From: Vibrio pomeroyi
GTDB lineage: Bacteria > Pseudomonadota > Gammaproteobacteria > Enterobacterales > Vibrionaceae
Direction of reading: 5' to 3'
DNA length: 64,000 bases
Assembly: GCF_024347595.1 (NCBI RefSeq)
Contig: NZ_AP025507.1
Coordinates: forward strand, 1,860,001-1,924,000
In this document: in pieces, positions 1 through 64,000 of the stretch
Layout: each line of letters begins with the position of its first letter
Position numbering within the stretch: position 1 is the first letter of the stretch
The notes under the pieces: model-generated
Told to the model about the DNA's origin: nothing
Database searches by the model: none
The model's input: only the letters and a program-made list of their open reading frames with translations
Position numbers and translations under genes: made by a program

Positions 1-751
1 AGATTTCAGGTGACGAGAAGTCCCCTTCGAGGATTCGTGATGTGAAGCTGTTTTGAAGTTCATCTTTGGAGAAAGCGTTTAGCAGTTCTCTAATTTCCGG
101 GGAGCGAGTGCCCGATCGAAAAAACGAATCTAACAACTGTTGTTGCCTTTCCAAAGCGCCAACATAACTCAGTAGATATTGATTTTTTAGCTCTGGAGTA
201 CGGTACAGGCTGTAGCTTAACCACGCTTCTCTCTGAGTCCAGAATACATAGTTAGTGAGATGGACGAACACCGCATCAGCTTGACCAATATCCTCATCGA
301 CTAAGATCATTTGATATTCAGACAACTCCATCAATACATCTTTTAGCAAGTCGAATGCACGTTCAGTCAATTGTGTGTTGTTTGTGGCTTCTGTCTCTTG
401 AGCAAGCCTCATCAACACGCTTTTAAGCTCAACCAACTGCGGTTCAACGCTCCAGTTGCTGTCGAACTGTTGAAGTCGAGCCTCATATTGAGTAAGCCTG
501 TCCATTTCTGATTGCAGCTTTAATAGCAACTGACCTTTCTCAGGGGAGTCATTAGACAGAACCAGCCATCGATAAGCACTACTTGAAATGGTATTAAAAG
601 ATTGAAGCGCTTCGACCTTAATACGCGTTGTTTCAAGGTGATTCATCTTCTTATCGTTCTTTAGAACTTCGTTAACTGTAAATCCAAACATAATGAACAC
701 AGAAACGGTGGAAAGAAAAATAAGACGCCATCTAATTGACATATTTATCAT
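1..751 (-). CDS. Membrane sensor protein, N-terminal 250 residues (truncated by window edge)
   Basis: An open frame runs without a stop from an ATG at 751 to the left edge, so only the N-terminal part is present. Residues 5-23 form one hydrophobic segment behind Arg and Lys (signal anchor). About 225 helical, Leu/Gln/Glu-rich residues follow, with a segment around TPELKNQYLLSYVGALERQ. This helical-bundle style resembles NIT-like or four-helix periplasmic sensor regions of chemoreceptors, histidine kinases or GGDEF proteins, which is inference. The output domain lies outside the window, so the class cannot be decided. A second in-frame Met three codons later (742) is an alternative start. The gene is divergent from the GAPDH gene. 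Confidence 0.7.
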   Translation of the reverse strand, partial: MINMSIRWRLIFLSTVSVFIMFGFTVNEVLKNDKKMNHLETTRIKVEALQSFNTISSSAYRWLVLSNDSPEKGQLLLKLQSEMDRLTQYEARLQQFDSNWSVEPQLVELKSVLMRLAQETEATNNTQLTERAFDLLKDVLMELSEYQMILVDEDIGQADAVFVHLTNYVFWTQREAWLSYSLYRTPELKNQYLLSYVGALERQQQLLDSFFRSGTRSPEIRELLNAFSKDELQNSFTSRILEGDFSSPEI

Positions 752-1517
752 TTTTATAACTACTCCCTTCCCGAAAGTAATTTACCTAGCCTAAGTTAAG
801 AATAGGACATTAACAGAGGTTATTGATCAAATTGGATATGAACAAACGATACTCCGAGTCCAGAATGGACATTTAAAATGAACAGGCATCGATATCAGTG
901 CGGTCAAAGTAGAAAGGTTTACCGAGTTATTATCACTCGCATAACAAGTAAAAGAGAAAGAGGTTCAACGCCGTGAGGTAGCGAATAACCGCCCTACAAA
1001 CCAACAAAGTCGAAAATTAGGTTAAATTTGTGAGATCCAATCGTTTGCGTCTTGCTGTTTTTCCACTCAACCTCGGCTTATTCGAAAGTCGAACAGTAAA
1101 ACCCATTGAACAGCTTATCTATTGTTTACCAATTCCGTGTAACTTGGGTTAACGATCACACCTTGAATGATAGGTATGACTTTTATTACATATCATATTT
1201 TGATTTGAGTATTTTTTGGCGAAAATTAAGTGCTACAGATTGTTAAAGTCAATAGTCTTTCTTAATACTGAAATCTTGATTTATGGCTATAATCACGCCA
1301 ACTTGCAGATAATTTATCTACATTTATTTTTCCTAGCAGAATAACCAGTCGTACCTTACAATCCTGCCACATAAAAATTACAAGTTACACACAACGCATT
1401 CAAGCAGAATTAAGTGGCATTAAAGACCACCGCTTGATAGCTCAACCCCCTATGCTGATTGGCTTCCCTACAACCGCCATGACTGCAGAAACTTAACGTG
1501 AAAGGTCCCGAGTAAAG
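752..1517. other. Intergenic region upstream of the GAPDH gene
   Basis: About 770 bases lie between the divergent sensor gene and GAPDH. I see no convincing gene. Short frames near 880-1000 lack family resemblance. The second half is AT-rich and holds a possible promoter at 1265-1293, which would leave a long 5' leader of about 215 bases before the GAPDH start. Confidence 0.5.
1265..1293 (+). promoter_or_regulatory. Possible sigma-70 promoter for the GAPDH gene
   Basis: A perfect TATAAT lies at 1288-1293, but the hexamer 17 bases upstream (ATACTG) is a poor -35. Assignment rests on the -10 alone and on position upstream of the only plus-strand gene. Confidence 0.3.
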
Positions 1518-2954
1518 ATGAGTCCCGAAAAGCACCTCCTAGACTGGCAAACTAGTCAAACTATTGCTGAATCCATCGCTCCAACTTTAGGTCAGTTATA
1601 CCGCCAAAAAGGCGTAGAAGTTATCCTCTTCGGTAAGACCTTAGTTAACGCAACTACTATCGACATCATCAAAGCTCACCGCATCGCAAAACGTTACACT
1701 GGCTCACCGCTAACCGCAGAACAAACTCAACCAATTATCCAGCATCTACTATCAATGCGCTTGTCTCCATGTCGCGTTGATGTTGGTCGTCTAGCCGCTC
1801 AGTACTGGGAAAACCACGAAGACCTTAGCGCGATGGATGATTTCCTTCAAACGGCTCTAATGGGTTCGCTTGAAGGCGACGCTATGACGAAACCTCGCGA
1901 CGTTGTGTTGTACGGCTTCGGTCGTATTGGTCGTCTGTTAACTCGTATTCTTGTAGAGAAAAGCGGCCCAGGTTACCCACTTCGTTTACGTGCAATCGTG
2001 GTTCGTGGTGGTAAAGATGGTGATTTAGAAAAACGCGCAAGCTTGCTACGTCGTGACTCAGTGCATGGCCAATTCAACGGCAGCATCGTGGTAGACCAAG
2101 AACGCAAAGCGATCATCGTTAACGGTAACTTCATCCAAGTTATCTACGCAAACAAGCCAGAAGAAGTAGATTACACCGCTTACGGCATTGATAACGCATT
2201 AGTTGTTGATAACACAGGTGTTTGGCGTGACGCGGAAGGCCTAAGCCAACACGTTGCTTGTAACGGCGCTAGCAAAGTACTTCTTACTGCACCAGGCAAA
2301 GGCGACATTAAAAACGTTGTATTTGGTGTGAATGAAGATGTGATTCAGCCAGAAGACACAATCATCTCTGCAGCAAGCTGTACAACCAATGCGATCACAC
2401 CAGTATTGAAAGCAGTTCACGACAAGTTTGGTGTTCTGTCTGGTCACATCGAAACGGTTCACTCATTCACGAATGACCAAAACCTAATCGACAACTTCCA
2501 TTCAGGTGATCGCCGTGGTCGTGCTGCTTCATTGAACATGGTACTGACATCAACTGGTGCTGCAAAAGCAGTATCAAAAGCGATGCCGGAGATGGAAGGT
2601 AAGCTAACGGGTAATGCAATTCGCGTCCCTACGCCAAACGTTTCAATGGCAGTAGCAAACCTAAACCTTGAGAAAGGCACGAACAAAGACGAGCTAAACG
2701 CATACCTACGTGAAATGGCACTGTCTTCTGCTCTGTCAGCTCAAATTGATTACACCGATTCAACTGAGATTGTATCTACTGACTTGGTTGGTTCTCGCCA
2801 CCCAGGTGTCGTTGACGGTGTTGCAACTATCGCGCAAGACAACCGCGCTGTTCTTTACATTTGGTACGACAACGAGTTTGGCTACAGCTGCCAAGTTGTT
2901 CACTGTATGGAACAGATGATGGGTGTTCGCTACAAGACTTACCCAGCGGTTTAA
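1518..2954 (+). CDS. gap: Glyceraldehyde-3-phosphate dehydrogenase, long form (478 aa)
   Basis: Catalyses phosphorylating oxidation of glyceraldehyde-3-phosphate in cytosolic glycolysis or gluconeogenesis. The Rossmann motif YGFGRIGR begins at residue 132 and the catalytic cysteine is C288 in SAASCTTNA. The C-terminal half carries the usual WYDNEFGY segment. The protein is about 140 residues longer than classical GapA because of an N-terminal extension before the NAD-binding domain. That long form is known in Vibrio and Pseudomonas relatives. The start has only a weak upstream GAG, and no better in-frame ATG precedes the conserved part. The gene is monocistronic, followed by hairpins at 3012-3036 and 3075-3119. 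Which cofactor it prefers cannot be read safely. Confidence 0.93.
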   Translation: MSPEKHLLDWQTSQTIAESIAPTLGQLYRQKGVEVILFGKTLVNATTIDIIKAHRIAKRYTGSPLTAEQTQPIIQHLLSMRLSPCRVDVGRLAAQYWENHEDLSAMDDFLQTALMGSLEGDAMTKPRDVVLYGFGRIGRLLTRILVEKSGPGYPLRLRAIVVRGGKDGDLEKRASLLRRDSVHGQFNGSIVVDQERKAIIVNGNFIQVIYANKPEEVDYTAYGIDNALVVDNTGVWRDAEGLSQHVACNGASKVLLTAPGKGDIKNVVFGVNEDVIQPEDTIISAASCTTNAITPVLKAVHDKFGVLSGHIETVHSFTNDQNLIDNFHSGDRRGRAASLNMVLTSTGAAKAVSKAMPEMEGKLTGNAIRVPTPNVSMAVANLNLEKGTNKDELNAYLREMALSSALSAQIDYTDSTEIVSTDLVGSRHPGVVDGVATIAQDNRAVLYIWYDNEFGYSCQVVHCMEQMMGVRYKTYPAV

Positions 2955-3011
2955 GATCTCGATCTTATAACTAACACAGCGCAATCAGCTCCACAACATA
3001 ATAACTATATC

Positions 3012-3036
3012 TGCGAAGCCTGTTTCAGGCTTCGCA
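3012..3036 (+). terminator. Hairpin after GAPDH
   Basis: An 11-base perfect stem (TGCGAAGCCTG with its complement) closes a three-base loop. No immediate T-run follows, so it may stabilise the 3' end rather than terminate by itself. Confidence 0.45.
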
Positions 3037-3074
3037 ACCCCTTCTGTTTTACTCCCCCGTATAAACAAGAGGGT

Positions 3075-3119
3075 TGCCACTTAGATCTGCTCTCTCTAAC
3101 TGATCTAGGTGGCCTTTTT
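3075..3119 (+). terminator. Intrinsic terminator of the GAPDH gene
   Basis: GCCACTTAGATC pairs with GATCTAGGTGGC (one G-U pair) around a loop of about 15 bases. The stem is followed directly by TTTTT. It sits between the GAPDH gene and the convergent hcr gene. Confidence 0.6.
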
Positions 3120-3149
3120 ACATCCAGCCTCGCTAACCCTTCATATCTG

Positions 3150-4205
3150 TTATAGCTCAACCTCAACATCCGACTGAATCGTGCTTGAACACGCCAATAC
3201 GTATCCTTGTTCAATCTCTTCTGCTGTCAGTGTCTCTTGGCTGCTAGATTCCACAGAACCTTTGGTCACTTTGCATTTACACGAGCCACAAATTCCGCTG
3301 CGACACGCGATAATAATGGGCACACCCGCTTGTTCTAAAGAATCGGCTAATGGCGTACCCGCCTCGGCTTCCACTTCCTTGCCAAACGTTGGGACAAATA
3401 CCTTAACGGCACTATTCGTATCACCAGAAGCCTCGACTTGTGTCTCTTCTGACTGAACATTCTGAGTAGCAGGCGTAAAACTTTCTTGATAGAAGTTGTC
3501 CATGTTGAACTCAAGCTCTTTCAGGTAGCTTTCTATGTCTTGCATAAAGCCAACAGGGCCACAAAGGTAGACGGTTCTGTCTAGGATGTCTGGGCTCAGT
3601 TTCACCAACCAGTTCTTATCCAGTCGACCTTGAGGCGCTGTAGTGCCTTGGTTATCTTTAAGCAATAACTTAAGGTTGAAGTTGTCATATGCTTCATCGA
3701 GTTGGTGAAGCTCTTCGAAATAGATAGTCTCAAGCTTATTGCGCGCCATATGGACGAAATCTATCTCCATCTCACTATCTTGAGACAACCAATACTTCAC
3801 CATCGCCATTACTGGCGTGATCCCGCAACCAGCGCTGACTAGCGTTACCTTCTTGCTCTCAGTCGGCATGCAATCAATACAGTTAAAGCCACCAGCAGGT
3901 TTTAAAACTGCAACCTCATCACCTTCATCAAGCTCATCGACAATAAAGTTAGACACCAAGCCGCCTTCAACACGCTTAACCGTCAGCTTCAAACGATTGT
4001 CTTCAGGACAGGAAGCAACCGAGTAAGCGCGGTAATCGGTTTTTGTCGGCATATCCAAACCCAAGGTGATGAACTGGCCTGGCTTAAAATTGAAATGTAG
4101 GTCTTGTGGAATACTGCCAAGCTCAAAGCTGACCGTATCTGGCGTCTCATGCCATTTCTTTAAACACACTAAATTGATTGAATCACTATCCGACCATGCA
4201 TACAT
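3150..4205 (-). CDS. hcr: NADH oxidoreductase Hcr, electron donor to Hcp
   Basis: Iron-sulfur flavoprotein reductase (351 aa) that passes electrons from NADH to the hybrid cluster protein. Residues about 10-110 form the FAD-binding barrel with RAYSVAS. The NAD-binding half contains SAGCGITPVMAMV and CGPVGFM. The C-terminal 2Fe-2S ferredoxin domain shows CRSGICGSCKC and a later Cys in LACSS. This FAD/NAD/ferredoxin order is that of Hcr. The gene lies 101 bases downstream of hcp on the same strand, separated by a hairpin with a T-run, so its level may be set below that of hcp. The start is supported by an upstream AAGGTGTG. Confidence 0.92.
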   Translation of the reverse strand: MYAWSDSDSINLVCLKKWHETPDTVSFELGSIPQDLHFNFKPGQFITLGLDMPTKTDYRAYSVASCPEDNRLKLTVKRVEGGLVSNFIVDELDEGDEVAVLKPAGGFNCIDCMPTESKKVTLVSAGCGITPVMAMVKYWLSQDSEMEIDFVHMARNKLETIYFEELHQLDEAYDNFNLKLLLKDNQGTTAPQGRLDKNWLVKLSPDILDRTVYLCGPVGFMQDIESYLKELEFNMDNFYQESFTPATQNVQSEETQVEASGDTNSAVKVFVPTFGKEVEAEAGTPLADSLEQAGVPIIIACRSGICGSCKCKVTKGSVESSSQETLTAEEIEQGYVLACSSTIQSDVEVEL

Positions 4206-4240
4206 AGTTCACACACCTTACTGATACTAAAGAATTAAAT

Positions 4241-4291
4241 CTAAAAAGCCCCGCCACTGCACGTTCGAAGAGAACAGCAACAACGGGGCTT
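4241..4291 (-). terminator. Hairpin with T-run between hcp and hcr
   Basis: On the minus strand AAGCCCCG pairs with CGGGGCTT across a loop of about 30 bases and is followed by TTTTTAG. Its position inside the hcp-hcr pair suggests partial termination or processing. The long loop lowers confidence. Confidence 0.45.
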
Positions 4292-4306
4292 GGGAGTGGG
4301 CTTACA

Positions 4307-5968
4307 TTAAGCCGCTAAGATTGTTTTAAGATCTTGCTCTGGCGTCGAAATAGAACGCATGTCGAACTCGTCTTGAATAATCTTTAGTAGGTTCTCTGTT
4401 AGGAATGCAGGCGCTGTTGGACCTGTGTAGATACCTTTCACACCCAGTGCGAACAGAGTTAGCAGGATAACAATCGCTTTTTGCTCGAACCAAGATAGAA
4501 CCAGCGTTAGTGGTAGTTCGTTGATGCCACAGTCAAACTCTTGAGACAGTGCAAGCGCAAGCTGAATCGCAGAGTAAGCATCGTTACATTGGCCAACATC
4601 TAACAAGCGTGGGATACCATTAATGTCGCCGAATTGGTTCTTATTGAAACGGAATTTACCACATGCCAGCGTTAGGATTACTGAATCCTCTGGCGCTTGA
4701 GCAGTGAAGTCTGTGTAGTAGCTACGCTCAGATTTATCACCGTCACAACCACCCACAAGGAAGAAGTGTTTGATGTTGCCTTCTTTCACTTGCTCAACAA
4801 CCGCAGGTGCTGCTTCCATCAATGCATTGCGACCAAAGCCGACAGTGATCATTTGCTCGATCTCGTCATGCTTGAAGCCTTCTTGTGCAAGCGCACAATC
4901 GATTACCGCACTGAAATCGTCGCCTTCAAGGTGTGCAACACCCGGCCAGCCAACAATACTACGTGTAAATAGACGGTCAGCATACGCGCCAACATCTGGG
5001 TTAAGCAGGCAGTTAGACGTCATTACAATTGCGCCAGGGAAGTTAGCGAACTCCTTCTGTTGGTTCTGCCAAGCGCTACCGTAGTTACCTGCAAGGTGTG
5101 GGTACTTGTTCAGTTCAGGGTAACCGTGTGCAGGTAACATCTCACCATTGGTGTAAACGTTAATGCCCTTGCCTTCGGTTTGTTGAAGGATCTTTTCTAG
5201 ATCGTGAAGGTCGTGACCAGAAACAAGGATACAGTGACCCTTCTTAGTCTTCACATTCACCGTTGTTGGTTGTGGGTGACCGAATGTATCTGTCTCGCCC
5301 TTGTCTAGCATTTCCATTACTTTGTAGTTCATCAAGCCAATCTGCATTGATGTATCAAGTAACTGTTTTAGGTCGGTAGGATCAGTACCTAAGAAAGCCA
5401 TGATTTCATGGTATTCAGCAAAGATTGCATCATCTGTTTGACCAAGAACACGTGCGTGCTCCATGTAAGCCGCAGCACCTTTCAAGCCGTATAGGCAAAG
5501 AAGACGAAGACCAATTACATCTTCGTGTTGAGAGTCGTGACCACGGTTAACTGCTGCTTGTGGTGCAAGTGCCAATAGCTCTGAAGAATCCGTTGGTAAA
5601 TCGAACTGCGCAGCAGGAGAAAGCGCTGGAATTTCGAAACCAATTAACGTCGCGGCAGCGCGAACTTTTTGCTCTAAACGCTGTTTGAATTCGTGAGATT
5701 GCTGTGCAAATTCGATGATACGAGCAGGGTCGAAGTTAACGTTGGTCAATGTTGCGAAGAACGCTTTTGGTGCCCACTCGTCAATTTCAGTATCAATAAC
5801 ATCGCAAGTGCGACCTAAATTTGCCCAAAAAGAAACACCTTGAAGAGAATACACCAACACATCTTGAAGGTCTGACACTTCCGAGGTTTTACCACACATA
5901 CCTTGTGCGAAAGAACAGCCTTTTACAGTGGGTGTTTGAATGGTTTGTTCACATTGAATACAGAACAT
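4307..5968 (-). CDS. hcp: Hybrid cluster protein Hcp (hydroxylamine / nitric oxide reductase)
   Basis: Cytosolic iron-sulfur enzyme of 553 residues. In Escherichia coli this family reduces NO and, in vitro, hydroxylamine, and supports protein S-nitrosylation under anaerobiosis. The N-terminal cluster ligands C3, C6, C18 and C25 follow the C-X2-C-X11-C-X6-C pattern of the enterobacterial class. The hybrid-cluster half is seen in [34 protein letters not shown] and QCNDAYSAI. Length and motifs are complete. The gene is followed by hcr, its reductase. Upstream are a sigma-54 promoter, NorR-like sites, an FNR-like site and an inverted repeat, all consistent with induction by nitrosative stress or low oxygen (inference). 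Confidence 0.95.
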
Positions 5969-5994
5969 ATAGGGGCTCCAGTAATTTTTATTAG

Positions 5995-6015
5995 CTGTAA
6001 GTACTTTGCTTACAG
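5995..6015. promoter_or_regulatory. Inverted repeat in the hcp leader
   Basis: CTGTAAG and CTTACAG form a perfect 7-base inverted repeat separated by 7 bases, 27 bases before the hcp ATG and downstream of the predicted sigma-54 start. It could be a repressor operator such as an NsrR-type site, or an RNA stem. The regulator cannot be named from sequence. Confidence 0.45.
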
Positions 6016-6038
6016 TGACTTATTCCAAACCCTATAGA

Positions 6039-6054
6039 GCATCAACTGTGCCAA
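6039..6054 (-). promoter_or_regulatory. Sigma-54 promoter of hcp
   Basis: Reading the minus strand, TTGGCAC is followed by GTTGATGC. GG and GC are separated by exactly 10 bases, matching the -24/-12 consensus TGGCAC-N5-TTGC closely. Transcription would start near 6027, about 59 bases before the hcp ATG. Confidence 0.7.
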
Positions 6055-6065
6055 CTTTTAACTCA

Positions 6066-6079
6066 TTGATTTTAAAGAA
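6066..6079. promoter_or_regulatory. FNR-like site upstream of hcp
   Basis: TTGAT-TTTA-AAGAA matches the FNR consensus TTGAT-N4-ATCAA fully in one half and 3 of 5 in the other. It is 46 bases from the predicted sigma-54 start, so it would serve an alternative promoter if real. Confidence 0.35.
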
Positions 6080-6106
6080 CTTGGCTGTATTCCATATTTT
6101 TAGTGC

Positions 6107-6160
6107 GTGTTTATGACTACATTTACACACCCAAAGTCAACACACCCGTGTCATAGTGAC
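6107..6160. promoter_or_regulatory. NorR-like enhancer sites upstream of hcp
   Basis: GTGTTTATGAC (6107-6117) and GTCATAGTGAC (6150-6160) both fit the NorR core GT-N7-AC. The second is the perfect palindrome GTCA-TAG-TGAC. A near-match GTCAACACACC lies between them at 6136-6146. They are about 85 and 130 bases upstream of the predicted sigma-54 start, a normal enhancer distance. NorR is the NO-sensing sigma-54 activator of the nor genes. Its role here is inferred from sites and function. Confidence 0.5.
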
Positions 6161-6241
6161 TCTCGGTAATTATTTAACGGCGTTCATGTTTCGTTCAGAA
6201 TAGAAGCGATAAAGTAACAACATAGAAAAAGAGGAATGAAT

Positions 6242-6472
6242 ATGAAAAATATCTTAGTTACGATTGTTGCGCTGTTTACTGGCCTTTTGGCGCTATTCAC
6301 AAGCTTGATCCTTGCTATTCCTTTGGCTATTGCAGCTTTAATTACTGGCAAGCGCATTCAAAATCAAATGAAGAAACAAGGCTTCGCAGCTCATATGAAC
6401 AGTCGTCAGTCATCAACCAGTGATGCAGGTGTGATTGAAGGTGAATACGAAGACCTTTCAAACAGAAAATAG
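6242..6472 (+). CDS. Small membrane protein of unknown function (76 aa)
   Basis: Unrecognised. From ATG 6242 the protein opens with a hydrophobic stretch of about 35 residues (one long or two short membrane segments). It ends in a charged, cytoplasm-like tail with IEGEYEDL near the C terminus, a signature seen in several small proteins but not assignable. The frame also allows an ATG at 6236. GAGG at 6231-6234 is one base from that ATG but seven from 6242, so 6242 is preferred. It lies 48 bases before the lipoprotein hydrolase gene on the same strand and could be cotranscribed with it. Confidence 0.7.
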   Translation: MKNILVTIVALFTGLLALFTSLILAIPLAIAALITGKRIQNQMKKQGFAAHMNSRQSSTSDAGVIEGEYEDLSNRK

Positions 6473-6520
6473 TCTAAGCTTTTGCTTCAAGACAAAACAC
6501 GATAGAGACAACACTAAAAA

Positions 6521-7684
6521 ATGCATAGCAAGACCATTCTAACGCTACTCGCCCTAACGACTTTAAGTCTCGTTGGTTGTTCCAACGAGACCATCGCTCC
6601 AGCTTACGAAACCTCTCCTGACTTGCCTGAATATCAGCAAGACAGCTTTGATGCCTACGTAAATGACACTCAAGATTGGTTATTAAAAAACCGTGTGTTC
6701 ATGACCGAAGACAAGCAATTGGAGATCCAACTCAATTCTCCGACTGAGTATCAGCCTGCCACACCTAACGGAAAGGCCGTTCTATTGGTTCACGGATTGG
6801 GCGACTCACCCTATTCGTTTAAAGACATCGCTACGCACTTAGCAGAGCAAGGTTACCTAGTGAGAACGGTATTACTGCCGGGCCATGGTAGTCGTGTCGG
6901 TGACTTAATGCAGCCAAGTTTGGAAGACTGGCAAGGCGTTGTGGCTCACCATACGAAGTTACTCGAGCAAGAGTATGACTCTGTATGGTTGGGTGGCTAT
7001 TCAACCGGTGCGAACCTCGTCACATCGCAAGCGATGAATGATCCAAAGATCTCTGGGTTACTGCTGTTCTCTCCTGCATTTCAACCGAGCTCATCTGCGG
7101 TTCAATATGCTGGGCTAGCGAGCTACTTTGTCACTTGGGCCGATCAAGATCCTGAAGACAATGTACTGCGTTACAACTCGCTGCCAATGAACGGAGCTTC
7201 GGTTTATTACGAAACTTCAGAAGTGGTTCGTGAAGACTTACAAGATAAACACTTCGACAAGCCAGTGTTCATTATGATGAGTGAAGGCGACAGTGTGATT
7301 GATACTAGCTATGTTCAGCAGGCGTTTACTGAGTCTATGCCGAACCCAAACAACGTATTGATTTGGCAGGGGGAAACCACACTCGACGATCCTCGTGCGG
7401 TTCAATACAGCATGAAGATCCCCGAACTACGCATCTCAAACGGTTCACACATGGGCTTGCTGTTCTCGCCAAACAATCCGTACTACGGCATCAATGGCAG
7501 CGAGAAGATCTGTTCGAATGGTCAGGCTGAGGGCTTTGAAGAACAGTGCAACGCGACCAGTGAAGTATGGTACTCGGCATGGGGATACCGCGAAGAAGGT
7601 AAAAACCATGCGCGTTTAACCTATAACCCTTACTTCTCAGATTCGATGAAAAAGCTAGACGAAGTTCTGAACTCAGAAGGCTAA
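6521..7684 (+). CDS. Lipoprotein alpha/beta hydrolase (esterase-like)
   Basis: The 387-residue protein starts with a lipoprotein signal, lipobox LVGC with C20, so it should be anchored to a membrane facing the periplasm. The alpha/beta hydrolase core shows an oxyanion-type LLVHGLGDSP at 88-97 and PGHGSR at 120-125. The nucleophile elbow GGYSTG has S161. A likely acid is in SEGDSVID, and a His is in SNGSHMGL. The last 60 residues contain two Cys (CSNGQAEGFEEQC) that may form a disulfide. The substrate is unknown; carboxylesterase or lysophospholipase-type activity is most likely. A strong terminator follows. Confidence 0.82.
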   Translation: MHSKTILTLLALTTLSLVGCSNETIAPAYETSPDLPEYQQDSFDAYVNDTQDWLLKNRVFMTEDKQLEIQLNSPTEYQPATPNGKAVLLVHGLGDSPYSFKDIATHLAEQGYLVRTVLLPGHGSRVGDLMQPSLEDWQGVVAHHTKLLEQEYDSVWLGGYSTGANLVTSQAMNDPKISGLLLFSPAFQPSSSAVQYAGLASYFVTWADQDPEDNVLRYNSLPMNGASVYYETSEVVREDLQDKHFDKPVFIMMSEGDSVIDTSYVQQAFTESMPNPNNVLIWQGETTLDDPRAVQYSMKIPELRISNGSHMGLLFSPNNPYYGINGSEKICSNGQAEGFEEQCNATSEVWYSAWGYREEGKNHARLTYNPYFSDSMKKLDEVLNSEG

Positions 7685-7706
7685 AAACTCGCTCGATAAA
7701 AACCTA

Positions 7707-7743
7707 AAAAGGCTCACTAGATAACGTCTAGTGAGCCTTTTTT
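7707..7743. terminator. Bidirectional terminator
   Basis: AAGGCTCACTAGA and its exact complement flank a five-base loop, with an A-run before and T-run after. It separates the convergent hydrolase and lysE-family genes. Confidence 0.85.
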
Positions 7744-7778
7744 ATGGATATCGTATTTTGTCGGAATATGAGCGACCG

Positions 7779-8396
7779 CTATATCGTCCACACCACACGG
7801 ACTGCAAGCAGAATCAAAACCACACCTGAAAGTCGGTCAATCAGCTGCGCTTTCGAACGGATTCGTTCAACGATCAGCGGGCTCGATAGCACCAAGGTGA
7901 TGAAGGTGTACCAAAGACCATCAACAATCAACGGTGTTGAAACAATGATCACTTGATTGCTGAGTTCATTACCTAACGCTACGAATTGGCTAAACAGAGC
8001 GATAAAGAACAACGCGATCTTTGGGCTCAAGATAGAGATTAAGAAAGCCTCACGAGCAGACTGCATGTAACTCATCTGTTCACCCGCTTCCAATTTCGCT
8101 GCTACTCCACCTTTCGAACGCAACGCATTCACACCAAGGTAAAGCAAATACGCAGCACCCGCCAAGCTGATCCCTTTAAACAGCATTGGCGATTGTTCTA
8201 ATAGCACCGCCAAACCCACGATGGTTGCGAAGGCATAAATACCAATACCAGCGGCATGTGACCAAGCTGCGATAAGACCATTGATACGGCCACCAGCCAA
8301 ACTGTGTTTAGCGATCATCGCCAAGCTTGGACCCGGAGACATCGCGCCCAACAAACAGATAGCTAATAAAGAAAACCAAATTGTTACTGTCATCAT
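7779..8396 (-). CDS. LysE/RhtB-family amino-acid exporter
   Basis: Inner-membrane exporter of 205 residues with the normal length and hydrophobicity of the RhtB family. The N-terminal signature GAMSPGPSLAMIAKHSLAGGR occupies about residues 18-38, and about six membrane segments are visible. Such proteins export amino acids such as homoserine, threonine, lysine or arginine; the substrate cannot be told. It lies downstream of the LysR and Lrp-type genes on the same strand, with a 109-base gap. This suggests that those regulators control export of an amino acid they sense (inference). Confidence 0.88.
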   Translation of the reverse strand: MMTVTIWFSLLAICLLGAMSPGPSLAMIAKHSLAGGRINGLIAAWSHAAGIGIYAFATIVGLAVLLEQSPMLFKGISLAGAAYLLYLGVNALRSKGGVAAKLEAGEQMSYMQSAREAFLISILSPKIALFFIALFSQFVALGNELSNQVIIVSTPLIVDGLWYTFITLVLSSPLIVERIRSKAQLIDRLSGVVLILLAVRVVWTI

Positions 8397-8505
8397 TCCA
8401 TTCCTAAGAAAACTATGCGTTCCAACTGAACGCCTTTACTTGCTAGCCACAATAATTCGCCGAAGGTATTATTTGAAATCAAAGATTATCATCATGCCTA
8501 TGACT

Positions 8506-9426
8506 TCAAGTCATACTGATATTGTAGCTCGACTTCTGCATAGCTTGGAATGCCTTTTCTCGCGCCCATTTGTGAGCAGAATCGTTGTCATACTTAGGGT
8601 GCCACATTAACCAATAAGTGTGCATTTCCGTATCAAACGGCAAAGAGAAGTAGGTCGTTTCAAGGTGTCGACCTAGGTTATAGGCGATGTGTTCTGGCAC
8701 TATCATCAGGTAATCATCTTGCATCAGCACAGTACCTGCCGATGAAAAGAACGGAACCTGCAATGCGATTCGACGCTTAAGGCCCTGTTTCTTTAGAGCA
8801 ATGTCTGCGTAGCTGTCTTTGTCCCCGCCGCCAGTTACCTTGATGTGGGAATAATTGACGATGTCTTGTGCACTCAGGGTCGATTGTTGAGCCAGAGGGT
8901 GAGATTTGCGCATCAGACACACAGACTTGTCTTCACCAAGCTTCATGCTCGACACGTGGTCTGGCTTTCGAGGAAACATGCTCGAAGCTAAGTGAATACC
9001 TGACTCATTGAGCGCTTCAAGGTAATTGGGTTGCCACAAGCGATACGCCAAATTGATGTTCGGCGCTTCGGCGGACACTTCAGCCACAATCACAGGCAAA
9101 ATATACTGAGCGACATAATCACTCGAAGCCAACACCAACTCACCGTGCCAATCTTGAGGCTCAAATGGCTTATCATCTAACAGGTGGTCAAACTCACTCA
9201 GCAAGTCATCGAGCTTGTCTTTAAGCTGCAGAGCACGATTGGTAGGAACCAACTTGTTACCATCACGAACCAACAAAGGGTCACCACACAAATCTCTAAG
9301 TTGACTAAGCTGTCGGCTGACCGCAGACTGGGTGATATGCAGACGTTGAGCGGCGCGGCTTACATGACACTCTTCAAGAAGCACATGCAGTGAACGCAGT
9401 AGGTTTAAATTAATATTGCCTAACAT
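8506..9426 (-). CDS. LysR-family transcriptional regulator
   Basis: The 306-residue protein has an N-terminal LysR winged helix-turn-helix (residues about 5-64, with RAAQRLHITQSAVSRQLSQL). A periplasmic-binding-protein-like effector domain follows. Its ATG overlaps the stop of the upstream Lrp-type gene by 7 bases, so the two are translationally coupled. With the exporter downstream it probably belongs to an amino-acid export unit. The effector is unknown. Confidence 0.88.
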   Translation of the reverse strand: MLGNINLNLLRSLHVLLEECHVSRAAQRLHITQSAVSRQLSQLRDLCGDPLLVRDGNKLVPTNRALQLKDKLDDLLSEFDHLLDDKPFEPQDWHGELVLASSDYVAQYILPVIVAEVSAEAPNINLAYRLWQPNYLEALNESGIHLASSMFPRKPDHVSSMKLGEDKSVCLMRKSHPLAQQSTLSAQDIVNYSHIKVTGGGDKDSYADIALKKQGLKRRIALQVPFFSSAGTVLMQDDYLMIVPEHIAYNLGRHLETTYFSLPFDTEMHTYWLMWHPKYDNDSAHKWAREKAFQAMQKSSYNISMT

Positions 9427-9881
9427 GAATGTACCGTCGGATTCAGTTTGTTGAAAAACTCGGTCAGCACAGTATGAGTCATTAGGTGACGCAGATCTGG
9501 ATAGCTTTGCAGTTGGTCGCGAACTTGATTCAAACGCTCCATGCTTTCTACTTCAACATACAGCATCATATCTGTCTCACCGCTGATCGAGTGACACCAT
9601 TGCACACCATCAATGCTCTCGATTCGTTGCGCGTAAGATTCACAACTATGGTCGCTGCTCGACATGTCGAATTTCAGCAAAATATAAGCGCACACATTCT
9701 TCGTTTGGTTTGGCTCTGTCACTTGAGCGCTATAACCCGTTATCACTTTGTCGCTTTCCAGTTTCTTGATTCTGGCGTTCACAGCCGAACGCGAGAGGCT
9801 CACATCTCGGGCGATATCACTCACTGAGCATCGAGCGTTGTTTTTGAGAATATCCAAAATCTGGCGATCAAATTTATCCAT
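9420..9881 (-). CDS. Lrp/AsnC-family transcriptional regulator
   Basis: Residues 1-60 form the AsnC winged helix (MDKFDRQILDILKNNARCS, then ISLSR-like SLSRSAVNARI). The rest is the RAM/AsnC ligand-binding domain. I take ATG 9881 (153 residues), because GGAAAG sits 9 bases upstream and the conserved family start coincides. An in-frame GTG at 9899 would add 6 residues. The gene is divergent from the yjeH-like exporter and coupled to the lysR gene, an arrangement typical of Lrp-type regulators of amino-acid exporters. Confidence 0.88.
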   Translation of the reverse strand: MDKFDRQILDILKNNARCSVSDIARDVSLSRSAVNARIKKLESDKVITGYSAQVTEPNQTKNVCAYILLKFDMSSSDHSCESYAQRIESIDGVQWCHSISGETDMMLYVEVESMERLNQVRDQLQSYPDLRHLMTHTVLTEFFNKLNPTVHSC

Positions 9882-10112
9882 GCTTTTGATTCTTTCCACT
9901 TATTGTTCTATTTATAACGCCTAATTTGACACAACTTTCCGACTTATAACAGCCATTATGACAACCGACATTTTCACGCTTAAACGGATTAATACCGTCA
10001 AAATGGCGGTGTCTTACGACGTTTCGCTAGCTGTATTATTGATGTCGACAATGTATGCTTTCAATCTCAGTATTACCCATCCCAGAATAAGCACCAAAAG
10101 CTAGGAGAGCGA

Positions 10113-11378
10113 ATGACACAACTCAAACAAGAAATCACGCTAATGTCCGGAATTGGACAACTCTCTACGACCTTGCTGGGTACTGGGTTATTTATGATTC
10201 CCGCTATCGCTGCAGGTATCGCAGGTCAGTTGTCGCTATTGGCATGGTTAATCTTGTTTATCGCCATTTGCCCAATCGCCCTTACCTTTGCTGCATTGGG
10301 GAAACGCTACCCTAATGCAGGTGGCACCGCCTATTTTGTACGCCAAGCGTTCAGCGAGCGTTTAGAAACGAGTGTTGCTTGGTTGTTTGTGAGTGTTATT
10401 CCTGTCGGCATTCCAGCTGCGATCGCACTAGCGGGCGGCTTTGCTCAACAACTATTACCTTCGCCTCTCGACACACCGCTTGGTGCTCAGACCTTTACTG
10501 TAGCCCTGCTGATTGCCGTCAACTTGATGGGCAGTAAGTCTTCTGGTCGTCTGCAAACCGTGATTGCATTGTCGATCTTTACCTTGGTCAGTGCTTTTGT
10601 TTGGAAGGCTGACATCACCGTTACAGATGTCGCGATTCCCGCTATCTCGTCCGACTCTATGTGGTCTATCGGCGCGGCATTGGCGGTAATGTTTTGGTGC
10701 TTTGTAGGGATAGAAGCCTTTGCTCACATGGGAGAGGAATTTAAGAACCCACAGCGCGATTTCCCAATCGCCATCATTGCAGGATGTTTCGTTGCAGGCC
10801 TAGTGTATTGGGCTTGTTCAGTGGTCATTCTTAAACTGGGGGCTTATGGATCCGCTGAATTTGATGCTGCATCGATTCCGTGGGTGACAGAGCAACTGTT
10901 TGGCAATGGCTTCAAAACGGTCATCAGTGTACTTGGTTTCTTTGCTTGTTTTGCCAGCCTAAATCTTTATACCCAAAGCTTGTCTCGCATGATCTGGGCT
11001 CAAGCTCGCCAACACAGCCCGACAAGTAAAATGGCACAACTTAACCGTCGTGGTGTGCCTCTTTACCCAACGTTGGCGATTGGCTTCATCGCGCTTATCT
11101 CATGTGTGATTGGCGAGTTGTCTAACTTAGATCTCGAATTCTTTCTTAAACTCGCCAATGGAATATTCGTTCTGGTTTATCTGCTTGCGATGTTGGCGGC
11201 TTGCCGATTACTAACTGGCATTTCCAGATTTACTGCAATGGTTTCATTGGTTATCTGTACTTTGGTGTTTATCTGCCTAAGTTGGTCGATGTTGTATGCG
11301 GTGACCATTTTTGTGACATTGTCACTCCCTTGGAAGAAGTGGTTGGGTAAACCCACCGTTTCAATCAACAAGTTGTAA
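10113..11378 (+). CDS. yjeH: YjeH-like L-methionine / branched-chain amino-acid exporter
   Basis: An APC-superfamily inner-membrane transporter of 421 residues with about 12 hydrophobic segments. It matches E. coli YjeH in the N terminus (GIGQLSTTLLGTGLFMIPA) and in the central VMFWCFVGIEAFAHMGEEFKNP and SLNLYTQSLSR segments. YjeH exports methionine and branched-chain amino acids. AGGAG lies 7 bases before the ATG. It is divergent from the Lrp-type gene, which probably regulates it. A hairpin in the 3' end of the convergent mocR gene can serve as its terminator. Confidence 0.9.
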   Translation: MTQLKQEITLMSGIGQLSTTLLGTGLFMIPAIAAGIAGQLSLLAWLILFIAICPIALTFAALGKRYPNAGGTAYFVRQAFSERLETSVAWLFVSVIPVGIPAAIALAGGFAQQLLPSPLDTPLGAQTFTVALLIAVNLMGSKSSGRLQTVIALSIFTLVSAFVWKADITVTDVAIPAISSDSMWSIGAALAVMFWCFVGIEAFAHMGEEFKNPQRDFPIAIIAGCFVAGLVYWACSVVILKLGAYGSAEFDAASIPWVTEQLFGNGFKTVISVLGFFACFASLNLYTQSLSRMIWAQARQHSPTSKMAQLNRRGVPLYPTLAIGFIALISCVIGELSNLDLEFFLKLANGIFVLVYLLAMLAACRLLTGISRFTAMVSLVICTLVFICLSWSMLYAVTIFVTLSLPWKKWLGKPTVSINKL

Positions 11379-11394
11379 ACGAGAACAACCAATA

Positions 11395-12855
11395 TCACTG
11401 ATAAAAAAGCCGAGCGATCTGTTTGATCTTCGGCTTTATGTCACTCAAGCGGATATTACCAAAGCCCAATACTGCCCCACTCCAATCACGCTCATCACTT
11501 GAGCCATATTCGTAGAAATCAAACGGGCGAATGATGATGTTCTCAAGTTCAGCCCTTCGACTCCATTCCTGTTCTGATATTCCATTCGACCATTTCACTG
11601 TCACATGCAATCCTGCCGCTTGGCTTATCACTTCAAGATCACCATGAAACTCACTTTGAATGGCTTCGATCATCGCTTCATACTTGAGTTTGTATGAGCG
11701 ACGCATCTTTCTAATATGTCTCAGTAAGTCGCCTTCATGAACAAAGTCAGCCAATGCTTCTTGTGTATGTGCGGCGGTATCTCCAGTGAGCGCATCTTTA
11801 ATCTCAAGACACCTCGCCACCAAGTGTTCAGGCACAACCAAGTAGCCTAAGCGGAGGCCGTTGAACATGACTTTACTCAGTGAACCAACATAGATAATCC
11901 GGTCATCAAACCCGAGTTTACCCGCCAAGCCTTGCATACTGGTGTAAGGGCGATGTGCAAACTGAAACTCACTGTCGTAGTCATCTTCAATGATCCAAGA
12001 CTGGTTTTTGTTGGCCCAATCAATCAGTTTGAGGCGTTGTTCGGTATTGAGTGTCGTCCCCATTGGGTATTGATTGCTTGGGGTGACATACAGAGCCTTG
12101 GCGTGACTGGAGAGCACTTTTTCGATATCAAGGCCGACCTTTTCACGAACACGCACACCATCAAGTTCGAGCTTTAACAGGTCAATAATTTTATGCACCT
12201 GTCGATAGCCCGGCTCTTCAACCAGTATTTGGTCGCCCATCGCTAACGTCACCATTAAACCTATCGAAATAGCTTGCTGAGCACCGGCGGTGATAATAAT
12301 TCGGTCTGCATGACAACGAACCGAACGGCTACTTGCAAGGTAGCCGCTGAGTGCTTCCCTCAAAGCCAAACTGCCTTGAACGTCTTGATTACCTGCGATG
12401 TTCTGCCGCGTAGCGTGGCGTTGCAGCAGTCTCTGCCATTTAGCAAACGGGAATGCATCCAGATCAGGAACACCCGGCGCAAAACTTCGGTTAATGTCAT
12501 TGGGTGTCACTCTCGCGCCACTTGATGCATCAGCCTCTGTGGTCAAGCCATGTGAAGTCTGGGTACTGCTCGATTGAGACAAACTGAGAAAATGCTCCGG
12601 CTGTTCAACCGACACGTAAAAGCCAGAGCCTTTCTTGCTCTCGATGTAGCCTTCCGTGACCAACTGTTCATACGCATAGATCACGGTATTTCGGCTTAAC
12701 GACAGTTCTACAGCCAACTTACGTGTTGAGGGTAACTTACTGCCTTTGCTCCATAAATCTTGAACGATCTTCTCTCGAATTGCATGAAACAAGGCGGTTT
12801 GGCGCGTGTCGTGTTGTTCATCTAACTGTAGGTCACCGACATCAATAGGCTGCAT
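11395..12855 (-). CDS. MocR/PdxR-type regulator: GntR DNA-binding domain fused to a PLP aminotransferase fold
   Basis: Cytosolic transcription factor of about 486 residues. The N-terminal GntR winged helix (residues about 10-75, with LPSTRKLAVELSLSRNTVIYAYEQL) joins a class I aminotransferase-like domain through a linker of about 40 residues. The PLP-type features are IIEDDYDSEF and YVGSLSKV, the latter carrying the expected Schiff-base lysine. I prefer ATG 12855 (MQPID); a TTG at 12867 extends the frame by 4 residues. It is divergent from a flavin-binding PNPOx-like gene, a common MocR partner linked to vitamin B6, so regulation of that neighbour is likely. The final codons contain a terminator-like hairpin. 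Confidence 0.9.
   Translation of the reverse strand: MQPIDVGDLQLDEQHDTRQTALFHAIREKIVQDLWSKGSKLPSTRKLAVELSLSRNTVIYAYEQLVTEGYIESKKGSGFYVSVEQPEHFLSLSQSSSTQTSHGLTTEADASSGARVTPNDINRSFAPGVPDLDAFPFAKWQRLLQRHATRQNIAGNQDVQGSLALREALSGYLASSRSVRCHADRIIITAGAQQAISIGLMVTLAMGDQILVEEPGYRQVHKIIDLLKLELDGVRVREKVGLDIEKVLSSHAKALYVTPSNQYPMGTTLNTEQRLKLIDWANKNQSWIIEDDYDSEFQFAHRPYTSMQGLAGKLGFDDRIIYVGSLSKVMFNGLRLGYLVVPEHLVARCLEIKDALTGDTAAHTQEALADFVHEGDLLRHIRKMRRSYKLKYEAMIEAIQSEFHGDLEVISQAAGLHVTVKWSNGISEQEWSRRAELENIIIRPFDFYEYGSSDERDWSGAVLGFGNIRLSDIKPKIKQIARLFYQ
11403..11437. terminator. Terminator hairpin inside the 3' end of the mocR-type ORF
   Basis: AAAGCCGA pairs with TCGGCTTT, extended by GATC/GATC, around a short loop. 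On the minus strand the stem runs into TTTTTT and lies within the last codons, 8 bases before the TGA. On the plus strand it can end the yjeH transcript. Confidence 0.65.
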
Positions 12856-12905
12856 AACTGGATCCAAATAGTGTTTGAAAGTGGCTCTATTTAATAGACC
12901 AGTTA
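12856..12905. promoter_or_regulatory. Candidate MocR operator in the divergent promoter region
   Basis: AACTGGATC at 12856-12864 and GACCAGTT at 12898-12905 form an interrupted inverted repeat, each extended by a TATT/AATA-like tract toward the centre. It sits between the mocR-type and flavoprotein genes, where MocR factors usually bind repeated half-sites. The exact boundaries are uncertain. Confidence 0.4.
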
Positions 12906-12945
12906 ATCGCTACATTAATCAAAAGGCAATGATTAAGGAGCGATT

Positions 12946-13605
12946 ATGTTATCTAACACGAAAAGAACCATGATAAAGAAAGGGGCTCACAAAGCCGTAT
13001 TTGAACAAGAGAAACTGCATCAGATCATTGATGAGAGCTTAATCGCACACATTGCATTGCAAGGCGAACACGGCCCGATGGTTATACCTATGCTTGCTTG
13101 GCGAGTGGATGACATGGTCTATATTCATGGCGCTAAAAACAGCCGCTTACTGAAGGGATTAAAGAAAGGAGAACCAACCTGTTTAACGTTCACTCTGTTC
13201 GATGGTTGGGTGCTGGCTCGTTCGGCATTTCATCACAGTGCGCATTATCGTTCTGCAGTGGTATTGGGGGCATTTTCAGTCATCGATGACAACCAAGAAA
13301 AGGATCGCTTGTTGAACATCTTCATTGAGCAGATAGCACCGGGAAGAACCGATGAGGTTAGGCTGAGTAACGAAAAAGAGCTCACCGCCACTGAGTTACT
13401 GGCGATTCCGCTAACCGAAGCCTCGGTAAAAATTGGTAAGCATGGTGTGAATGATGACAAAGCTGATATGGACGTTCCCGTTTGGGCAGGTGTATTGCCT
13501 TACCGAACCGTTGTTGGGCCACTGGAAACCGTGCCAGAACAGGAAGGGCTCATTGAAAAGCCAGATTACCAACAAGCCTATGGTGAACGTTGGTATCAGA
13601 ATTAA
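12946..13605 (+). CDS. Pyridoxamine 5'-phosphate oxidase-like flavin-binding protein
   Basis: A 219-residue protein of the split-barrel FMN-binding type (Pyridox_ox_2 family). The N-terminal half shows the nucleotide-binding segments HIALQGEHGPMVIPMLAWRVDD and YIHGAKNSRLLKGLKKGEPTC in the expected order. It may act on a B6 vitamer or another flavin-dependent substrate; the enzymatic role is not established for this branch. AAGGAG precedes the ATG at good spacing. The divergent MocR regulator and the shared 90-base promoter region link the pair functionally. Confidence 0.85.
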   Translation: MLSNTKRTMIKKGAHKAVFEQEKLHQIIDESLIAHIALQGEHGPMVIPMLAWRVDDMVYIHGAKNSRLLKGLKKGEPTCLTFTLFDGWVLARSAFHHSAHYRSAVVLGAFSVIDDNQEKDRLLNIFIEQIAPGRTDEVRLSNEKELTATELLAIPLTEASVKIGKHGVNDDKADMDVPVWAGVLPYRTVVGPLETVPEQEGLIEKPDYQQAYGERWYQN

Positions 13606-13667
13606 CACACGAATATGATCAACTAAGAATAGTTGTATACAATCTGGCGTATCAAAAATTTAACATA

Positions 13668-14612
13668 ATGAAACTCTGTCGCCAGATGATGAATACGAAT
13701 AAGGACATTCTTCCACTTCAAGGCTTGCTCAATGGTATTGGGCAAGTCTATTTCACACCATCTGTCGTAACGTCCCTTCTGTTACTGTTAGCTATCTCTA
13801 TTGAATCCATTCCACTGGCTTGTCTTACTTTATTCGGTGCCAGCTGCAGTTACACATTAGCTCGCTATATCCCTAGTGGAATTAACACCAACAGCAAAAC
13901 AGCTCATGATCTTAATAGTGGTATGTATGCGTTGAATGGCGCACTGTTCGCTTTGTTCATTGGTAACTTCTTTGGGGTCACCCCAATACTAGCGGCTGTG
14001 ACAGTCTTCGGAGCCCTACTGACAGTTCCAATCGCTAAAATAGTGTTTAGCTTTAAAAAGTACCGCGGTTACACCAGCGCCTTTGTTGTTACTTCGTGGG
14101 GAATTTATGTTGTCCAATCAACCTTCGAACTTTCGGCATTTTCAACATCCAGCATAGCGTTGATGCCACTTATTAATATCGACACAGATGCAGGAACCTA
14201 CTTACCAACGTTTGTGGTGACCATGCTAAAAGGGATCAGCCAAGTCAGCTTTATCAATAAAGAGTTTTCCGGATTATTTATCTTGGTCGCAATCGCACTG
14301 AACAGCTTCAAACACGCTGTTTGGATGCTGCTTGCGGTGTTAATCAGTACCCTATTTAGCTCTTTAATTGGCGCTGACAGCGAACTGATCAAGCAAGGTC
14401 TTTATGGCTACAACGCGATTCTTGCTACCTTAGCTCTGGTTCTTTACCCAAGAATAGCTTGGCCATTCGTCATCTTAGGTATCCTGTTGAGTTGCCTTAT
14501 TACCCTAGGTTTTCACACCTTGGCACTGCTGCCATTAACAGCACCTTTCATTCTAAGCACTTGGGCGGCGGTTTACTTATCAGGCTTATTGCAAAAACGA
14601 AGCTTGGCCTAA
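13668..14612 (+). CDS. Urea transporter (UT family)
   Basis: Integral membrane channel-like protein for urea. About ten hydrophobic segments are present. The UT signature LNGIGQVYF stands near the N terminus, and the symmetry-related LYGYNAILATLAL in the second half. The open frame extends back to 13590, overlapping the flavoprotein gene, but family similarity begins after MKLCRQMMNTNKD. The likely start is ATG 13668 or the double ATG at 13686; no clear Shine-Dalgarno separates them. No urease genes lie in the window, so uptake of urea as a nitrogen source cannot be confirmed locally. It is convergent with an AraC-type gene, only 8 bases apart. Confidence 0.85.
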   Translation: MKLCRQMMNTNKDILPLQGLLNGIGQVYFTPSVVTSLLLLLAISIESIPLACLTLFGASCSYTLARYIPSGINTNSKTAHDLNSGMYALNGALFALFIGNFFGVTPILAAVTVFGALLTVPIAKIVFSFKKYRGYTSAFVVTSWGIYVVQSTFELSAFSTSSIALMPLINIDTDAGTYLPTFVVTMLKGISQVSFINKEFSGLFILVAIALNSFKHAVWMLLAVLISTLFSSLIGADSELIKQGLYGYNAILATLALVLYPRIAWPFVILGILLSCLITLGFHTLALLPLTAPFILSTWAAVYLSGLLQKRSLA

Positions 14613-14620
14613 CACGTAAC

Positions 14621-15628
14621 CTATAAATCCGTCCAAAATCGCTCAACATATTGCTTTGGCGTTAAGCCACGGTGCTTTTTAAACATTCGATTAAAGCTTG
14701 CCACATTGGTGTAGCCTAAACGTTTCGCGACCTCTTCGACTGGGAGTTTATAGCTCAACAACTCCACGGCAACATTGCTCAGTGCATAACCCATGATGGT
14801 GGAAAAGTTGACACCCAACTTATGCAAACGGCGTTGAAACTGCTGCTCAGAGAGTCCTAATAAGCTGGAAACCTTGTGCAATGTTGGTAAACCAAAATGA
14901 CGACTGTAATTGATCATCTCATAGGTGACCTTATGTTCATCACCTGCATCTGGCATGTTGAGATAGTTGTCTAAATCGTGGAAATTCATCGCCAAGCTCA
15001 TTTTACCTGCCGCCGGAGACTGATTAATGGATAGCCTTAGTTTGCTCGGAATCCAAACCTCTGTGCGTGGTTGCCCCCATTGGATATTGCACCCAAAGTA
15101 CTCGTGATAAAGCTCAGTATTCTCACGATAGCCTGCAATGGATACCGCTGCTGGCTTGAAGTCAGGCCCTAGGTAACGCCTTAGGATCTTCATCATAAAA
15201 ATCGCGATACGCACCGAGTCATGTACTTTACCAACCTCAGAATACTCAGGGTTGTCATAACACCATTTAATGAGTGTCCCAACTTGCGCGCCATACAAGA
15301 AAGCCCCCGACTGTAAACAGTGCAGCCCAATGTTGACTCGACGAATCGCAGAAGCAAGGTCATGCCCTGAAAAAAACCAGTTCGCCAGAGGCCCTAACTT
15401 CTCAATATCCACCCTATCAGCCAGCTTCAAAATGATGTCAGGATCGCGGGTTTTCTGCTCGAGTAAGCCATACCATTGGTCCACTTCATTCACTGGAATC
15501 AGGTTCATCGCGTTAGCAAATACTGACTTTGGAATACCCAAAGAGTCCATATCTAAGTCACGATTGGCCGCCGCATACTGATATACACCTAAAATTCCTA
15601 GTGCTCTTAGGAAGTTACAATTGTTCAT
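14621..15628 (-). CDS. AraC-family transcriptional regulator
   Basis: The 335-residue protein has a variable N-terminal domain of the Arabinose_bd/OruR type (residues about 15-200). Two C-terminal helix-turn-helix motifs follow, with the AraC signature VEEVAKRLGYTNVASFNRMFKKHRGLTPKQYV. It is divergent from the DUF3302/HlyD pair, 133 bases away, making that pair the most likely target. The ligand is unknown. Confidence 0.88.
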   Translation of the reverse strand: MNNCNFLRALGILGVYQYAAANRDLDMDSLGIPKSVFANAMNLIPVNEVDQWYGLLEQKTRDPDIILKLADRVDIEKLGPLANWFFSGHDLASAIRRVNIGLHCLQSGAFLYGAQVGTLIKWCYDNPEYSEVGKVHDSVRIAIFMMKILRRYLGPDFKPAAVSIAGYRENTELYHEYFGCNIQWGQPRTEVWIPSKLRLSINQSPAAGKMSLAMNFHDLDNYLNMPDAGDEHKVTYEMINYSRHFGLPTLHKVSSLLGLSEQQFQRRLHKLGVNFSTIMGYALSNVAVELLSYKLPVEEVAKRLGYTNVASFNRMFKKHRGLTPKQYVERFWTDL

Positions 15629-15761
15629 TTGCTACTAAGCCTCGAAATCCAAATTACAGATCAAATCATATAGAACTCATTATTAAAATAATTAGTAAAT
15701 TTGCAACCTATAAATCTGATATCAATCACACTCGGCGCTCAATTTAACCTAGGGTTTATCA

Positions 15762-16112
15762 ATGAGTTTACTTAGTGTCCCATTTGTCGGAACAGGCGCA
15801 GATACTGCACTACATGTAGTGGCTGGCGTAGTGTTAGTCGCAACTATCGCGGCAGCATGTTACGGGTTCTGGCGTGTACATGAATTACCAATCAATAAAG
15901 CTCACAGTAAAGATCATCACCAGCTCGGTTTGATTACCGCATTAACATGGATTGGTTTTGTATGGCATTGGGTATGGGTACTCGCGGTAATCTTGGCATT
16001 TGTTGATATGGAAAAAGCCATCATCAACCTAAGAGACACATGGAAATCTCCGGCAGCACCTAAGGAACAGGCAACGACCGACAAGCAAGATGAGGAGAGC
16101 CAAGCATGTTAG
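15762..16112 (+). CDS. YiaW-like DUF3302 inner-membrane protein
   Basis: The 116-residue protein has two clear membrane segments (about 14-35 and 55-80), a HxxH-rich connecting loop and a charged tail. It resembles DUF3302 proteins such as E. coli YiaW. These occur beside a HlyD-type membrane protein (YiaV), and that gene overlaps this stop by 7 bases. Function is unknown; the pair may form a small envelope export or adaptor unit. Confidence 0.72.
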   Translation: MSLLSVPFVGTGADTALHVVAGVVLVATIAAACYGFWRVHELPINKAHSKDHHQLGLITALTWIGFVWHWVWVLAVILAFVDMEKAIINLRDTWKSPAAPKEQATTDKQDEESQAC

Positions 16113-17329
16113 AAGGCTTAGCAATTTGGGCACTGTTCATTTATTTACTCAGACTGGTTGGTATGCCTTGGAACAAAGGCACCAAAGCATTTGCGTACCT
16201 AGGTGGTACATCTTGGTTGTTGTTCGTGTGGGTCGGCCTGCTCAACTTTACTCCAATGGATTTATCAGGCGGTTCAGTTGTTCAATCTCCGCACATTCAA
16301 TTGCGTCCAGACTCAACCAATGTGTCGGGTAAAACAACGAAAGTCCATATCCATCCAAACCAGGATGTGACTGAAGGACAACTGATCTATGAGATTGACG
16401 ACACCAAATATGTGATTGCAAGAGACAAAGCAAGTGTTCAACTTGAGTCAGCTGAGGTCGCTTTAGACACGGCTCGCCAAGAAGTCAGCATAGCTAAAGT
16501 CAGCTATCGCTCGGCGCTAGAGGACATCAAAGCTTCAATTGCACAAATTGAGTCAGCGAAGACAGACTTAGTGCTGCAATCGAAAACGCTTGATCGTTAC
16601 CAGAAGCAAAACAGTGTCGTACAACACACGATTACTGAAACTGACATCGACCAACAAACGGCGAAGGTAGATCTGGCGACTCATAACGTGACGACGTTGG
16701 AATCTCAACTGAGCAAGAAAGAAGTCGATGCAGAAAACGCAAAGCTCGACATTCACAAAGCCGAAACCAACGTTAGTAAAAAACAAACAGAGGTGGACTC
16801 AGCGAAAGCGACATTGGCTCAAGCACAATGGGATCTGAACAGCACCAAAGTCACCGCTCCGACGGATGGCTTTGTGACTAACTTTATTCTTCGTGAAGGT
16901 CAGCGCGTTTCAATGATGCCTCGTATTCAAATGTACACTGAAGAGAAGTACGTGTTGATGCGAGTAAACCACCAAGCGATTCGTAACATCAAAGTTGGTC
17001 AACCTGCAGAATTTGCGACGGCGGTTTACCCTGGCAAGATATTCTCGGCAACCGTAGAAGGCATTGTTGAGGCGACAGGTGAAGCACAGGCGAGCTTGCT
17101 CGGTATCGATGAACAGGTACGTGTCACCACAGGTCGAAACCTTCAGAACAAGCACCACTTTGTGCGTTTAAAGATCGATGAAGCAGAAGGCTACGATATT
17201 CCTGTTGGTTCTGTCGGTTTAGCATGGGTGAGCGGTGAGAAGCCGATTAGCTTTATGGCGTTCCTAGATGTCATACGCGGGATCATCATTCGAATGAAGT
17301 CTCAGCTGTACTTCTTCTACTCTATCTAA
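16106..17329 (+). CDS. HlyD-family membrane fusion protein (YiaV/YibH-like)
   Basis: The 407-residue periplasmic adaptor has N-terminal membrane helices (residues about 5-50). The lipoyl half-motif TTKVHIHPNQDVTEGQLIYEID is followed by a long coiled-coil hairpin (about 115-235). The second lipoyl half is STKVTAPTDGFVTNF, then a beta-barrel. Unlike RND adaptors it has an inner-membrane anchor of the EmrA/YiaV kind. Translation is coupled to the DUF3302 protein upstream. No outer-membrane partner is adjacent. A strong terminator follows. Confidence 0.87.
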   Translation: MLEGLAIWALFIYLLRLVGMPWNKGTKAFAYLGGTSWLLFVWVGLLNFTPMDLSGGSVVQSPHIQLRPDSTNVSGKTTKVHIHPNQDVTEGQLIYEIDDTKYVIARDKASVQLESAEVALDTARQEVSIAKVSYRSALEDIKASIAQIESAKTDLVLQSKTLDRYQKQNSVVQHTITETDIDQQTAKVDLATHNVTTLESQLSKKEVDAENAKLDIHKAETNVSKKQTEVDSAKATLAQAQWDLNSTKVTAPTDGFVTNFILREGQRVSMMPRIQMYTEEKYVLMRVNHQAIRNIKVGQPAEFATAVYPGKIFSATVEGIVEATGEAQASLLGIDEQVRVTTGRNLQNKHHFVRLKIDEAEGYDIPVGSVGLAWVSGEKPISFMAFLDVIRGIIIRMKSQLYFFYSI

Positions 17330-17354
17330 TACGCCTGATAGATGAAACAAGACA

Positions 17355-17389
17355 AAGCCCGTGCGATCTCAGATCGCACGGGCTTTTTT
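17355..17389 (+). terminator. Intrinsic terminator of the DUF3302-HlyD operon
   Basis: AAGCCCGTGCGATCT and its exact complement enclose a very small loop and run into TTTTTT. Confidence 0.88.
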
Positions 17390-17531
17390 GCTCGGTTGCT
17401 TAGTTACTTAAAATTCCATGTTTTTAGGCGTAGGGGAGTCCATAGAAGATAAAGAACTCAGGAACGTGCTGTGCTCATCTCATCGCGACACTAGATCATT
17501 ACCACCTAGATCACCCTGCACTAGCATTAAA

Positions 17532-17557
17532 TTGCAAATCGCAATTGCATAATGCAA
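17532..17557. promoter_or_regulatory. Tandem LuxO-type binding sites for the plus-strand qrr
   Basis: Two abutting 13-base sites are present: TTGCAAATCGCAA (17532-17544) and TTGCATAATGCAA (17545-17557). The known LuxO operator is TTGCA-W3-TGCAA; the second site matches completely. They lie about 110-135 bases before the sRNA start, as expected for a sigma-54 enhancer. Confidence 0.82.
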
Positions 17558-17639
17558 CAAGGGAATTCTAAAACGCGAATAAAATGGCCAAATACGCACC
17601 AAATTGCTATTAAACAGCCTATATTCGAGGTTTTAAAAG

Positions 17640-17655
17640 TTGGCACGCTATCTGC
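17640..17655 (+). promoter_or_regulatory. Sigma-54 promoter of the plus-strand qrr
   Basis: TTGGCACG is followed by CTGC with GG and GC exactly 10 bases apart. The sRNA 5' end GACCC begins 13 bases after the GC. The upstream TTTTAAAAG is shared with the second qrr promoter. Confidence 0.88.
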
Positions 17656-17667
17656 TTTGTATATATC

Positions 17668-17777
17668 GACCCTTCTTAAGCCGAGGGTCACCTAGCCAAC
17701 TGACGTTGTTAGTGAACCTTATTCTTGTTCACAAAATATATAAGCCAATTGCGGTTATTGCGATTGGCTATTTTTTT
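17668..17777 (+). ncRNA. qrr: Qrr quorum-regulatory small RNA
   Basis: Qrr RNAs are Hfq-dependent sRNAs made at low cell density when phospho-LuxO activates sigma-54 promoters. They control the master regulator LuxR/HapR and other mRNAs. This 110-base copy begins with the family stem GACCC...GGGTC. It carries the highly conserved CTAGCCAACTGACGTTG core, a second GTGAAC/GTTCAC stem, and a terminator AGCCAATTGC/GCGATTGGCT with seven Ts. The first 53 bases are identical to the minus-strand copy at 25221-25327. luxO is not in the window. The next gene downstream is codB, but the terminator makes this an independent transcript. Confidence 0.93.
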
Positions 17778-17881
17778 GCCTGTCGTTTGGCTAACCGCCC
17801 CCCTCTCGATACAGACACCCATTCAATCGCATAATAATCAACATTCATAGCCAACTATCGATAGCAGATATTCAATACACC

Positions 17882-17899
17882 ATAGAAAACGTTTTCTAT
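17882..17899. promoter_or_regulatory. PurR-like operator upstream of codBA
   Basis: ATAGAAAACGTTTTCTAT is a perfect 18-base palindrome with the central AAACGTTT of LacI-family PurR operators. E. coli codBA is repressed by PurR, so control by purine availability fits, though another LacI-family factor is possible. Confidence 0.6.
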
Positions 17900-18003
17900 T
17901 TATTTTCATGAAATAAATGAAGAAAATAACCTTATGTTTTACAAGAAATTTAAGGTGATAATTGATTCTCAGGTGCCTTTATTGACAAAATTAGCATTGA
18001 CTA

Positions 18004-18019
18004 TGTGATTTATATCACC
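18004..18019. promoter_or_regulatory. CRP-like site upstream of codB
   Basis: TGTGA-TTTATA-TCACC has the CRP spacing with one mismatch in the second half (TCACA expected). It lies 70 bases before the codB ATG. Confidence 0.45.
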
Positions 18020-18088
18020 ATAATGCGCACGTTTGCCTGCAATACGGCGACCGTTAATTTTAATTTTGATCATTTGCGGAGGTAAAAA

Positions 18089-19327
18089 ATGGCTGCTGAT
18101 AATAACTACAGTCTAGGGCCGGTTCCTACATCGGCTAGGAAAGGAGTCGCTTCACTCACCATGGTAATGCTTGGACTCACTTTCTTCTCTGCAAGTATGT
18201 GGACAGGTGGTTCACTCGGGACAGGCCTCTCATTCAACGATTTCTTCCTCGCCGTTCTCATCGGTAACCTAATTCTTGGTATTTACACTTCTTTTCTTGG
18301 CTACATCGGCTCATCTACTGGCCTCTCTACTCACCTCCTAGCGCGTTTCTCTTTCGGTACAAAAGGCTCATGGCTTCCTTCTGCTCTACTTGGTGGTACA
18401 CAAGTCGGTTGGTTTGGCGTAGGTGTAGCGATGTTTGCAATTCCGGTACAGAAAGCGACGGGCATTGATACCAACACCTTGATTATTGTGTCAGGCCTTT
18501 TGATGACAGGTACGGTGTACTTCGGTATTAAAGCGCTAATGGTGCTTTCAGCGATTGCTGTTCCAGCGATTGCTATTCTTGGTGGTTACTCAGTATTGAC
18601 TGCGGTAGACAGCGTTGGCGGACTAGAACAGCTACAACTGATTAAACCAGAAACTCCAATGGACTTCTCAATGGCCTTAGCAATGGTTGTAGGTTCATTT
18701 GTTAGTGCAGGTACGCTAACGGCCGATTTTGTTCGCTTTGGTAAGAAGCCAGCGAGCGCAGTATTGATCACAATGGTTGCATTCTTCATCGGTAACTCGC
18801 TGATGTTCATCTTCGGCGCAGCCGGTGCAGCAGCGACAGGCCAATCAGACATTTCAGATGTGATGATTGCACAAGGACTACTGCTTCCAGCAATCATCGT
18901 TCTTGGCTTGAACATCTGGACAACCAATGAAAACGCACTTTATGCATCTGGCCTTGGTTTATCTAACATCACTGGTCGCTCAAGTACTACAATGTCTATC
19001 ATTAACGGCATCATCGGTACGATTTTCGCGCTTTGGTTGTACAACAACTTCGTAGGTTGGCTAACCTTCCTATCGTTGGCGATTCCACCAATTGGTGGCG
19101 TAATCATCGCTGACTTCTTCGCGAACCGTAAACGTTACAAAGATTTTGCAAATGCAGAGTTCCAAACCGTTAATTGGGCTGGCATTATCGCGGTAGCAAC
19201 AGGCGTAGCCGCTGGTCACTTCCTTCCTGGCGTTGTTCCTTTAAACGCAGTGTTAGGTGGTGCAATCAGTTACCTCGTGCTTAATCCTCTATTGAACAAA
19301 AAAGCTCTGAAATCTCAGGCCGCTTAA
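18089..19327 (+). CDS. codB: Cytosine permease CodB (NCS1 family)
   Basis: The 412-residue inner-membrane symporter has about 12 hydrophobic segments. It carries NCS1 features: the N-terminal VPTSARKGVASLTMVMLGLTF, SASMWTGGSLGTG, and GTLTADFVRFGK in the middle. It imports cytosine for deamination by CodA, whose gene starts 9 bases after this stop. GGAGG at good spacing supports the ATG. The operon start carries PurR-like and CRP-like sites and is preceded by the qrr gene. Confidence 0.93.
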   Translation: MAADNNYSLGPVPTSARKGVASLTMVMLGLTFFSASMWTGGSLGTGLSFNDFFLAVLIGNLILGIYTSFLGYIGSSTGLSTHLLARFSFGTKGSWLPSALLGGTQVGWFGVGVAMFAIPVQKATGIDTNTLIIVSGLLMTGTVYFGIKALMVLSAIAVPAIAILGGYSVLTAVDSVGGLEQLQLIKPETPMDFSMALAMVVGSFVSAGTLTADFVRFGKKPASAVLITMVAFFIGNSLMFIFGAAGAAATGQSDISDVMIAQGLLLPAIIVLGLNIWTTNENALYASGLGLSNITGRSSTTMSIINGIIGTIFALWLYNNFVGWLTFLSLAIPPIGGVIIADFFANRKRYKDFANAEFQTVNWAGIIAVATGVAAGHFLPGVVPLNAVLGGAISYLVLNPLLNKKALKSQAA

Positions 19328-19336
19328 GGACACACT

Positions 19337-20614
19337 ATGACAACCCTATTAATCAAGAACGCGAAACTTCAAGACCAAGAGGGCTTGAAACAGATTCTGA
19401 TTGAAAATGGTCAATTTTCTCGCATTCTCGATAATGACGCACAAATCAATCATCAAGGTGACATCCTTGATGCTGAAGGTGGCATTGCTGTTACACCGTT
19501 CTGTGAACCGCACATCCACCTAGATACCACTCAAACCGCTGGTGAGCCTAACTGGAACATCTCTGGCACTTTGTTTGAAGGTATTGAGCGTTGGGCTGAG
19601 CGTAAAGAACTGCTATCAATTGAAGACGTAAAATCTCGTGCGAAGCAAACACTGAAATGGCAGATCGCTAACGGTGTTCAACACGTGCGTACTCACGTTG
19701 ACGTATCTGACCCAACGTTAGTTGCGTTAAGAGCGATGGTTGAAGTTCGTGAAGAGATGAAAGAGTGGGTCGACATTCAGATCGTTGCATTCCCTCAGGA
19801 AGGCATTCTTTCATACCCTAACGGCAAAGAGTTGCTTGAAGAAGCCGTAAAGATCGGCGCTGACGTTATTGGTGCTATCCCTCACTTCGAATTCACTCGT
19901 GAATACGGTGTTGAATCTCTGCATTACGTGTTCGAGCTTGCACGCAAGTACGACTGTCTGATCGACGTTCACTGTGATGAAATCGACGACGAACAATCTC
20001 GTTTTGTTGAAACACTGGCAGCCCTTGCTCATAAATTTGAGATGGGTGAAAAGGTAACGGCAAGCCACACAACGGCGATGGGTTCTTACAACGGTGCTTA
20101 CGCGTCTCGTCTGTTCCGTCTATTGAAGATGTCTGGTATCAACTTCGTAGCAAACCCGTTAGTGAACATTCACTTACAAGGCCGTTTCGACGATTACCCG
20201 AAACGCCGTGGCGTGACTCGTGTGAAAGAGATGCTAGCAGCAAACATCAACGTTTGTTTTGGCCACGATGACGTGTTTGACCCATGGTACCCACTGGGTA
20301 CAGCGAACATGCTTCAAGTTCTGCACATGGGACTGCACGTAACACAGGTTATGGGCTACGACCAAATCAACAACTCGCTAGATTTGATCAGCAAAAACTC
20401 TGCTCGCACATTGAACATCCAAGACAACTTCGGTATCGAAGAAGGTAAGCCAGGTAGCCTACTGATTCTTCCTGCTGATAATGGCTTTGATGCAGTGCGT
20501 CGCCAAGTACCAGTGCAGTATTCAGTACGCCACGGCAAGGTGATCGCAGAGACTCAGCCAGCTAAAACAAAAATTAACTTAGCTCAAACAGAAGATATCA
20601 ACTTCAAGCGTTAA
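19337..20614 (+). CDS. codA: Cytosine deaminase CodA
   Basis: Amidohydrolase of 425 residues converting cytosine to uracil and ammonia in the cytosol, pyrimidine salvage. Metal ligands are seen in EPHIHLD (H59 and H61), in the HCDEIDDEQ segment (His and Glu), in [11 protein letters not shown], and in [11 protein letters not shown], where the final metal Asp lies. Length and all motifs match E. coli CodA. AAGGA precedes the ATG. It forms an operon with codB and is followed by a terminator. Confidence 0.95.
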
Positions 20615-20634
20615 TATCGTCTATACTAATGAAG

Positions 20635-20660
20635 AAAAGGAAGCTGAGATGCTTCCTTTT
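20635..20660 (+). terminator. Intrinsic terminator of codBA
   Basis: AAAGGAAGC and GCTTCCTTT pair around a six-base loop, ending in TTTT. Confidence 0.75.
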
Positions 20661-20970
20661 GTTGTGTTGGCGAAGCGACAAAACTATCACTAATTCAGTG
20701 TATTTTTTGTACATTCGCACGGTATGACAAAAAAAGCACAGATTTCGCAATCAATGTGTGTACATCTCAAAAGACTGTGTTAACATGCTCTCGCTCTGTT
20801 AGCCGGAGTTATTTAAGTTAGATGAATAGTAAAAAATTGACATGTAAAATCGTTACCCGTTTTTGTAAGTAGTTTTTCCTTATTTCTTAGCAATATTAAA
20901 TAATTCAATTATCAGCGCATTGCAGTAATGCAATCAACAATTTAGAAAATTTATGAATAAGGGACAAATT
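20661..20970. other. Leader region of the cold-shock gene
   Basis: About 310 AT-rich bases without an ORF of note. Cold-shock genes usually have long structured 5' leaders, so part of this is probably transcribed. A TTGACA at 20837-20842 is a possible -35, but I cannot find a good -10 at 17 bases. An ATTGCAGTAATGCAAT near-palindrome at 20919-20934 has no assigned role. Confidence 0.4.
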
Positions 20971-21183
20971 ATGTCTAACACAAATACTGGCACTGTAAAA
21001 TGGTTTAACGAAGAGAAAGGTTTCGGCTTCATTTCTCAAGACAACGGCGGCGCTGACGTATTCGTACACTTCCGTGCTATCGTTTCTGAAGGCTTCAAAA
21101 CTCTGAAAGAAGGCCAAAAGGTTTCTTTCGAAGTTGAAAACGGTCAAAAAGGCCTACAAGCAGCAAACGTTGTTGCTCAATAA
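20971..21183 (+). CDS. CspA-family cold-shock RNA/DNA-binding protein
   Basis: A 70-residue single-stranded nucleic-acid-binding protein with one cold-shock domain. [13 protein letters not shown] contains RNP1 and VFVHFRAI contains RNP2. It should act as an RNA chaperone in the cytoplasm. ATG 20971 is preferred because AAGGGA lies 6 bases upstream; an in-frame ATG at 20953 would add six non-conserved residues. A clean terminator follows. Cold induction is suggested by family and long leader only. Confidence 0.92.
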
Positions 21184-21208
21184 TTAGCTTTTAGCTAAAA
21201 AGAATTTT

Positions 21209-21237
21209 AAAGCGCTGATTTTTATCGGCGCTTTTTT
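21209..21237 (+). terminator. Intrinsic terminator of the cold-shock gene
   Basis: AAAGCGCTGAT pairs with ATCGGCGCTTT (one G-U pair) around TTTT and continues into a T-run. Confidence 0.85.
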
Positions 21238-21636
21238 ATATCTGCTCATGTACTCCCCTCTTCCTTGCTTTCGTTACACGCTTCTTCTCTCCCCCTCTTG
21301 CGAATCTAATTGTATCGTTCAAAGGCCCAGATTCAATTGTTCATACAGATTCTACGCTAAGAACATCACCCCAAGCTTCAGCACACCACACCCAGAGATT
21401 GAGTTGAGCTTTTCACCTAAAACCTCACCTATGTTCCAAAATGAATAACCAAAAATATGGTTAAAGAACAATCCATTAGATGTAGTTATGAATACCCAAT
21501 CGATATTCATAATAAAAAAGAGTAATTTATCCAACCCTCATCCATTAATTATATAATTTTTAAAGCAAAGACCTTCGAAATCCGCTAACCTTGTCCACAA
21601 GTGGCTTTAGTTAGTTTGGTACCTGCAGTAAAAATA
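21238..21636. other. Intergenic stretch before the diguanylate cyclase gene
   Basis: About 400 bases. Frames present here show no family likeness and lack ribosome sites. I see no clear promoter or repeat. Confidence 0.4.
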
Positions 21637-22653
21637 ATGAAGAAAGACGAATTTCAGAAATCCACCGCAAATCTAAAAAAAGCGGTGCCTCTTATGATGA
21701 AGAACAGGGTGTCTACCACACCGGCAAATTACGCACTTTGGTACACCTATGTCGACAATGCTATCCCACAGCTAACTCAAGACATGGATGGTATTTTAGA
21801 ACACTACGGTATCTGCCCTCCTGCCGTTGGTGAACAGCTTTACAACAATTACGTTGCTAGCAAATCCGAAACCAATATCAACGACCTCCGTGCGAATTTA
21901 GAACTGTTAGTTTCTGAAGTGTCGAACTCGATGAACGACACACTGACCGATACCTCTGCTTTCTCTGACATGATCGACAAAAGCTTCGAGGACTTGGCTC
22001 GTGTTGATAACGAAAGCTTATCTATCGATGAAGTGATGACACTGGTTCGTCAGCTGGTTTCGGAATCTCGTCATATTCGTCACTCTACTCAGTTTTTAAA
22101 CTCGCAACTGAACTCGGCTACGTCAGAAATCACCAAACTGAAAAGCCAACTTGTCGAAGTTCAGAAAGACGCGCTTTTTGATAGCACAACCACACTGTAT
22201 AACCGTCGTTCGTTCGACCGTGATATAGAAACCTTATGTGGAGCGCAACAATCTCTGTGTCTGATTCTTCTCGATATCGACCACTTTAAAAATTTCAACG
22301 ACACCTATGGTCACTTGTTTGGCGATATGGTTCTTAAAGGAATAGCTCGCAAACTTAAACTAAGTTGTCGTGAAGGTATTTCTGCTTATCGCTTCGGTGG
22401 CGAAGAGTTCGCACTCATTGTGCCAAACAAATCTGTGCGTATTGCTCGTCAGCTTGCTGATACCAACCGTCGCTCTCTCGAGAAACTGTCGATTAAAGAT
22501 CGCCGTAGCGGTCAGCAGGTTGGTAATATCACCGCATCGTTTGGTGTGGCCGAACTTGAACCGGGTGAATCAGCACAATCGCTGATCGAACGCGCTGATA
22601 AGCTACTTTATGAAGCGAAATCACTGGGTCGTAACCGAGTAATGCCTTTGTAA
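21637..22653 (+). CDS. Diguanylate cyclase (GGDEF protein, cytosolic)
   Basis: The 338-residue protein lacks membrane segments. Residues about 1-165 form a helical region with the PANYALWYTYV motif found in several Vibrio and Pseudomonas diguanylate cyclases. The C-terminal GGDEF domain has the active sequence RFGGEEF and LLDIDHFKNFNDTYGH. The inhibitory RxxD site is absent: the aligned position reads REGI. It should make c-di-GMP. The ATG at 21637 fits the conserved KKDEFQKS start; the frame is open to a GTG at 21601. A terminator follows. Confidence 0.87.
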   Translation: MKKDEFQKSTANLKKAVPLMMKNRVSTTPANYALWYTYVDNAIPQLTQDMDGILEHYGICPPAVGEQLYNNYVASKSETNINDLRANLELLVSEVSNSMNDTLTDTSAFSDMIDKSFEDLARVDNESLSIDEVMTLVRQLVSESRHIRHSTQFLNSQLNSATSEITKLKSQLVEVQKDALFDSTTTLYNRRSFDRDIETLCGAQQSLCLILLDIDHFKNFNDTYGHLFGDMVLKGIARKLKLSCREGISAYRFGGEEFALIVPNKSVRIARQLADTNRRSLEKLSIKDRRSGQQVGNITASFGVAELEPGESAQSLIERADKLLYEAKSLGRNRVMPL

Positions 22654-22703
22654 GACGCAATCAATGCTCCTTTCAACACATTAGTCGGCTCGTATTGAAA
22701 TTA

Positions 22704-22738
22704 GAAAGCCCCAAAGACATCATCTTTGGGGCTTTTTC
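22704..22738. terminator. Intrinsic terminator after the GGDEF gene
   Basis: AAAGCCCCAAAGA and its exact complement enclose five bases and run into TTTTT. The symmetric A-run allows use by the convergent minus-strand gene too. Confidence 0.85.
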
Positions 22739-22777
22739 TTTAACTATACAAATTGGTTTGTTACTTAGGAATCACTG

Positions 22778-23377
22778 TTAAATCTGGAAGCAGTAATTCA
22801 GGCAGTAGTCTTCACCACTCTTAGCTCTGAACTCTTTATCTTCACTGCACGCTTTTGGTTTTCCTTTCTCGTCACCTTTTACCAGGCTGATCCAGTGACG
22901 CATTGCTGCAATAGTCTCTTGATGTAATGTAGAGCTCGTTGCTTCCATTGGTGATTGACCGAAGGTCGTGCACGACTCTAACTGAATGTCATCAATCTCT
23001 ACTAGCTCAATACACCCCGTCCCTTTGTGACAACCAAACATCACTTCTAGGTGGCTTCCGCTGCCATCACGGAACAAGATTGAGTCTGGGTCACTCTTCT
23101 CACCCATGTAAGCCACAAACTGCTTAGGGTGCTTCAGACCGCTGTGTTGACCATCTTTAAAGTAAGCCATGATATGGCGGTAATCGACTACGTAGCTCGT
23201 TACGTCTTGGTGTGAGCCATGCTCCAGTGGGAACAGACGGTCAAGTAATTGCTTTGCTTTCACTTGCTTTTCAGTTTGCTGGTTTGCACTGATTGTCTCC
23301 ACGGCAAAGACAGCTTCAGCGATAAATGGCTTTGATTGTTTTTGGATTTCTGTTTTATCGAATGTAAGCATATTCAT
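22778..23377 (-). CDS. Malate-synthase-G-like protein lacking catalytic residues (199 aa)
   Basis: Residues 44-170 resemble the inserted alpha/beta domain of malate synthase G. RLFPLEHGSHQDV, LKHPKQFVAYMGEKSDPDSIL, DDIQLES and HWISLVKGD occur in the same order and spacing as in the 720-residue enzyme. Where malate synthase G has the conserved CEDSVAAVDAEDK with active-site acids, this protein reads PMEATSSTLHQET, so catalysis is not expected. The last 30 residues hold three cysteines (C177, C192, C196), of which C192 and C196 are four apart. GAGGGAAAG supports ATG 23377, and the gene is intact, so it may be a repurposed domain rather than debris. It is divergent from the DUF3612 regulator. 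The family comparison is from memory, not from a search. Confidence 0.65.
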   Translation of the reverse strand: MNMLTFDKTEIQKQSKPFIAEAVFAVETISANQQTEKQVKAKQLLDRLFPLEHGSHQDVTSYVVDYRHIMAYFKDGQHSGLKHPKQFVAYMGEKSDPDSILFRDGSGSHLEVMFGCHKGTGCIELVEIDDIQLESCTTFGQSPMEATSSTLHQETIAAMRHWISLVKGDEKGKPKACSEDKEFRAKSGEDYCLNYCFQI

Positions 23378-23546
23378 AGTCTTTCCCTCTTGACCAGTCC
23401 GGTGAAAGCCACCGATTTGTAACGCAAAAATGTGTCCTAGAGCAATTATTCCAAACTAACGTTTAATTTATTTGTCATTTTGTGAATTGCTTAGTTTGTA
23501 GATTAGCGGTTTTTTACATACAATTTCACAACAAAAATTTTACAAT

Positions 23547-25079
23547 GTGAATTTTACAAATATGGCCTTGTCAAAAAGTTTAGTTCGTCAGTCACATTTC
23601 CTAGGTACGAAAATACGTAACCTTAGGAAGCGTAACCATTTAACGATGGAAGATCTGTCTGCGCGTTGTATTAGAATCAACCCAGAATACGCGCCTTCCG
23701 TTTCTTACCTTTCAATGATTGAACGTGGAAAGCGGGTGCCAAGCATCGACATGCTGGAAGTGATCGCGCAGGTCTTTCAGAAGAACCCTACGTGGTTTCT
23801 CGACGACGAATCAGAACAACAAGCCATAGCTCCAGATAAAGGGAACCGAGGTGGGATAAGCGGTATGGCGCTCGAGCCTAGCTTTCTTTTCTCCAACGAC
23901 ATCCTGCAAATTGCCATACCCGAGATGTTGTCACAAACCGGTATCTCTGGTCGCCAGTTTGCACACCTATTAATTCGAGCACACCAAGAGAGCAATCAAA
24001 ACCACTTCCCTGACCTTGAGCGTGCCGCAGAGGAAGTTGGCCTAAAACGCCTCAACCTCAGCGTGGAAGACCTCATAGACATCGCGAGAACACTTGGAAT
24101 CAATATCCGTTGGGTAACACGCACACCTCAAGATGTGGTCGATGAGCTCGGCATCAACGCCAAGCAACTAGTGACCTCGTTCTTCGAACCTCCAGGTACG
24201 ATCTTCTTAAACGAAATTCTTAAAGAGTACCCAACTCGTCTGAAATACGACCTGTCGGTTTACATCGGCCATTGCATTTTGCATAGCAAAGAAGGATTAA
24301 AGAGTGTGTTGTCAGTCGGCAATAACAACACATGGGACGATAACCAAGTATCAGGCTCTTCCCAACTCAACTCTCAAGATATTCTTCAAGCATGGCGAGA
24401 CTTTGAATCAAGCTTCTTTGCTGGCGCGTTGTTATGCCCGAAAGTCCCATTCAGACAACTGCTCGATCGTACTGGTTACGAAATCGACGTTCACAAAAGA
24501 GCAGGGGTTTCCCCCTCTGTTGCGATGCGTCGAATGACGGTAGTATCGCCCTACCCTCACTGGCACTACTTTGATGCTTATGGACCGGGGAAACTCAAGG
24601 CGGTATACCGCGGAAACGGGATTCCACTGCCTTGGGGGAATATGAGAACGGTCGCTGACCCATGTCAACATTGGGCTGTGTTCCGTCGATTATCTGAACC
24701 TAGGGCGGGTAGCTCTGCTCAGATCTCCATTTTGAATGTGGGTGATGAGCCAAGAATCTACTGCTGTGAATCCATCAATATGACGGATCCAGCGGGCAAC
24801 AATCGCGTTTTGTGTGCTGGTATAGATCTCAACCCTGCGATTGATGCTCAAGGCGGTAATTCGAGAGAAATAGCAGAGCAGCTTAAGGCGTCATGCGTCA
24901 ACAATGGCGGCTCTGTAGCAATACCGCGTAACATCAAGAAAGATCTCACGACAATAGCCAAGATTCTAAATATAAATTGGATTGAACGTGGGATTGAGAC
25001 AGAGGCGAGGCTTATCTGCTCCAGAGGCGGAGAATGCCCACGCCAACCAAGCTGTTACTCAAAGTGTGGTGAGTGTTAA
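23547..25079 (+). CDS. XRE-type regulator with DUF3612 domain
   Basis: The 510-residue protein has an N-terminal Cro/CI helix-turn-helix (residues about 18-80: LGTKIRNLRKRNHLTMEDL, then YLSMIERGKRVPS). A large C-terminal region follows, of the type called DUF3612 in Vibrionaceae. It resembles the short-chain-acyl-CoA regulator group in layout. Five cysteines fall within the last 20 residues (CSRGGECPRQ and following), which could bind a metal or iron-sulfur cluster. The start is GTG 23547 or, 5 codons later, ATG 23562 (MALSKSL). It is divergent from the malate-synthase-like gene, suggesting a link to C2 or acyl metabolism (inference). Confidence 0.8.
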   Translation: MNFTNMALSKSLVRQSHFLGTKIRNLRKRNHLTMEDLSARCIRINPEYAPSVSYLSMIERGKRVPSIDMLEVIAQVFQKNPTWFLDDESEQQAIAPDKGNRGGISGMALEPSFLFSNDILQIAIPEMLSQTGISGRQFAHLLIRAHQESNQNHFPDLERAAEEVGLKRLNLSVEDLIDIARTLGINIRWVTRTPQDVVDELGINAKQLVTSFFEPPGTIFLNEILKEYPTRLKYDLSVYIGHCILHSKEGLKSVLSVGNNNTWDDNQVSGSSQLNSQDILQAWRDFESSFFAGALLCPKVPFRQLLDRTGYEIDVHKRAGVSPSVAMRRMTVVSPYPHWHYFDAYGPGKLKAVYRGNGIPLPWGNMRTVADPCQHWAVFRRLSEPRAGSSAQISILNVGDEPRIYCCESINMTDPAGNNRVLCAGIDLNPAIDAQGGNSREIAEQLKASCVNNGGSVAIPRNIKKDLTTIAKILNINWIERGIETEARLICSRGGECPRQPSCYSKCGEC

Positions 25080-25220
25080 AGCAATTGAGGTACGAGCATG
25101 ATAAGCAATTATTGTGTTCTACTTATTTTGCCTGGTTAGCTTTGATTTGGCCTGATTGGCTTTATAGAGCAACGGCCATTAGTAAAAAGCAATAAAACAA
25201 ATAGAACCTAAAATTCAGGC

Positions 25221-25327
25221 AAAAAAAAACCAATCACAAAAGGGTGATTGGTCATATATTTTGTGTGAACAATAAAGGTTCACTAACAACGTCAGTTGGC
25301 TAGGTGACCCTCGGCTTAAGAAGGGTC
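25221..25327 (-). ncRNA. qrr: Second Qrr quorum-regulatory small RNA
   Basis: Minus-strand Qrr of about 107 bases. From the GACCC 5' end at 25327 the first 53 bases are identical to the copy at 17668. They include the GACCC/GGGTC stem and the CTAGCCAACTGACGTTG core. The middle stem GTGAAC/GTTCAC is kept with a different loop. The terminator differs (ACCAATCACC/GTGATTGGT with nine Ts). A sigma-54 promoter and LuxO-type sites precede it. It is transcribed toward the DUF3612 gene, whose stop is 141 bases away. Confidence 0.93.
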
Positions 25328-25339
25328 ACCATTACTAAT

Positions 25340-25355
25340 GCAGCATACGTGCCAA
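25340..25355 (-). promoter_or_regulatory. Sigma-54 promoter of the minus-strand qrr
   Basis: On the minus strand TTGGCACG leads to CTGC-type GC after exactly 10 bases, 13 bases before the sRNA start. TTTTAAAAG precedes it, as in the other qrr promoter. Confidence 0.88.
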
Positions 25356-25416
25356 CTTTTAAAACACGTATTTACTACGCATCTGGACACGTATTAGCCG
25401 TAAATTCTTGTTTGTT

Positions 25417-25442
25417 TTGCAAACTGGAATTGCAAATTGCAA
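25417..25442. promoter_or_regulatory. Tandem LuxO-type binding sites for the minus-strand qrr
   Basis: TTGCAAATTGCAA (25430-25442) matches the LuxO operator fully. The abutting TTGCAAACTGGAA (25417-25429) has one good half. Site arrangement and distance (about 90-115 bases from the start) mirror the other qrr gene. Confidence 0.8.
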
Positions 25443-25584
25443 AAATCCACAAAAACGCTAGTGATTATGTTGTTATTAAAAAATCATTAAAGATTCGTTA
25501 CCCTTCCTCTAAAGTCCAATTTATCAATAGATTCAACAGTTTTCCCGTCACCTACTACACTCTCAAATTGCAAAATAACAGGCA

Positions 25585-25623
25585 TAAAAAAACGCGAACA
25601 TTGATATTCAATATTCGCGTTTA
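25585..25623 (-). terminator. Intrinsic terminator of rhlE
   Basis: AAACGCGAA pairs with TTCGCGTTT, extended by ATTGA/TCAAT, and on the minus strand is followed by seven Ts. It insulates rhlE from the qrr gene. Confidence 0.8.
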
Positions 25624-25713
25624 TTCGATTTCTATGACAGAAAGAACTTAGCCAACGAGACGCCTTTTTATAAAGCAACTCCCATCGTTGCTCTTTCAAT
25701 ATCTCAGAAAAGA

Positions 25714-27378
25714 TTATTTCTGAGGAGCTGGCTTAGAGCGGCTTCGAGACGGTTTGTTTGTCGAAGGCTTGCTTCCTGCTGGCTTGTTCGATGACTTGCT
25801 TGGGCCATAGCTGCCACCGTAACCTGACTTCTTAGGTTTACCTGCTGGCTTGCCTGTATTGTTTGACTGACCTGAGCTTTTTGGCTTGCCAGAACCGTTT
25901 GCTTTACCCGCACCGCTTGGCTTGCTCAAAGTACTTTGATTACCGGTTTTGTTCGCAGAGGGCTTATTGCCTGCACTACCGCGCTTGAAGTTGCTGCCGT
26001 TGTTTCTTACAGACTTATCTTCGCCCGCTGCTGCGTTATTTTCGGCAGGTTTCTTACCCGATGTCGGCTTACGCTTTGGCGCAGAACCTGTACCCGGTAC
26101 GTGACGTTTATTCTTGCCTGCTGGCTTGTGACCACGAGCGTTGTCACCAGAACGTTGACCGTCTGCGTGTTCACGTGGTTGTTTCGCTTTCTTCGGCTTC
26201 TTAGGCTTGATTGGACGTGTGTCCAAACGAGACTCTGGCAGCTTGTTTACTGGCGAGAAGCCTTCAAGTTCACGACGCTCTAGCACTTGTTGAATCAGGC
26301 GCTCAATACCGAACAGTTCACCCACTTCATCAGCACAAACTAATGAGATAGCTTTACCCACTTCACCAGCACGGCCTGTACGACCAATACGGTGTACATA
26401 GTCTTCTGATACATGAGGAAGGTCGAAGTTAACCACTTGAGGCAGTTGTGGGATATCGATACCACGTGCTGCGATGTCTGTTGCTACAAGCACTCGAACC
26501 TTACCCGTTTTGAAGTTCTCTAGGGCTTTGGTACGTGCGCCTTGGCTCTTGTTACCGTGAATTGGCGCAGCAGTGATGTCTTGCTCTTCAAGGAAACGAG
26601 CAAGCTTGTTAGCACCGTGTTTTGTTTTGCTGAATACCAACACTTGTCGCCAATCATTGTCTTTGATTAGCTTCGCTAGCATTGCGCTCTTTTTCTTTTT
26701 GTCTACTGGGTAGATGCTTTGCTCAACGGTCTTCGCCGTAGAGTTTGCAGGGCTTACCGAGATCTCTACTGGGTTATTCACCAAACCTTTTGCCAAGCTA
26801 CGGATATCATCAGAGAAGGTCGCAGAGAACAGTAGGTTCTGACGTTTCTTAGGCAAGAAAGCCAAGATCTTACGGATGTCACGGATGAAACCCATGTCTA
26901 GCATACGGTCCGCTTCATCTAGCACTAGGATCTCTAGTTGATCGAAACGCACTGCATTTTGATTGTATAGGTCAAGTAGACGACCCGGTGTTGCCACTAG
27001 CACATCACTACCTTTACGCAATTTTTGCATCTGAGGGTTAATTTTCACGCCACCAAACACAACGGTAGAAGTAAGAGGTAAGTTAATACCGTACTTCACT
27101 ACACTGCCATTCACCTGCGCAGCAAGTTCACGAGTTGGAGTTAACACAAGTGCACGAACTTGATTCTGACGTACGCGAGTGCCTTTTGATAAGATTTCAA
27201 GAATAGGTAGCGTGAAGCCTGCAGTTTTACCTGTACCTGTTTGAGCAGCGGCCATTACATCTTTGCCCGTTAGGACAGCTGGTACGGCTTTCTCTTGGAT
27301 TGGTGATGGCTTATCGTAACCTTGTGCTTCAATAGCTTTAAGGATCGGTTCAGAAAGGCCAAGGGAGGTAAAACTCAT
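25714..27378 (-). CDS. rhlE: DEAD-box ATP-dependent RNA helicase RhlE
   Basis: Cytosolic RNA helicase of 554 residues. The N terminus has the RhlE-type Q motif ([14 protein letters not shown]). Motif I is AAQTGTGKT, motif II DEAD, motif III SAT, and motif [12 protein letters not shown]. After about residue 385 the tail is low-complexity, rich in Lys, Pro, Gly, Ser and Asn, as in many RhlE proteins that act in ribosome assembly or RNA decay. The tail is unusually long, about 165 residues. The gene stands alone between a GGDEF gene and the qrr locus. Confidence 0.93.
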
Positions 27379-27528
27379 AGATTATTTTCTCAGTTGAATA
27401 ACATTTAGTATGAGCAACACCGTAAAAATGGCGTTGCTACAGCTTTTGCTGATCAGATGATTGATACGGAGCAAAGCGCGGTATTCTGAGGCTTTTCCCC
27501 ACATTCAGCAACTAAATTCTAATCGCAA

Positions 27529-28896
27529 CTAAGATTCTGTCGAGGTAATCTGACGCTTCTGCTCGTACATTTTTTCATCAGCGGCTTTTAAAAGGCCATC
27601 CACATCGTTGAAGCTGTCGTTATAAACAACCCAACCCACACTGATTCTGAGATAAATAGAATGCGTTTCATAAACCACAGGCGTTTCGCAGATCGCGCCT
27701 TGCAGTTTATTGGTAATCGATGCCACATGTTCTTCATCAATAATGCGCGGCAACAGAACGAGAAATTCATCCCCGCCCATCCTCGCGACAATATCTGAGG
27801 TACGCAGCTTGCTCTTGATTCGTTTAGCACACTCAATCAAGACTTTGTCACCTGCGGCGTGACCATAGGTATCATTGATGGCCTTAAAAGCATCTAGGTC
27901 AATGTTAACCACCGCAAAGGTTTTGGTTTTCTGCTTTTGTACCGTTTTGAACGCTTGCTTGAGGCTGTACATGAAGTAACGGCGATTAGGTAGCATCGTC
28001 AACTCATCATGCATTGAACGGCTATCCGCAATGCGATAGAGCCTGTAAATCATGATGTAAGCAACCGCTAGAATCAGCATTAGGGTGTAACCCACCAGCC
28101 TCACTCCATGAACACGATACCAAGGCACATCCATTAGCACATGTTCATTACCCGACAACGCAAGGTACCAGCCACCATAAGGGAAGCTCACCTGCTCTGT
28201 CGTAAACGCATTGGAGAAGACACTGGGCTTGCCATAGAAAACATCGCCCTCTTTACCGGCACTGTTGGTTCCACGTATTGCCAATTCGTATTTTTTCTCA
28301 ATCTTGCCAATACCCACATCTTTCAGAAGCGCATCGAGATCAATCACGGCACTCGATACGCCCCAATAGTCTTGATTAAAGGGAGGATCTCTAAAGATAG
28401 GCGTACGCGTAATCAAGGCTTGACCACCTTGAAACAGGTCAAATGGCCCCGCGATAAAGGTATTGCCGATGTTGCGTGCGATCTCTACCGACTCCCATTG
28501 GCTTGGGTGGTCACGGTAATCAATCCCGAGGATCTGCTCATTGCCTTCCATTGGATAAACGAAATTAAGTACATCGTTTTCAGCAAGGCCAATCAAGCGA
28601 ATATGGAAGCCGTCACGGATAATGTTTTGAGCAATTTGATCCCAGCTCTTTTGATCTCCATTGGGGTTAATGGTCACAAGAGTCGAGAAATTATTGAGGA
28701 TATACATGTCCGACACGATCGTCGCTTCTATGCGGGATCGAATAATCGAGAGCTGCTTTTTTGCCTCAGAATAGGATTCATTTTTAAGATAGGTTAATTC
28801 CTTGGCGTGAAAAAACTCGATAGCACTCACTACCACTAGGAAAAACAACAAAGATAATAATTTGGCAGGCAATTGCTTGCTAGAACCACTTGGCAT
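27529..28896 (-). CDS. Membrane diguanylate cyclase with CHASE sensor domain
   Basis: The 455-residue protein has an N-terminal membrane helix (about 10-28). A periplasmic CHASE-type domain follows (about 40-240, with INPNGDQKSWDQIAQ, NEQILGIDYRDHPSQ and GPFDLFQGGQALITRTPIF), then a second helix (about 265-285) and a GGDEF domain. The active sequence is ARMGGDEF. RTSD nine residues before GGDEF is an intact inhibitory RxxD site, so product feedback is likely. It should make c-di-GMP in response to a small extracytoplasmic ligand, unknown. Confidence 0.88.
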   Translation of the reverse strand: MPSGSSKQLPAKLLSLLFFLVVVSAIEFFHAKELTYLKNESYSEAKKQLSIIRSRIEATIVSDMYILNNFSTLVTINPNGDQKSWDQIAQNIIRDGFHIRLIGLAENDVLNFVYPMEGNEQILGIDYRDHPSQWESVEIARNIGNTFIAGPFDLFQGGQALITRTPIFRDPPFNQDYWGVSSAVIDLDALLKDVGIGKIEKKYELAIRGTNSAGKEGDVFYGKPSVFSNAFTTEQVSFPYGGWYLALSGNEHVLMDVPWYRVHGVRLVGYTLMLILAVAYIMIYRLYRIADSRSMHDELTMLPNRRYFMYSLKQAFKTVQKQKTKTFAVVNIDLDAFKAINDTYGHAAGDKVLIECAKRIKSKLRTSDIVARMGGDEFLVLLPRIIDEEHVASITNKLQGAICETPVVYETHSIYLRISVGWVVYNDSFNDVDGLLKAADEKMYEQKRQITSTES

Positions 28897-29182
28897 TCAC
28901 GAACCTCTAACACTTTTGTTCTGTTTACTGCCTTAAATCGGCTCATTTCTGGCTAATTCTTTCAGTATGCCGACAAGCAGTTAAAAATCCACACTTTGCG
29001 TTGGGTCTCATTTCATTATTGAGCGATTCATCACTTCACTGTGAGTTAACTACACTGATTAATAAATCAAAAAACCTTAATGAACCTTTTAAAGCTTACA
29101 TTGTATTGACCCAAACCTTACATTAAAGGATTCATCAGTGTTATTTTATACTTACAATTAATCAGCTTGGTACCTTACAAAC

Positions 29183-30385
29183 ATGAAGCTAAAAACTCTC
29201 ACTCTGTGCACTTTGTTATCTGCCTCCGTCGCAGCAGCGTTTCAAGTACAAGCGACTTCTGACGAGCAACAGACTGTTAACGTACAAGAGCGTGTTAACA
29301 TACAAGAGAACAAACTAGCAAAAATCGTACCAAATGTTCAATCACAAGCTGATTCTCTCTACTCTCAAGAACAATCTTTCAAACAATCCGCCGATTTGAT
29401 TCGCACTACCTACGAAAGCCAACTCTTCACCCTCCCAGCCTTCAAAGAGGGTCACTATGGTTTGCGTATGTATCGACAAACATTAGACGACAAATATTCT
29501 GCCGCGGTGTGGAGTGATATGGCGCGTGTATCAAGCAAGCTCAGCCGCCTATCGAATGATGTTCATACCATGGAACAAATCGTACTGTACTCAGAGAAAC
29601 GCGTGGCTTCTTATGTGGGTGACGACGATGAACGCAGTATTCGACGCTACAACATCACCAAGCACATGCCTGAATATCTGTACCTCGGTGTCGACCTGCT
29701 AGGTTCTATGGCGCGCGCGAACGAATACGGCTTGGAACACAAAAACGATGCCAAACTGCGTGAAATCATTCGTCGTTATGACTTCTCTCGCTACGTAACC
29801 AATGAAGACATGGTGAAAGCGTGGGCCGCTCAGCTTGCGAATCAAGTGTACTGGCTACGTCAGTTGGGTGAACAAGATGTGGTTGATGAGTTCGTTGATA
29901 CCTTCAAAAAAGCGTACCCAGACGACAAAGACAAGAAGCTCTCAAGTCAGCAATATGGTAATAAAATCTATGGCATGACACATGTGATCTTCGGTGATTC
30001 GGAATACTACCAACACCAAGTAAGCGAGCAAGAGCACCAATGGATCTACGATTACTTTAGAGAAAACATCGATACCATTCTGCTGCGTGCAAAAGAAGAT
30101 GTAATCGCAGAGGTTGGATTAACCTTCCTACTTGCAGGTCTAGAAGATGACCCTGTTGTCGAGAAAACTCGACTCGCTATCCAAGCGTCCATCGACAAGA
30201 AACACGGGATGATCCCGTCTATCACTGGTGATTTTGATCTTGAGTACGGCGAACATCGCAACGTATTGGCAATCATGCTGCTTGATTGGCAACAGGTGAA
30301 CGAAGCGCCAACGTTCAAGGGCAACCCAAAAGTGTTTAAGACGATTCCTTACGGGCTCATTGAAAACCAGCCATTGAGTAAATAG
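29183..30385 (+). CDS. Exported DUF3541-type protein
   Basis: The 400-residue protein has a Sec signal peptide (residues 1-24, cleavage near AFQVQA-TS). The mature part is helical and resembles the DUF3541 family of Vibrionaceae and related bacteria; I assign it from overall character and it has no known activity. Repeated helical hairpins (about 80-390) and conserved-looking acidic or aromatic residues such as GHYGLRMYRQ and GDFDLEYGEHRN recall alpha/alpha-barrel folds. The start lacks a clear ribosome site. A bidirectional terminator follows. Confidence 0.65.
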   Translation: MKLKTLTLCTLLSASVAAAFQVQATSDEQQTVNVQERVNIQENKLAKIVPNVQSQADSLYSQEQSFKQSADLIRTTYESQLFTLPAFKEGHYGLRMYRQTLDDKYSAAVWSDMARVSSKLSRLSNDVHTMEQIVLYSEKRVASYVGDDDERSIRRYNITKHMPEYLYLGVDLLGSMARANEYGLEHKNDAKLREIIRRYDFSRYVTNEDMVKAWAAQLANQVYWLRQLGEQDVVDEFVDTFKKAYPDDKDKKLSSQQYGNKIYGMTHVIFGDSEYYQHQVSEQEHQWIYDYFRENIDTILLRAKEDVIAEVGLTFLLAGLEDDPVVEKTRLAIQASIDKKHGMIPSITGDFDLEYGEHRNVLAIMLLDWQQVNEAPTFKGNPKVFKTIPYGLIENQPLSK

Positions 30386-30412
30386 AAACTCCAAGGTTTA
30401 CCTACAGAATCT

Positions 30413-30448
30413 AAAAAGCCGCACCCCTTTCGAGGTCTGCGGCTTTTT
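30413..30448. terminator. Bidirectional terminator
   Basis: AAAAAGCCGCA and TGCGGCTTTTT form an 11-base perfect stem around a 14-base loop. It lies between the convergent DUF3541 and methyltransferase genes. Confidence 0.85.
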
Positions 30449-30494
30449 AATGTCTGTTACGTTCCTACGACATCAATCCAAGAATAGCCGTTCA

Positions 30495-31112
30495 TCAAGC
30501 TTCAGAGACGGCTTTGTTCATCACTATCGTGAAATCGCCTTCTGTGTAACCTTCTATCAAGGAGACATCGTCACACAGCGTTTTACAGAAGCGATAAACA
30601 CCTTGAGGGTGATAACTCATCAAGGTATTGCGCGAAGGATATTGGCTTGAATTGAGCAGATTAAAAATTACCGTCTGATTCGCTAGCCCAAACATACGAG
30701 TAATCATGTTGGTCAGATAATCAGAATCACGAGAGATGTAGTTCAGTGAACCACTGGCGATAACCACATCATGCGTTTCTAGGTTCATCTTACTCATGTC
30801 ACCCGCAATAAACTTGCAGCGAGCTTCGGTGTAGTTTTGCTTGGCCTTTTTAAGAAAATCAGCGTGCTGGTCAACGCCTGTGTATGATTGAATGCGATAG
30901 ATACTGTCGAGTAGTTCAAACAACTCTCCATAACCACAACCCAAATCCAAAACACTCTTCTTTTCAAAGTCAGCCGAGCGCGCAATGACTTCGAAGCGAC
31001 ACAGTTGACTCTCTTCGTTAGTCCAACCTAAAGCTTTAGCATTATCGCCGTTCGAGCGGTTTGTTTGCTTTCGGTGATACCAATACACCTTAAAGCGATC
31101 ACGCCAGTGCAT
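30495..31112 (-). CDS. Class I SAM-dependent methyltransferase
   Basis: The 205-residue cytosolic protein has the SAM-binding motif VLDLGCGYGELFELL, followed by an acidic YTGVDQH at motif II. The ATG at 31112 overlaps the stop of the kinase gene upstream by one base (TAATG), which makes coupled translation likely and fixes the start. A GTG at 31130 would lie inside the kinase gene. The substrate is unknown. Its coupling to a two-component system after an RND pump is unusual. It may have nothing to do with efflux beyond cotranscription. Confidence 0.82.
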   Translation of the reverse strand: MHWRDRFKVYWYHRKQTNRSNGDNAKALGWTNEESQLCRFEVIARSADFEKKSVLDLGCGYGELFELLDSIYRIQSYTGVDQHADFLKKAKQNYTEARCKFIAGDMSKMNLETHDVVIASGSLNYISRDSDYLTNMITRMFGLANQTVIFNLLNSSQYPSRNTLMSYHPQGVYRFCKTLCDDVSLIEGYTEGDFTIVMNKAVSEA

Positions 31113-32365
31113 TATGAGAAATCTACCCACACTTCACGACCACCAGCTAACTCTTGGTTGTGATATTGCCATTGATATTGCGCGAGCAGTTTCTCTGTTA
31201 ACTCTAGCCCTAGACCAAAACCAAGATTATTATCTTCTACCGTGCCGTCGGTGTTGTGGTTAACAATGGTGACTTTTGAACCGACTTGAACCATATCCAC
31301 AGTACCGCTTCCTGTGTGTTGGAAGGCATTACGAATCAAGTTAGTTAATACGATTCGAGTGAGCCCGACTGGCAACTGGCACTGTGTGTCATCGCTTTCA
31401 AGATTCACGACCACAGCCTTTCCATTCAATAGATAGGTTAGGTCCTGGTTTATCTGTTGCAGCATATCGCCAAGATGTGTGTTTTGCAGAGGCAGGTCTT
31501 TGTCTTGTTGTCGAGTTAACCACAGCAAGGTCTCTGTCAGGTCTGTCATGGTGAAACCTGCACGCTTGATTCGGTCTATGACTTCAAGCTGCTTTTCTGG
31601 GCTCTTGCCTTTTTGAATCAACTTCTCTAACAGTTCACTGTTGGTTCTTGTTACCGCGATGGGGGTGCGTAACTCATGGCTTGCGTAACCTAAGAACTTC
31701 TGCTCTCGTTCTAAGCTGCTTTGAACCGAACTTAAGCTGTCACGAATGATGTTAGCCAAGGTGTTCAGCTCACTGAAATGAAAATCAGGAGTCGGTTCAC
31801 TCAGGTTATCTTTGTCTAGTGACTTAGCCCAATTCTTTAATTGTTCTACAGGCGATGCCACCTTACGTAATACCAGAATCAGAATAACAACGAACAGCGC
31901 AATCGCGCCTAATGCGGTCAAAAAGATCGTCACAAAGTGCGGAAGCCCTTCTTCGTTTTTGAAGGGATCGTGTTTTTGACTAAACACCGCGGAAACATAA
32001 CGAACCTCATCTCCTTTCATCACCTTCATGGCGAAGTACCCTTCCTCTGGCGGTGAGAATATGGATTTCCCAATGACCAATTTTGTGATGAGGTCGAATT
32101 GGAGTTCGTTCTGCTTAAGGTTGTTCTGGATGCTTTGTGGTAGATCGCTCCATTGCGTCGCTACAGTAAATTCTTGATTGTTCATCGGTTTGCCCGGTTT
32201 CACCGCGTCTTGCTGAGCTTGAGCAATCATAGAACCACGCATCGCGATATCCATACCCGAGACAAAGTATTTTACGCTCAATGCAGACAGAACCAGAATC
32301 GTCGTGACACCTGTAACCAGAATCGCCAATAAAACGTAGATCCTTAAACTTGGTCTGATCTTCAT
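31112..32365 (-). CDS. Sensor histidine kinase
   Basis: Inner-membrane kinase of 417 residues. Membrane helices lie at about 9-31 and 144-166, enclosing a periplasmic sensor of about 110 residues. A HAMP-like linker precedes the H box ASHELRTPIAV with H230. An N box (IRNAFQHTG) and GFGLGLEL G2 box follow. The first glycine box is divergent. The start overlaps the response-regulator stop by four bases (ATGA). It probably senses an envelope signal controlling the RND pump upstream (inference). Confidence 0.9.
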   Translation of the reverse strand: MKIRPSLRIYVLLAILVTGVTTILVLSALSVKYFVSGMDIAMRGSMIAQAQQDAVKPGKPMNNQEFTVATQWSDLPQSIQNNLKQNELQFDLITKLVIGKSIFSPPEEGYFAMKVMKGDEVRYVSAVFSQKHDPFKNEEGLPHFVTIFLTALGAIALFVVILILVLRKVASPVEQLKNWAKSLDKDNLSEPTPDFHFSELNTLANIIRDSLSSVQSSLEREQKFLGYASHELRTPIAVTRTNSELLEKLIQKGKSPEKQLEVIDRIKRAGFTMTDLTETLLWLTRQQDKDLPLQNTHLGDMLQQINQDLTYLLNGKAVVVNLESDDTQCQLPVGLTRIVLTNLIRNAFQHTGSGTVDMVQVGSKVTIVNHNTDGTVEDNNLGFGLGLELTEKLLAQYQWQYHNQELAGGREVWVDFS

Positions 32366-33075
32366 TCTTGTCGTAACTCCTTAATCGCAAAGCCTTTGCC
32401 CGCAATGGTGTGCAGCAGCTTATTATCTTGTTCAGCATCGACTTGTTTACGCAGGTTGAAGATATGCACTTTTAAGCTATTGCTGTCGGGTTGATCGTCG
32501 CCCCACACGCCCTGCATGATCGTCTCTCGTGAAACAGGATTAGGGCTAGAACGCATCAACACCTCTAAGATTTTGAGCGCTGTTGGGGAAAGCTTGAGAG
32601 GTGAGTTCGCACGATAAGCTTGATGTTGCTTAAGGTCGATCTCCAAATCACTCACCGATAAGCGGCTCACCTGACCACTGCGTCGCTTTGCCAATACTTG
32701 CGCTCGAACAATCAGCTCTTCCATTGCAAATGGTTTGATCAAGTAGTCATCGGCTCCCTTTGAAAAACCCGTCAACTTATCATCAAGCGTATCACGCGCC
32801 GTCAGCATCAATACGGGTGTATCGATACCCTGTGCTCGTAAGTTTTCACACACCTGCAAGCCATTCATTTTTGGCAAGTTGAGATCGAGTATCACCGCAT
32901 CATAGCGGTTGGTTTCGATAAGGTTGAGTCCAGCTAGACCATTCGCTGCGTGATCGCACTGAATGTCTTCTAAATCGAGGTAATCGATAACAGCCCTCGC
33001 CAAATCGAGGTCGTCTTCAACCAATAGCAATTGAAGCTTATCTGTGAGTTTATTAGTGACGGGTTCTGCCATCAT
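32362..33075 (-). CDS. OmpR-family response regulator
   Basis: The 237-residue protein has a receiver domain, phosphoacceptor D64 in VILDLNLPKMNG, and a C-terminal OmpR-type winged helix (about 140-235, with SLKVHIFNLRKQV and TIAGKGFAI). GAGG precedes the double ATG. It pairs with the kinase by a four-base overlap. It begins 136 bases after the RND gene on the same strand, either as part of that operon or with its own promoter. Confidence 0.92.
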   Translation of the reverse strand: MMAEPVTNKLTDKLQLLLVEDDLDLARAVIDYLDLEDIQCDHAANGLAGLNLIETNRYDAVILDLNLPKMNGLQVCENLRAQGIDTPVLMLTARDTLDDKLTGFSKGADDYLIKPFAMEELIVRAQVLAKRRSGQVSRLSVSDLEIDLKQHQAYRANSPLKLSPTALKILEVLMRSSPNPVSRETIMQGVWGDDQPDSNSLKVHIFNLRKQVDAEQDNKLLHTIAGKGFAIKELRQE

Positions 33076-33211
33076 GACGACCTCTATTGTTAGTTGTATT
33101 GTGGCTTGTTATGCAGTGAACTTTAATATCTTGTTTAGTAACGAACCTAGACCGATGTAGCAGAGACTCACTCAGCAATCATCAGCCTAGATATCATTAG
33201 CTTAGCCATTG

Positions 33212-36200
33212 TTAAGCTGTTTGTTCAACGCCTTTGACTCGATTTGTGACTTTAAGAATCAGAGACTTAATCTCACACTGAATCATTAACAATGCTGGTG
33301 TCAGAATCAGTGTAATAAACGTCGCAAACAAAATACCGTAGCCTAATGCCGCTGCCGCAGGAATCAGGAATTGAGCCTGCAAAGACGTTTCACTTAACAA
33401 TGGCGTCAAACCTGCGAACGTCGTCACCGATGTAAGTAATACGGCTCTCAGTCGGCCTGAACACGCTTCAACAATTGCATCGTGAACCGATTTACCCTTT
33501 TCTTTGATTAACTCGTTAAAACGAGAAACCAACAACAAGCTGTCATTCACCACCACACCGCTCAACGCGAGAATACCGTTTAACGATAGGATACTGATTG
33601 TTAAGTCATTCCACCAGTGTCCTAGGATTGCGCCAACAATACCAAATGGAATCGCCGTCATGATGATCACCGGCTGTATATAAGACTTCAGCGGGATAGC
33701 AAGCAGTGTGTAAATCGCAATCATAGCGAGCACAAACATACTCATCATCGAGCTAGCCGTCTCTTCTTGCTCTTCCGTTTCGCCTGCAAAATCGACCGTT
33801 AATCCCGGGTACTGCGCTTCTAGATCCGGTACTAATGTGTCTTGTAGCTGACGAACAAGCTCTGCCGGCGCAACTACATCTTTATCCAATACAGCACTAA
33901 TATAAACCGCTCGCAGGCTATCAATGCGTGTAATCTCTGAGACTTGGTAATCTGAATGTACTTCAGCAACCGTACTCAAAGGCACCACGGTACCGTCGTT
34001 GGTTCTCACACTTGATTGCTTGATATCCGCAATGGTTTGGCGATCCGACTCCGGGTAACGAACTCGAACTTTCACCTCATCTTTACCACGTTGGAATTGC
34101 TGAACAATGTCACCACCAAACGCCTGTAATACTTGCTGTGAAAGACTTGCAGTATCAAACCCTAATGCTCGGCCTTGTTGTGTTAATTCAAAGCGATACT
34201 GAGGTTCACCAAGGTCCAAGTTGTGGTCAATGCCACTCACACCGTCGATGGTTTGCAGTTTGGCTAAGAACTCATTGCCCGCAGCCGTTACTGATTCTTC
34301 ATTCCACGCTTTCAGTTCTACTTTGAAGTTGTCGACCATCTCCATTTTAGACAAGACTTTCAACTTCTTAACGCCTTCCATTTGGCCAACTGTTTCTTCC
34401 CATAAATCTGCAAATTCATTGGATGTGTAAACACTGTCGCTGTCGAGCTCAATTCTTACCTGCCCCGAATCATCAGCATCGGCGATAACCTGAAGGCTAA
34501 GCAATTCAGATGGTTCACCTTGAGCACCGTATTGAGATCTCAGTGTTTCATCGGTTTGTTTTGCTGCCGCTTCAAGCACCAACAAGTTCTGCTGTGTTTG
34601 ACCAAAGCTGGCATCGTTTTGCATCGACATATCGGCTGTCACTGTGTCGCCCGGCATATCAGGGAAGAACGCCACACGAACCGCCCCCGTCATTGGTAAT
34701 CCTGCTACTAAGATTAGTAGCGACAAGAAAACCATCACCACGGCATAACGCAGTTTCAGCGCCCATTCAATCACAGGGCAGTAGATGCGCTTATTAAACC
34801 AACCTAAACCAGTATCGGCAGCGTGTTGAACGCGAGCCCACAGCCCCTTTTTGTCACTGCGCTTGGTATTAATGTGTGCAAGGTGCGATGGCAGGATGAA
34901 TTTAGACTCAACCAAAGAAAGTAACAAACAGATGGTCACGACCGTGCCGAATTGAGCGTAAATCTGCCCCATTTTGCCTTCAACATTAGCGAGAGCTAAG
35001 AAGGCAACGACGGTCGTTAACACACCAAATATGGTCGGTGACGCCACCTTCATAGTGCCTCGAATGGTACTGCCTATCGAGTCGCCTTCTTCTTTGCGCG
35101 TGGAGTAGATACTTTCCCCGACCACCACAGCATCATCGACCACTATCCCGAGCGCCATAATGAAACCAAAGGTGGTCATTTCATTGATGGTTAACCCTAT
35201 AAAGGTGTCGGTCATGAAGAACATGGTGCCAAAAAAGACAAACGGTAAGCCCGCTGCTACCCAGAAAGCGACACGCACGTTAAGGAACACTGCTAACACG
35301 ATGAATACCAAAGCGATACCGGTGAGCGCGTTCTTCACCAACAGGCTCAAACGGTCTTTGATCATAGTACTTTTGTCGTACCAAGTTTCGATTTCGACAT
35401 CGCTAGGTAGCATGTTGCTGTTTTCCCAACGATCTACCACTTTCTTTACTTGCTCAACAATGCTGACGACGTCTCCGTATTCATCCATTACAATCTGAAT
35501 CGCCATCGCATTCTGTTGGTTATAACGAGACAGCATGAAGGTATCGTCGGCAAACATGTCTTCGACGTTGGCAATGTCACCCAGTGTAATTTGAGTGCCA
35601 TCAGTGGTCGTCATCACCGGAATTGCATTGAAATCTTGGATCTCATACGCCTGTTCCGACACCTTCAAACGAACCGTTTTTTCACCGTTGCGAAGGCTAG
35701 TAGAGATTGCAGCAGAAGATTCAGCATTGATCGCTTCTGAAACGTCAGTCAGAGTTAAACCGTAAGCTTGTAGCTTGTTCTCATCAACCTCGACTGAAAT
35801 CATAGGATCAGCCTTGGCCTTGATTTCCAGATCGCGAATCGAAGACTGACTCAGTAAATCCGACTTAAGTTGCTCGGCTAAGCTTTGAAGCGTTGCTCTG
35901 TCTGCATCCCCATAAAGCTGTACCCATAAGGCGTGATCTTGCATACGAGCCTTATCGATCACTGGATTATCAGCACCTGCAGGTAGGTTATTGATCGCAT
36001 CAACCTTGGTTTTCACGTCGGCTAATAGGGTATCAAGATCGTAAGTGCTCGTTTTCTCAATCGAAACATGGCTACCGTTGGCGTCAGAAGTCGACGTGAT
36101 GCGCTTAATGCCCGGAACGGTTTCTAACGCATCTTCGATCTTAATTGCGAGGCCTTCTTCCGCCTGAACAGGATCGCCACTGTCATAGGTCACCGACACT

Positions 36201-36400
36201 GTTACTACATCAGGTTCAAGGCTTGGAAATGCTTCTTTACGCAATGAGTTAAGTGATAACAGGCCAATGATGATCACGCCCACTAACAGTAAGTTCGCCG
36301 CCACCGAGTTATTCGCGAACCATGCGATAGCGCCAGTATGTGGCTTGCTCGGCGTCTGGTTACTGCTCACTTGATTATTAGGTTTCAAATCATGAGACAT
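33212..36400 (-). CDS. RND efflux pump inner-membrane transporter (AcrB/MexF-type HAE family)
   Basis: Proton-driven transporter of 1062 residues with 12 membrane segments and two large periplasmic loops. The family features GIVVDDAVVVGESI (TM4 acids) and SLNGILALSGVVVNDSLLLVSRFNEL (C-terminal half) are clear. It starts 2 bases after the adaptor stop and completes a tripartite pump with the adaptor and outer-membrane factor. Substrates (drugs, bile salts, fatty acids, metals) cannot be predicted; absence of CusA-type metal methionines argues for organic substrates, weakly. Confidence 0.93.
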   Translation of the reverse strand: MSHDLKPNNQVSSNQTPSKPHTGAIAWFANNSVAANLLLVGVIIIGLLSLNSLRKEAFPSLEPDVVTVSVTYDSGDPVQAEEGLAIKIEDALETVPGIKRITSTSDANGSHVSIEKTSTYDLDTLLADVKTKVDAINNLPAGADNPVIDKARMQDHALWVQLYGDADRATLQSLAEQLKSDLLSQSSIRDLEIKAKADPMISVEVDENKLQAYGLTLTDVSEAINAESSAAISTSLRNGEKTVRLKVSEQAYEIQDFNAIPVMTTTDGTQITLGDIANVEDMFADDTFMLSRYNQQNAMAIQIVMDEYGDVVSIVEQVKKVVDRWENSNMLPSDVEIETWYDKSTMIKDRLSLLVKNALTGIALVFIVLAVFLNVRVAFWVAAGLPFVFFGTMFFMTDTFIGLTINEMTTFGFIMALGIVVDDAVVVGESIYSTRKEEGDSIGSTIRGTMKVASPTIFGVLTTVVAFLALANVEGKMGQIYAQFGTVVTICLLLSLVESKFILPSHLAHINTKRSDKKGLWARVQHAADTGLGWFNKRIYCPVIEWALKLRYAVVMVFLSLLILVAGLPMTGAVRVAFFPDMPGDTVTADMSMQNDASFGQTQQNLLVLEAAAKQTDETLRSQYGAQGEPSELLSLQVIADADDSGQVRIELDSDSVYTSNEFADLWEETVGQMEGVKKLKVLSKMEMVDNFKVELKAWNEESVTAAGNEFLAKLQTIDGVSGIDHNLDLGEPQYRFELTQQGRALGFDTASLSQQVLQAFGGDIVQQFQRGKDEVKVRVRYPESDRQTIADIKQSSVRTNDGTVVPLSTVAEVHSDYQVSEITRIDSLRAVYISAVLDKDVVAPAELVRQLQDTLVPDLEAQYPGLTVDFAGETEEQEETASSMMSMFVLAMIAIYTLLAIPLKSYIQPVIIMTAIPFGIVGAILGHWWNDLTISILSLNGILALSGVVVNDSLLLVSRFNELIKEKGKSVHDAIVEACSGRLRAVLLTSVTTFAGLTPLLSETSLQAQFLIPAAAALGYGILFATFITLILTPALLMIQCEIKSLILKVTNRVKGVEQTA

Positions 36401-36402
36401 GA

Positions 36403-37647
36403 CTAGCCCTCCGCCTTAGCTAGAACGACCATGCCTGCTTTAAAGCTGCTTAACGGACGCTTAACCACTTGTACACTGTCGTCAGTTTCCACGCCCAGTT
36501 TGGTTGGATCGATATAAATCAAACCGCCCTTTTCAAACTCAACATTTGCATTTGATTTAGAAAGCTGACCGTTATCATCCACAAACCACAGGTCACCCTG
36601 CTGCGAAAGTGCAGAAGCTGGAAGCTCCCATAATTGAGTTAACTGCTTGCCCGAGATCGTTGCTTGTACGAATGTGCCTGGATAAAGATCTTTCTCTTGC
36701 TCCAAAGGGTTGTCGACTTTAACGATCAATGAGCGCTGACGCGTATCTTGTTGTAAGTGCTGCTCTACTCGCTCGACATAGCCTTGCCATTGGAATTGAC
36801 CATCAGAACTCGACAAAGTCACTGGCCACGGCTGCTCTTTCAATTGCGAGTTGTCGCTGCTTGGTAGGCTCAACCATTGGCTTTCAGAAAGAGGCACGGA
36901 AACTTCAACCTCATCGATGCTGTATAACGTAGCGATTTGTGCGCCCGTTTGTGCGTAGCTTCCCGGTTGAACATCACGACTCACGACCAACGAATCAAAA
37001 GGGGCTACCAAGGTTGTTTTTTCGAGGTCTTGCTCAGCCTTTACCAATTCAAGCTTGGCGTTCTCTAGAGCGGCTGTTACTTGTGCCAGTTGTGGCTCAC
37101 GCAGTACCAAAGGTGAATCAGGTTCGCCAGACAAACCAGAACGTTGCCATTCAGACTTAGCTTGTTCGCCTTGTCTTTGTTCTTCCAATAAATCCAATTG
37201 AGCTTGAGCAACATTCGCTTTGGCTTGGGTTACCGCTTGCTGGTAACTGGTCGAATCGATATTGGCGATCACCTCACCTTGGCCAATCACTTGCCCTGTT
37301 TCAAACTGCGAGCTGATCGTTTCTACTCGGCCACCGACTTCTGTTGAAAACATCAATTCGTAACGCGACTTTGCTTCGCCATAACCCACAACTTCGGCTT
37401 GGTAGTCACCCAATGTTGCGAGTACCACAGACACTTGTTGCTGTTGTGATGCAGCCAAGGTCGTCGCTTCGATAGACTTCGTATCAATAGACTTTGTATC
37501 AAGAGACATAGCTTGAGGCTCTGAAACCGTGAGTTCATTCGCCTTCTGAGGTGCGGGAGCAACTTGAGAGCCGTTGTAAGCAAGGGCTGCAAAGATGCTT
37601 GAACCAGCCACTAGAGTGATGGCTATTGTGATGGTATTCAGTTTCAT
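36403..37647 (-). CDS. RND efflux periplasmic adaptor (membrane fusion protein)
   Basis: The 414-residue protein has an N-terminal hydrophobic signal segment (residues 5-24) without a lipobox Cys. The lipoyl half SQFETGQVIGQGEVIANID, a coiled-coil hairpin (about 135-205) and LVAPFDSLVVSRDVQPGSY follow in RND-adaptor order. Its start overlaps the outer-membrane factor stop by four bases. It links the RND transporter to the outer-membrane channel. Confidence 0.92.
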   Translation of the reverse strand: MKLNTITIAITLVAGSSIFAALAYNGSQVAPAPQKANELTVSEPQAMSLDTKSIDTKSIEATTLAASQQQQVSVVLATLGDYQAEVVGYGEAKSRYELMFSTEVGGRVETISSQFETGQVIGQGEVIANIDSTSYQQAVTQAKANVAQAQLDLLEEQRQGEQAKSEWQRSGLSGEPDSPLVLREPQLAQVTAALENAKLELVKAEQDLEKTTLVAPFDSLVVSRDVQPGSYAQTGAQIATLYSIDEVEVSVPLSESQWLSLPSSDNSQLKEQPWPVTLSSSDGQFQWQGYVERVEQHLQQDTRQRSLIVKVDNPLEQEKDLYPGTFVQATISGKQLTQLWELPASALSQQGDLWFVDDNGQLSKSNANVEFEKGGLIYIDPTKLGVETDDSVQVVKRPLSSFKAGMVVLAKAEG

Positions 37648-39092
37648 GAAGATACTCCCAAGCCCAGAGCTAGGCCTAAATCAATTCGGTTTACGAGACG
37701 GTTATAAATGGTTTGTGTTAGCTGCGCTTCAAGGTCATAGGTTTGTTGCTGAACAGAAAGTAGATCAAAAATGTCGACCAAACCCTGACGGTATTTTTCT
37801 TCATAACTGGTGAAGCTGCGTTGTGCGCTCACCAAGGCGTTTGCTAGGTGTTGCTGTTGAAGTGTGAGTGACGACTCTTGTCCCATCGCGTTTTCCACTT
37901 CATTCACCGCACTAAGCAGCGTTTCTTGATAAGCCCAGTAGCTGGTTTCTGTAGTTAGGTCTGCAATTTCAGCTTGTGCTTTAAGCTTGCCACCTTGAAA
38001 CAGGGGTGCTGATACTTGACCCAGTGCGCTCCACAAAGGCCCAGTCAGCAAGGCTTCACTCGGAGAGTCCGCCATGTCAGTCAGGCTCGCTGATAAGCTG
38101 ATCGATGGCAGCATGGCTTTATATGCCGCATCTGCACGCAATGCTTCTGCTTCGATGTTGAAGAAAGCGGCTTGAAGATCCGGACGACCTGCCAAATCTT
38201 GCGTTGGCATATTCTCTAGCGGATTAATGATGGTTGGGAATGAACCGAGTTCCGCAAGCGGTAGCTCATCAGATTCACCACTCCACTGTCCGGTTAACAA
38301 AACCAATTCACGTCGGCTTTGTGCAAGCTGCTCGCGATAGTCAGCTAAAGTGGCCTGAGTCGATGCGCTGCTGGTTTTTGCGTTATCCAGATCTTCAAGG
38401 CTACCTAGCCCTGCGCGGTAACGTTCTAAAACCAGCTCTTCGTTATTTTCTAGAATCACTAAGCGCTGGGTTTCAATATCAACAAGCTGCTGCTTCAAAC
38501 TGATATCAAGCCAACCTCTCATCACACTCGCGACCAACAGATCCTGAGCGCCCTGAAGGTTAGCCTGAGACGTCGCGATATCTTTTAAAGCGGCGTTGTT
38601 TGTATCTGCAAGCTTCTGCCATAGGTCGAGCTCCCAAGCAACCGTCACATCTGTGGTGTAGGTTTCAGTGGTGCTTGAACCGTTGGTGCCTTCGTCTGCT
38701 TGGCCTGAAAAGCTCGCATCTACCGTGGGTAAACGATCGCCAGAGGTTACACCTTGTTGTGCATAGGCTATTTTGAGTGCAGTGATGCTTTGTTGGAGGC
38801 TTGGACTGTTCTGGAGTGCGCGCTCAATATAAAGATCGAGATCGGGTGCATTCACTAAATCGGTAAGCTGCAATTTCTCAGCTTCCAGATCTTGGGCATT
38901 AGAAGCCGTTTGATTCGAAGCTTGTTCATCAGACGCTTGTTGAATCAGCTCTGAAAGCAGGCTTTGCTGTGTTTGATTAGTGCTTTGTTCGGCTAGCGAT
39001 ACGTAATCAGCCTGACTGGTTGAAGTACAACCCATCAAACCAACCAGAGCCAGCGCGATAACGGAATGTTTTAAAGGAAGATTCAATTTCAT
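37644..39092 (-). CDS. Outer-membrane efflux lipoprotein (NodT/OprM type)
   Basis: The 482-residue outer-membrane channel is first in the pump operon. A lipobox-like LMGCTS near residue 22 suggests acylation. Two TolC/OEP repeats are visible. Each contains long amphipathic helices, for example LDLYIERALQNSPSLQQSI and GRPDLQAAFFNIEAEALRADAAYKAMLPSI. A poly-Gln-rich insertion follows the signal. It supplies the exit duct for the adaptor and RND pump encoded next. Confidence 0.92.
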   Translation of the reverse strand: MKLNLPLKHSVIALALVGLMGCTSTSQADYVSLAEQSTNQTQQSLLSELIQQASDEQASNQTASNAQDLEAEKLQLTDLVNAPDLDLYIERALQNSPSLQQSITALKIAYAQQGVTSGDRLPTVDASFSGQADEGTNGSSTTETYTTDVTVAWELDLWQKLADTNNAALKDIATSQANLQGAQDLLVASVMRGWLDISLKQQLVDIETQRLVILENNEELVLERYRAGLGSLEDLDNAKTSSASTQATLADYREQLAQSRRELVLLTGQWSGESDELPLAELGSFPTIINPLENMPTQDLAGRPDLQAAFFNIEAEALRADAAYKAMLPSISLSASLTDMADSPSEALLTGPLWSALGQVSAPLFQGGKLKAQAEIADLTTETSYWAYQETLLSAVNEVENAMGQESSLTLQQQHLANALVSAQRSFTSYEEKYRQGLVDIFDLLSVQQQTYDLEAQLTQTIYNRLVNRIDLGLALGLGVSS

Positions 39093-39205
39093 CTTCTTGT
39101 CTCCTGTAAGAATGGAGACAAGATAACGAGTTGGGGGTTAAGAGAGGGTTAAGGCGAACGTTAACCCTAAAGAAAATGCATAGAGCGTACGTTAAAACTG
39201 CTGAT

Positions 39206-39475
39206 TTACGCGTCTGACTTGCTTGAGAAGAGTCCGCCAATCTTATAGCCAATCGCATAACAAACCACAGCAATCGTCACAAACACCAATGCCGAGAAGA
39301 AGTACGCCACCGATGCCGCTACGCCGGTGCCCCACACGACGCTAAACACCAAACCGAGATAAGCCTCTTGCGGCCACTGAGAGACAGGAAACTGAGTACC
39401 ACCAGCAATAAGATAAACCATCGCAAACAAGCCGATAAAGGCGGTGATAAGACCAATGAGAACGCGCATGTTCAT
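39206..39475 (-). CDS. Small inner-membrane protein of unknown function (89 aa)
   Basis: Unrecognised. Three hydrophobic segments (about 5-24, 38-55, 58-82) separated by short loops, and a basic C terminus (GYKIGGLFSSKSDA). AAAGGTC lies at normal distance before ATG 39475; a second Met two codons on is possible. It precedes the efflux operon by 113 bases on the same strand but need not belong to it. Confidence 0.6.
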   Translation of the reverse strand: MNMRVLIGLITAFIGLFAMVYLIAGGTQFPVSQWPQEAYLGLVFSVVWGTGVAASVAYFFSALVFVTIAVVCYAIGYKIGGLFSSKSDA

Positions 39476-39688
39476 GGGAAGACCTTTGATTAATTGGACT
39501 TGGTTGCTTTTGTTCTGGTGAAAACCGATTGTTCTTAATCGAAGCCGAACATTATTAATCGCAACCTAATGATATTCAATTATATCGGATAAAACAGGCT
39601 TGCTCTATTACTCTTCCGAGTGAGCCTGAAACGCAATAGAAATAATGAGAGAAGTGGTTAAGTCCGAATAAGCTTAACGAGCAGGCAC

Positions 39689-39741
39689 AAAAAAGCGGAC
39701 ACCCTTCTTACGTAAACTCCGTAAGTAAGGTGCCCGCTTTT
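39689..39741 (-). terminator. Terminator of nupC
   Basis: A long hairpin: AAAAGCGG...CTTACG pairs with CGTAAG...CCGCTTTT with small interruptions. On the minus strand it ends in a T-run. Confidence 0.75.
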
Positions 39742-39772
39742 AGTGAATCTAGCTGTTCTTTCTAAATCTAGC

Positions 39773-40981
39773 TTAAAGCAGGATGAAGATACCCGCTAAA
39801 CATGCACTCATTAGGTTTGCTAGCGTACCAGCAGCTACTGCTTTCAAACCTAGGTTAGCAACTTCAGCACGACGCTCTGGCGCCATCACACCGATAGAAC
39901 CCAGTTGAATCGCGATAGAACCGATGTTAGCAAAGCCACATAGAGCAAATGTCACAATCACTTGGCTGTGTTCAGAGAGCAGCGCTTTGTTCTCAACGAA
40001 GTCGATGAAAGCAACAAACTCGTTCATTACGATCTTCTGACCGATGTAAGAACCCGCCATCAATACTTCATCACTCGGGATACCAATCAGCCACGCTAAT
40101 GGTGAGAACAGGTAACCGAAAATAGCTTGCAGCGTAATACCCGCAAAACCGAACGTTTCACCTAGGCTTTCTAGGCCTGTGTTGACCATCGCAATCACAC
40201 TCACGAATGCAATCAACATAGTACCGACAGCCACTGCGACTTTCATACCGTTCATCGCGCCGCTTGCCAATGCATCGATCACGTTGCTTTGGTCTGCTTT
40301 ATCTAGCTCGATATGGTCGTAGTCACTCGGTGTGCTGCGCTCAGGAACAATGATCTTCGCCATTAACAGACTACCCGGTGCAGCCATGAAGCTTGCGGCG
40401 ATAAGGTATTTAAGTTCAACACCTAAACCAGCATAACCACCAAGTACACTACCAGCTACCGACGCCATACCACCTGCCATTACAGCAAACAGTTCAGAAC
40501 GAGTCATAGACTTTAAAAAAGGACGAATAAGAAGAGGAGACTCACCCTGAGAAAGGAAGATATTACCTGTCGCAACAAGAGATTCAGCTTTACTTGTACC
40601 CAGCAGTTTTTGCACCGCTCCGCCCAAGATTTGAATAACTTTCTGCATAATACCTAAGTAATAAAGCGCAGAGATCAAAGCACTGAAGAAGATAATGATT
40701 GGAAGTACGCGAACCGCGAAAATGAAGCCTTCAGTAGCAAGGTCACCGAAAAGGAAAGCAATACCAGCGTCTGCAAAACCAAGTAGGCTAGAAACGCCAT
40801 TACTTAGGCTTGTTAACGCCAACTGTCCCCATGGGAAATACAATACTAGAGCAGCAAAGCCAATCTGAAGTAATAGAGCACGAGAGACCGTTTTCCAGTT
40901 AATCGAAGAACGACTTTCAGATAGCAGGTACGCGCAAGCAATCAGTGCAATAACACCGACAAAACCAAATAGAATATTCAT
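39773..40981 (-). CDS. nupC: Concentrative nucleoside transporter, NupC family
   Basis: Inner-membrane nucleoside symporter of 402 residues with about 9-10 hydrophobic segments. The CNT signatures GQGESPLLIRPFL (here SQGESPLLI), NEFVAFIDF and ALCGFANIGSIAIQLG are clear. It imports nucleosides by ion gradient (proton or sodium; not decided). It is preceded 18 bases upstream by a 39-codon ORF with a strong ribosome site and followed by a terminator. Confidence 0.92.
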   Translation of the reverse strand: MNILFGFVGVIALIACAYLLSESRSSINWKTVSRALLLQIGFAALVLYFPWGQLALTSLSNGVSSLLGFADAGIAFLFGDLATEGFIFAVRVLPIIIFFSALISALYYLGIMQKVIQILGGAVQKLLGTSKAESLVATGNIFLSQGESPLLIRPFLKSMTRSELFAVMAGGMASVAGSVLGGYAGLGVELKYLIAASFMAAPGSLLMAKIIVPERSTPSDYDHIELDKADQSNVIDALASGAMNGMKVAVAVGTMLIAFVSVIAMVNTGLESLGETFGFAGITLQAIFGYLFSPLAWLIGIPSDEVLMAGSYIGQKIVMNEFVAFIDFVENKALLSEHSQVIVTFALCGFANIGSIAIQLGSIGVMAPERRAEVANLGLKAVAAGTLANLMSACLAGIFILL

Positions 40982-40999
40982 AATCTGTCCTAGTAATCC

Positions 41000-41119
41000 T
41001 TATAGAGTGAACATGAGCCAAGCAAATGACATCAAAGGAACAGGACAAAGAACCGCAAGCAAAACGCTACGCGATGAAGGAGCTAACAGAGTTAGCGACT
41101 GTAACAACGAGTTGTTCAT
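41000..41119 (-). CDS. 39-residue hydrophobic leader or small protein upstream of nupC
   Basis: Minus-strand ATG 41119 to TAA 41000 encodes MNNSLLQSLTLLAPSSRSVL plus 19 more mostly hydrophobic residues (ending in SFAWLMFTL), a potential single-pass membrane peptide. AAGGTG stands 9 bases before the ATG, better than for many annotated genes here. Its stop is 18 bases from the nupC start, so it is cotranscribed with nupC. It may be a regulatory leader peptide, a small transporter subunit or a chance frame. I know no family for it. Confidence 0.5.
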   Translation of the reverse strand: MNNSLLQSLTLLAPSSRSVLLAVLCPVPLMSFAWLMFTL

Positions 41120-41375
41120 GTAAAAAATCACCTTATACAAGCAGTGGAACGTAGCTGGTCCGGTCCGTGGGGTCATTCACATATCCATGTGACGGCTTGT
41201 ATTGGCTAAGCACCGGCTTAAAACCGGAAGAGAAGTATAAACAGTTAAGTGAGACTTTCATCACATTTTTTAACGCAAACGATCGCGCGGTCATAAAACA
41301 CACAAAATCGAACTATTTACCGTAATAATTCACTTTATCAGCAATAAATAAGAGAAATAAAAACGCTATTAAAAC
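41120..41375. other. Upstream region of the nupC unit
   Basis: Contains the 16-base inverted repeat TCACATATCCATGTGA (41177-41192) and a short CCGG hairpin near 41213-41227, either of which could be an operator or leader structure for nupC. The other half is AT-rich and plain. Confidence 0.4.
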
Positions 41376-41400
41376 AAAAAGCCACACGATGTGGCTTTTT
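41376..41400. terminator. Bidirectional terminator
   Basis: AAAAAGCCACA and TGTGGCTTTTT pair around a three-base loop. On the minus strand it ends the lipoprotein gene's transcript. Confidence 0.85.
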
Positions 41401-41426
41401 CAAAATATGCTAGAAAGTAGAAATGA

Positions 41427-42047
41427 CTAGTTTAGTAGTGCACTTTTCACTTCGGCATCTCGGAATATCTCTTCAAAGCGCTGTTTGTAGATCAGTTGCA
41501 TCTCATTGATGATTGCACCGCCATCAGGCACATCATTCTCCCCTTGGAAGTTTTTACTGAGTAGCTTCTTGCCAGCTTCATCATAAATAATCACGTTAAC
41601 GTTATACCAAGAGTTGTCCGTAAATGCGTGGAAGTCATACTTCCATTCATTCAAAACGAACATCATCGATTTGTTATCGAACGCTTTCATCTGCTCGGCA
41701 ACCTTAGTGATATCCTCTTCAGGTGTTGTCTCAACCGACTCAACCGCTACTTGCTGTTTTTTCAAGCCTGCCACTAATCTATCCGTTAAAAACTGAGACA
41801 TTGGCTGCTGTGTCGCCGTGTTGTAGGTATAAGGAATACCTAAAGAGCTGCGAATAATACCCTCGAACTTTGGCTCTTTATCGTGATCGAGAACGTATGG
41901 TCGCTTATCAATCACAGCGATGGTCAGCGCTTTTTCTTGCGGAACTTCATTGAGTTGAGGTGCACTTTGCTCTGCGGTTAATACTGTTGCACAACCGGAA
42001 AGCCCTAGCGATACTGCAGCAAGCAGCAAACTGACGAGTTTTTTCAT
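41427..42047 (-). CDS. Lipoprotein of unknown function (206 aa)
   Basis: Clear lipoprotein signal with lipobox LSGC (Cys 19) after a 18-residue signal. The mature protein is mixed alpha/beta and contains KALTIAVIDKRPYVL and a duplicated-looking region. These recall envelope lipoproteins that build a small trans-membrane assembly, but I cannot assign a family. It stands alone with a terminator after it. Confidence 0.75.
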   Translation of the reverse strand: MKKLVSLLLAAVSLGLSGCATVLTAEQSAPQLNEVPQEKALTIAVIDKRPYVLDHDKEPKFEGIIRSSLGIPYTYNTATQQPMSQFLTDRLVAGLKKQQVAVESVETTPEEDITKVAEQMKAFDNKSMMFVLNEWKYDFHAFTDNSWYNVNVIIYDEAGKKLLSKNFQGENDVPDGGAIINEMQLIYKQRFEEIFRDAEVKSALLN

Positions 42048-42318
42048 TAGATTTACCTATCTTATTGTTTTGAATAGCTGTTCTAACAAAAATTGTCTTA
42101 ATGAGTAAACATTCAGAAAATCAATATTTTATATAATTCTCATTTATATAAATTAGCTCACACATCGGGTTGAATTTATTGAGTCATCACCCAATAACCC
42201 TCCAATAACAGGGACTTGTAACGGAACGTTATGAAATGAACAAATTATGTTCAAGCTATGTAGAGCACTGAGTAACCTCTCGGTTAATTCTGTGTGATTA
42301 TTAGCAGTTTTCTGTGCT

Positions 42319-42573
42319 ATGCCTCATGCTCGTCCTGAAGATGGTGTGAATGAAGCATCACTGCAAGTGACAGTATTCAAGAAGGGTGTTGATTTAGAGT
42401 CGGAAGACAACGGTGACGTTTACCTTTCAATTACTCTGGCGACGATGGACTCAGATAGCCACATCCATACGATTATGGCGCTATCAGAGTTATTCCAAAA
42501 TGATGATGACATTGATGCCATTATCGCCGCGGATACAGAGCAAGCGATCATCGAGATCTTAAAGCGCTACTAA
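42319..42573 (+). pseudogene. Truncated PTS IIA protein (UlaC/mannitol-type), N-terminal half missing
   Basis: The 84 codons match the second half of PTS EIIA proteins of the fructose-mannitol-ascorbate group. AMPHARPEDGV carries the phosphorylatable His, and LITMAA-like LSITLATMDSDSHIHTIMALSELF and a C-terminal EQAIIEIL follow, closest in memory to E. coli UlaC (about 150 residues). Upstream, an in-frame TGA at 42295 leaves only 8 extra codons. No other frame upstream supplies the missing 65 or so residues. So this is probably a decayed gene. It could still be expressed from the ATG inside the motif, but would lack part of the fold. Confidence 0.65.
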
Positions 42574-42604
42574 TCTAGCCCAAAGATCCTGATAAGCCCC
42601 CCAT

Positions 42605-42637
42605 TAAAAAAGCGATAGCCTCAGCTATCGCTTTTCT
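42605..42637 (+). terminator. Intrinsic terminator
   Basis: AAAAGCGATAG and CTATCGCTTTT pair closely, followed by CTG. The upstream A-run lets it also serve the convergent HD-GYP gene. Confidence 0.8.
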
Positions 42638-42705
42638 GTTTCTGGAATTAAATCATTTTTCATCGCGCGTGATTTAGGGAGTCACATCTAAAAGACTCAC
42701 TGACA

Positions 42706-43971
42706 CTAAAACGCGTACATTCTTTTATCTGTCGATAACTCAAAGCAGTATTGCGCATGTTTCTTAAGGCACTCAAACACTTCTCTATCCAGCTTAAAGT
42801 TATCAACGTGGTCCGTCAGAATAGCCATCGTCTGTTCTAGCGTCATACCTGCACGATAAGGGCGAGACTGAGTCAACGCTTGGAACACATCCACCACTGC
42901 TACTATTCGGCTCGGTTGATCCAGCTCTTCAGCCGTTTTTCCCATTGGATAGCCCGAGCCATCTAACCTTTCATGGTGATTAGATGCCCACTGACAAACC
43001 TGAGGAGAGCTGAACAACTCCTGCAGAGCGAATCGAGTGTCCGTTGCATGGCGTTTAATACAGCAATACTCTTCTTCGGTAAGTAAATCCGGCTTATGCA
43101 GAATGTCGTTAGGGGTTTGCAGTTTACCGATATCGTGAACCAAACCCGCTAAATAGAGTTTACGCTGAGTGGTGTAGGAATAGCCCATCTGCTTGGCGAG
43201 GTATTCAGAGAGTTGCCCTACCTTCAAAGAGTGTTTAAAGGTAAACGAGCTCTTGGTATCAACAACATTGGCAATAAATTCAGCGAAGGCGACCGTCTCA
43301 TCCAACGACATTTGCTGGGAGAAGAAAGGTACAGGTTCAAAGTTATCCCTCATATTTTCAATGTAAGGGATCTCCATCGAGAACCAAAAATCATCCAAAT
43401 CGACCAACTCACACATGTGTTGCACAAGGTTGGATTCGAACATCTCATCCGCTTGTTCAGTTAAGCGTTCAATGATGCTCGCTTTGCCATCGGGTGTGAG
43501 GTTTCCATAACGATCTGAAGAGGTAATGCCATACAAGTAGTCGACCCTATCCGCCAGCATCACGATGGCTGCTAACTCTTTCTCTAACTCGCTAATATGA
43601 ATAGCCTTTAACTCAACCCAAGGGGTGTGATGATAAAGCACTGGCTTAGCGAATATAGAAAGAACCGGGCACTCTTTTAGAATTTGGTAGCCCTTTTGAC
43701 AATGGTGGTAACTCGAGTCAGGAATGAACCCTGAAACCAAACTACGCTGCTCATCAATTTGCGAGACACCGCAGTCGTGAATTAACCCCAATGAGAACGC
43801 AAGTTGCGCTTGTTCTTCTTCCCATCCCACACTCAGAGCACATCGATACGCGATGTAACCCACCCTCTGTCCATGATTTTTGCTTTCGAAACCGACGTTA
43901 TCAAGCGCCTTAGCAATACCAAATAGAGCCTTCCTTAGGTCTACGGTCACGTCCTGGCAATGTTGATTCAT
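42706..43971 (-). CDS. HD-GYP cyclic-di-GMP phosphodiesterase, tandem HD domains
   Basis: The 421-residue cytosolic protein has two HD regions. The first (residues about 15-180, with LIHDCGVSQIDEQ and YHHTPW) looks like a degenerate or partial HD domain. The second is a full HD-GYP with HDIGKLQTP, a downstream KRHATDTRF and ASNHHERLDGSGYP. It should hydrolyse c-di-GMP to pGpG or GMP. No receiver or membrane domain is fused. It stands between a terminator and the divergent acetyltransferase. Confidence 0.88.
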   Translation of the reverse strand: MNQHCQDVTVDLRKALFGIAKALDNVGFESKNHGQRVGYIAYRCALSVGWEEEQAQLAFSLGLIHDCGVSQIDEQRSLVSGFIPDSSYHHCQKGYQILKECPVLSIFAKPVLYHHTPWVELKAIHISELEKELAAIVMLADRVDYLYGITSSDRYGNLTPDGKASIIERLTEQADEMFESNLVQHMCELVDLDDFWFSMEIPYIENMRDNFEPVPFFSQQMSLDETVAFAEFIANVVDTKSSFTFKHSLKVGQLSEYLAKQMGYSYTTQRKLYLAGLVHDIGKLQTPNDILHKPDLLTEEEYCCIKRHATDTRFALQELFSSPQVCQWASNHHERLDGSGYPMGKTAEELDQPSRIVAVVDVFQALTQSRPYRAGMTLEQTMAILTDHVDNFKLDREVFECLKKHAQYCFELSTDKRMYAF

Positions 43972-44197
43972 TAATTAAGCCTAGATTTTTTATAGTTTTT
44001 ATATATTTAGGCCGCTAATACTAATGCATACTTAATGATTATATACACAACTATTGTAAGGTTTAATGGGTTTCGTGATAGAACTAACGCATCACGAAAA
44101 TTCCGTGCTACAAGTGGTTGCATATTAAAAATCATGCGACATTATATCCTGCCGACTAAGATTCACTAAAATCAGCAGCCATAAGAAAAGGAAAGAC

Positions 44198-44728
44198 ATG
44201 TTTAAAACCGTTATTGATGACGAGCTATCCATCGCATTGGTTGAAGAGAGTTTCGCTGTTCATTACGCAGAGATCTCACAAAGCCAGAATGAGTACCTAA
44301 GCCAATGGCTTGTGTGGCCACCGCATTGCAAAACCGAGCAAGACTTTAGGATCTTCATCCAACGTTCGCTGCACGATTACGCAGAAGGCCAAAGCATGAC
44401 CTGTGCAATTGTGTATAAAGAAAATATCGTCGGTAACTGTAGCTTCAACACCATTGACCACAATAAGCAGAAAGTCACGATAGGCTATTGGCTGTCTGAA
44501 ACGTATCAAGGAAAGGGGATTGTTACCCGTGTGGTCGCGAAGCTAATTGATATTGCTTTCAATGAGTTAGACATGGAAAAGGTCGAGATATCAGCCGCAA
44601 CGGGCAACCAGAGCAGTCGTAAGGTATGTGAGCGCTTACATTTCACCTTAGAAGGCATCATCACGCGCAATGAGAACTTAAATGGTCGCATCGTTGACCA
44701 CGCGATTTACGGGCTTCACCGCTCTTAG
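44198..44728 (+). CDS. GNAT-family N-acetyltransferase (RimJ/RimL-like)
   Basis: The 176-residue acetyl-CoA-dependent transferase. The acetyl-CoA loop is seen as IGYWLSETYQGKGIVTRVV, and the RimL-type C-terminal EISAATGNQSSRKVCERLHFTLEG is clear. RimJ/RimL-like members acetylate protein N termini, amino acids or polyamines; the substrate here is unknown. AAAGGAAAG lies 6 bases upstream of the ATG. A terminator follows. Confidence 0.87.
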   Translation: MFKTVIDDELSIALVEESFAVHYAEISQSQNEYLSQWLVWPPHCKTEQDFRIFIQRSLHDYAEGQSMTCAIVYKENIVGNCSFNTIDHNKQKVTIGYWLSETYQGKGIVTRVVAKLIDIAFNELDMEKVEISAATGNQSSRKVCERLHFTLEGIITRNENLNGRIVDHAIYGLHRS

Positions 44729-44772
44729 CATTACCTCTCAAGCGCTCGCCTCTTGGTAAATGAGCATACTAA

Positions 44773-44800
44773 AAAGCCACGGTATTCGACCGTGGCTTTG
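44773..44800. terminator. Terminator
   Basis: AAAGCCACGGT and ACCGTGGCTTT pair around a five-base loop. An A-run precedes and a short T-run follows, so it can serve both convergent genes. Confidence 0.75.
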
Positions 44801-44819
44801 TTACTTTACGAAGCTAAAC

Positions 44820-44875
44820 CTAGAGCATAGAACTTAGAATCTAAAATCTAGAACCTGGAACCTAGTGCTTAGGTA
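44820..44875. repeat. Heptanucleotide tandem repeat, consensus CTAGAAC
   Basis: Eight successive 7-base units starting at 44820 (CTAGAGC, ATAGAAC, TTAGAAT, CTAAAAT, CTAGAAC, CTGGAAC, CTAGTGC, TTAGG) share the consensus CTAGAAC at 5-7 of 7 positions. It lies between a terminator and the 3' end of the kinase gene. No function is assigned. Confidence 0.6.
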
Positions 44876-44892
44876 ACTCTCAAAGCGCCCAG

Positions 44893-46242
44893 TTATACGG
44901 TCTTAGGAATCACGATACTGAACTTTGCTCCACCATGGTTACTGTCGTCAATTTTAATATCCCAAGAGAGCTTTTTAGCGGCCGATAGAGCAATCGCAAG
45001 ACCTAATCCCAATCCACCCGTTGCCGATGTTCGACTCGAATCTAAACGAGAAAACGGAAGAAACACTTCATCACGTCGCTCTTCTGGGATCCCAGAGCCA
45101 TTATCTTCAATCACCACCAGCCAGTTTTCTGAGTTCTCATCCAGCGTCATCCACACTTTGTCTTGTGTGTAGTTGCCTGCGTTCTTAAGAATGTTATCAA
45201 ACACCAAGCGCGCCATAGAGCAGTCACATTTTATCGTGCTTTCTTGATGAACTTTAGAATCGAAGGTCACGTTATCCAACTGCGAATAGCGAATCCTATC
45301 GAGACAGTACTCAAGCAGGCTAGCTCTCACTTTTACCAGTTCAAAGAAGGAGTTATCCATAACGTTCAGTTTTGACAGCATGATAATTTCTGATGTGAGG
45401 TCGTTGATATCCTCAATGTAAGTGTCAATATCATCAAAAAGCGCTTGATGGTGTTCTGGTGCTCCCCTTCTTAAAATATCAGTCGCCAACTGAATACGAC
45501 TCAACGGCGTACGCACTTCATGAGGGATAGCTTGAGCGAAGATGTGACTCTGCTTCACCTTGCTCTCGATCTCTTCAGCCATGAAGTTAAAACTGCTCGC
45601 TAAATCAGATACAGGGTGAATCTCGTCCAATTCAGAACGGGTACTGAGCTTGCCTTTACCGAACTGTTTCTGCTTCTCGACTAACAGCTCTATTCTTTCT
45701 TGAAAACGCCTCACAGGTAAGTAAACACTTGCTCCAATCGCCACAATGACCGCCAGTAACAACCCTATTAGGAAGTGTCTTTCTGAATCCTCATACCATT
45801 CAATCTCGGGAGAGAAGAAATCCCCTACCTCACTGAATGCAAAGCTAAATCGAGAATTTGGTAACTGAAAGACTGCCGAATAGAGATTGTTATCACTCAG
45901 ATAAATCGGCACCCCATTCAAGGTGGTGTATAACTCACATCGTTGGCAAGGCGCTTCGCCCGACCAATTCTCCAACAGGCGTAAATTGAAGATATAAAAT
46001 TGTTGGTAGCCTGTTCTATCGAGTTCTTTATAGAGTGAGTTTTCTTGGTTGTGTTGGCGAGTGTACTGCTCAGCAAAGTAGATACCGTCGTTGAGGAAGG
46101 TTTCAATCTCGGTTCTTCGCATGTGCCCTTCACCAAGGTTCAAAAACAAAAATATCGTTGCCGACATTCCCGTCACAATTCCCAGGTACAAACGAGCAAA
46201 CATCGAAACCGAGCGCAGTTTCGCAGTAATGAACTTACGCAA
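44893..46242 (-). CDS. Sensor histidine kinase (RstB-like)
   Basis: The 449-residue kinase has membrane helices at about 15-38 and 157-175 enclosing a periplasmic sensor. That sensor holds a C-X2-C pair, C99 and C102 (APCQRCELY). HAMP-like region, H box IPHEVRTPLSRI with H241, N box IFDNILKNAGNYT, G boxes VIEDNGSGIP and GGLGLGLAI follow. The start lies 8 bases inside the response-regulator stop. Layout resembles RstB, an OmpR-subfamily partner, but the sensor is not a clear match. Confidence 0.88.
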   Translation of the reverse strand: MRKFITAKLRSVSMFARLYLGIVTGMSATIFLFLNLGEGHMRRTEIETFLNDGIYFAEQYTRQHNQENSLYKELDRTGYQQFYIFNLRLLENWSGEAPCQRCELYTTLNGVPIYLSDNNLYSAVFQLPNSRFSFAFSEVGDFFSPEIEWYEDSERHFLIGLLLAVIVAIGASVYLPVRRFQERIELLVEKQKQFGKGKLSTRSELDEIHPVSDLASSFNFMAEEIESKVKQSHIFAQAIPHEVRTPLSRIQLATDILRRGAPEHHQALFDDIDTYIEDINDLTSEIIMLSKLNVMDNSFFELVKVRASLLEYCLDRIRYSQLDNVTFDSKVHQESTIKCDCSMARLVFDNILKNAGNYTQDKVWMTLDENSENWLVVIEDNGSGIPEERRDEVFLPFSRLDSSRTSATGGLGLGLAIALSAAKKLSWDIKIDDSNHGGAKFSIVIPKTV

Positions 46243-46924
46243 CCAGCATGTACCCCTTGTTGCGAACCGTGCGGATCAGCTGTTTATCTTTTGCGTGAAT
46301 GCGCAGCTTGCGGCGTAAACCAGAAACACGCATGTCAATCGAGCGGTCGTTAAACGCGTAATCGATCCCTCTGAATAGCTGACAACATTGATCTCGCGTC
46401 ACAACCTGACAGATGTTATTCACAAGGAGGTTTAAAATTTCAAACTCAGCAGAGGTAAGCTTGAGGTTCTGCCCGTACAAGGTGGCACTTTGAGCCGCAC
46501 TGTTGATGACAATATCGCACTGCTTTTCAGCCGCAGTTTCTTGCGCTTTTGCAGCAGGCGCAGCCCGGCGCAATAACGCTTCAATTCGAGCTAATAAGGC
46601 GTGGCCACGAATCGGTTTGGCAACATAATCATCCGCACCAAACTTGAATAAGCTGACCTCACTCATTTCATCAGCAGAAGCTGTGAGCACTAAGATCATG
46701 CCATTGTAAAACTCACGAGCCTGACGGCAGATCTGTGCACCACTCATGCCTGGAAGCATCAAGTCCAATAGCACCAAATCAGGTTCAATACTTCGGATCG
46801 CTTCAAGTGCCAAATTCCCTTCATGAACAACGCTAACACTGTAGCCTTCAGCTTCGAGGTAAAGCGTAGTTAAACGAGCTATCTCTTGGTCATCTTCAAC
46901 AATGAGCACTTTGGTTTTTGACAT
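46235..46924 (-). CDS. OmpR-family response regulator (RstA-like)
   Basis: The 229-residue protein has receiver phosphoacceptor D54 in VLLDLMLPGMSG and a winged-helix domain ending in LIRTVRNKGYMLVA, closely like RstA. I use ATG 46924; a GTG at 46933 would add three residues. It is cotranscribed with the kinase, whose start it overlaps. Repeated TTACATT elements in the 540-base upstream region may be its own sites. Confidence 0.9.
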   Translation of the reverse strand: MSKTKVLIVEDDQEIARLTTLYLEAEGYSVSVVHEGNLALEAIRSIEPDLVLLDLMLPGMSGAQICRQAREFYNGMILVLTASADEMSEVSLFKFGADDYVAKPIRGHALLARIEALLRRAAPAAKAQETAAEKQCDIVINSAAQSATLYGQNLKLTSAEFEILNLLVNNICQVVTRDQCCQLFRGIDYAFNDRSIDMRVSGLRRKLRIHAKDKQLIRTVRNKGYMLVA

Positions 46925-47472
46925 TCCTATCACCAGTATTTATTAAAAGCGAGGGCAGTATATATACTGGTCATATATCATCAATGTTGTTATTAGAGCC
47001 TCAACTTTACCGTACGCAAAACATAGTAATCACTTTTGTACATACACGTTTACAAAATACGGAATTCAGCAACCACTGAGCCTTTCTTTACAAAGGCTGT
47101 AGCATAAAGGGTGCAGCAAACTGAGGGAAGAGTTGACGTGTTTTGTCCGCTTATCGCTCGCTTACATTTGCTTTATTTTCTTACGCGCACTTACATTTAA
47201 GGCATTTACAAATTCCGATCAAATCAACTATCCGCACACTCAGCTCATATCAGTGAATAACACTATAAATCAACAACCAAGCAGGCTAATAAACCAAACC
47301 ATTGAGTCTTAAATCAAAAGAAATCGATTACTTATTTAATGTGCCAGTATTTTCCATTATTGAGCACACCACAGATCCTGTTAAGCGGTAAGTTCCTAAA
47401 GTAACATTCACTCGACCAATGAATTAACTCGTTATTAGACAACCACCACTTGGACACAGGGCCCTCTTTAAG
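46925..47472. other. Divergent promoter region with repeated TTACATT-type elements
   Basis: About 550 bases with no ORF. TTACATTT occurs at 47162-47169 and 47191-47198, with weaker TTACGC (47181) and TTTACAAA (47204-47211) nearby. Spacings of about 10-30 bases fit an OmpR-type regulator array, but this is not proven. Confidence 0.4.
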
Positions 47473-48030
47473 ATGAATAAATCGCTTTCACTGCTACTTA
47501 CAACCACTGCTTTAGTTTCAACACCGCTTATTGCTGACACCAATAAACATGACACTGTGAACAAGATTCAAGAACAAGTCAGTGCTTGGATAGACATTCA
47601 GGTAACACCACAAAACAGCATTATTCAGAAGATGGTTTTTAGCTGTGAATTCTACAGTGCCACGCCTTCAATCAAGTCGCCAGACGGCAACGAGAGTAGC
47701 AGTGGTTCATACCTCTTTTACTCACACAACGGTGTATTGGGTACCGTGACAGAACCTTACACAACCCAACCATTGCCAGAATTAACCATGTGTCTTAAGG
47801 AAAACTTCGTGGTCACTAACCAAGATGAGGCTCAGCTGTTGTTCGAAGCCATCGAAACGGTCTATCCAAATTATTCGATGTTCGATAAGGACTTCCCTAG
47901 AGAGATCACAAAGCAACCAAATGGATGGCAGTTGATTGATGGTGAGATATTTGATGACAAAAAAGGCTATGTCATCGAGACCACGCCGCAAGGTAAAGTG
48001 ACGAAAATTATCCGCTCACTGAACCTGTAA
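47473..48030 (+). CDS. Exported protein of unknown function (185 aa)
   Basis: Signal peptide residues 1-22 (cleavage near LIA-DTNK). Mature protein of about 160 residues contains two Cys (SCEFYS, TMCLKEN) that could form a disulfide, and a VTPQNS-type beta-rich core. No family recognised. It is divergent from the RstA/RstB-like genes, which may regulate it, and is followed within 50 bases by a GGDEF-EAL gene. Confidence 0.7.
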   Translation: MNKSLSLLLTTTALVSTPLIADTNKHDTVNKIQEQVSAWIDIQVTPQNSIIQKMVFSCEFYSATPSIKSPDGNESSSGSYLFYSHNGVLGTVTEPYTTQPLPELTMCLKENFVVTNQDEAQLLFEAIETVYPNYSMFDKDFPREITKQPNGWQLIDGEIFDDKKGYVIETTPQGKVTKIIRSLNL

Positions 48031-48077
48031 AAGTTGAAATTAAAGATAAAGACAAAGACAAACAGCCTACTGACGGC

Positions 48078-50072
48078 ATGAGTTCAGTGGGCTTCGTTCG
48101 ACCCAAACATCCGTGTGCCGAGTTCAATATGATGACAAGTTATCAGCCTTTCGAGTATCTCCAGTGTCCTATTTGGATATATGACATTGATAATAAGAGA
48201 ATAACTTGGGCAAACAGCAGTGCCCTACCTCTTTGGGAGTCTGAATCTCTATTTGAGCTGACATCACGTGATTTTAGTGTCGAGATGTCCAAGGCGATAG
48301 AAGCAACGCTCGAAGAGTACCAAAGGCAGTTTCTCCGAAATCAAAGCATCAAAACTTGGTGGAACTTCACGCCTAAGTACATTGCTAAACGAGCACTGTG
48401 TTTGTTCTCTGGGATCCCACTGCCAGACGGACGAACCGGCATGTTGGTACAAGTCGTAGCAGAAGAAGGTAGCCTAAAGCACGACCTCGCTTGCTCGGAT
48501 GGTTCAAACCTCTCCCTTTTATTTGATAGATCGGGAGCGGTAGTGAGTGCTAACTCTGCATTTTCCCAGAATTATGGCGCGCCGTTTTCCACCCTCTCCG
48601 ACTTTGTTTCAAGTGAAGAAATTGCAGCCCACTGGTTGTTCTCGGCGCGTAAAGGACGAGAGATTTTAGAAGAGGTTAGCTGCCATATTGGTGATAAAGC
48701 CCACCACTTTGATGTGCAGGGAAAATGGCTATTTGATAAGAGTGAACTGCTGTTAAACCTGACTTGTACCACCAAACAGAAAGAGAAGCTGATCAAAGCC
48801 AGATACAATGCAGAACACGACTGTTTAACCGAGCTATACAATCGCCGGGGAATCACCAACCTCTTAGAAACCAGTATTGCTTATCGCTCTCCCTTTGAGT
48901 TGATGTTCGTTGATCTTGATGGCTTCAAACTGGTCAATGACACCTACGGGCACAGTGTGGGTGACCAACTGCTCAAACAAGTGGGTGAACGTCTAAAGCA
49001 GCTCGTTGACGAAACCTGCATGATTGGTCGATTCGGTGGTGATGAATTCATAGTGATCGCCCACACCTGCCGAAATCAAAACATCCCGCTGCTTTGCACG
49101 CGAATTATTGATGCCTTAAACCGAAGTTTTCATATCAGAGGCATTGGTACGCTCTCAGTCGGTTGCAGCATTGGTACTGCGCATTTCCCCGATAACGCCG
49201 TGGATCAAGAATCATTACTGAAACAGGCGGGAATGGCGATGCACATTGCTAAAGCCAATGGTCGAAACCGCTTCCAAACCTTCACGCCTGACTTAGCACA
49301 AACGCTTCACCGAAAAGTAGAAATCCGCCATCGATTAACCCAAGCCCTAGAAAACGAAGATCTCGACCTGCATTATCAGCCGATCATGAATACCAACAAT
49401 GACAAGGTTAAGGGCTTTGAAGCGCTACTTCGATGGTCAGACAAAGAGCTCGGTAACATTGGCCCTGATGAATTCATCACCTTGGCGGAAGAAACTGGGC
49501 AGATAGTGCCACTCGGAAAATGGGTGCTCAATTCAGCACTGAAACAGCTATCAATATGGCATCGAGAGTTTGATCGCGATCTAATGATGAGCATCAACAT
49601 CTCGAGTATTCAAATGCACGCAACCTTTGCTGAACAGTTGTCTGCGATGCTTAACTTCTACAATATCCAACCGCAAAACATTGCACTTGAGATCACTGAG
49701 TCTTCGATGATTTTCAAACACGGTGAAGTAAGACAAGCATTAAGCGACATCTCAAAATTAGGCGTTGAACTCCATCTTGATGATTTTGGCACTGGCTACT
49801 CTTCCCTCTCTATGCTGCACGACTTACCAATTAGCACCGTAAAACTCGATAAAAGCTTTGTTCACGGTTCACATAAAGGAAGCAAAGCAATTGTCCAAGC
49901 GACCCATGCGATTTGCGACAAGTTGGGGCTCAAAGTGGTGGCTGAGGGCGTCGAGACCGAGACACAAAAAGACTTCTTAATCGACTGTGGATACCAATAC
50001 CTTCAAGGATATTTGTTTAGCAAGCCAATCCCGTCAAACGAAGTCGAAAGCCAATTTTTATTCGTTCGATAA
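48078..50072 (+). CDS. PAS-PAS-GGDEF-EAL cyclic-di-GMP protein (cytosolic)
   Basis: The 664-residue protein has no membrane segments. Two PAS-like regions (about 20-130 and 140-245) precede a GGDEF domain (RFGGDEF, FVDLDGFKLVNDTYGH) and an EAL domain. The EAL residues are kept: FEALLRW, SINISSIQ, LEITESS, DDFGTGYSS, VKLDKSF, AEGVETE and QGYLFSKP. The inhibitory RxxD site is absent (DETC). The phosphodiesterase is probably active, and cyclase activity is possible. ATG 48078 has little ribosome site; a later double ATG at 48129 follows CGAG. The gene is 47 bases after the exported-protein gene. Confidence 0.87.
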   Translation: MSSVGFVRPKHPCAEFNMMTSYQPFEYLQCPIWIYDIDNKRITWANSSALPLWESESLFELTSRDFSVEMSKAIEATLEEYQRQFLRNQSIKTWWNFTPKYIAKRALCLFSGIPLPDGRTGMLVQVVAEEGSLKHDLACSDGSNLSLLFDRSGAVVSANSAFSQNYGAPFSTLSDFVSSEEIAAHWLFSARKGREILEEVSCHIGDKAHHFDVQGKWLFDKSELLLNLTCTTKQKEKLIKARYNAEHDCLTELYNRRGITNLLETSIAYRSPFELMFVDLDGFKLVNDTYGHSVGDQLLKQVGERLKQLVDETCMIGRFGGDEFIVIAHTCRNQNIPLLCTRIIDALNRSFHIRGIGTLSVGCSIGTAHFPDNAVDQESLLKQAGMAMHIAKANGRNRFQTFTPDLAQTLHRKVEIRHRLTQALENEDLDLHYQPIMNTNNDKVKGFEALLRWSDKELGNIGPDEFITLAEETGQIVPLGKWVLNSALKQLSIWHREFDRDLMMSINISSIQMHATFAEQLSAMLNFYNIQPQNIALEITESSMIFKHGEVRQALSDISKLGVELHLDDFGTGYSSLSMLHDLPISTVKLDKSFVHGSHKGSKAIVQATHAICDKLGLKVVAEGVETETQKDFLIDCGYQYLQGYLFSKPIPSNEVESQFLFVR

Positions 50073-50333
50073 GTCGGTTAATAAAGTTATTTTTATCAAC
50101 AAGTTAGAACTTTGAATAATTAATAAACAAGGTAACAGCACCAATGTGAACGCTTACGTAGGCTTACATTACGCAAAACAACAAAGAGACAAACATAACT
50201 CTTTGTTAATTAATGATTTAAACATGATTTCGAATTAGACCATCAGATTGTACTTACACCTACTCCCTGTAATGGTTTTAGCATTTCGATTACCCTCAAA
50301 CCGTCACTTAATCAGATTCATTCATTGGTAAAT

Positions 50334-50813
50334 ATGAGCAGACAAAACGGCTTCACTCTCTTAGAACTTATCGTCGCTGTACTGATCTTAGCGGTGGTTT
50401 CTGCCACGGCCATGGTCAAATTCTTAGATATTCAGGGCAGTGCGCGCGCGAGCAAAATACACGATGTGGCTGGCAACCTTCGCACGGGTATCGACATGAT
50501 CTATGCGAAGTCTGCGATTGCTGGTGTGGAAGGAGAATGTGACTACGTTGAAAAGACCGAGATTGAAACCTACTACGTCTGTCATGGTTACCCAATCGCT
50601 TATGTCGATTCCTTAAGACGCCTGCTTAATATTGACCAAGCAGAACTCTACGTAAACAACAAAGAAGTCGAGGAAGGCAGCAATGCAGAAAGAGTTGCCG
50701 CTATCTCTTTTGATACGGAGAGTTACACCTATTCACCTGTCGGCGATTTTTGCCAGGTACTCTATCAACCGGAAAAAGAACCGCAAATCGTCGTTCTTGA
50801 CGGTGCATGTTAA
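50334..50813 (+). CDS. Type IV prepilin-like protein (solitary)
   Basis: The 159-residue protein has the class III leader MSRQNG followed by FTLLELIVAVLILAVVSATA. Cleavage and methylation at Phe and Glu at +5 fit PilD. The mature C-terminal part contains three or four Cys, among them the last residue, suggesting a D-loop-type disulfide. It resembles MSHA/type II pilins, but no other pilus gene lies near. ATG 50334 is preferred over an in-frame TTG at 50325. It may be a minor pilin or pseudopilin that uses a system elsewhere. Confidence 0.8.
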   Translation: MSRQNGFTLLELIVAVLILAVVSATAMVKFLDIQGSARASKIHDVAGNLRTGIDMIYAKSAIAGVEGECDYVEKTEIETYYVCHGYPIAYVDSLRRLLNIDQAELYVNNKEVEEGSNAERVAAISFDTESYTYSPVGDFCQVLYQPEKEPQIVVLDGAC

Positions 50814-50991
50814 CCAACATCTAGCGCTCACTGCCTAACCACAAAACCTGACCTTGATCTCCATATTTAGGTGAGCTTTATCCGCTTAATGTCAGTTCTT
50901 TTTCAGCTCATTCTTGACTGTGCCGCGACTCATATTTGAGCCTCATTATTGCGTAGACTTTTTCCATCCTGACAAAATGAGAAAGAGAATC

Positions 50992-51522
50992 ATGAAAAAG
51001 AAAACCTTCGTTTTACCAGCCATCGTTATTGCAACGGTATGTATCCCATTGTCTGCATTCGCAAAAGACCGCGATAATTCTATTGAAGCTGGTGTCACTT
51101 TCATCGGCAATCAAGAAATGGCGACCTTCGGCTACAGTAAAGAATTGTCGAACAATATCGTTGTCGGTGGTGGTTTCTCATTGGGTACAGAAGCGGTAGA
51201 TTTAGAACCGTCAAACTCACAAGATGCATGGGGCCTGTACTCCAACATCGGTTATAAGTTTGAAATTGCCGAATTCGATATCATCCCTAAGATTGGCATC
51301 AACTATCTGAATGCAGATGTGGAGTTTGACGATGCTTCACTTAACGGCCTCAATATCGATAACGTCTATGGCTCAATAGGTACAACAGTGAACTGGCGTA
51401 TGATAGGCCTAACGGTGGATTACGGTAAGATCAATGATTCAGCAATGGTGCCAGATGGTTCAGGAGGCACAACACCATTTGAAGAAGACGTAGTGCGCGT
51501 TACCGCCAGCTTCAACTTCTAG
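50992..51522 (+). CDS. Outer-membrane beta-barrel-type protein (YfaZ-like)
   Basis: From ATG 50992 the protein has a 24-residue signal peptide (MKKKTFVLPAIVIATVCIPL with AFA cleavage). About 150 residues of alternating beta strands follow, ending in ASFNF with terminal Phe, an outer-membrane barrel signature. Strands such as NIVVGGGFSLG and WGLYSNIGYKF suggest an 8-stranded barrel. An upstream ATG at 50914 would hide the signal peptide. GAAAGAG lies before the chosen start. Function unknown. Confidence 0.7.
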   Translation: MKKKTFVLPAIVIATVCIPLSAFAKDRDNSIEAGVTFIGNQEMATFGYSKELSNNIVVGGGFSLGTEAVDLEPSNSQDAWGLYSNIGYKFEIAEFDIIPKIGINYLNADVEFDDASLNGLNIDNVYGSIGTTVNWRMIGLTVDYGKINDSAMVPDGSGGTTPFEEDVVRVTASFNF

Positions 51523-52526
51523 CCTCTTTGGCGTTTAGTCTTTAGCCTTCCGTTCCTTGTCAAAAAAGCGGTAGCAAGAAAAGCTGCCAAAGGAACGTTT
51601 AAAACGAAAGGCGTCACAAGAAAGTCTTCAAAAGAAATCTGCCGAGAGCTCCTATTAGCCCGTCTAATTAGGGGCTTTTTCAGCGCTGTAAATAAAACAA
51701 AACCGACTTACTTAGACTATGTTTGATAGTGCGTATTAATTAATCAAAAGCCACTTTTGCTTTCTGGTTATAACTCACTCAAAAAGAATATTTATTGAAG
51801 CAAATCGTTAATATAGTAAGGTTTCTCCAGTGACACAGTCATTATAAAAACCTCACTCATATCAAATTGAAATATCTTTCAACAAAATAGAGCACAAACA
51901 CTAACCCATAACAGCTTAATCATGGAATCAACATCACAGTTCAATCGACCTAACGCTTTGAGTTGCCCCCTTCTTAGTTAAAATTAAAAAGCAAGATTTT
52001 AATAACATTACATTAATTGATAAAGCCTATTCATAAAACCCCGATAAAACCACTACTGATATTAGTGTCAATTAGCAATATCATTAAATAAAGAAATATA
52101 ACGCCTCAATTAAATGATATTAATATTACCTATTTCATTGTAATTAAATTTTATCCTGAAAAAACCTGATAAATCAGCCCCATCAATAACCACCACAAAT
52201 ACCACGCGCAACTACATTAGCAATCACTAAAGTTATGGTTAAAACTGCTGATATAGAGGCTTATAAATGGATAAATACCAAAACAAATGGATAAATCCCC
52301 CTTGTCTCTTGTAAAACATCGGCTTTCATTTATAAATTCAAGTTTTGGGTGAACATCTCTATAACCTTTCATTACAGCCCAGATTCTGCGATTAGTATCA
52401 ACATCTTAAGAGGAAATGGTGACATTTTAGTTATGTTATTTAGAACGGACTCTTGGGTTGAATGACAATCCCAGCCATCACATATCAATCACACAAATAT
52501 AATAACTATCGCTTAGGAGTTGAGCT
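51523..52526. other. Long AT-rich intergenic region before the HTH-EAL gene
   Basis: About one kilobase without a credible gene and visibly richer in A and T than its neighbours. It contains a terminator near 51648-51680 and the direct repeat AAATGGATAAAT at 52265-52276 and 52285-52296, 20 bases apart. Nothing else is recognisable. Confidence 0.5.
51648..51680 (+). terminator. Terminator downstream of the beta-barrel gene
   Basis: AGCTCCTATTAG pairs with CTAATTAGGGGCT (one bulge, one G-U pair) around CCCGT and runs into TTTTT. Confidence 0.65.
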
Positions 52527-54269
52527 ATGCACTGTTCTTTCAATATAAATAACAATAATGAGAGCTTGCAACTAATCTATAATGAAGAAAAAATATATAT
52601 CAAAAGAGACAGTAATAAGATATCAGAGGAAACTCTTAATAGTAAAGAGAGTTTTGTCTTCAAATATTTAATTGAGAATGCTTCAATTTCTAACCCTCAA
52701 TCCGCTAGAGATGTTGAAGAGTCTTTTAAATCGCATTTTGATGAAGAGTTCAGTTTGTACGCATTAAAGAATATTATCGCGTCTATAAGAAAGAAATATC
52801 GAAACCTGTGTGAAGAAGCCGAGGTTGATAATAATAGTGAACTCATTTCTAACCTTTATAAGGTTGGCTATTTTATTGATCTCGATAAGAGCTCAGAAAA
52901 CCGCATAGCGCCCAAAGACAACATCAACCAGTTCAAACCCAGTCAGATAGAGATGCTCAAACTGATGTTCAACACCTATCATAAGGAGTTGATCAGGGCT
53001 CTGATAACCGTGTTCACCGCGACGTCATTCTTCTTGTTCGTTGTCTACTTTTTCCAAATCCTTTATACAACGAAAATTGCAGATGAATACAGTGGGAACA
53101 CCAAACATATTGCAGAAGAAGTGATGGATTATGGCTGTGATAGCCCTGGGGCCGTACATTCACTAAGGCATTCCCTCAACCTCGACTCGGTCGTCATGAC
53201 CACCCCTCATGGCTCGTGCTATATATCCAAAAGCCGCTCACAGTATGTGGAACTCGATAAGATTGATGACTTCTACGACAGTGGCGACTTCACTTATTCG
53301 CGTTTCAGTGACCCTGAAAATGATATCGATCTGACGGTTCGTATCTCCAAAGGTTCTATTGAGGCACGTTACAGAAACTCACTGTTGCCTCTACTGGTTG
53401 ATTCGGTCTCTATACAAAAGAGTGGCTACTACATTCTCAACCTCGGAGATAACAGTCAGCCGATTTATACTTCTGAGCTACCGAGCGGTGCCTCGATCAC
53501 TTTCTATAGTGACGATATTGTTGCGCTGTGGGTTACACTTTCACTACTGCTCGCCACCCTACTCTATCGCTCATATATTTTAGGTTTCGTTATCTACCTG
53601 TATCGTTGGAAACACATCTCGTTTGAAGAAGAGCCAATCATCAACACAGAAGACAACACCGTTTTGTACTACGAGTTGCTATCTAGGGTGCGTAATGTCG
53701 GCGTTTTGAGCTTCATCAACACCATGAGACGCACCAACCTACTGACGTTTCATACGATTTTACTTATCGAAACGGTCAGAAACGCCAAGTTAAACAATAG
53801 TCATGAGATCTACGGTGTCAACGTCTGCCCAAGTGCTTTAGTTGGGAATAACTTTTCAAAACTTAAAGTGCATTTGGATGCGATGGAAGCGAATGAATTT
53901 GTGGTTGAGATAACTGAATACTCAAACATTGGTTATGGCTGCGAGGTAATAGACAACATCAAGGCGATCAAAAAGTTGGGAATCACCATCGCATTGGATG
54001 ACTTTGGTACAGGTAATAACAACATCGAAATCATCGGTATTATCTCGCCAACCTATCTGAAGCTGGATCGCTGTTTTGTTAAAGACATCGAATCAGGAGA
54101 GCACCATCAAGGTGTGTTGCTTAACATCTCAGAGATCGGACGCTTGTCCAACATCACGATGATTTACGAGGGTGTCGAAACGCGCAGGCAGCAATACATC
54201 TTGTGTCAGTTGGGCTATAACCTGCATCAAGGTTACCTATACAGCCGACCTCAAAGCACGACAAGCTAA
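52527..54269 (+). CDS. Membrane protein fusing a ToxR-type DNA-binding domain to a CSS-like periplasmic domain and an EAL phosphodiesterase
   Basis: The 580-residue protein. Residues about 38-119 form an OmpR/ToxR-type winged helix without a receiver (SFVFKYLIENAS, IIASIRKKYRNL, LYKVGYFID). TM1 is at about 158-180. A periplasmic region of 150 residues has C204 and C231 (YGCDSPG, HGSCYIS), like the redox-sensitive CSS domain. TM2 is at about 331-358, and the EAL domain at about 375-575. EAL residues are kept: E383, N432, E464, D491, D492, K512, E548 and Q568. AGGAG supports the ATG. It may bind DNA while degrading c-di-GMP, switched by periplasmic redox state. I know no named protein with this layout. 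Confidence 0.85.
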   Translation: MHCSFNINNNNESLQLIYNEEKIYIKRDSNKISEETLNSKESFVFKYLIENASISNPQSARDVEESFKSHFDEEFSLYALKNIIASIRKKYRNLCEEAEVDNNSELISNLYKVGYFIDLDKSSENRIAPKDNINQFKPSQIEMLKLMFNTYHKELIRALITVFTATSFFLFVVYFFQILYTTKIADEYSGNTKHIAEEVMDYGCDSPGAVHSLRHSLNLDSVVMTTPHGSCYISKSRSQYVELDKIDDFYDSGDFTYSRFSDPENDIDLTVRISKGSIEARYRNSLLPLLVDSVSIQKSGYYILNLGDNSQPIYTSELPSGASITFYSDDIVALWVTLSLLLATLLYRSYILGFVIYLYRWKHISFEEEPIINTEDNTVLYYELLSRVRNVGVLSFINTMRRTNLLTFHTILLIETVRNAKLNNSHEIYGVNVCPSALVGNNFSKLKVHLDAMEANEFVVEITEYSNIGYGCEVIDNIKAIKKLGITIALDDFGTGNNNIEIIGIISPTYLKLDRCFVKDIESGEHHQGVLLNISEIGRLSNITMIYEGVETRRQQYILCQLGYNLHQGYLYSRPQSTTS

Positions 54270-54326
54270 TCACTTTGAGCGCTTAATCCTAGCAAAGCAC
54301 CTGTGAACGCTAAGGCATCAATTGGA

Positions 54327-56861
54327 TTAGGCGTTGCTACACGTAAGGATTTCAGAGTTCACAGGAAAATAAGCATCAATCAACCCTTGAGCAGAGAGTG
54401 GCTTATCGAAGTAGTAACCTTGTAATAAGTCACAATGGTATTGCTGCAACTTCTCCATCTGCTCTGGGGTCTCGACCCCTTCCGCGACGACTTTCATTTG
54501 GCAAGACGCACCAATATCAATGATCGCTTTAACCAAGGTTTCGCTGTGTTGACTGGAGTTGAGCTTGCCAATGAAAGATCGGTCAATCTTGATCTCGGTG
54601 ATCGGCAACGTATTGAGGTAATTCAGTGATGAAAAGCCCGTACCAAAATCATCGAGCGAGATACCAAACCCATACTCACGAAGCCTTCTCAGTATCGGCT
54701 CTACAATATGTAGATCTTTAATGAGGATGTTTTCTGTCAGTTCTAGAGTGACTCGACAAGGGTCGATGCCCACTTCTTCAACGAGACCAATCACTTTGTC
54801 ATCAAAGCCAAGTTCAAAGACTTGTTTAGGTGACACGTTCACGGAAACACATACTGCTTCTGGTCCGTTTGACATTAAGCTCAAAGTGTCTTCACACGCT
54901 TTTCTTAATACAAACTCACCAATCTCGTGAATCTTGCCAACTCGTTCTGCTGCCGGAATGAAGTCCAGCGGAGATACAAAGCCAAGCACACTATTGTGCC
55001 AACGACAAAGCGCCTCTACACCTTTTAGCTGCTCGGTATGAGAGTCCACTTGAGGTTGATACAGCACACTGAACTCGCCCTTGTCTAAGGCTGTTTCTAA
55101 CTGTTCTTCAATCGAAAAGTCATACTTCACTTTCTGATTGATCACATCGTCATAGAAAACCGCATCGCCTTTGTTCAGCTCCTTCGCCTTGTACAACACA
55201 ATATCGGCCTTGGTTAGCAACTCTTCCACCTCTGTACCATCATAAGGATACATAGACACGCCCGCAGAGCATTGCGCAGAAACAGAAGAACCATGCAGAT
55301 CAAACGATGGCTCGAACACATCTTGGATTTGTTTAACCTTGTTTTCCGCTTCCACAAGGTCGTGAATACCCGGCAGACAGAAAACAAACTCATCGCCGCC
55401 AAAACGTGACACGATATCATTAGGCCCTAAGATACGCTCAAAGCGCTGACCTATCTGTTTCAGTAGTTCATCTCCGCTCGCGTGACCATATTGGTCATTA
55501 ATGCGTTTGAAGTTGTCCAAATCCACAAACACTAATGCCACCAGCTTGCCTTCAAGTTTTGAATGCGCGATAGCTCGGCTGACTTGCAGTTCGAGTTCTG
55601 AGCGGTTTGGGAGAGCGGTTAAGGAGTCGTGTCTTGCCATATGTTGAAGACGGCGGCGGCTATTTTGAATTCGGTTGAAGTCATCGGAAATTCTCTGTTC
55701 CATTTGAGCAAAACGTATTGAGATCCTTCGGCCAACCAAAGCACTGATAAAAATGCACGCTAGGGAAACGAGCACGCTCATGACGAGAACGAGCCCGAAT
55801 TCGTTGCGAGACTCAGCTAATAACTCATCCTTTCGCTTCTCTATCGAGGCATTGACGTTATTCAGGTAAATACCCGTCCCAACAATCCAGTCCCACTCGC
55901 CGACATTCTGGACGTAGCTACTCTTTGGGCCTATCACGCCCTGTTTATCTTCCGCCATATAGTCGACAAACCCGCCCGTCTCAGCTTGAGCCAGAACGTC
56001 TTGTTTGAAGCCATCTCCAATTAGGTCATACACATTAAGCTCTCGCCCCGCATGAATCTGGTTCGCATGAAGCAAGCTGTTGCCGTTCTTCTCAAAAACA
56101 AATAGGTACCCATTGTCGCCAATCGTCACTGTCGACAGGATCTCAAGGATTCGTTGGTAACTGGTGCGCTTAACATCTTCAATCGAAACACCTGTGCCGA
56201 AATACCAATCAAACGGCTCAAATCGGCGGATATAACTGAGTTTTTCAAAATGGTCGCTGCCGAGATGAGGCTTTTCGAAATCTTGCCCATCAAACCCAGG
56301 ACGAGGGGCAAAATAGCGAGAGTAAGCCCCATCGGTCGCTTTCAGAAGGTCGATTTGCTCTTTGATGACAGGCACGCCACGGATGTCGGTCTCTTCCAAC
56401 TGGTTTGTGTTTTCAAGTTCAGGATACAGTGGATGGACTAACACATTACCTTGCATGTCATAAGCATAGATATAGCCCTTTTCCTTGGCATAACTCAGCT
56501 TTCTAATCTCATTAAGAATGAGTAACTTGAGTTCTTCTTGTGGCAGGTGTTGATTGGAGGAATAGATATTTCGAGCGGCGGTATAAGCTCTGTCTAAGCG
56601 ACGAGTGATTGTCTTTTTTGTCTCAGATTCAATAAGGCGTTGGGTGTGCGTGATTTGCTGAGACACCTGCAACACCTGGGTCTCAATCGATTCCTTTTGT
56701 GCTGCAATGTAATCCGTTCTGATGAGATTAACCAACGCCTTAACCTTGTGGTCTACGCTCGTGAACATCGCCACATTCAATATGATCGCAGAAAAGATGA
56801 TGATGGTTATTGGCAAATACTTGGTAAACCAAACCAGTTTTTTGTCATTAATGTGCAACAT
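54327..56861 (-). CDS. Double-Cache GGDEF-EAL cyclic-di-GMP protein
   Basis: The 844-residue membrane protein. TM1 is at about 15-33. A periplasmic double-Cache region (about 45-350) has repeated WYFGTGVSI and WDWIVGTGIYL-type motifs. TM2 is at about 362-382, then GGDEF (RFGGDEF) and EAL (GVEALCRW, SVNVSPKQV, LELTENI, DDFGTGFSS, IKIDRSF, AEGVETPE). The I-site is absent (GPND). Both domains look intact, so activity could go either way or be switched by the ligand. It is convergent with the HTH-EAL gene, 57 bases apart. Confidence 0.9.
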   Translation of the reverse strand: MLHINDKKLVWFTKYLPITIIIFSAIILNVAMFTSVDHKVKALVNLIRTDYIAAQKESIETQVLQVSQQITHTQRLIESETKKTITRRLDRAYTAARNIYSSNQHLPQEELKLLILNEIRKLSYAKEKGYIYAYDMQGNVLVHPLYPELENTNQLEETDIRGVPVIKEQIDLLKATDGAYSRYFAPRPGFDGQDFEKPHLGSDHFEKLSYIRRFEPFDWYFGTGVSIEDVKRTSYQRILEILSTVTIGDNGYLFVFEKNGNSLLHANQIHAGRELNVYDLIGDGFKQDVLAQAETGGFVDYMAEDKQGVIGPKSSYVQNVGEWDWIVGTGIYLNNVNASIEKRKDELLAESRNEFGLVLVMSVLVSLACIFISALVGRRISIRFAQMEQRISDDFNRIQNSRRRLQHMARHDSLTALPNRSELELQVSRAIAHSKLEGKLVALVFVDLDNFKRINDQYGHASGDELLKQIGQRFERILGPNDIVSRFGGDEFVFCLPGIHDLVEAENKVKQIQDVFEPSFDLHGSSVSAQCSAGVSMYPYDGTEVEELLTKADIVLYKAKELNKGDAVFYDDVINQKVKYDFSIEEQLETALDKGEFSVLYQPQVDSHTEQLKGVEALCRWHNSVLGFVSPLDFIPAAERVGKIHEIGEFVLRKACEDTLSLMSNGPEAVCVSVNVSPKQVFELGFDDKVIGLVEEVGIDPCRVTLELTENILIKDLHIVEPILRRLREYGFGISLDDFGTGFSSLNYLNTLPITEIKIDRSFIGKLNSSQHSETLVKAIIDIGASCQMKVVAEGVETPEQMEKLQQYHCDLLQGYYFDKPLSAQGLIDAYFPVNSEILTCSNA

Positions 56862-56980
56862 ACGAATTCAACACCACAGTACGGAGTGCTATATAATGAC
56901 ATTGTTTTTACTGAACATCCAACTATAAAAATATTCTATCTATTTCTATAAAAACCTTGCCAATTCGAATAAAAAGTTTA

Positions 56981-57002
56981 GTGTTATACATATGTATATC
57001 AC
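56981..57002. promoter_or_regulatory. Operator palindrome of the GntR-ABC operon
   Basis: A 22-base near-perfect palindrome GTG-N-TATACATATGTATA-N-CAC lies 16-37 bases before the GntR-type ATG. The core TATACATATGTATA is exactly symmetric. Position across the promoter or leader fits autorepression by the YtrA-type regulator. Confidence 0.7.
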
Positions 57003-57017
57003 CATGCAGTTTTGATT

Positions 57018-57389
57018 ATGACCGAATGGAAAGACGACCAACCGATCTTTAGGCAGCTTGCTACCAAGATCAGTGACCAAATTCTTCAAGGTGTTTGGTT
57101 AGAGCAACAAGCATTGCCTTCGGTACGTGCCGTTGCTGCCGATCTCAAAATCAACCACCTTACTGTCATGAAAAGCTACCAGTTACTGGTGGATGAAGGC
57201 TTGGTTGAGAAAAAGCGCGGCCAAGGCATGTATGTGGCCGAAGGTGCACTGCAAAAGTTGAAAGAGTCGGCACACCAAACTTTCATTAACACACAGATCC
57301 CAGCCATCGCTGAGACACTAGGCATCATTGATATGAGTGTCGAAGAACTCGTGAAACAGCTAGCACAACACATCAAGGACAAGTCATGA
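57018..57389 (+). CDS. YtrA-subfamily GntR regulator
   Basis: The 123-residue protein is a GntR winged helix (DDQPIFRQLATKISDQI, LPSVRAVAADLKINHLTVMKSYQLL) with only a short C-terminal dimerisation tail, the YtrA pattern. An in-frame TTG at 57012 exists. Its stop overlaps the ABC ATPase start by four bases. YtrA-type regulators repress ABC transporter operons and autoregulate through palindromes such as the one at 56981. Confidence 0.9.
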   Translation: MTEWKDDQPIFRQLATKISDQILQGVWLEQQALPSVRAVAADLKINHLTVMKSYQLLVDEGLVEKKRGQGMYVAEGALQKLKESAHQTFINTQIPAIAETLGIIDMSVEELVKQLAQHIKDKS

Positions 57390-58240
57390 GTACTTTACTT
57401 TCCGTGAAAAACGTAACCAAAACCTATTCAAATCAAGTGGGTGTCGAGAACATCAGCTTTGAGTTAAAGCCGGGGCAAGTGCTTGGTTTACTTGGCCACA
57501 ATGGTGCGGGTAAATCGACACTGATTAAGTCACTGCTTGGTGGACACAACTATCAAGGTGAGATTGAGGTCAACGGTTACCACCCTATCCACCAGCACGC
57601 GGAGCTCATGCAGCACCTATCTTACATTTCAGATGTGAACGTGTTGCCAGAGTGGATGACAGTGAAACAACTGCTTCGCTACACAGAAGGTGTGCACCCA
57701 AGCTTCAATAGGCAAAAAGCCGAACAGACGCTAAGCAGTACCAACATTAAGATCTCTTCAACGATCAAGCAGCTTTCTAAAGGGATGAAGGTTCAACTTC
57801 ACCTTGCGATCATCATCGCGACGGATACTCAAGTCTTGATCTTAGATGAACCAACGTTGGGTCTAGATCTACTCTACCGCGATACTTTCTATCGCCATCT
57901 TCTAGAGTGGTTCCACGACGGCGAACGCGCGATGATCATCGCCAGTCATGAGGTTTCAGAGATCGAACACCTATTAACGGATGTGTTGATTCTGAAACAA
58001 GGTCACTGTGTGATGCAAAAGAGCATGGAAGAGATCGAGAACGACTACTTCATTATCGATGTGGCAAACAACCACTCTAGTGAGATCCAGAAGCTCAATC
58101 CACTGACCTCACAACCGGGGTTAGGAACAACTAAATGGTTATTGGAAAGTCAGTACAAAGAACAGGTTGAATCATTGGGTAACATCTACAACGTTGGTCT
58201 CGCGGACCTATTCCTTGCAACACAGACGGAGAAGGCATAA
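57386..58240 (+). CDS. ABC transporter ATP-binding protein
   Basis: The 284-residue ATPase has Walker A GLLGHNGAGKST, signature LSKGM (variant of LSGGQ), Walker B VLILDEPTLGLD and H-loop IIASHE. The C-terminal 70 residues vary as in ABC-2-type exporters. It overlaps both the GntR stop and the permease start, forming a tight operon. It powers an ABC-2 exporter of unknown substrate, perhaps an antimicrobial or stress metabolite. Confidence 0.92.
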   Translation: MSTLLSVKNVTKTYSNQVGVENISFELKPGQVLGLLGHNGAGKSTLIKSLLGGHNYQGEIEVNGYHPIHQHAELMQHLSYISDVNVLPEWMTVKQLLRYTEGVHPSFNRQKAEQTLSSTNIKISSTIKQLSKGMKVQLHLAIIIATDTQVLILDEPTLGLDLLYRDTFYRHLLEWFHDGERAMIIASHEVSEIEHLLTDVLILKQGHCVMQKSMEEIENDYFIIDVANNHSSEIQKLNPLTSQPGLGTTKWLLESQYKEQVESLGNIYNVGLADLFLATQTEKA

Positions 58241-59097
58241 TGCACCCAAGTTTTTACATGCTAGAAAAAGAACTTATCGAGCATAAAATTAACACTCGAC
58301 TGCCTCTGTTTATCGGATTGTGTGGTTTCTTGCTGTTCGTTAGCTTGTTCTTTAGTGGTCAAGCGCAACACGACTTTTTCTTCCAAATGGAGGTTAACGG
58401 CGACGTAAGCAGCATGCACAGAGACTTCTCACGAGATCTCAATTCAGTGATCTACTTTGGCGCGGGCCTAATTTCACTGTTGCTTTCTACGCTTTACATC
58501 CCTAAAACATTGCGTAAAGAACGCCAAGAAGGCAGTTCGATGTTTTGGAGAAGTATGCCTGTATCGAATGCCATGACTCACGCCGTAAAGCTAGGTTTCG
58601 GCTTAGTGGTAATCCCAGCTATTTGTGCGCTATTGGTTCTATTTGCTGATGTTCTGTTCTGGATTCTGAACCTATCAAGTGAACAACCATTGGCACTGTT
58701 AGTTGAGCAGCAGTCGTTATTTTACGTACTCAGCAATTGGGTGGTGTTCTTTGGTCGCATGCTGCTGGTTGCGTTAGTTCTATTGCCATTGGCAACGATG
58801 ACTCTGGCAATTTCGCAACTGGTTAACTCTCCGCTGCTTGTCATTTTTGTTTCAAGCTTTGCAATTAAATGGTTGGCTATCGCGCTATTCGGTTTCTATG
58901 GCATCAATGACTTCTTTTCTGTCATCGCTTCACTGCCGATGAAAGTGCTGACGACAAGCAACCCATTCAGTGCACTTTCAGGAGTTTCGATTCTGTCTTT
59001 AACTATTTACGTACTGCTCGGCATTGGTGGTTACCTGCTAAGCCTAAAACTGAACAGAACCGACGATGTGAGCTTGAAGACGCTGTTCCAACGCTAG
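58240..59097 (+). CDS. ABC-2-type transporter permease
   Basis: The 285-residue inner-membrane protein has six or seven hydrophobic segments (first at about 24-40). A large extracytoplasmic loop follows the first segment (QAQHDFFFQMEVNGDVSSMH). Its ATG overlaps the ATPase TAA by one base. It forms the membrane part of the transporter. Substrate not predictable. Confidence 0.88.
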   Translation: MHPSFYMLEKELIEHKINTRLPLFIGLCGFLLFVSLFFSGQAQHDFFFQMEVNGDVSSMHRDFSRDLNSVIYFGAGLISLLLSTLYIPKTLRKERQEGSSMFWRSMPVSNAMTHAVKLGFGLVVIPAICALLVLFADVLFWILNLSSEQPLALLVEQQSLFYVLSNWVVFFGRMLLVALVLLPLATMTLAISQLVNSPLLVIFVSSFAIKWLAIALFGFYGINDFFSVIASLPMKVLTTSNPFSALSGVSILSLTIYVLLGIGGYLLSLKLNRTDDVSLKTLFQR

Positions 59098-59140
59098 AGT
59101 CATCTGGCTTGAGGCTCACAGCAGACACAAAATCTAAATC

Positions 59141-59169
59141 AAAGCTTCTGAGAAATCGGGAGCTTTTTT
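59141..59169 (+). terminator. Intrinsic terminator of the GntR-ABC operon
   Basis: AAAGCTTCTGA pairs with TCGGGAGCTTT (two G-U pairs) around GAAA and runs into a T-run. Confidence 0.75.
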
Positions 59170-59496
59170 ATTGGCTGGCGCTTTCTTTTAGGCGAAATGC
59201 GTTTCAGTGACTTGAATGGCAAAAAAGATTTAGTCACGAGTACGAGTTGATTTTGGTGCGTAAGAATTAAGTGAAGTAAAGATAACAAGAGAGGGTATTA
59301 ATGAGCTGACATTGAATTGCATTATTGGTAATGCCTGCCAGCTCTTGGGGGATGATTTCTTTAGTCGCCGACCAGATGAAGGTACTTGAGAGTGCTATTG
59401 AAATCGGTTTGTTGCGTTTTACATACCCAATTGAGGGTTTTGTTTGAAAGCCTTTTCGCTTTCAGCTTTGTAACTTTATAGGTTTAGATATAAAGC

Positions 59497-59580
59497 TTAT
59501 TTCTTTGAAGCTTCTTTTGACGTGTCTTTCCAGTATTGGATGCGAACGCGATGAAGCTGTGCTCTTCTCATTTTTTTCAT
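59497..59580 (-). CDS. Possible 27-residue basic peptide
   Basis: Minus-strand ATG 59580 to TAA 59497 encodes a very basic peptide beginning MKKMRRAQLHRVRIQYW and ending KEASKK. AAAGGAAAT lies 7 bases before the ATG. The A-rich start and many Lys/Arg codons may be chance, and I recognise no family. Confidence 0.3.
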   Translation of the reverse strand: MKKMRRAQLHRVRIQYWKDTSKEASKK

Positions 59581-60068
59581 AAGGGATATTTCCTTTTCTT
59601 TAACTGCTCTTCTTGAGCTATTTTTTATTGCCAACCATTCGAATCTAACGGTGTTTGACGGCCAGATCAATGATACAAATCACAAAACATATAGGGTTTT
59701 AAGTACCATTTACATCAAAGTATGACCTAGATATCAACTATGGCTCAATTTAATCCGATGAGCCGTTGTTCGAAATTAAGATTAGTTATCTCAGATGACA
59801 AATTCATTTCAGTACCAATACAGTTCAATGATACCTGTTTAATAGACCGGACCAACGCAGATTAAGTTCCCAATAACTTATCTTTCCTACCTATTAACTT
59901 ATCACCTTCAGCAATAAATGTTACGGTGTAACCCCACCTCCAATTGTATTGACCATTTTTTATTCACATTAGCCTATACGACACAAACTCAAAATGGGAT
60001 TATGTTTGTAACGGACGGCGCTTTTAATGGAAAAAGCGAGTAATGGGCAAAATTAAATGGACGTAATA

Positions 60069-60356
60069 ATGAGTAAAGTCATTCTACAAGGGCATATTCT
60101 TGTGCCTGACACCGACCTAGAAGCGGTCACACAAGCGTTGGTTGTTCATAAAGAACTTACGCTGTCAGAACCCGGCTGTATCGTGTTTCGAGTCAGTCAA
60201 AGCACACTTCAGCCTAATCGCTTTGAAGTTTACGAGGAATTCACGAATCGTGATGCGTTCGAAGCCCACCAGCAACGCGTCAAAGCTTCTGAATGGGGTA
60301 AGATCTCAAAGAACGTGACACGTCATTATCAAGTCACCGACGTGACCACACCATAA
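60069..60356 (+). CDS. Antibiotic-biosynthesis-monooxygenase (ABM) domain protein
   Basis: A 95-residue single ABM fold protein, cytosolic: VILQGHILVPDTDLEAV, EPGCIVFRVSQ, FEVYEEFTNRDAFEAHQQ. Such small dimeric proteins act as quinol or heme-related monooxygenases or as modulators. Activity is not predictable. ATG 60069 is preferred; an ATG at 60057 would add four residues. Its stop overlaps the next start by one base (TAATG), so both are cotranscribed. Confidence 0.82.
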   Translation: MSKVILQGHILVPDTDLEAVTQALVVHKELTLSEPGCIVFRVSQSTLQPNRFEVYEEFTNRDAFEAHQQRVKASEWGKISKNVTRHYQVTDVTTP

Positions 60357-60922
60357 TGACAGAGCCCTTAGCCGATCGTATCATCACATTGATCAAACAA
60401 GATTCCTTGCGAATGCAGGTATTAGAATGTGTCTCTGAACTGGATTTACCACAATGCTTTGTCGCCGCTGGCTTTGTGAGGAATCGAGTCTGGGATCACC
60501 TACATGCCTTCGACTCACCTACACCACTCAATGACATTGATGTGATCTACTTTGATCGCGGTGATACCTCTTACGAATCGGCTATTCGATACGAAGCCCA
60601 GCTTCAAGAGAGGTTACCTGAGCTCAACTGGCAAGTTCGTAATCAAGCCAACATGCACATCAGAAACAATGACATGCCTTACCAAAGCTCATTAGATGCA
60701 ATGAGTTATTGGCCTGAAAAAGAGACGGCGATCGCCGTAAAACTAAACCTCAATGGAGACATTGAATATATCTCGGCTTTTGGTTTAGAGAGTTTGTTTG
60801 ATTTGAAGATCACGCCGAACCCCAATCGCAGCAGAGACGTGTTTGACCAACGAGTTCAATCTAAAAACTGGCTAACTCACTGGCCCAAGTTAACGATTGG
60901 AAACGCGAATGACCAAAATTAG
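60356..60922 (+). CDS. DUF925-type nucleotidyltransferase family protein
   Basis: The 188-residue protein shows VAAGFVRNRVWDHL followed by NDIDVIYFD, the pattern of a nucleotidyltransferase fold with acidic metal ligands. It resembles the DUF925 (NTP_transf_6) family. The C-terminal region SAFGLESLFDLKITPNPNR is typical. Substrate unknown. The gene is translationally coupled to the ABM gene. Confidence 0.8.
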   Translation: MTEPLADRIITLIKQDSLRMQVLECVSELDLPQCFVAAGFVRNRVWDHLHAFDSPTPLNDIDVIYFDRGDTSYESAIRYEAQLQERLPELNWQVRNQANMHIRNNDMPYQSSLDAMSYWPEKETAIAVKLNLNGDIEYISAFGLESLFDLKITPNPNRSRDVFDQRVQSKNWLTHWPKLTIGNANDQN

Positions 60923-61102
60923 CTATCGACCAAAGTCAGTCATTGGCACCAGTTAACTGCCCGTCGAATTCAAAGCTAAAACCATTGACTCAAAGTCCAA
61001 TCAGATCGAATATGCTCCACCTGTTAGCTTAATTAGCTTAGTAGCTCATCAAACGCGCACGGCCACTAACTGCTGCGCCCCTCGTAATACAGAGTAACAA
61101 CC

Positions 61103-61540
61103 ATGAACCAACAATACATGTTGCAAGCTCTTGAAGCTTCGCGCCAAGCCCTACCTGATTGCCAACCAAACCCGCCAGTAGGCTGTGTTTTGGTGAAAAA
61201 CGATAAGGTGGTGTCTGTTGGGTACACGCAAAAAGTCGGTGGGAATCATGCCGAGGTCGAAGCACTGAATAGATATGACGACGAAACGGATGGAACAATG
61301 GAAGGCGTTACCGCTTACGTAACTTTAGAGCCCTGCTCTTTTGTTGGCAGAACACCCGCTTGCGCCAATACATTGGTCAAAGCAGGTGTAAAACACGTCG
61401 TCGTTGCCATGCTAGACCCAGATCCGCGCAATAATGGTCGTGGTGTAGCGATACTCGAATCGCACGGCGTGAAAGTGGATATAGGGCTATGCCAAGCGCA
61501 AGTGAGCGCCTTTTTAACCCCTTATCTTGGTAAGTCTTAA
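61103..61540 (+). CDS. Stand-alone RibD-like deaminase domain protein
   Basis: A 145-residue zinc deaminase: NHAEVEAL (zinc His and catalytic Glu), LEPCSFVGRTPACANTLV (two zinc Cys). It matches the deaminase half of RibD but has no reductase half, so it ends early after AFLTPYLGKS. It may be a paralogue acting on a pyrimidine or riboflavin intermediate, or a second ribD partner. The start is the first ATG, without a strong ribosome site. Confidence 0.85.
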   Translation: MNQQYMLQALEASRQALPDCQPNPPVGCVLVKNDKVVSVGYTQKVGGNHAEVEALNRYDDETDGTMEGVTAYVTLEPCSFVGRTPACANTLVKAGVKHVVVAMLDPDPRNNGRGVAILESHGVKVDIGLCQAQVSAFLTPYLGKS

Positions 61541-61557
61541 CTCTAAAACAGCCAGTG

Positions 61558-62010
61558 CTAACTCAGTTTCACTCGGTAAAGCGGGTTGACTGGCTTATCA
61601 ACAAAATACGACCAAATATGATCGTAGACGGCATGCTGGTTAGGGAACGGCGCGAGCGCTTTCGCTTCCTCTAAATCGCACCAGCGGTACTCTGTGTGTT
61701 CGTCATTCAGTTCAATTGCTTGGTTGGGTGGGCATACAACTGCAAATACTGGGATTAGCTCAATCACATTCGCGTGCGCCTCATAAAACTGCTCCAGAAA
61801 CTGTGCGTTATACAAGTCTTGTACTTGAATCTGTGTCTCTTCTTCAAACTCACGAACAATAGCCTGCCACCCTGTTTCACCAGCTTCAATCGAGCCTGCA
61901 ACATGGCACCAAAACTCGCCTTTCACACGCTTCATTAATAGCATTTTCGTTTGTCCGTCGATCTCTGAAATTGCGACACCAGATACAATCGAAGTATTGA
62001 GTGGAATCAT
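61558..62010 (-). CDS. Nudix hydrolase (NudB-like)
   Basis: The 150-residue phosphohydrolase has the Nudix box GSIEAGETGWQAIVREFEEE (G-X5-E-X7-REU pattern). The surrounding barrel contains LLMKRVKGEFWCHVAG. It resembles dihydroneopterin triphosphate or nucleotide-type Nudix enzymes, substrate open. It is convergent with the deaminase gene, 17 bases apart. Confidence 0.88.
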   Translation of the reverse strand: MIPLNTSIVSGVAISEIDGQTKMLLMKRVKGEFWCHVAGSIEAGETGWQAIVREFEEETQIQVQDLYNAQFLEQFYEAHANVIELIPVFAVVCPPNQAIELNDEHTEYRWCDLEEAKALAPFPNQHAVYDHIWSYFVDKPVNPLYRVKLS

Positions 62011-62336
62011 AACGTTACCTTAGGTTGAACAAGAGGGCGGCAAGGCTACCACCCTTCGTTTGTGAAGTTGTCTTCTATGATTAAAAACGAGAGGCCACTC
62101 ATCAATTTATAGCTATCAAGCGCAACTGCTGAGGTTTTGTGCCAAAGAATAAACCTTATATATCCAAGAACAAGGCTTGTATGTTCAAGAACAGCCTTGG
62201 TACCCAGTCATTGAGCGATTCTTATTTGAGGCGCATTTCGATAAAGAGTAGAATCGCCGCCTTGTACTGTGTTTAAGCTCTCAAAGCATACACCATAGAC
62301 ACACAGCCATTTATCACCATGAAGTAAGACGACAAT
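62011..62336. other. Intergenic region between the Nudix and RluA-type genes
   Basis: About 325 bases. It contains the promoter at 62226-62254 and two copies of a CAAGAACA-type motif (near 62164 and 62182) within an AAGGCT/AGCCTT inverted repeat. No ORF is credible. Confidence 0.45.
62226..62254 (+). promoter_or_regulatory. Sigma-70 promoter of the RluA-family gene
   Basis: TTGAGG (-35), exactly 17 bases, TAGAAT (-10). The start would lie near 62261, about 75 bases before the ATG. Confidence 0.55.
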
Positions 62337-64000
62337 ATGCACTCATCAAAACCAACGCACGACTCAGAAAACAGCCACACACCTGAGCATTGCTTCACTC
62401 GTTTTCAACAGCCGATCGAGTCATATTCGTTGCCTGAGCGTTTCACCTTCCCGTTCTATTATGAACCGCACCCACTGTGTGAGATTGCCTCACACCAGCT
62501 TCAACAATACCTAGAAACACAAACCGATTGGCAACATGACTTCGGACTCGATTCTGATACTGGTCGCGGCAAGATGTTTGGCGTGTTATTGGTGAGAAGC
62601 CCAGAAGGTGAACTGGGGTACTTCTCTGCTTTCTCTGGGAAAATCGCCGACCAAAACCTGCTGCCCCACTTTGTGCCACCAGTATTCGATATGTTGAGCA
62701 GCGGCAGCTTTTTCCATCAAGATACGGCTGACATGATGGCTGTGAATGCGAAATTTAAAGCGCTGCAAGTGAACGCTGAATATCTCGAATTGTGTGAGCA
62801 GTTAGCACAACAGAAAGCACAGGCAGAAAAAGAAATCGAAGCGCAACGCTTGTTGATTATTGAAGGCCGAAAAACACGTAAAGAGCAACGTGAGCAGGGC
62901 AAAGAAAACCTTGATGAGCAAGCTTTCGAACAGCTAAATAATGATCTAAACAAAGCCAGTGTTGCCGACAAGAATCAGCAGAAATATCTTAAGCTCAACT
63001 GGGAACAAACTCTGAATGAGCTTCAAGGCAAAGTTGACGTGTTTACGACTCAATTAGCTGAGCTCAAAGAGCAAAGAGCACACATTTCTCATCAACTTCA
63101 ACATAAGCTGTTTTCACAATACGCTTTCCAAAATGCGGAAGGCAATGTCGAAGACCTTAACCAGATCTTTGAAAATACGCCAAACAAGATTCCACCAGCA
63201 GGTTCTGGCGAATGTGCAGCCCCAAAACTTCTACAATATGCGTATCTGAATGGCTATGAACCACTGGCACTGGCTGAATTTTGGTGGGGCCGTTCACCGA
63301 AGTCTGAAATTCGCAAACATAAGAAATACTACGCTTCTTGCCAAAGCAAATGTGTACCGATTTTAGGCCACATGATGAAAGGTCTAGAAGTCGATCCAAA
63401 CCCATTGCTAGAAAACCCTGCAGAAGGCAAAGACCTCGATATCTTGTTCCAAGACGATCACATCGTTGTGGTACACAAGCCAGCCGGTTTTCTATCCGTA
63501 CCAGGCAAAACCATCAAAGATTCGGCCTATACTCGCGTTCAAGAAATGCATCCTGATGTTGAAGGCCCATTTGTGATTCACCGTTTGGACATGGCGACCT
63601 CTGGCATTCTGATATTCGCGCTTACACGACGTGCGAACAAAAGCTTGCAGAAGCAGTTCATTACTCGTGAAGTCGAAAAGCGATACGTCGCAATGATTGA
63701 AGGCGTTCTAACGGAAGATGAAGGTTATGTTCGCTTGCCATTACGTGGCGATTTGTACGATCGTCCTCGCCAGATTGTCTGCTTCGAACACGGCAAGCCA
63801 GCTGAAACCAAGTGGGAAGTGATTGAGCGAAATCAAGAAACAACCAAGGTTTATCTGCACCCGAAAACTGGTCGTACGCACCAATTACGCGTTCACTGTT
63901 CACACGAAGAAGGGCTTAACATGCCAATCGTTGGTGACGGCTTGTATGGCAACAAAGCAGACCGTCTTCACCTGCACGCTGAAAGGCTTGCGCTGCATCA
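62337..64000 (+). CDS. RluA-family pseudouridine synthase with coiled-coil N-terminal extension (truncated by window edge)
   Basis: Open from ATG 62337 to the window end (554 codons visible). The catalytic domain shows VVHKPAGFLSVPG, IHRLDMATSG with catalytic D418, KRYVAMIEG and HPKTGRTHQLRVH. Before it is a long N-terminal part: a segment with FYYEPHPLCEIA, then a Gln/Glu/Lys-rich coiled coil at about 135-255. Classical RluA/RluC lack this. It should modify rRNA or tRNA uridines; the target is unknown. The end of the gene is missing. Confidence 0.88.
   Translation, partial: MHSSKPTHDSENSHTPEHCFTRFQQPIESYSLPERFTFPFYYEPHPLCEIASHQLQQYLETQTDWQHDFGLDSDTGRGKMFGVLLVRSPEGELGYFSAFSGKIADQNLLPHFVPPVFDMLSSGSFFHQDTADMMAVNAKFKALQVNAEYLELCEQLAQQKAQAEKEIEAQRLLIIEGRKTRKEQREQGKENLDEQAFEQLNNDLNKASVADKNQQKYLKLNWEQTLNELQGKVDVFTTQLAELKEQRAHISHQLQHKLFSQYAFQNAEGNVEDLNQIFENTPNKIPPAGSGECAAPKLLQYAYLNGYEPLALAEFWWGRSPKSEIRKHKKYYASCQSKCVPILGHMMKGLEVDPNPLLENPAEGKDLDILFQDDHIVVVHKPAGFLSVPGKTIKDSAYTRVQEMHPDVEGPFVIHRLDMATSGILIFALTRRANKSLQKQFITREVEKRYVAMIEGVLTEDEGYVRLPLRGDLYDRPRQIVCFEHGKPAETKWEVIERNQETTKVYLHPKTGRTHQLRVHCSHEEGLNMPIVGDGLYGNKADRLHLHAERLALH

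Follow-up and report, generated by a model that had tools for sequence, protein, structure and literature searches.

The closest described relatives of the two RNAs analysed here, termed Qrr A and Qrr B, are Qrr2-5 of Vibrio harveyi and Qrr2-4 of Vibrio cholerae. On the accounts given in PMC3262071 and PMC8043402, they have in common with our RNAs a full-length family match, the AGCC and ACCU motifs, a sigma-54 promoter, LuxO-type sites and a terminator. Unlike those genes, the two copies here are convergent and 7.4 kb apart, and the match is one of type, not number. In Vibrio anguillarum, qrr2 is described as preceded by two predicted LuxO-type sites, against one at each of the remaining three qrr promoters (PMC3352281); Qrr A, Qrr B and a third RNA of the present genome, Qrr C, resemble qrr2 in that each has two predicted sites, which here abut. 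Another multi-copy small RNA from the same clade is csrB of Vibrio tasmaniensis LGP32, for which a duplication is reported (PMC6262261), whereas here two old addresses appear to have been joined. The titles and abstract openings among the literature matches listed contained nothing on this Qrr pair. A small-RNA transcriptome study of Vibrio splendidus reportedly exists.

The window, a 64-kb stretch of DNA, was searched with cmscan at gathering thresholds. Exactly two Qrr matches were found, the third match being a cspA element. Both covered the full length of the model (positions 1-108), with E-values of 4.3e-20 for Qrr A and 1.9e-21 for Qrr B and scores (Table 1) that compare with a gathering score of 50 for RF00378, confirming the two facing Qrr RNAs of the preliminary description; 7,442 nucleotides lie between them. 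The common 5' part of 53 bases was recovered as an identical stretch corresponding to nucleotides 2-54 of Qrr A. The length of 107-110 nucleotides given earlier holds for Qrr B (109 nucleotides) and is slightly short for Qrr A (111 nucleotides). Qrr A and Qrr B alike have no mismatch in the 26 bases of the conserved mRNA-pairing core, and both contain aphA-pairing regions I and II (AGCC and ACCU) of the Qrr2-5 type. When folded, both RNAs were better than all of 200 shuffles (z-scores of -4.46 and -6.34), and each 3' end forms a terminator-like hairpin followed by a T-run. The pair is composed of ordinary Qrr genes of the Qrr2-5 type in a clade-specific arrangement.

Table 1. Features of the region bounded by the two Qrr loci (positions are those of the window).
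Feature	Position	Strand	Evidence
Two abutting LuxO-type sites, 5' of Qrr A	17532..17557	+	1 mismatch to 26-base double site
Sigma-54 promoter element, Qrr A	17640..17655	+	exact TTGGCACG-N5-TGC
Qrr A small RNA	17667..17777	+	RF00378, 108.9 bits; terminator-like hairpin 17743-17769
codB, cytosine/purine permease	18089..19327	+	PF02133, 222.7 bits
codA, amidohydrolase (cytosine deaminase by position)	19337..20614	+	PF07969, 216.8 bits
Cold-shock gene (CDS 20971-21183) and cspA thermoregulator RNA	20790..21238	+	RF01766, 117.3 bits; PF00313
GGDEF diguanylate cyclase	21637..22653	+	PF00990; syntenic with family named VdcA/GefA in other vibrios
199-aa protein, lone malate synthase G insertion domain	22778..23377	-	PF20658, residues 33-103
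DUF3612 helix-turn-helix regulator, convergent with Qrr B	23562..25079	+	PF12268 and PF01381
Qrr B small RNA	25220..25328	-	RF00378, 114.6 bits; terminator-like hairpin 25253-25228
Sigma-54 promoter element, Qrr B	25340..25355	-	exact TTGGCACG-N5-TGC
Two abutting LuxO-type sites, 5' of Qrr B	25417..25442	- (palindromic pattern)	1 mismatch to 26-base double site

Motif scans of the window bore out both a sigma-54 promoter and two abutting TTGCA-type sites for each RNA. Exact matches to TTGGCACG-N5-TGC occurred twice, once per Qrr; only exact matches are informative, because with up to two mismatches allowed the same pattern occurred 17 times, no more often than chance predicts (17.4). Each of the two elements has one mismatch to the consensus YTGGCACG-N4-TTGC given in PMC3352281. 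The double LuxO-type site (TTGCA-N3-TGCAA twice, up to three mismatches) was found twice in the window against 0.02 expected, and none of 100 shuffles contained two.

The genome has four Qrrs in total: Qrr C, whose promoter likewise has two abutting LuxO-type sites, and a fourth copy that is divergent from a LuxO-like gene complete the set. An aphA-like gene is also present, with its best Qrr pairing in the leader at -139 to -115, where GGCT and AGGT motifs occur; by sequence, this site agrees with the aphA pairing site placed about 130 nucleotides upstream in PMC3262071. RNA identity, promoter and enhancer sites, terminators, LuxO-like gene and aphA-like leader site are thus all found in this genome, and by analogy with the vibrios that have been studied we infer expression, dependence on LuxO and Hfq, and targets. 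At low cell density LuxO~P bound to the paired TTGCA sites would drive each Qrr from its own sigma-54 promoter, each transcript would stop at its own terminator, and each RNA, together with Hfq, would target distant mRNAs in trans, for example those of aphA and of a luxR/hapR-type regulator.

The pair had been taken as a possible recent duplication, in which one Qrr was copied in inverted orientation within the region in this lineage. Consistent with such an event, the copies face each other, 53 bases are identical, and their promoters are 0.71 alike, the highest of all comparisons made. Nearly the same likeness of the 5' part is, however, seen with Qrr C and with 40 Qrrs from other genomes (means of 0.92-0.97), and the 3' part of Qrr A is nearer to that of Qrr C (0.90) than to that of Qrr B (0.78). 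Compared with other genomes, the 3' part of Qrr A is 0.77 alike to group A and 0.76 to group B, and its promoter 0.65 and 0.66, respectively. The RNA and promoter sequences thus do not sort by address and, taken alone, leave the ancestry unsettled; because they do not sort, copying or conversion between addresses may have taken place.

The addresses themselves speak against a local duplication, since each locus has a neighbourhood of its own that is common to distant vibrios in which Qrr A and Qrr B lie far apart. Of 166 confirmed Vibrionaceae loci, the best 80 were fetched, and in 73 of these Qrr B closely follows DUF3612. The address of Qrr A upstream of codBA is common to many other vibrios; of 37 distinct codB sequences with less than 94% identity, 18 have a Qrr located 5' of the gene. 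The neighbours allow Qrr genes to be traced as group A (codBA), group B (DUF3612), group C and one further group, the last seen in G037, G050, G157 and G097. Four genomes outside the window's clade have a Qrr at both addresses on one contig, separated by 75.6 kb (G194), 419 kb (G157), 795 kb (G050) and 962 kb (G037), the last being 883 kb in the other direction; neither address is empty in any of the four, as comparison of synteny across Vibrio revealed. Qrr genes elsewhere are mostly at separate loci, as had been stated: convergent Qrrs less than 10 kb apart were found in 8 of 37 evenly drawn genomes of the genus (G000, G005, G008, G010, G016, G017, G026 and G030), a count that includes the window's own genome, leaves out genomes picked for having pairs, and may miss pairs hidden by fragmented assemblies. 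Both Qrrs were present in 13 of the 80 fetched loci. Order and orientation were identical in all 13, which speaks against the facing Qrrs having served to invert the segment between them.

To place the pairing, a quick tree (one gene, midpoint root) was built from 101 DUF3612 genes. With 23 cut-short or B-less rows set aside as unscorable, pair (23 rows) versus B-only (55 rows) needed just a single change, located where the Splendidus clade and relatives branch off, and all pairs fell inside a 27-row clade with an SH-aLRT support of 99. Scoring the pair label against every other row required five changes, and a clade made up of the 23 pair rows alone was rejected by an AU test (p 8e-34), owing to three truncated contigs and L010, which fall among these rows. 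With the pair spanning the whole Splendidus clade and relatives, a recent local duplication is scarcely credible. We consider it likely, with a probability of nearly nine in ten, that these are ordinary LuxO/sigma-54-driven Qrr2-5-type RNAs brought together by one ancestral rearrangement. This event would date to the ancestor that the Splendidus clade shares with its relatives V. fortis and V. profundi and would have joined an old HlyD-QrrA-codBA block to an old csp-GGDEF-MSG-DUF3612-QrrB block, the genes in between being carried along with the two blocks.

Pfam agrees with the list of enclosed genes in the preliminary description, except that the 'malate-synthase-like' gene encodes only the insertion domain (Table 1). 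When the syntenic GGDEF homologue of G088, from the same cluster as the window's protein, was used as query in place of the latter, some of the matches listed were named VdcA or GefA, and none of the 120 listed bore a vca number. We take vdcA to be VCA0956. The examined parts of a 43-sequence alignment showed no Qrr-like site in the GGDEF leader common to Splendidus and other loci. Names, leader and pairing rank (see below) do not support identifying the enclosed GGDEF gene with vca0939 of V. cholerae, whose mRNA is known to be activated by Qrr (PMC3828260).

The enclosed genes had also been proposed to be under quorum influence. The first pairing scan used RNAduplex, which tolerated long one-sided loops; its place was taken by a stricter, home-made scorer, which works with approximate stacking energies and takes no account of structure in either RNA. 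This scorer was applied to 655 start regions of mechanically called open reading frames, a set that includes repeats (GGDEF and DUF3612 twice) and two control regions. Ranks for Qrr complementarity were 619 for csp, 390 for GGDEF and 557 for DUF3612, which does not favour the proposal; aphA ranked 275, the scored region having missed most of the -139 to -115 site. The codB start region ranked third, at -36.0 (mean -18.2, sd 4.6), raising the question of whether codB, and thereby codBA, is a direct Qrr target, which would couple cytosine uptake to cell density and maintain the linkage. Among 49 distinct codB starts scored with 16 queries, the real Qrr had a mean score of -28.2, below every control (-12.5 to -22.6), and the lowest mean z (-1.30), but the lowest shuffled control reached -1.27, and for the 37 starts with less than 94% identity the z of the real Qrr, -0.93, ranked third of 16, behind controls at -1.01 and -0.95. 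Pairing was hardly stronger with an adjacent Qrr (-1.40, n = 29) than without one (-1.16, n = 20), and in G026 and G136 the Qrr pair persists although codBA is missing. The scorer is moreover a poor guide, because it places the known target luxO at 494. The controls therefore do not back the candidate pairing, and regulation of codB by direct pairing is quite improbable.

The convergence of DUF3612 with Qrr B offers another route to quorum control, in which DUF3612 mRNA would sometimes read through the shared hairpin, yielding RNA perfectly antisense to all Qrr cores and damping them. The two genes are convergent in 74 of 81 sequences, with 53-224 nucleotides (median 81) between stop codon and Qrr core; five T in a row precede the core on the DUF3612 strand in only 5 of the 74, and the A-run of the Qrr terminator is present on that strand in 73. 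A Qrr sponge, QrrX, is described in V. cholerae as a small RNA in its own right, encoded between vca0830 and vca0832 and driven by QrrT (PMC9732341); it serves only as a model for the speculative DUF3612 antisense. On the + strand, where its tail is CATATATTTT, the Qrr B hairpin is, however, likewise terminator-like, so that ordinary two-way termination suffices; we regard such a predicted read-through sponge as highly improbable. A functional quorum island of either kind, through codB-Qrr pairing that would link cytosine uptake to low cell density in this clade or through read-through antisense acting as a sponge for all Qrrs, is unlikely, and joint control of the enclosed genes is improbable.

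Ancestral rearrangement thus remains the preferred reading, and it carries a caution: nearness and near-identity mimicked duplication where old, very similar copies had most likely been moved together. Were the sponge real, the synteny of DUF3612 and Qrr B would spread that arrangement over many Vibrio species. With Qrr genes given addresses, the gain, loss or promoter change of a single qrr becomes traceable across Vibrio.

The window comes from contig 2 (2.02 Mb) of a genome with two contigs; this genome and those compared with it belong to one genus. A covariance-model search gave full-length matches, with scores far over threshold, for both Qrr genes, Qrr A upstream of codBA and Qrr B just past the DUF3612 gene, and both fold better than every shuffled sequence. 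At each, a double LuxO-type site is followed by a sigma-54 element, the RNA and a terminator, confirming the preliminary description of two Qrr RNAs with sigma-54 promoters and abutting LuxO-type sites. The whole genome has four Qrr matches. A third strong copy, Qrr C, is flanked by genes for a DUF368-like membrane protein and a MalT-like regulator (names read from sequence). The lowest-scoring match (74.2 bits) is divergent from a putative luxO (a gene read from sequence), like qrr1, which PMC8043402 places divergent from luxO.

Positions in the window (unless a contig or locus is named) and ranks of Qrr complementarity; C2, contig 2
Feature	Position	Rank
Double LuxO site of Qrr A, outer end (limit in preliminary description)	17532	
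Qrr A	17667-17777 (+)	
codB		3/655
codA		75/655
Cold-shock gene (csp)	20790-21238	619/655
GGDEF gene		390/655
MSG-insertion gene	22778-23377	77/655
DUF3612 gene		557/655
DUF3612-Qrr B convergence	25079-25328	
Qrr B	25220-25328 (-)	
Double LuxO site of Qrr B, outer end (limit in preliminary description)	25442	
Qrr C	C2:592338	
luxO		494/655
G003 same-strand Qrrs	C2:681865 and 682260	
G006 same-strand Qrrs	C2:611985 and 612260	
G179 same-strand Qrrs	C2:438005 and 438347	
L030 same-strand Qrrs	L030:11632 and 12525	

Regions round the Qrr genes of the Vibrio genomes compared were surveyed by clustering their flanking genes, and many sort into common gene neighbourhoods, or addresses: A, B, C and one more (present in G037, G050, G157 and G097). 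Address A comprises HlyD, codB and codA, often preceded by an MgtE-like gene and followed by an AraC-type gene (last two names read from sequence); address B comprises DUF3612, the MSG-insertion gene and the GGDEF gene. From 166 confirmed loci round DUF3612 relatives we also retrieved the best 80 and marked genes and Qrr cores in them. Synteny held at Qrr B, with a Qrr just downstream of DUF3612 and facing it in 73 of these 80 loci; none faces DUF3612 in the other seven (L010, V. maerlii L075 and five Aliivibrio, L080-L084). A second Qrr upstream, ahead of codB, in the window's order and orientation, occurs in 13 of the 80. Where the two addresses are separate among the regions taken round Qrr genes, address A, with codBA, is 75.6 kb (G194), 419 kb (G157), 795 kb (G050) or 962 kb (G037; 883 kb going the other way round) from B. 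codB matches at E 1e-80 were found in 66 of 138 genus genomes searched. That search and the earlier loci supplied a set, not randomly drawn, of 49 distinct codB starts; 29 of them, including 18 of the 37 below 94% identity, are preceded by a same-strand Qrr no more than 6 kb away. Given these distances and counts, addresses A and B both occur more widely than their pairing.

The recent duplication proposed in the preliminary description is disfavoured by these addresses and by a quick tree built from one gene, DUF3612, in 101 rows (23 with the pair, 55 with Qrr B only, 16 cut short and 7 without Qrr B). Pair rows and B-only rows, the latter with enough upstream sequence to show Qrr A missing, are separated by one change. 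When the pair is scored against all remaining rows, five changes are required, and the 23 pair rows alone are rejected as a clade by the AU test (p 8e-34), in both cases because truncated contigs L008, L018 and L020 and B-less L010 sit among them. The 27-row clade containing every pair (SH-aLRT 99) includes V. splendidus, V. crassostreae, V. lentus, V. chagasii, V. fortis, V. profundi and the window, whose DUF3612 clusters with V. splendidus-type sequences. Outside it, locus L061 reads csp-GGDEF-MSG-DUF3612-QrrB-DEAD, with codBA and Qrr A absent nearby, an order consistent with codA and csp having been joined. Of 37 genomes drawn evenly from the genus, 35 carry some Qrr and 8 a convergent pair less than 10 kb apart. 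The pair is not fixed: G026, which retains the cold-shock element, and G136, for which the codB search listed no match at E 1e-80, keep both Qrrs with no codBA between them; G023 has Qrr A and one other Qrr only, on a different contig; and a scan of L010 found no Qrr after DUF3612.

Over the first 53 bases, likeness is 0.96-0.98 between the genome's own A, B and C, and 0.92-0.97 (group means) between these and 40 Qrrs of other genomes. The remainder of Qrr A is 0.90 alike to C and 0.78 to B, and promoter likeness (last 110 bases) is 0.62-0.71, highest between own A and own B. These values do not sort the address groups by sequence, and some exchange between copies may accordingly have occurred; the case against duplication stands on the neighbourhoods and the DUF3612 tree. 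Same-strand copies 0.3-0.9 kb apart in G003, G006, G179 and L030 are better candidates for true duplicates than the window pair. The G003 copies sit between both genes of address C; the sigma-54 sites of the G006 copies are poor.

Both Qrr A and Qrr B contain the two aphA-pairing motifs described for Qrr2-5 in PMC3262071, which names GGCT and AGGT in aphA. The best Qrr pairing in putative aphA, the sole PF10400 match of the genome, spans -139 to -115 and includes both. Quorum influence on the enclosed genes, also suggested earlier, is not supported. When Qrr complementarity was ranked over 655 start regions from ~860 kb of the genome, codB, near the top, was a lead; the GGDEF, DUF3612 and csp genes rank low, as does luxO (494), a known Qrr target elsewhere. 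In a test across 49 distinct codB sequences that used synonymous recoding and, as further queries, 15 shuffled Qrrs, mean z was -1.30 for the real Qrr versus -1.27 for the lowest shuffled control; over the 37 under 94% identity the real Qrr came third of 16 queries. Pairing was hardly tied to Qrr adjacency (-1.40 adjacent versus -1.16 non-adjacent). codB remains a lead that these controls do not back.

In 74 of 81 sequences DUF3612 and Qrr B converge at close range, so DUF3612 read-through might give antisense to Qrr B. A T-run on the DUF3612 strand ahead of the Qrr core is seldom present in such sequences. In the 199-aa MSG-insertion protein the malate synthase G (MSG) insertion domain is the sole domain found, and such a protein adjoins DUF3612 in all of the best 80 of 166 loci; 'malate synthase', the annotation of a V. 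parahaemolyticus homologue, is not supported by domain content. The cold-shock gene has a full-length cspA thermoregulator match (RF01766, 117.3 bits).

Among the matches listed, Vibrio genomes with 8-9 Qrr matches are represented by G131 (one of its nine under cut-off), G067, G084, G110 and G195 and by L208-L214 and L218-L226. TTGCA-N3-TGCAA (at most one mismatch) is absent at 13 of 23 copies examined, which come from G131, G067, part of G084 and part of G110; in its place several have a split, longer TTGCAAAAT...ATTTTGCA pattern. At a stricter setting, 11 of 196 genus genomes have zero Qrr match among the matches listed (G013, G025, G040, G069, G074, G078, G117, G124, G162, G182 and G183); two are ~1 Mb and one has a completeness of 79%, so some of these absences may not be real losses.

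No account of the Qrr A-Qrr B pair was noticed in the portions of the literature searched. The window pair consists of standard Qrr genes whose arrangement is characteristic of a single clade, and it calls for no new kind of biology.
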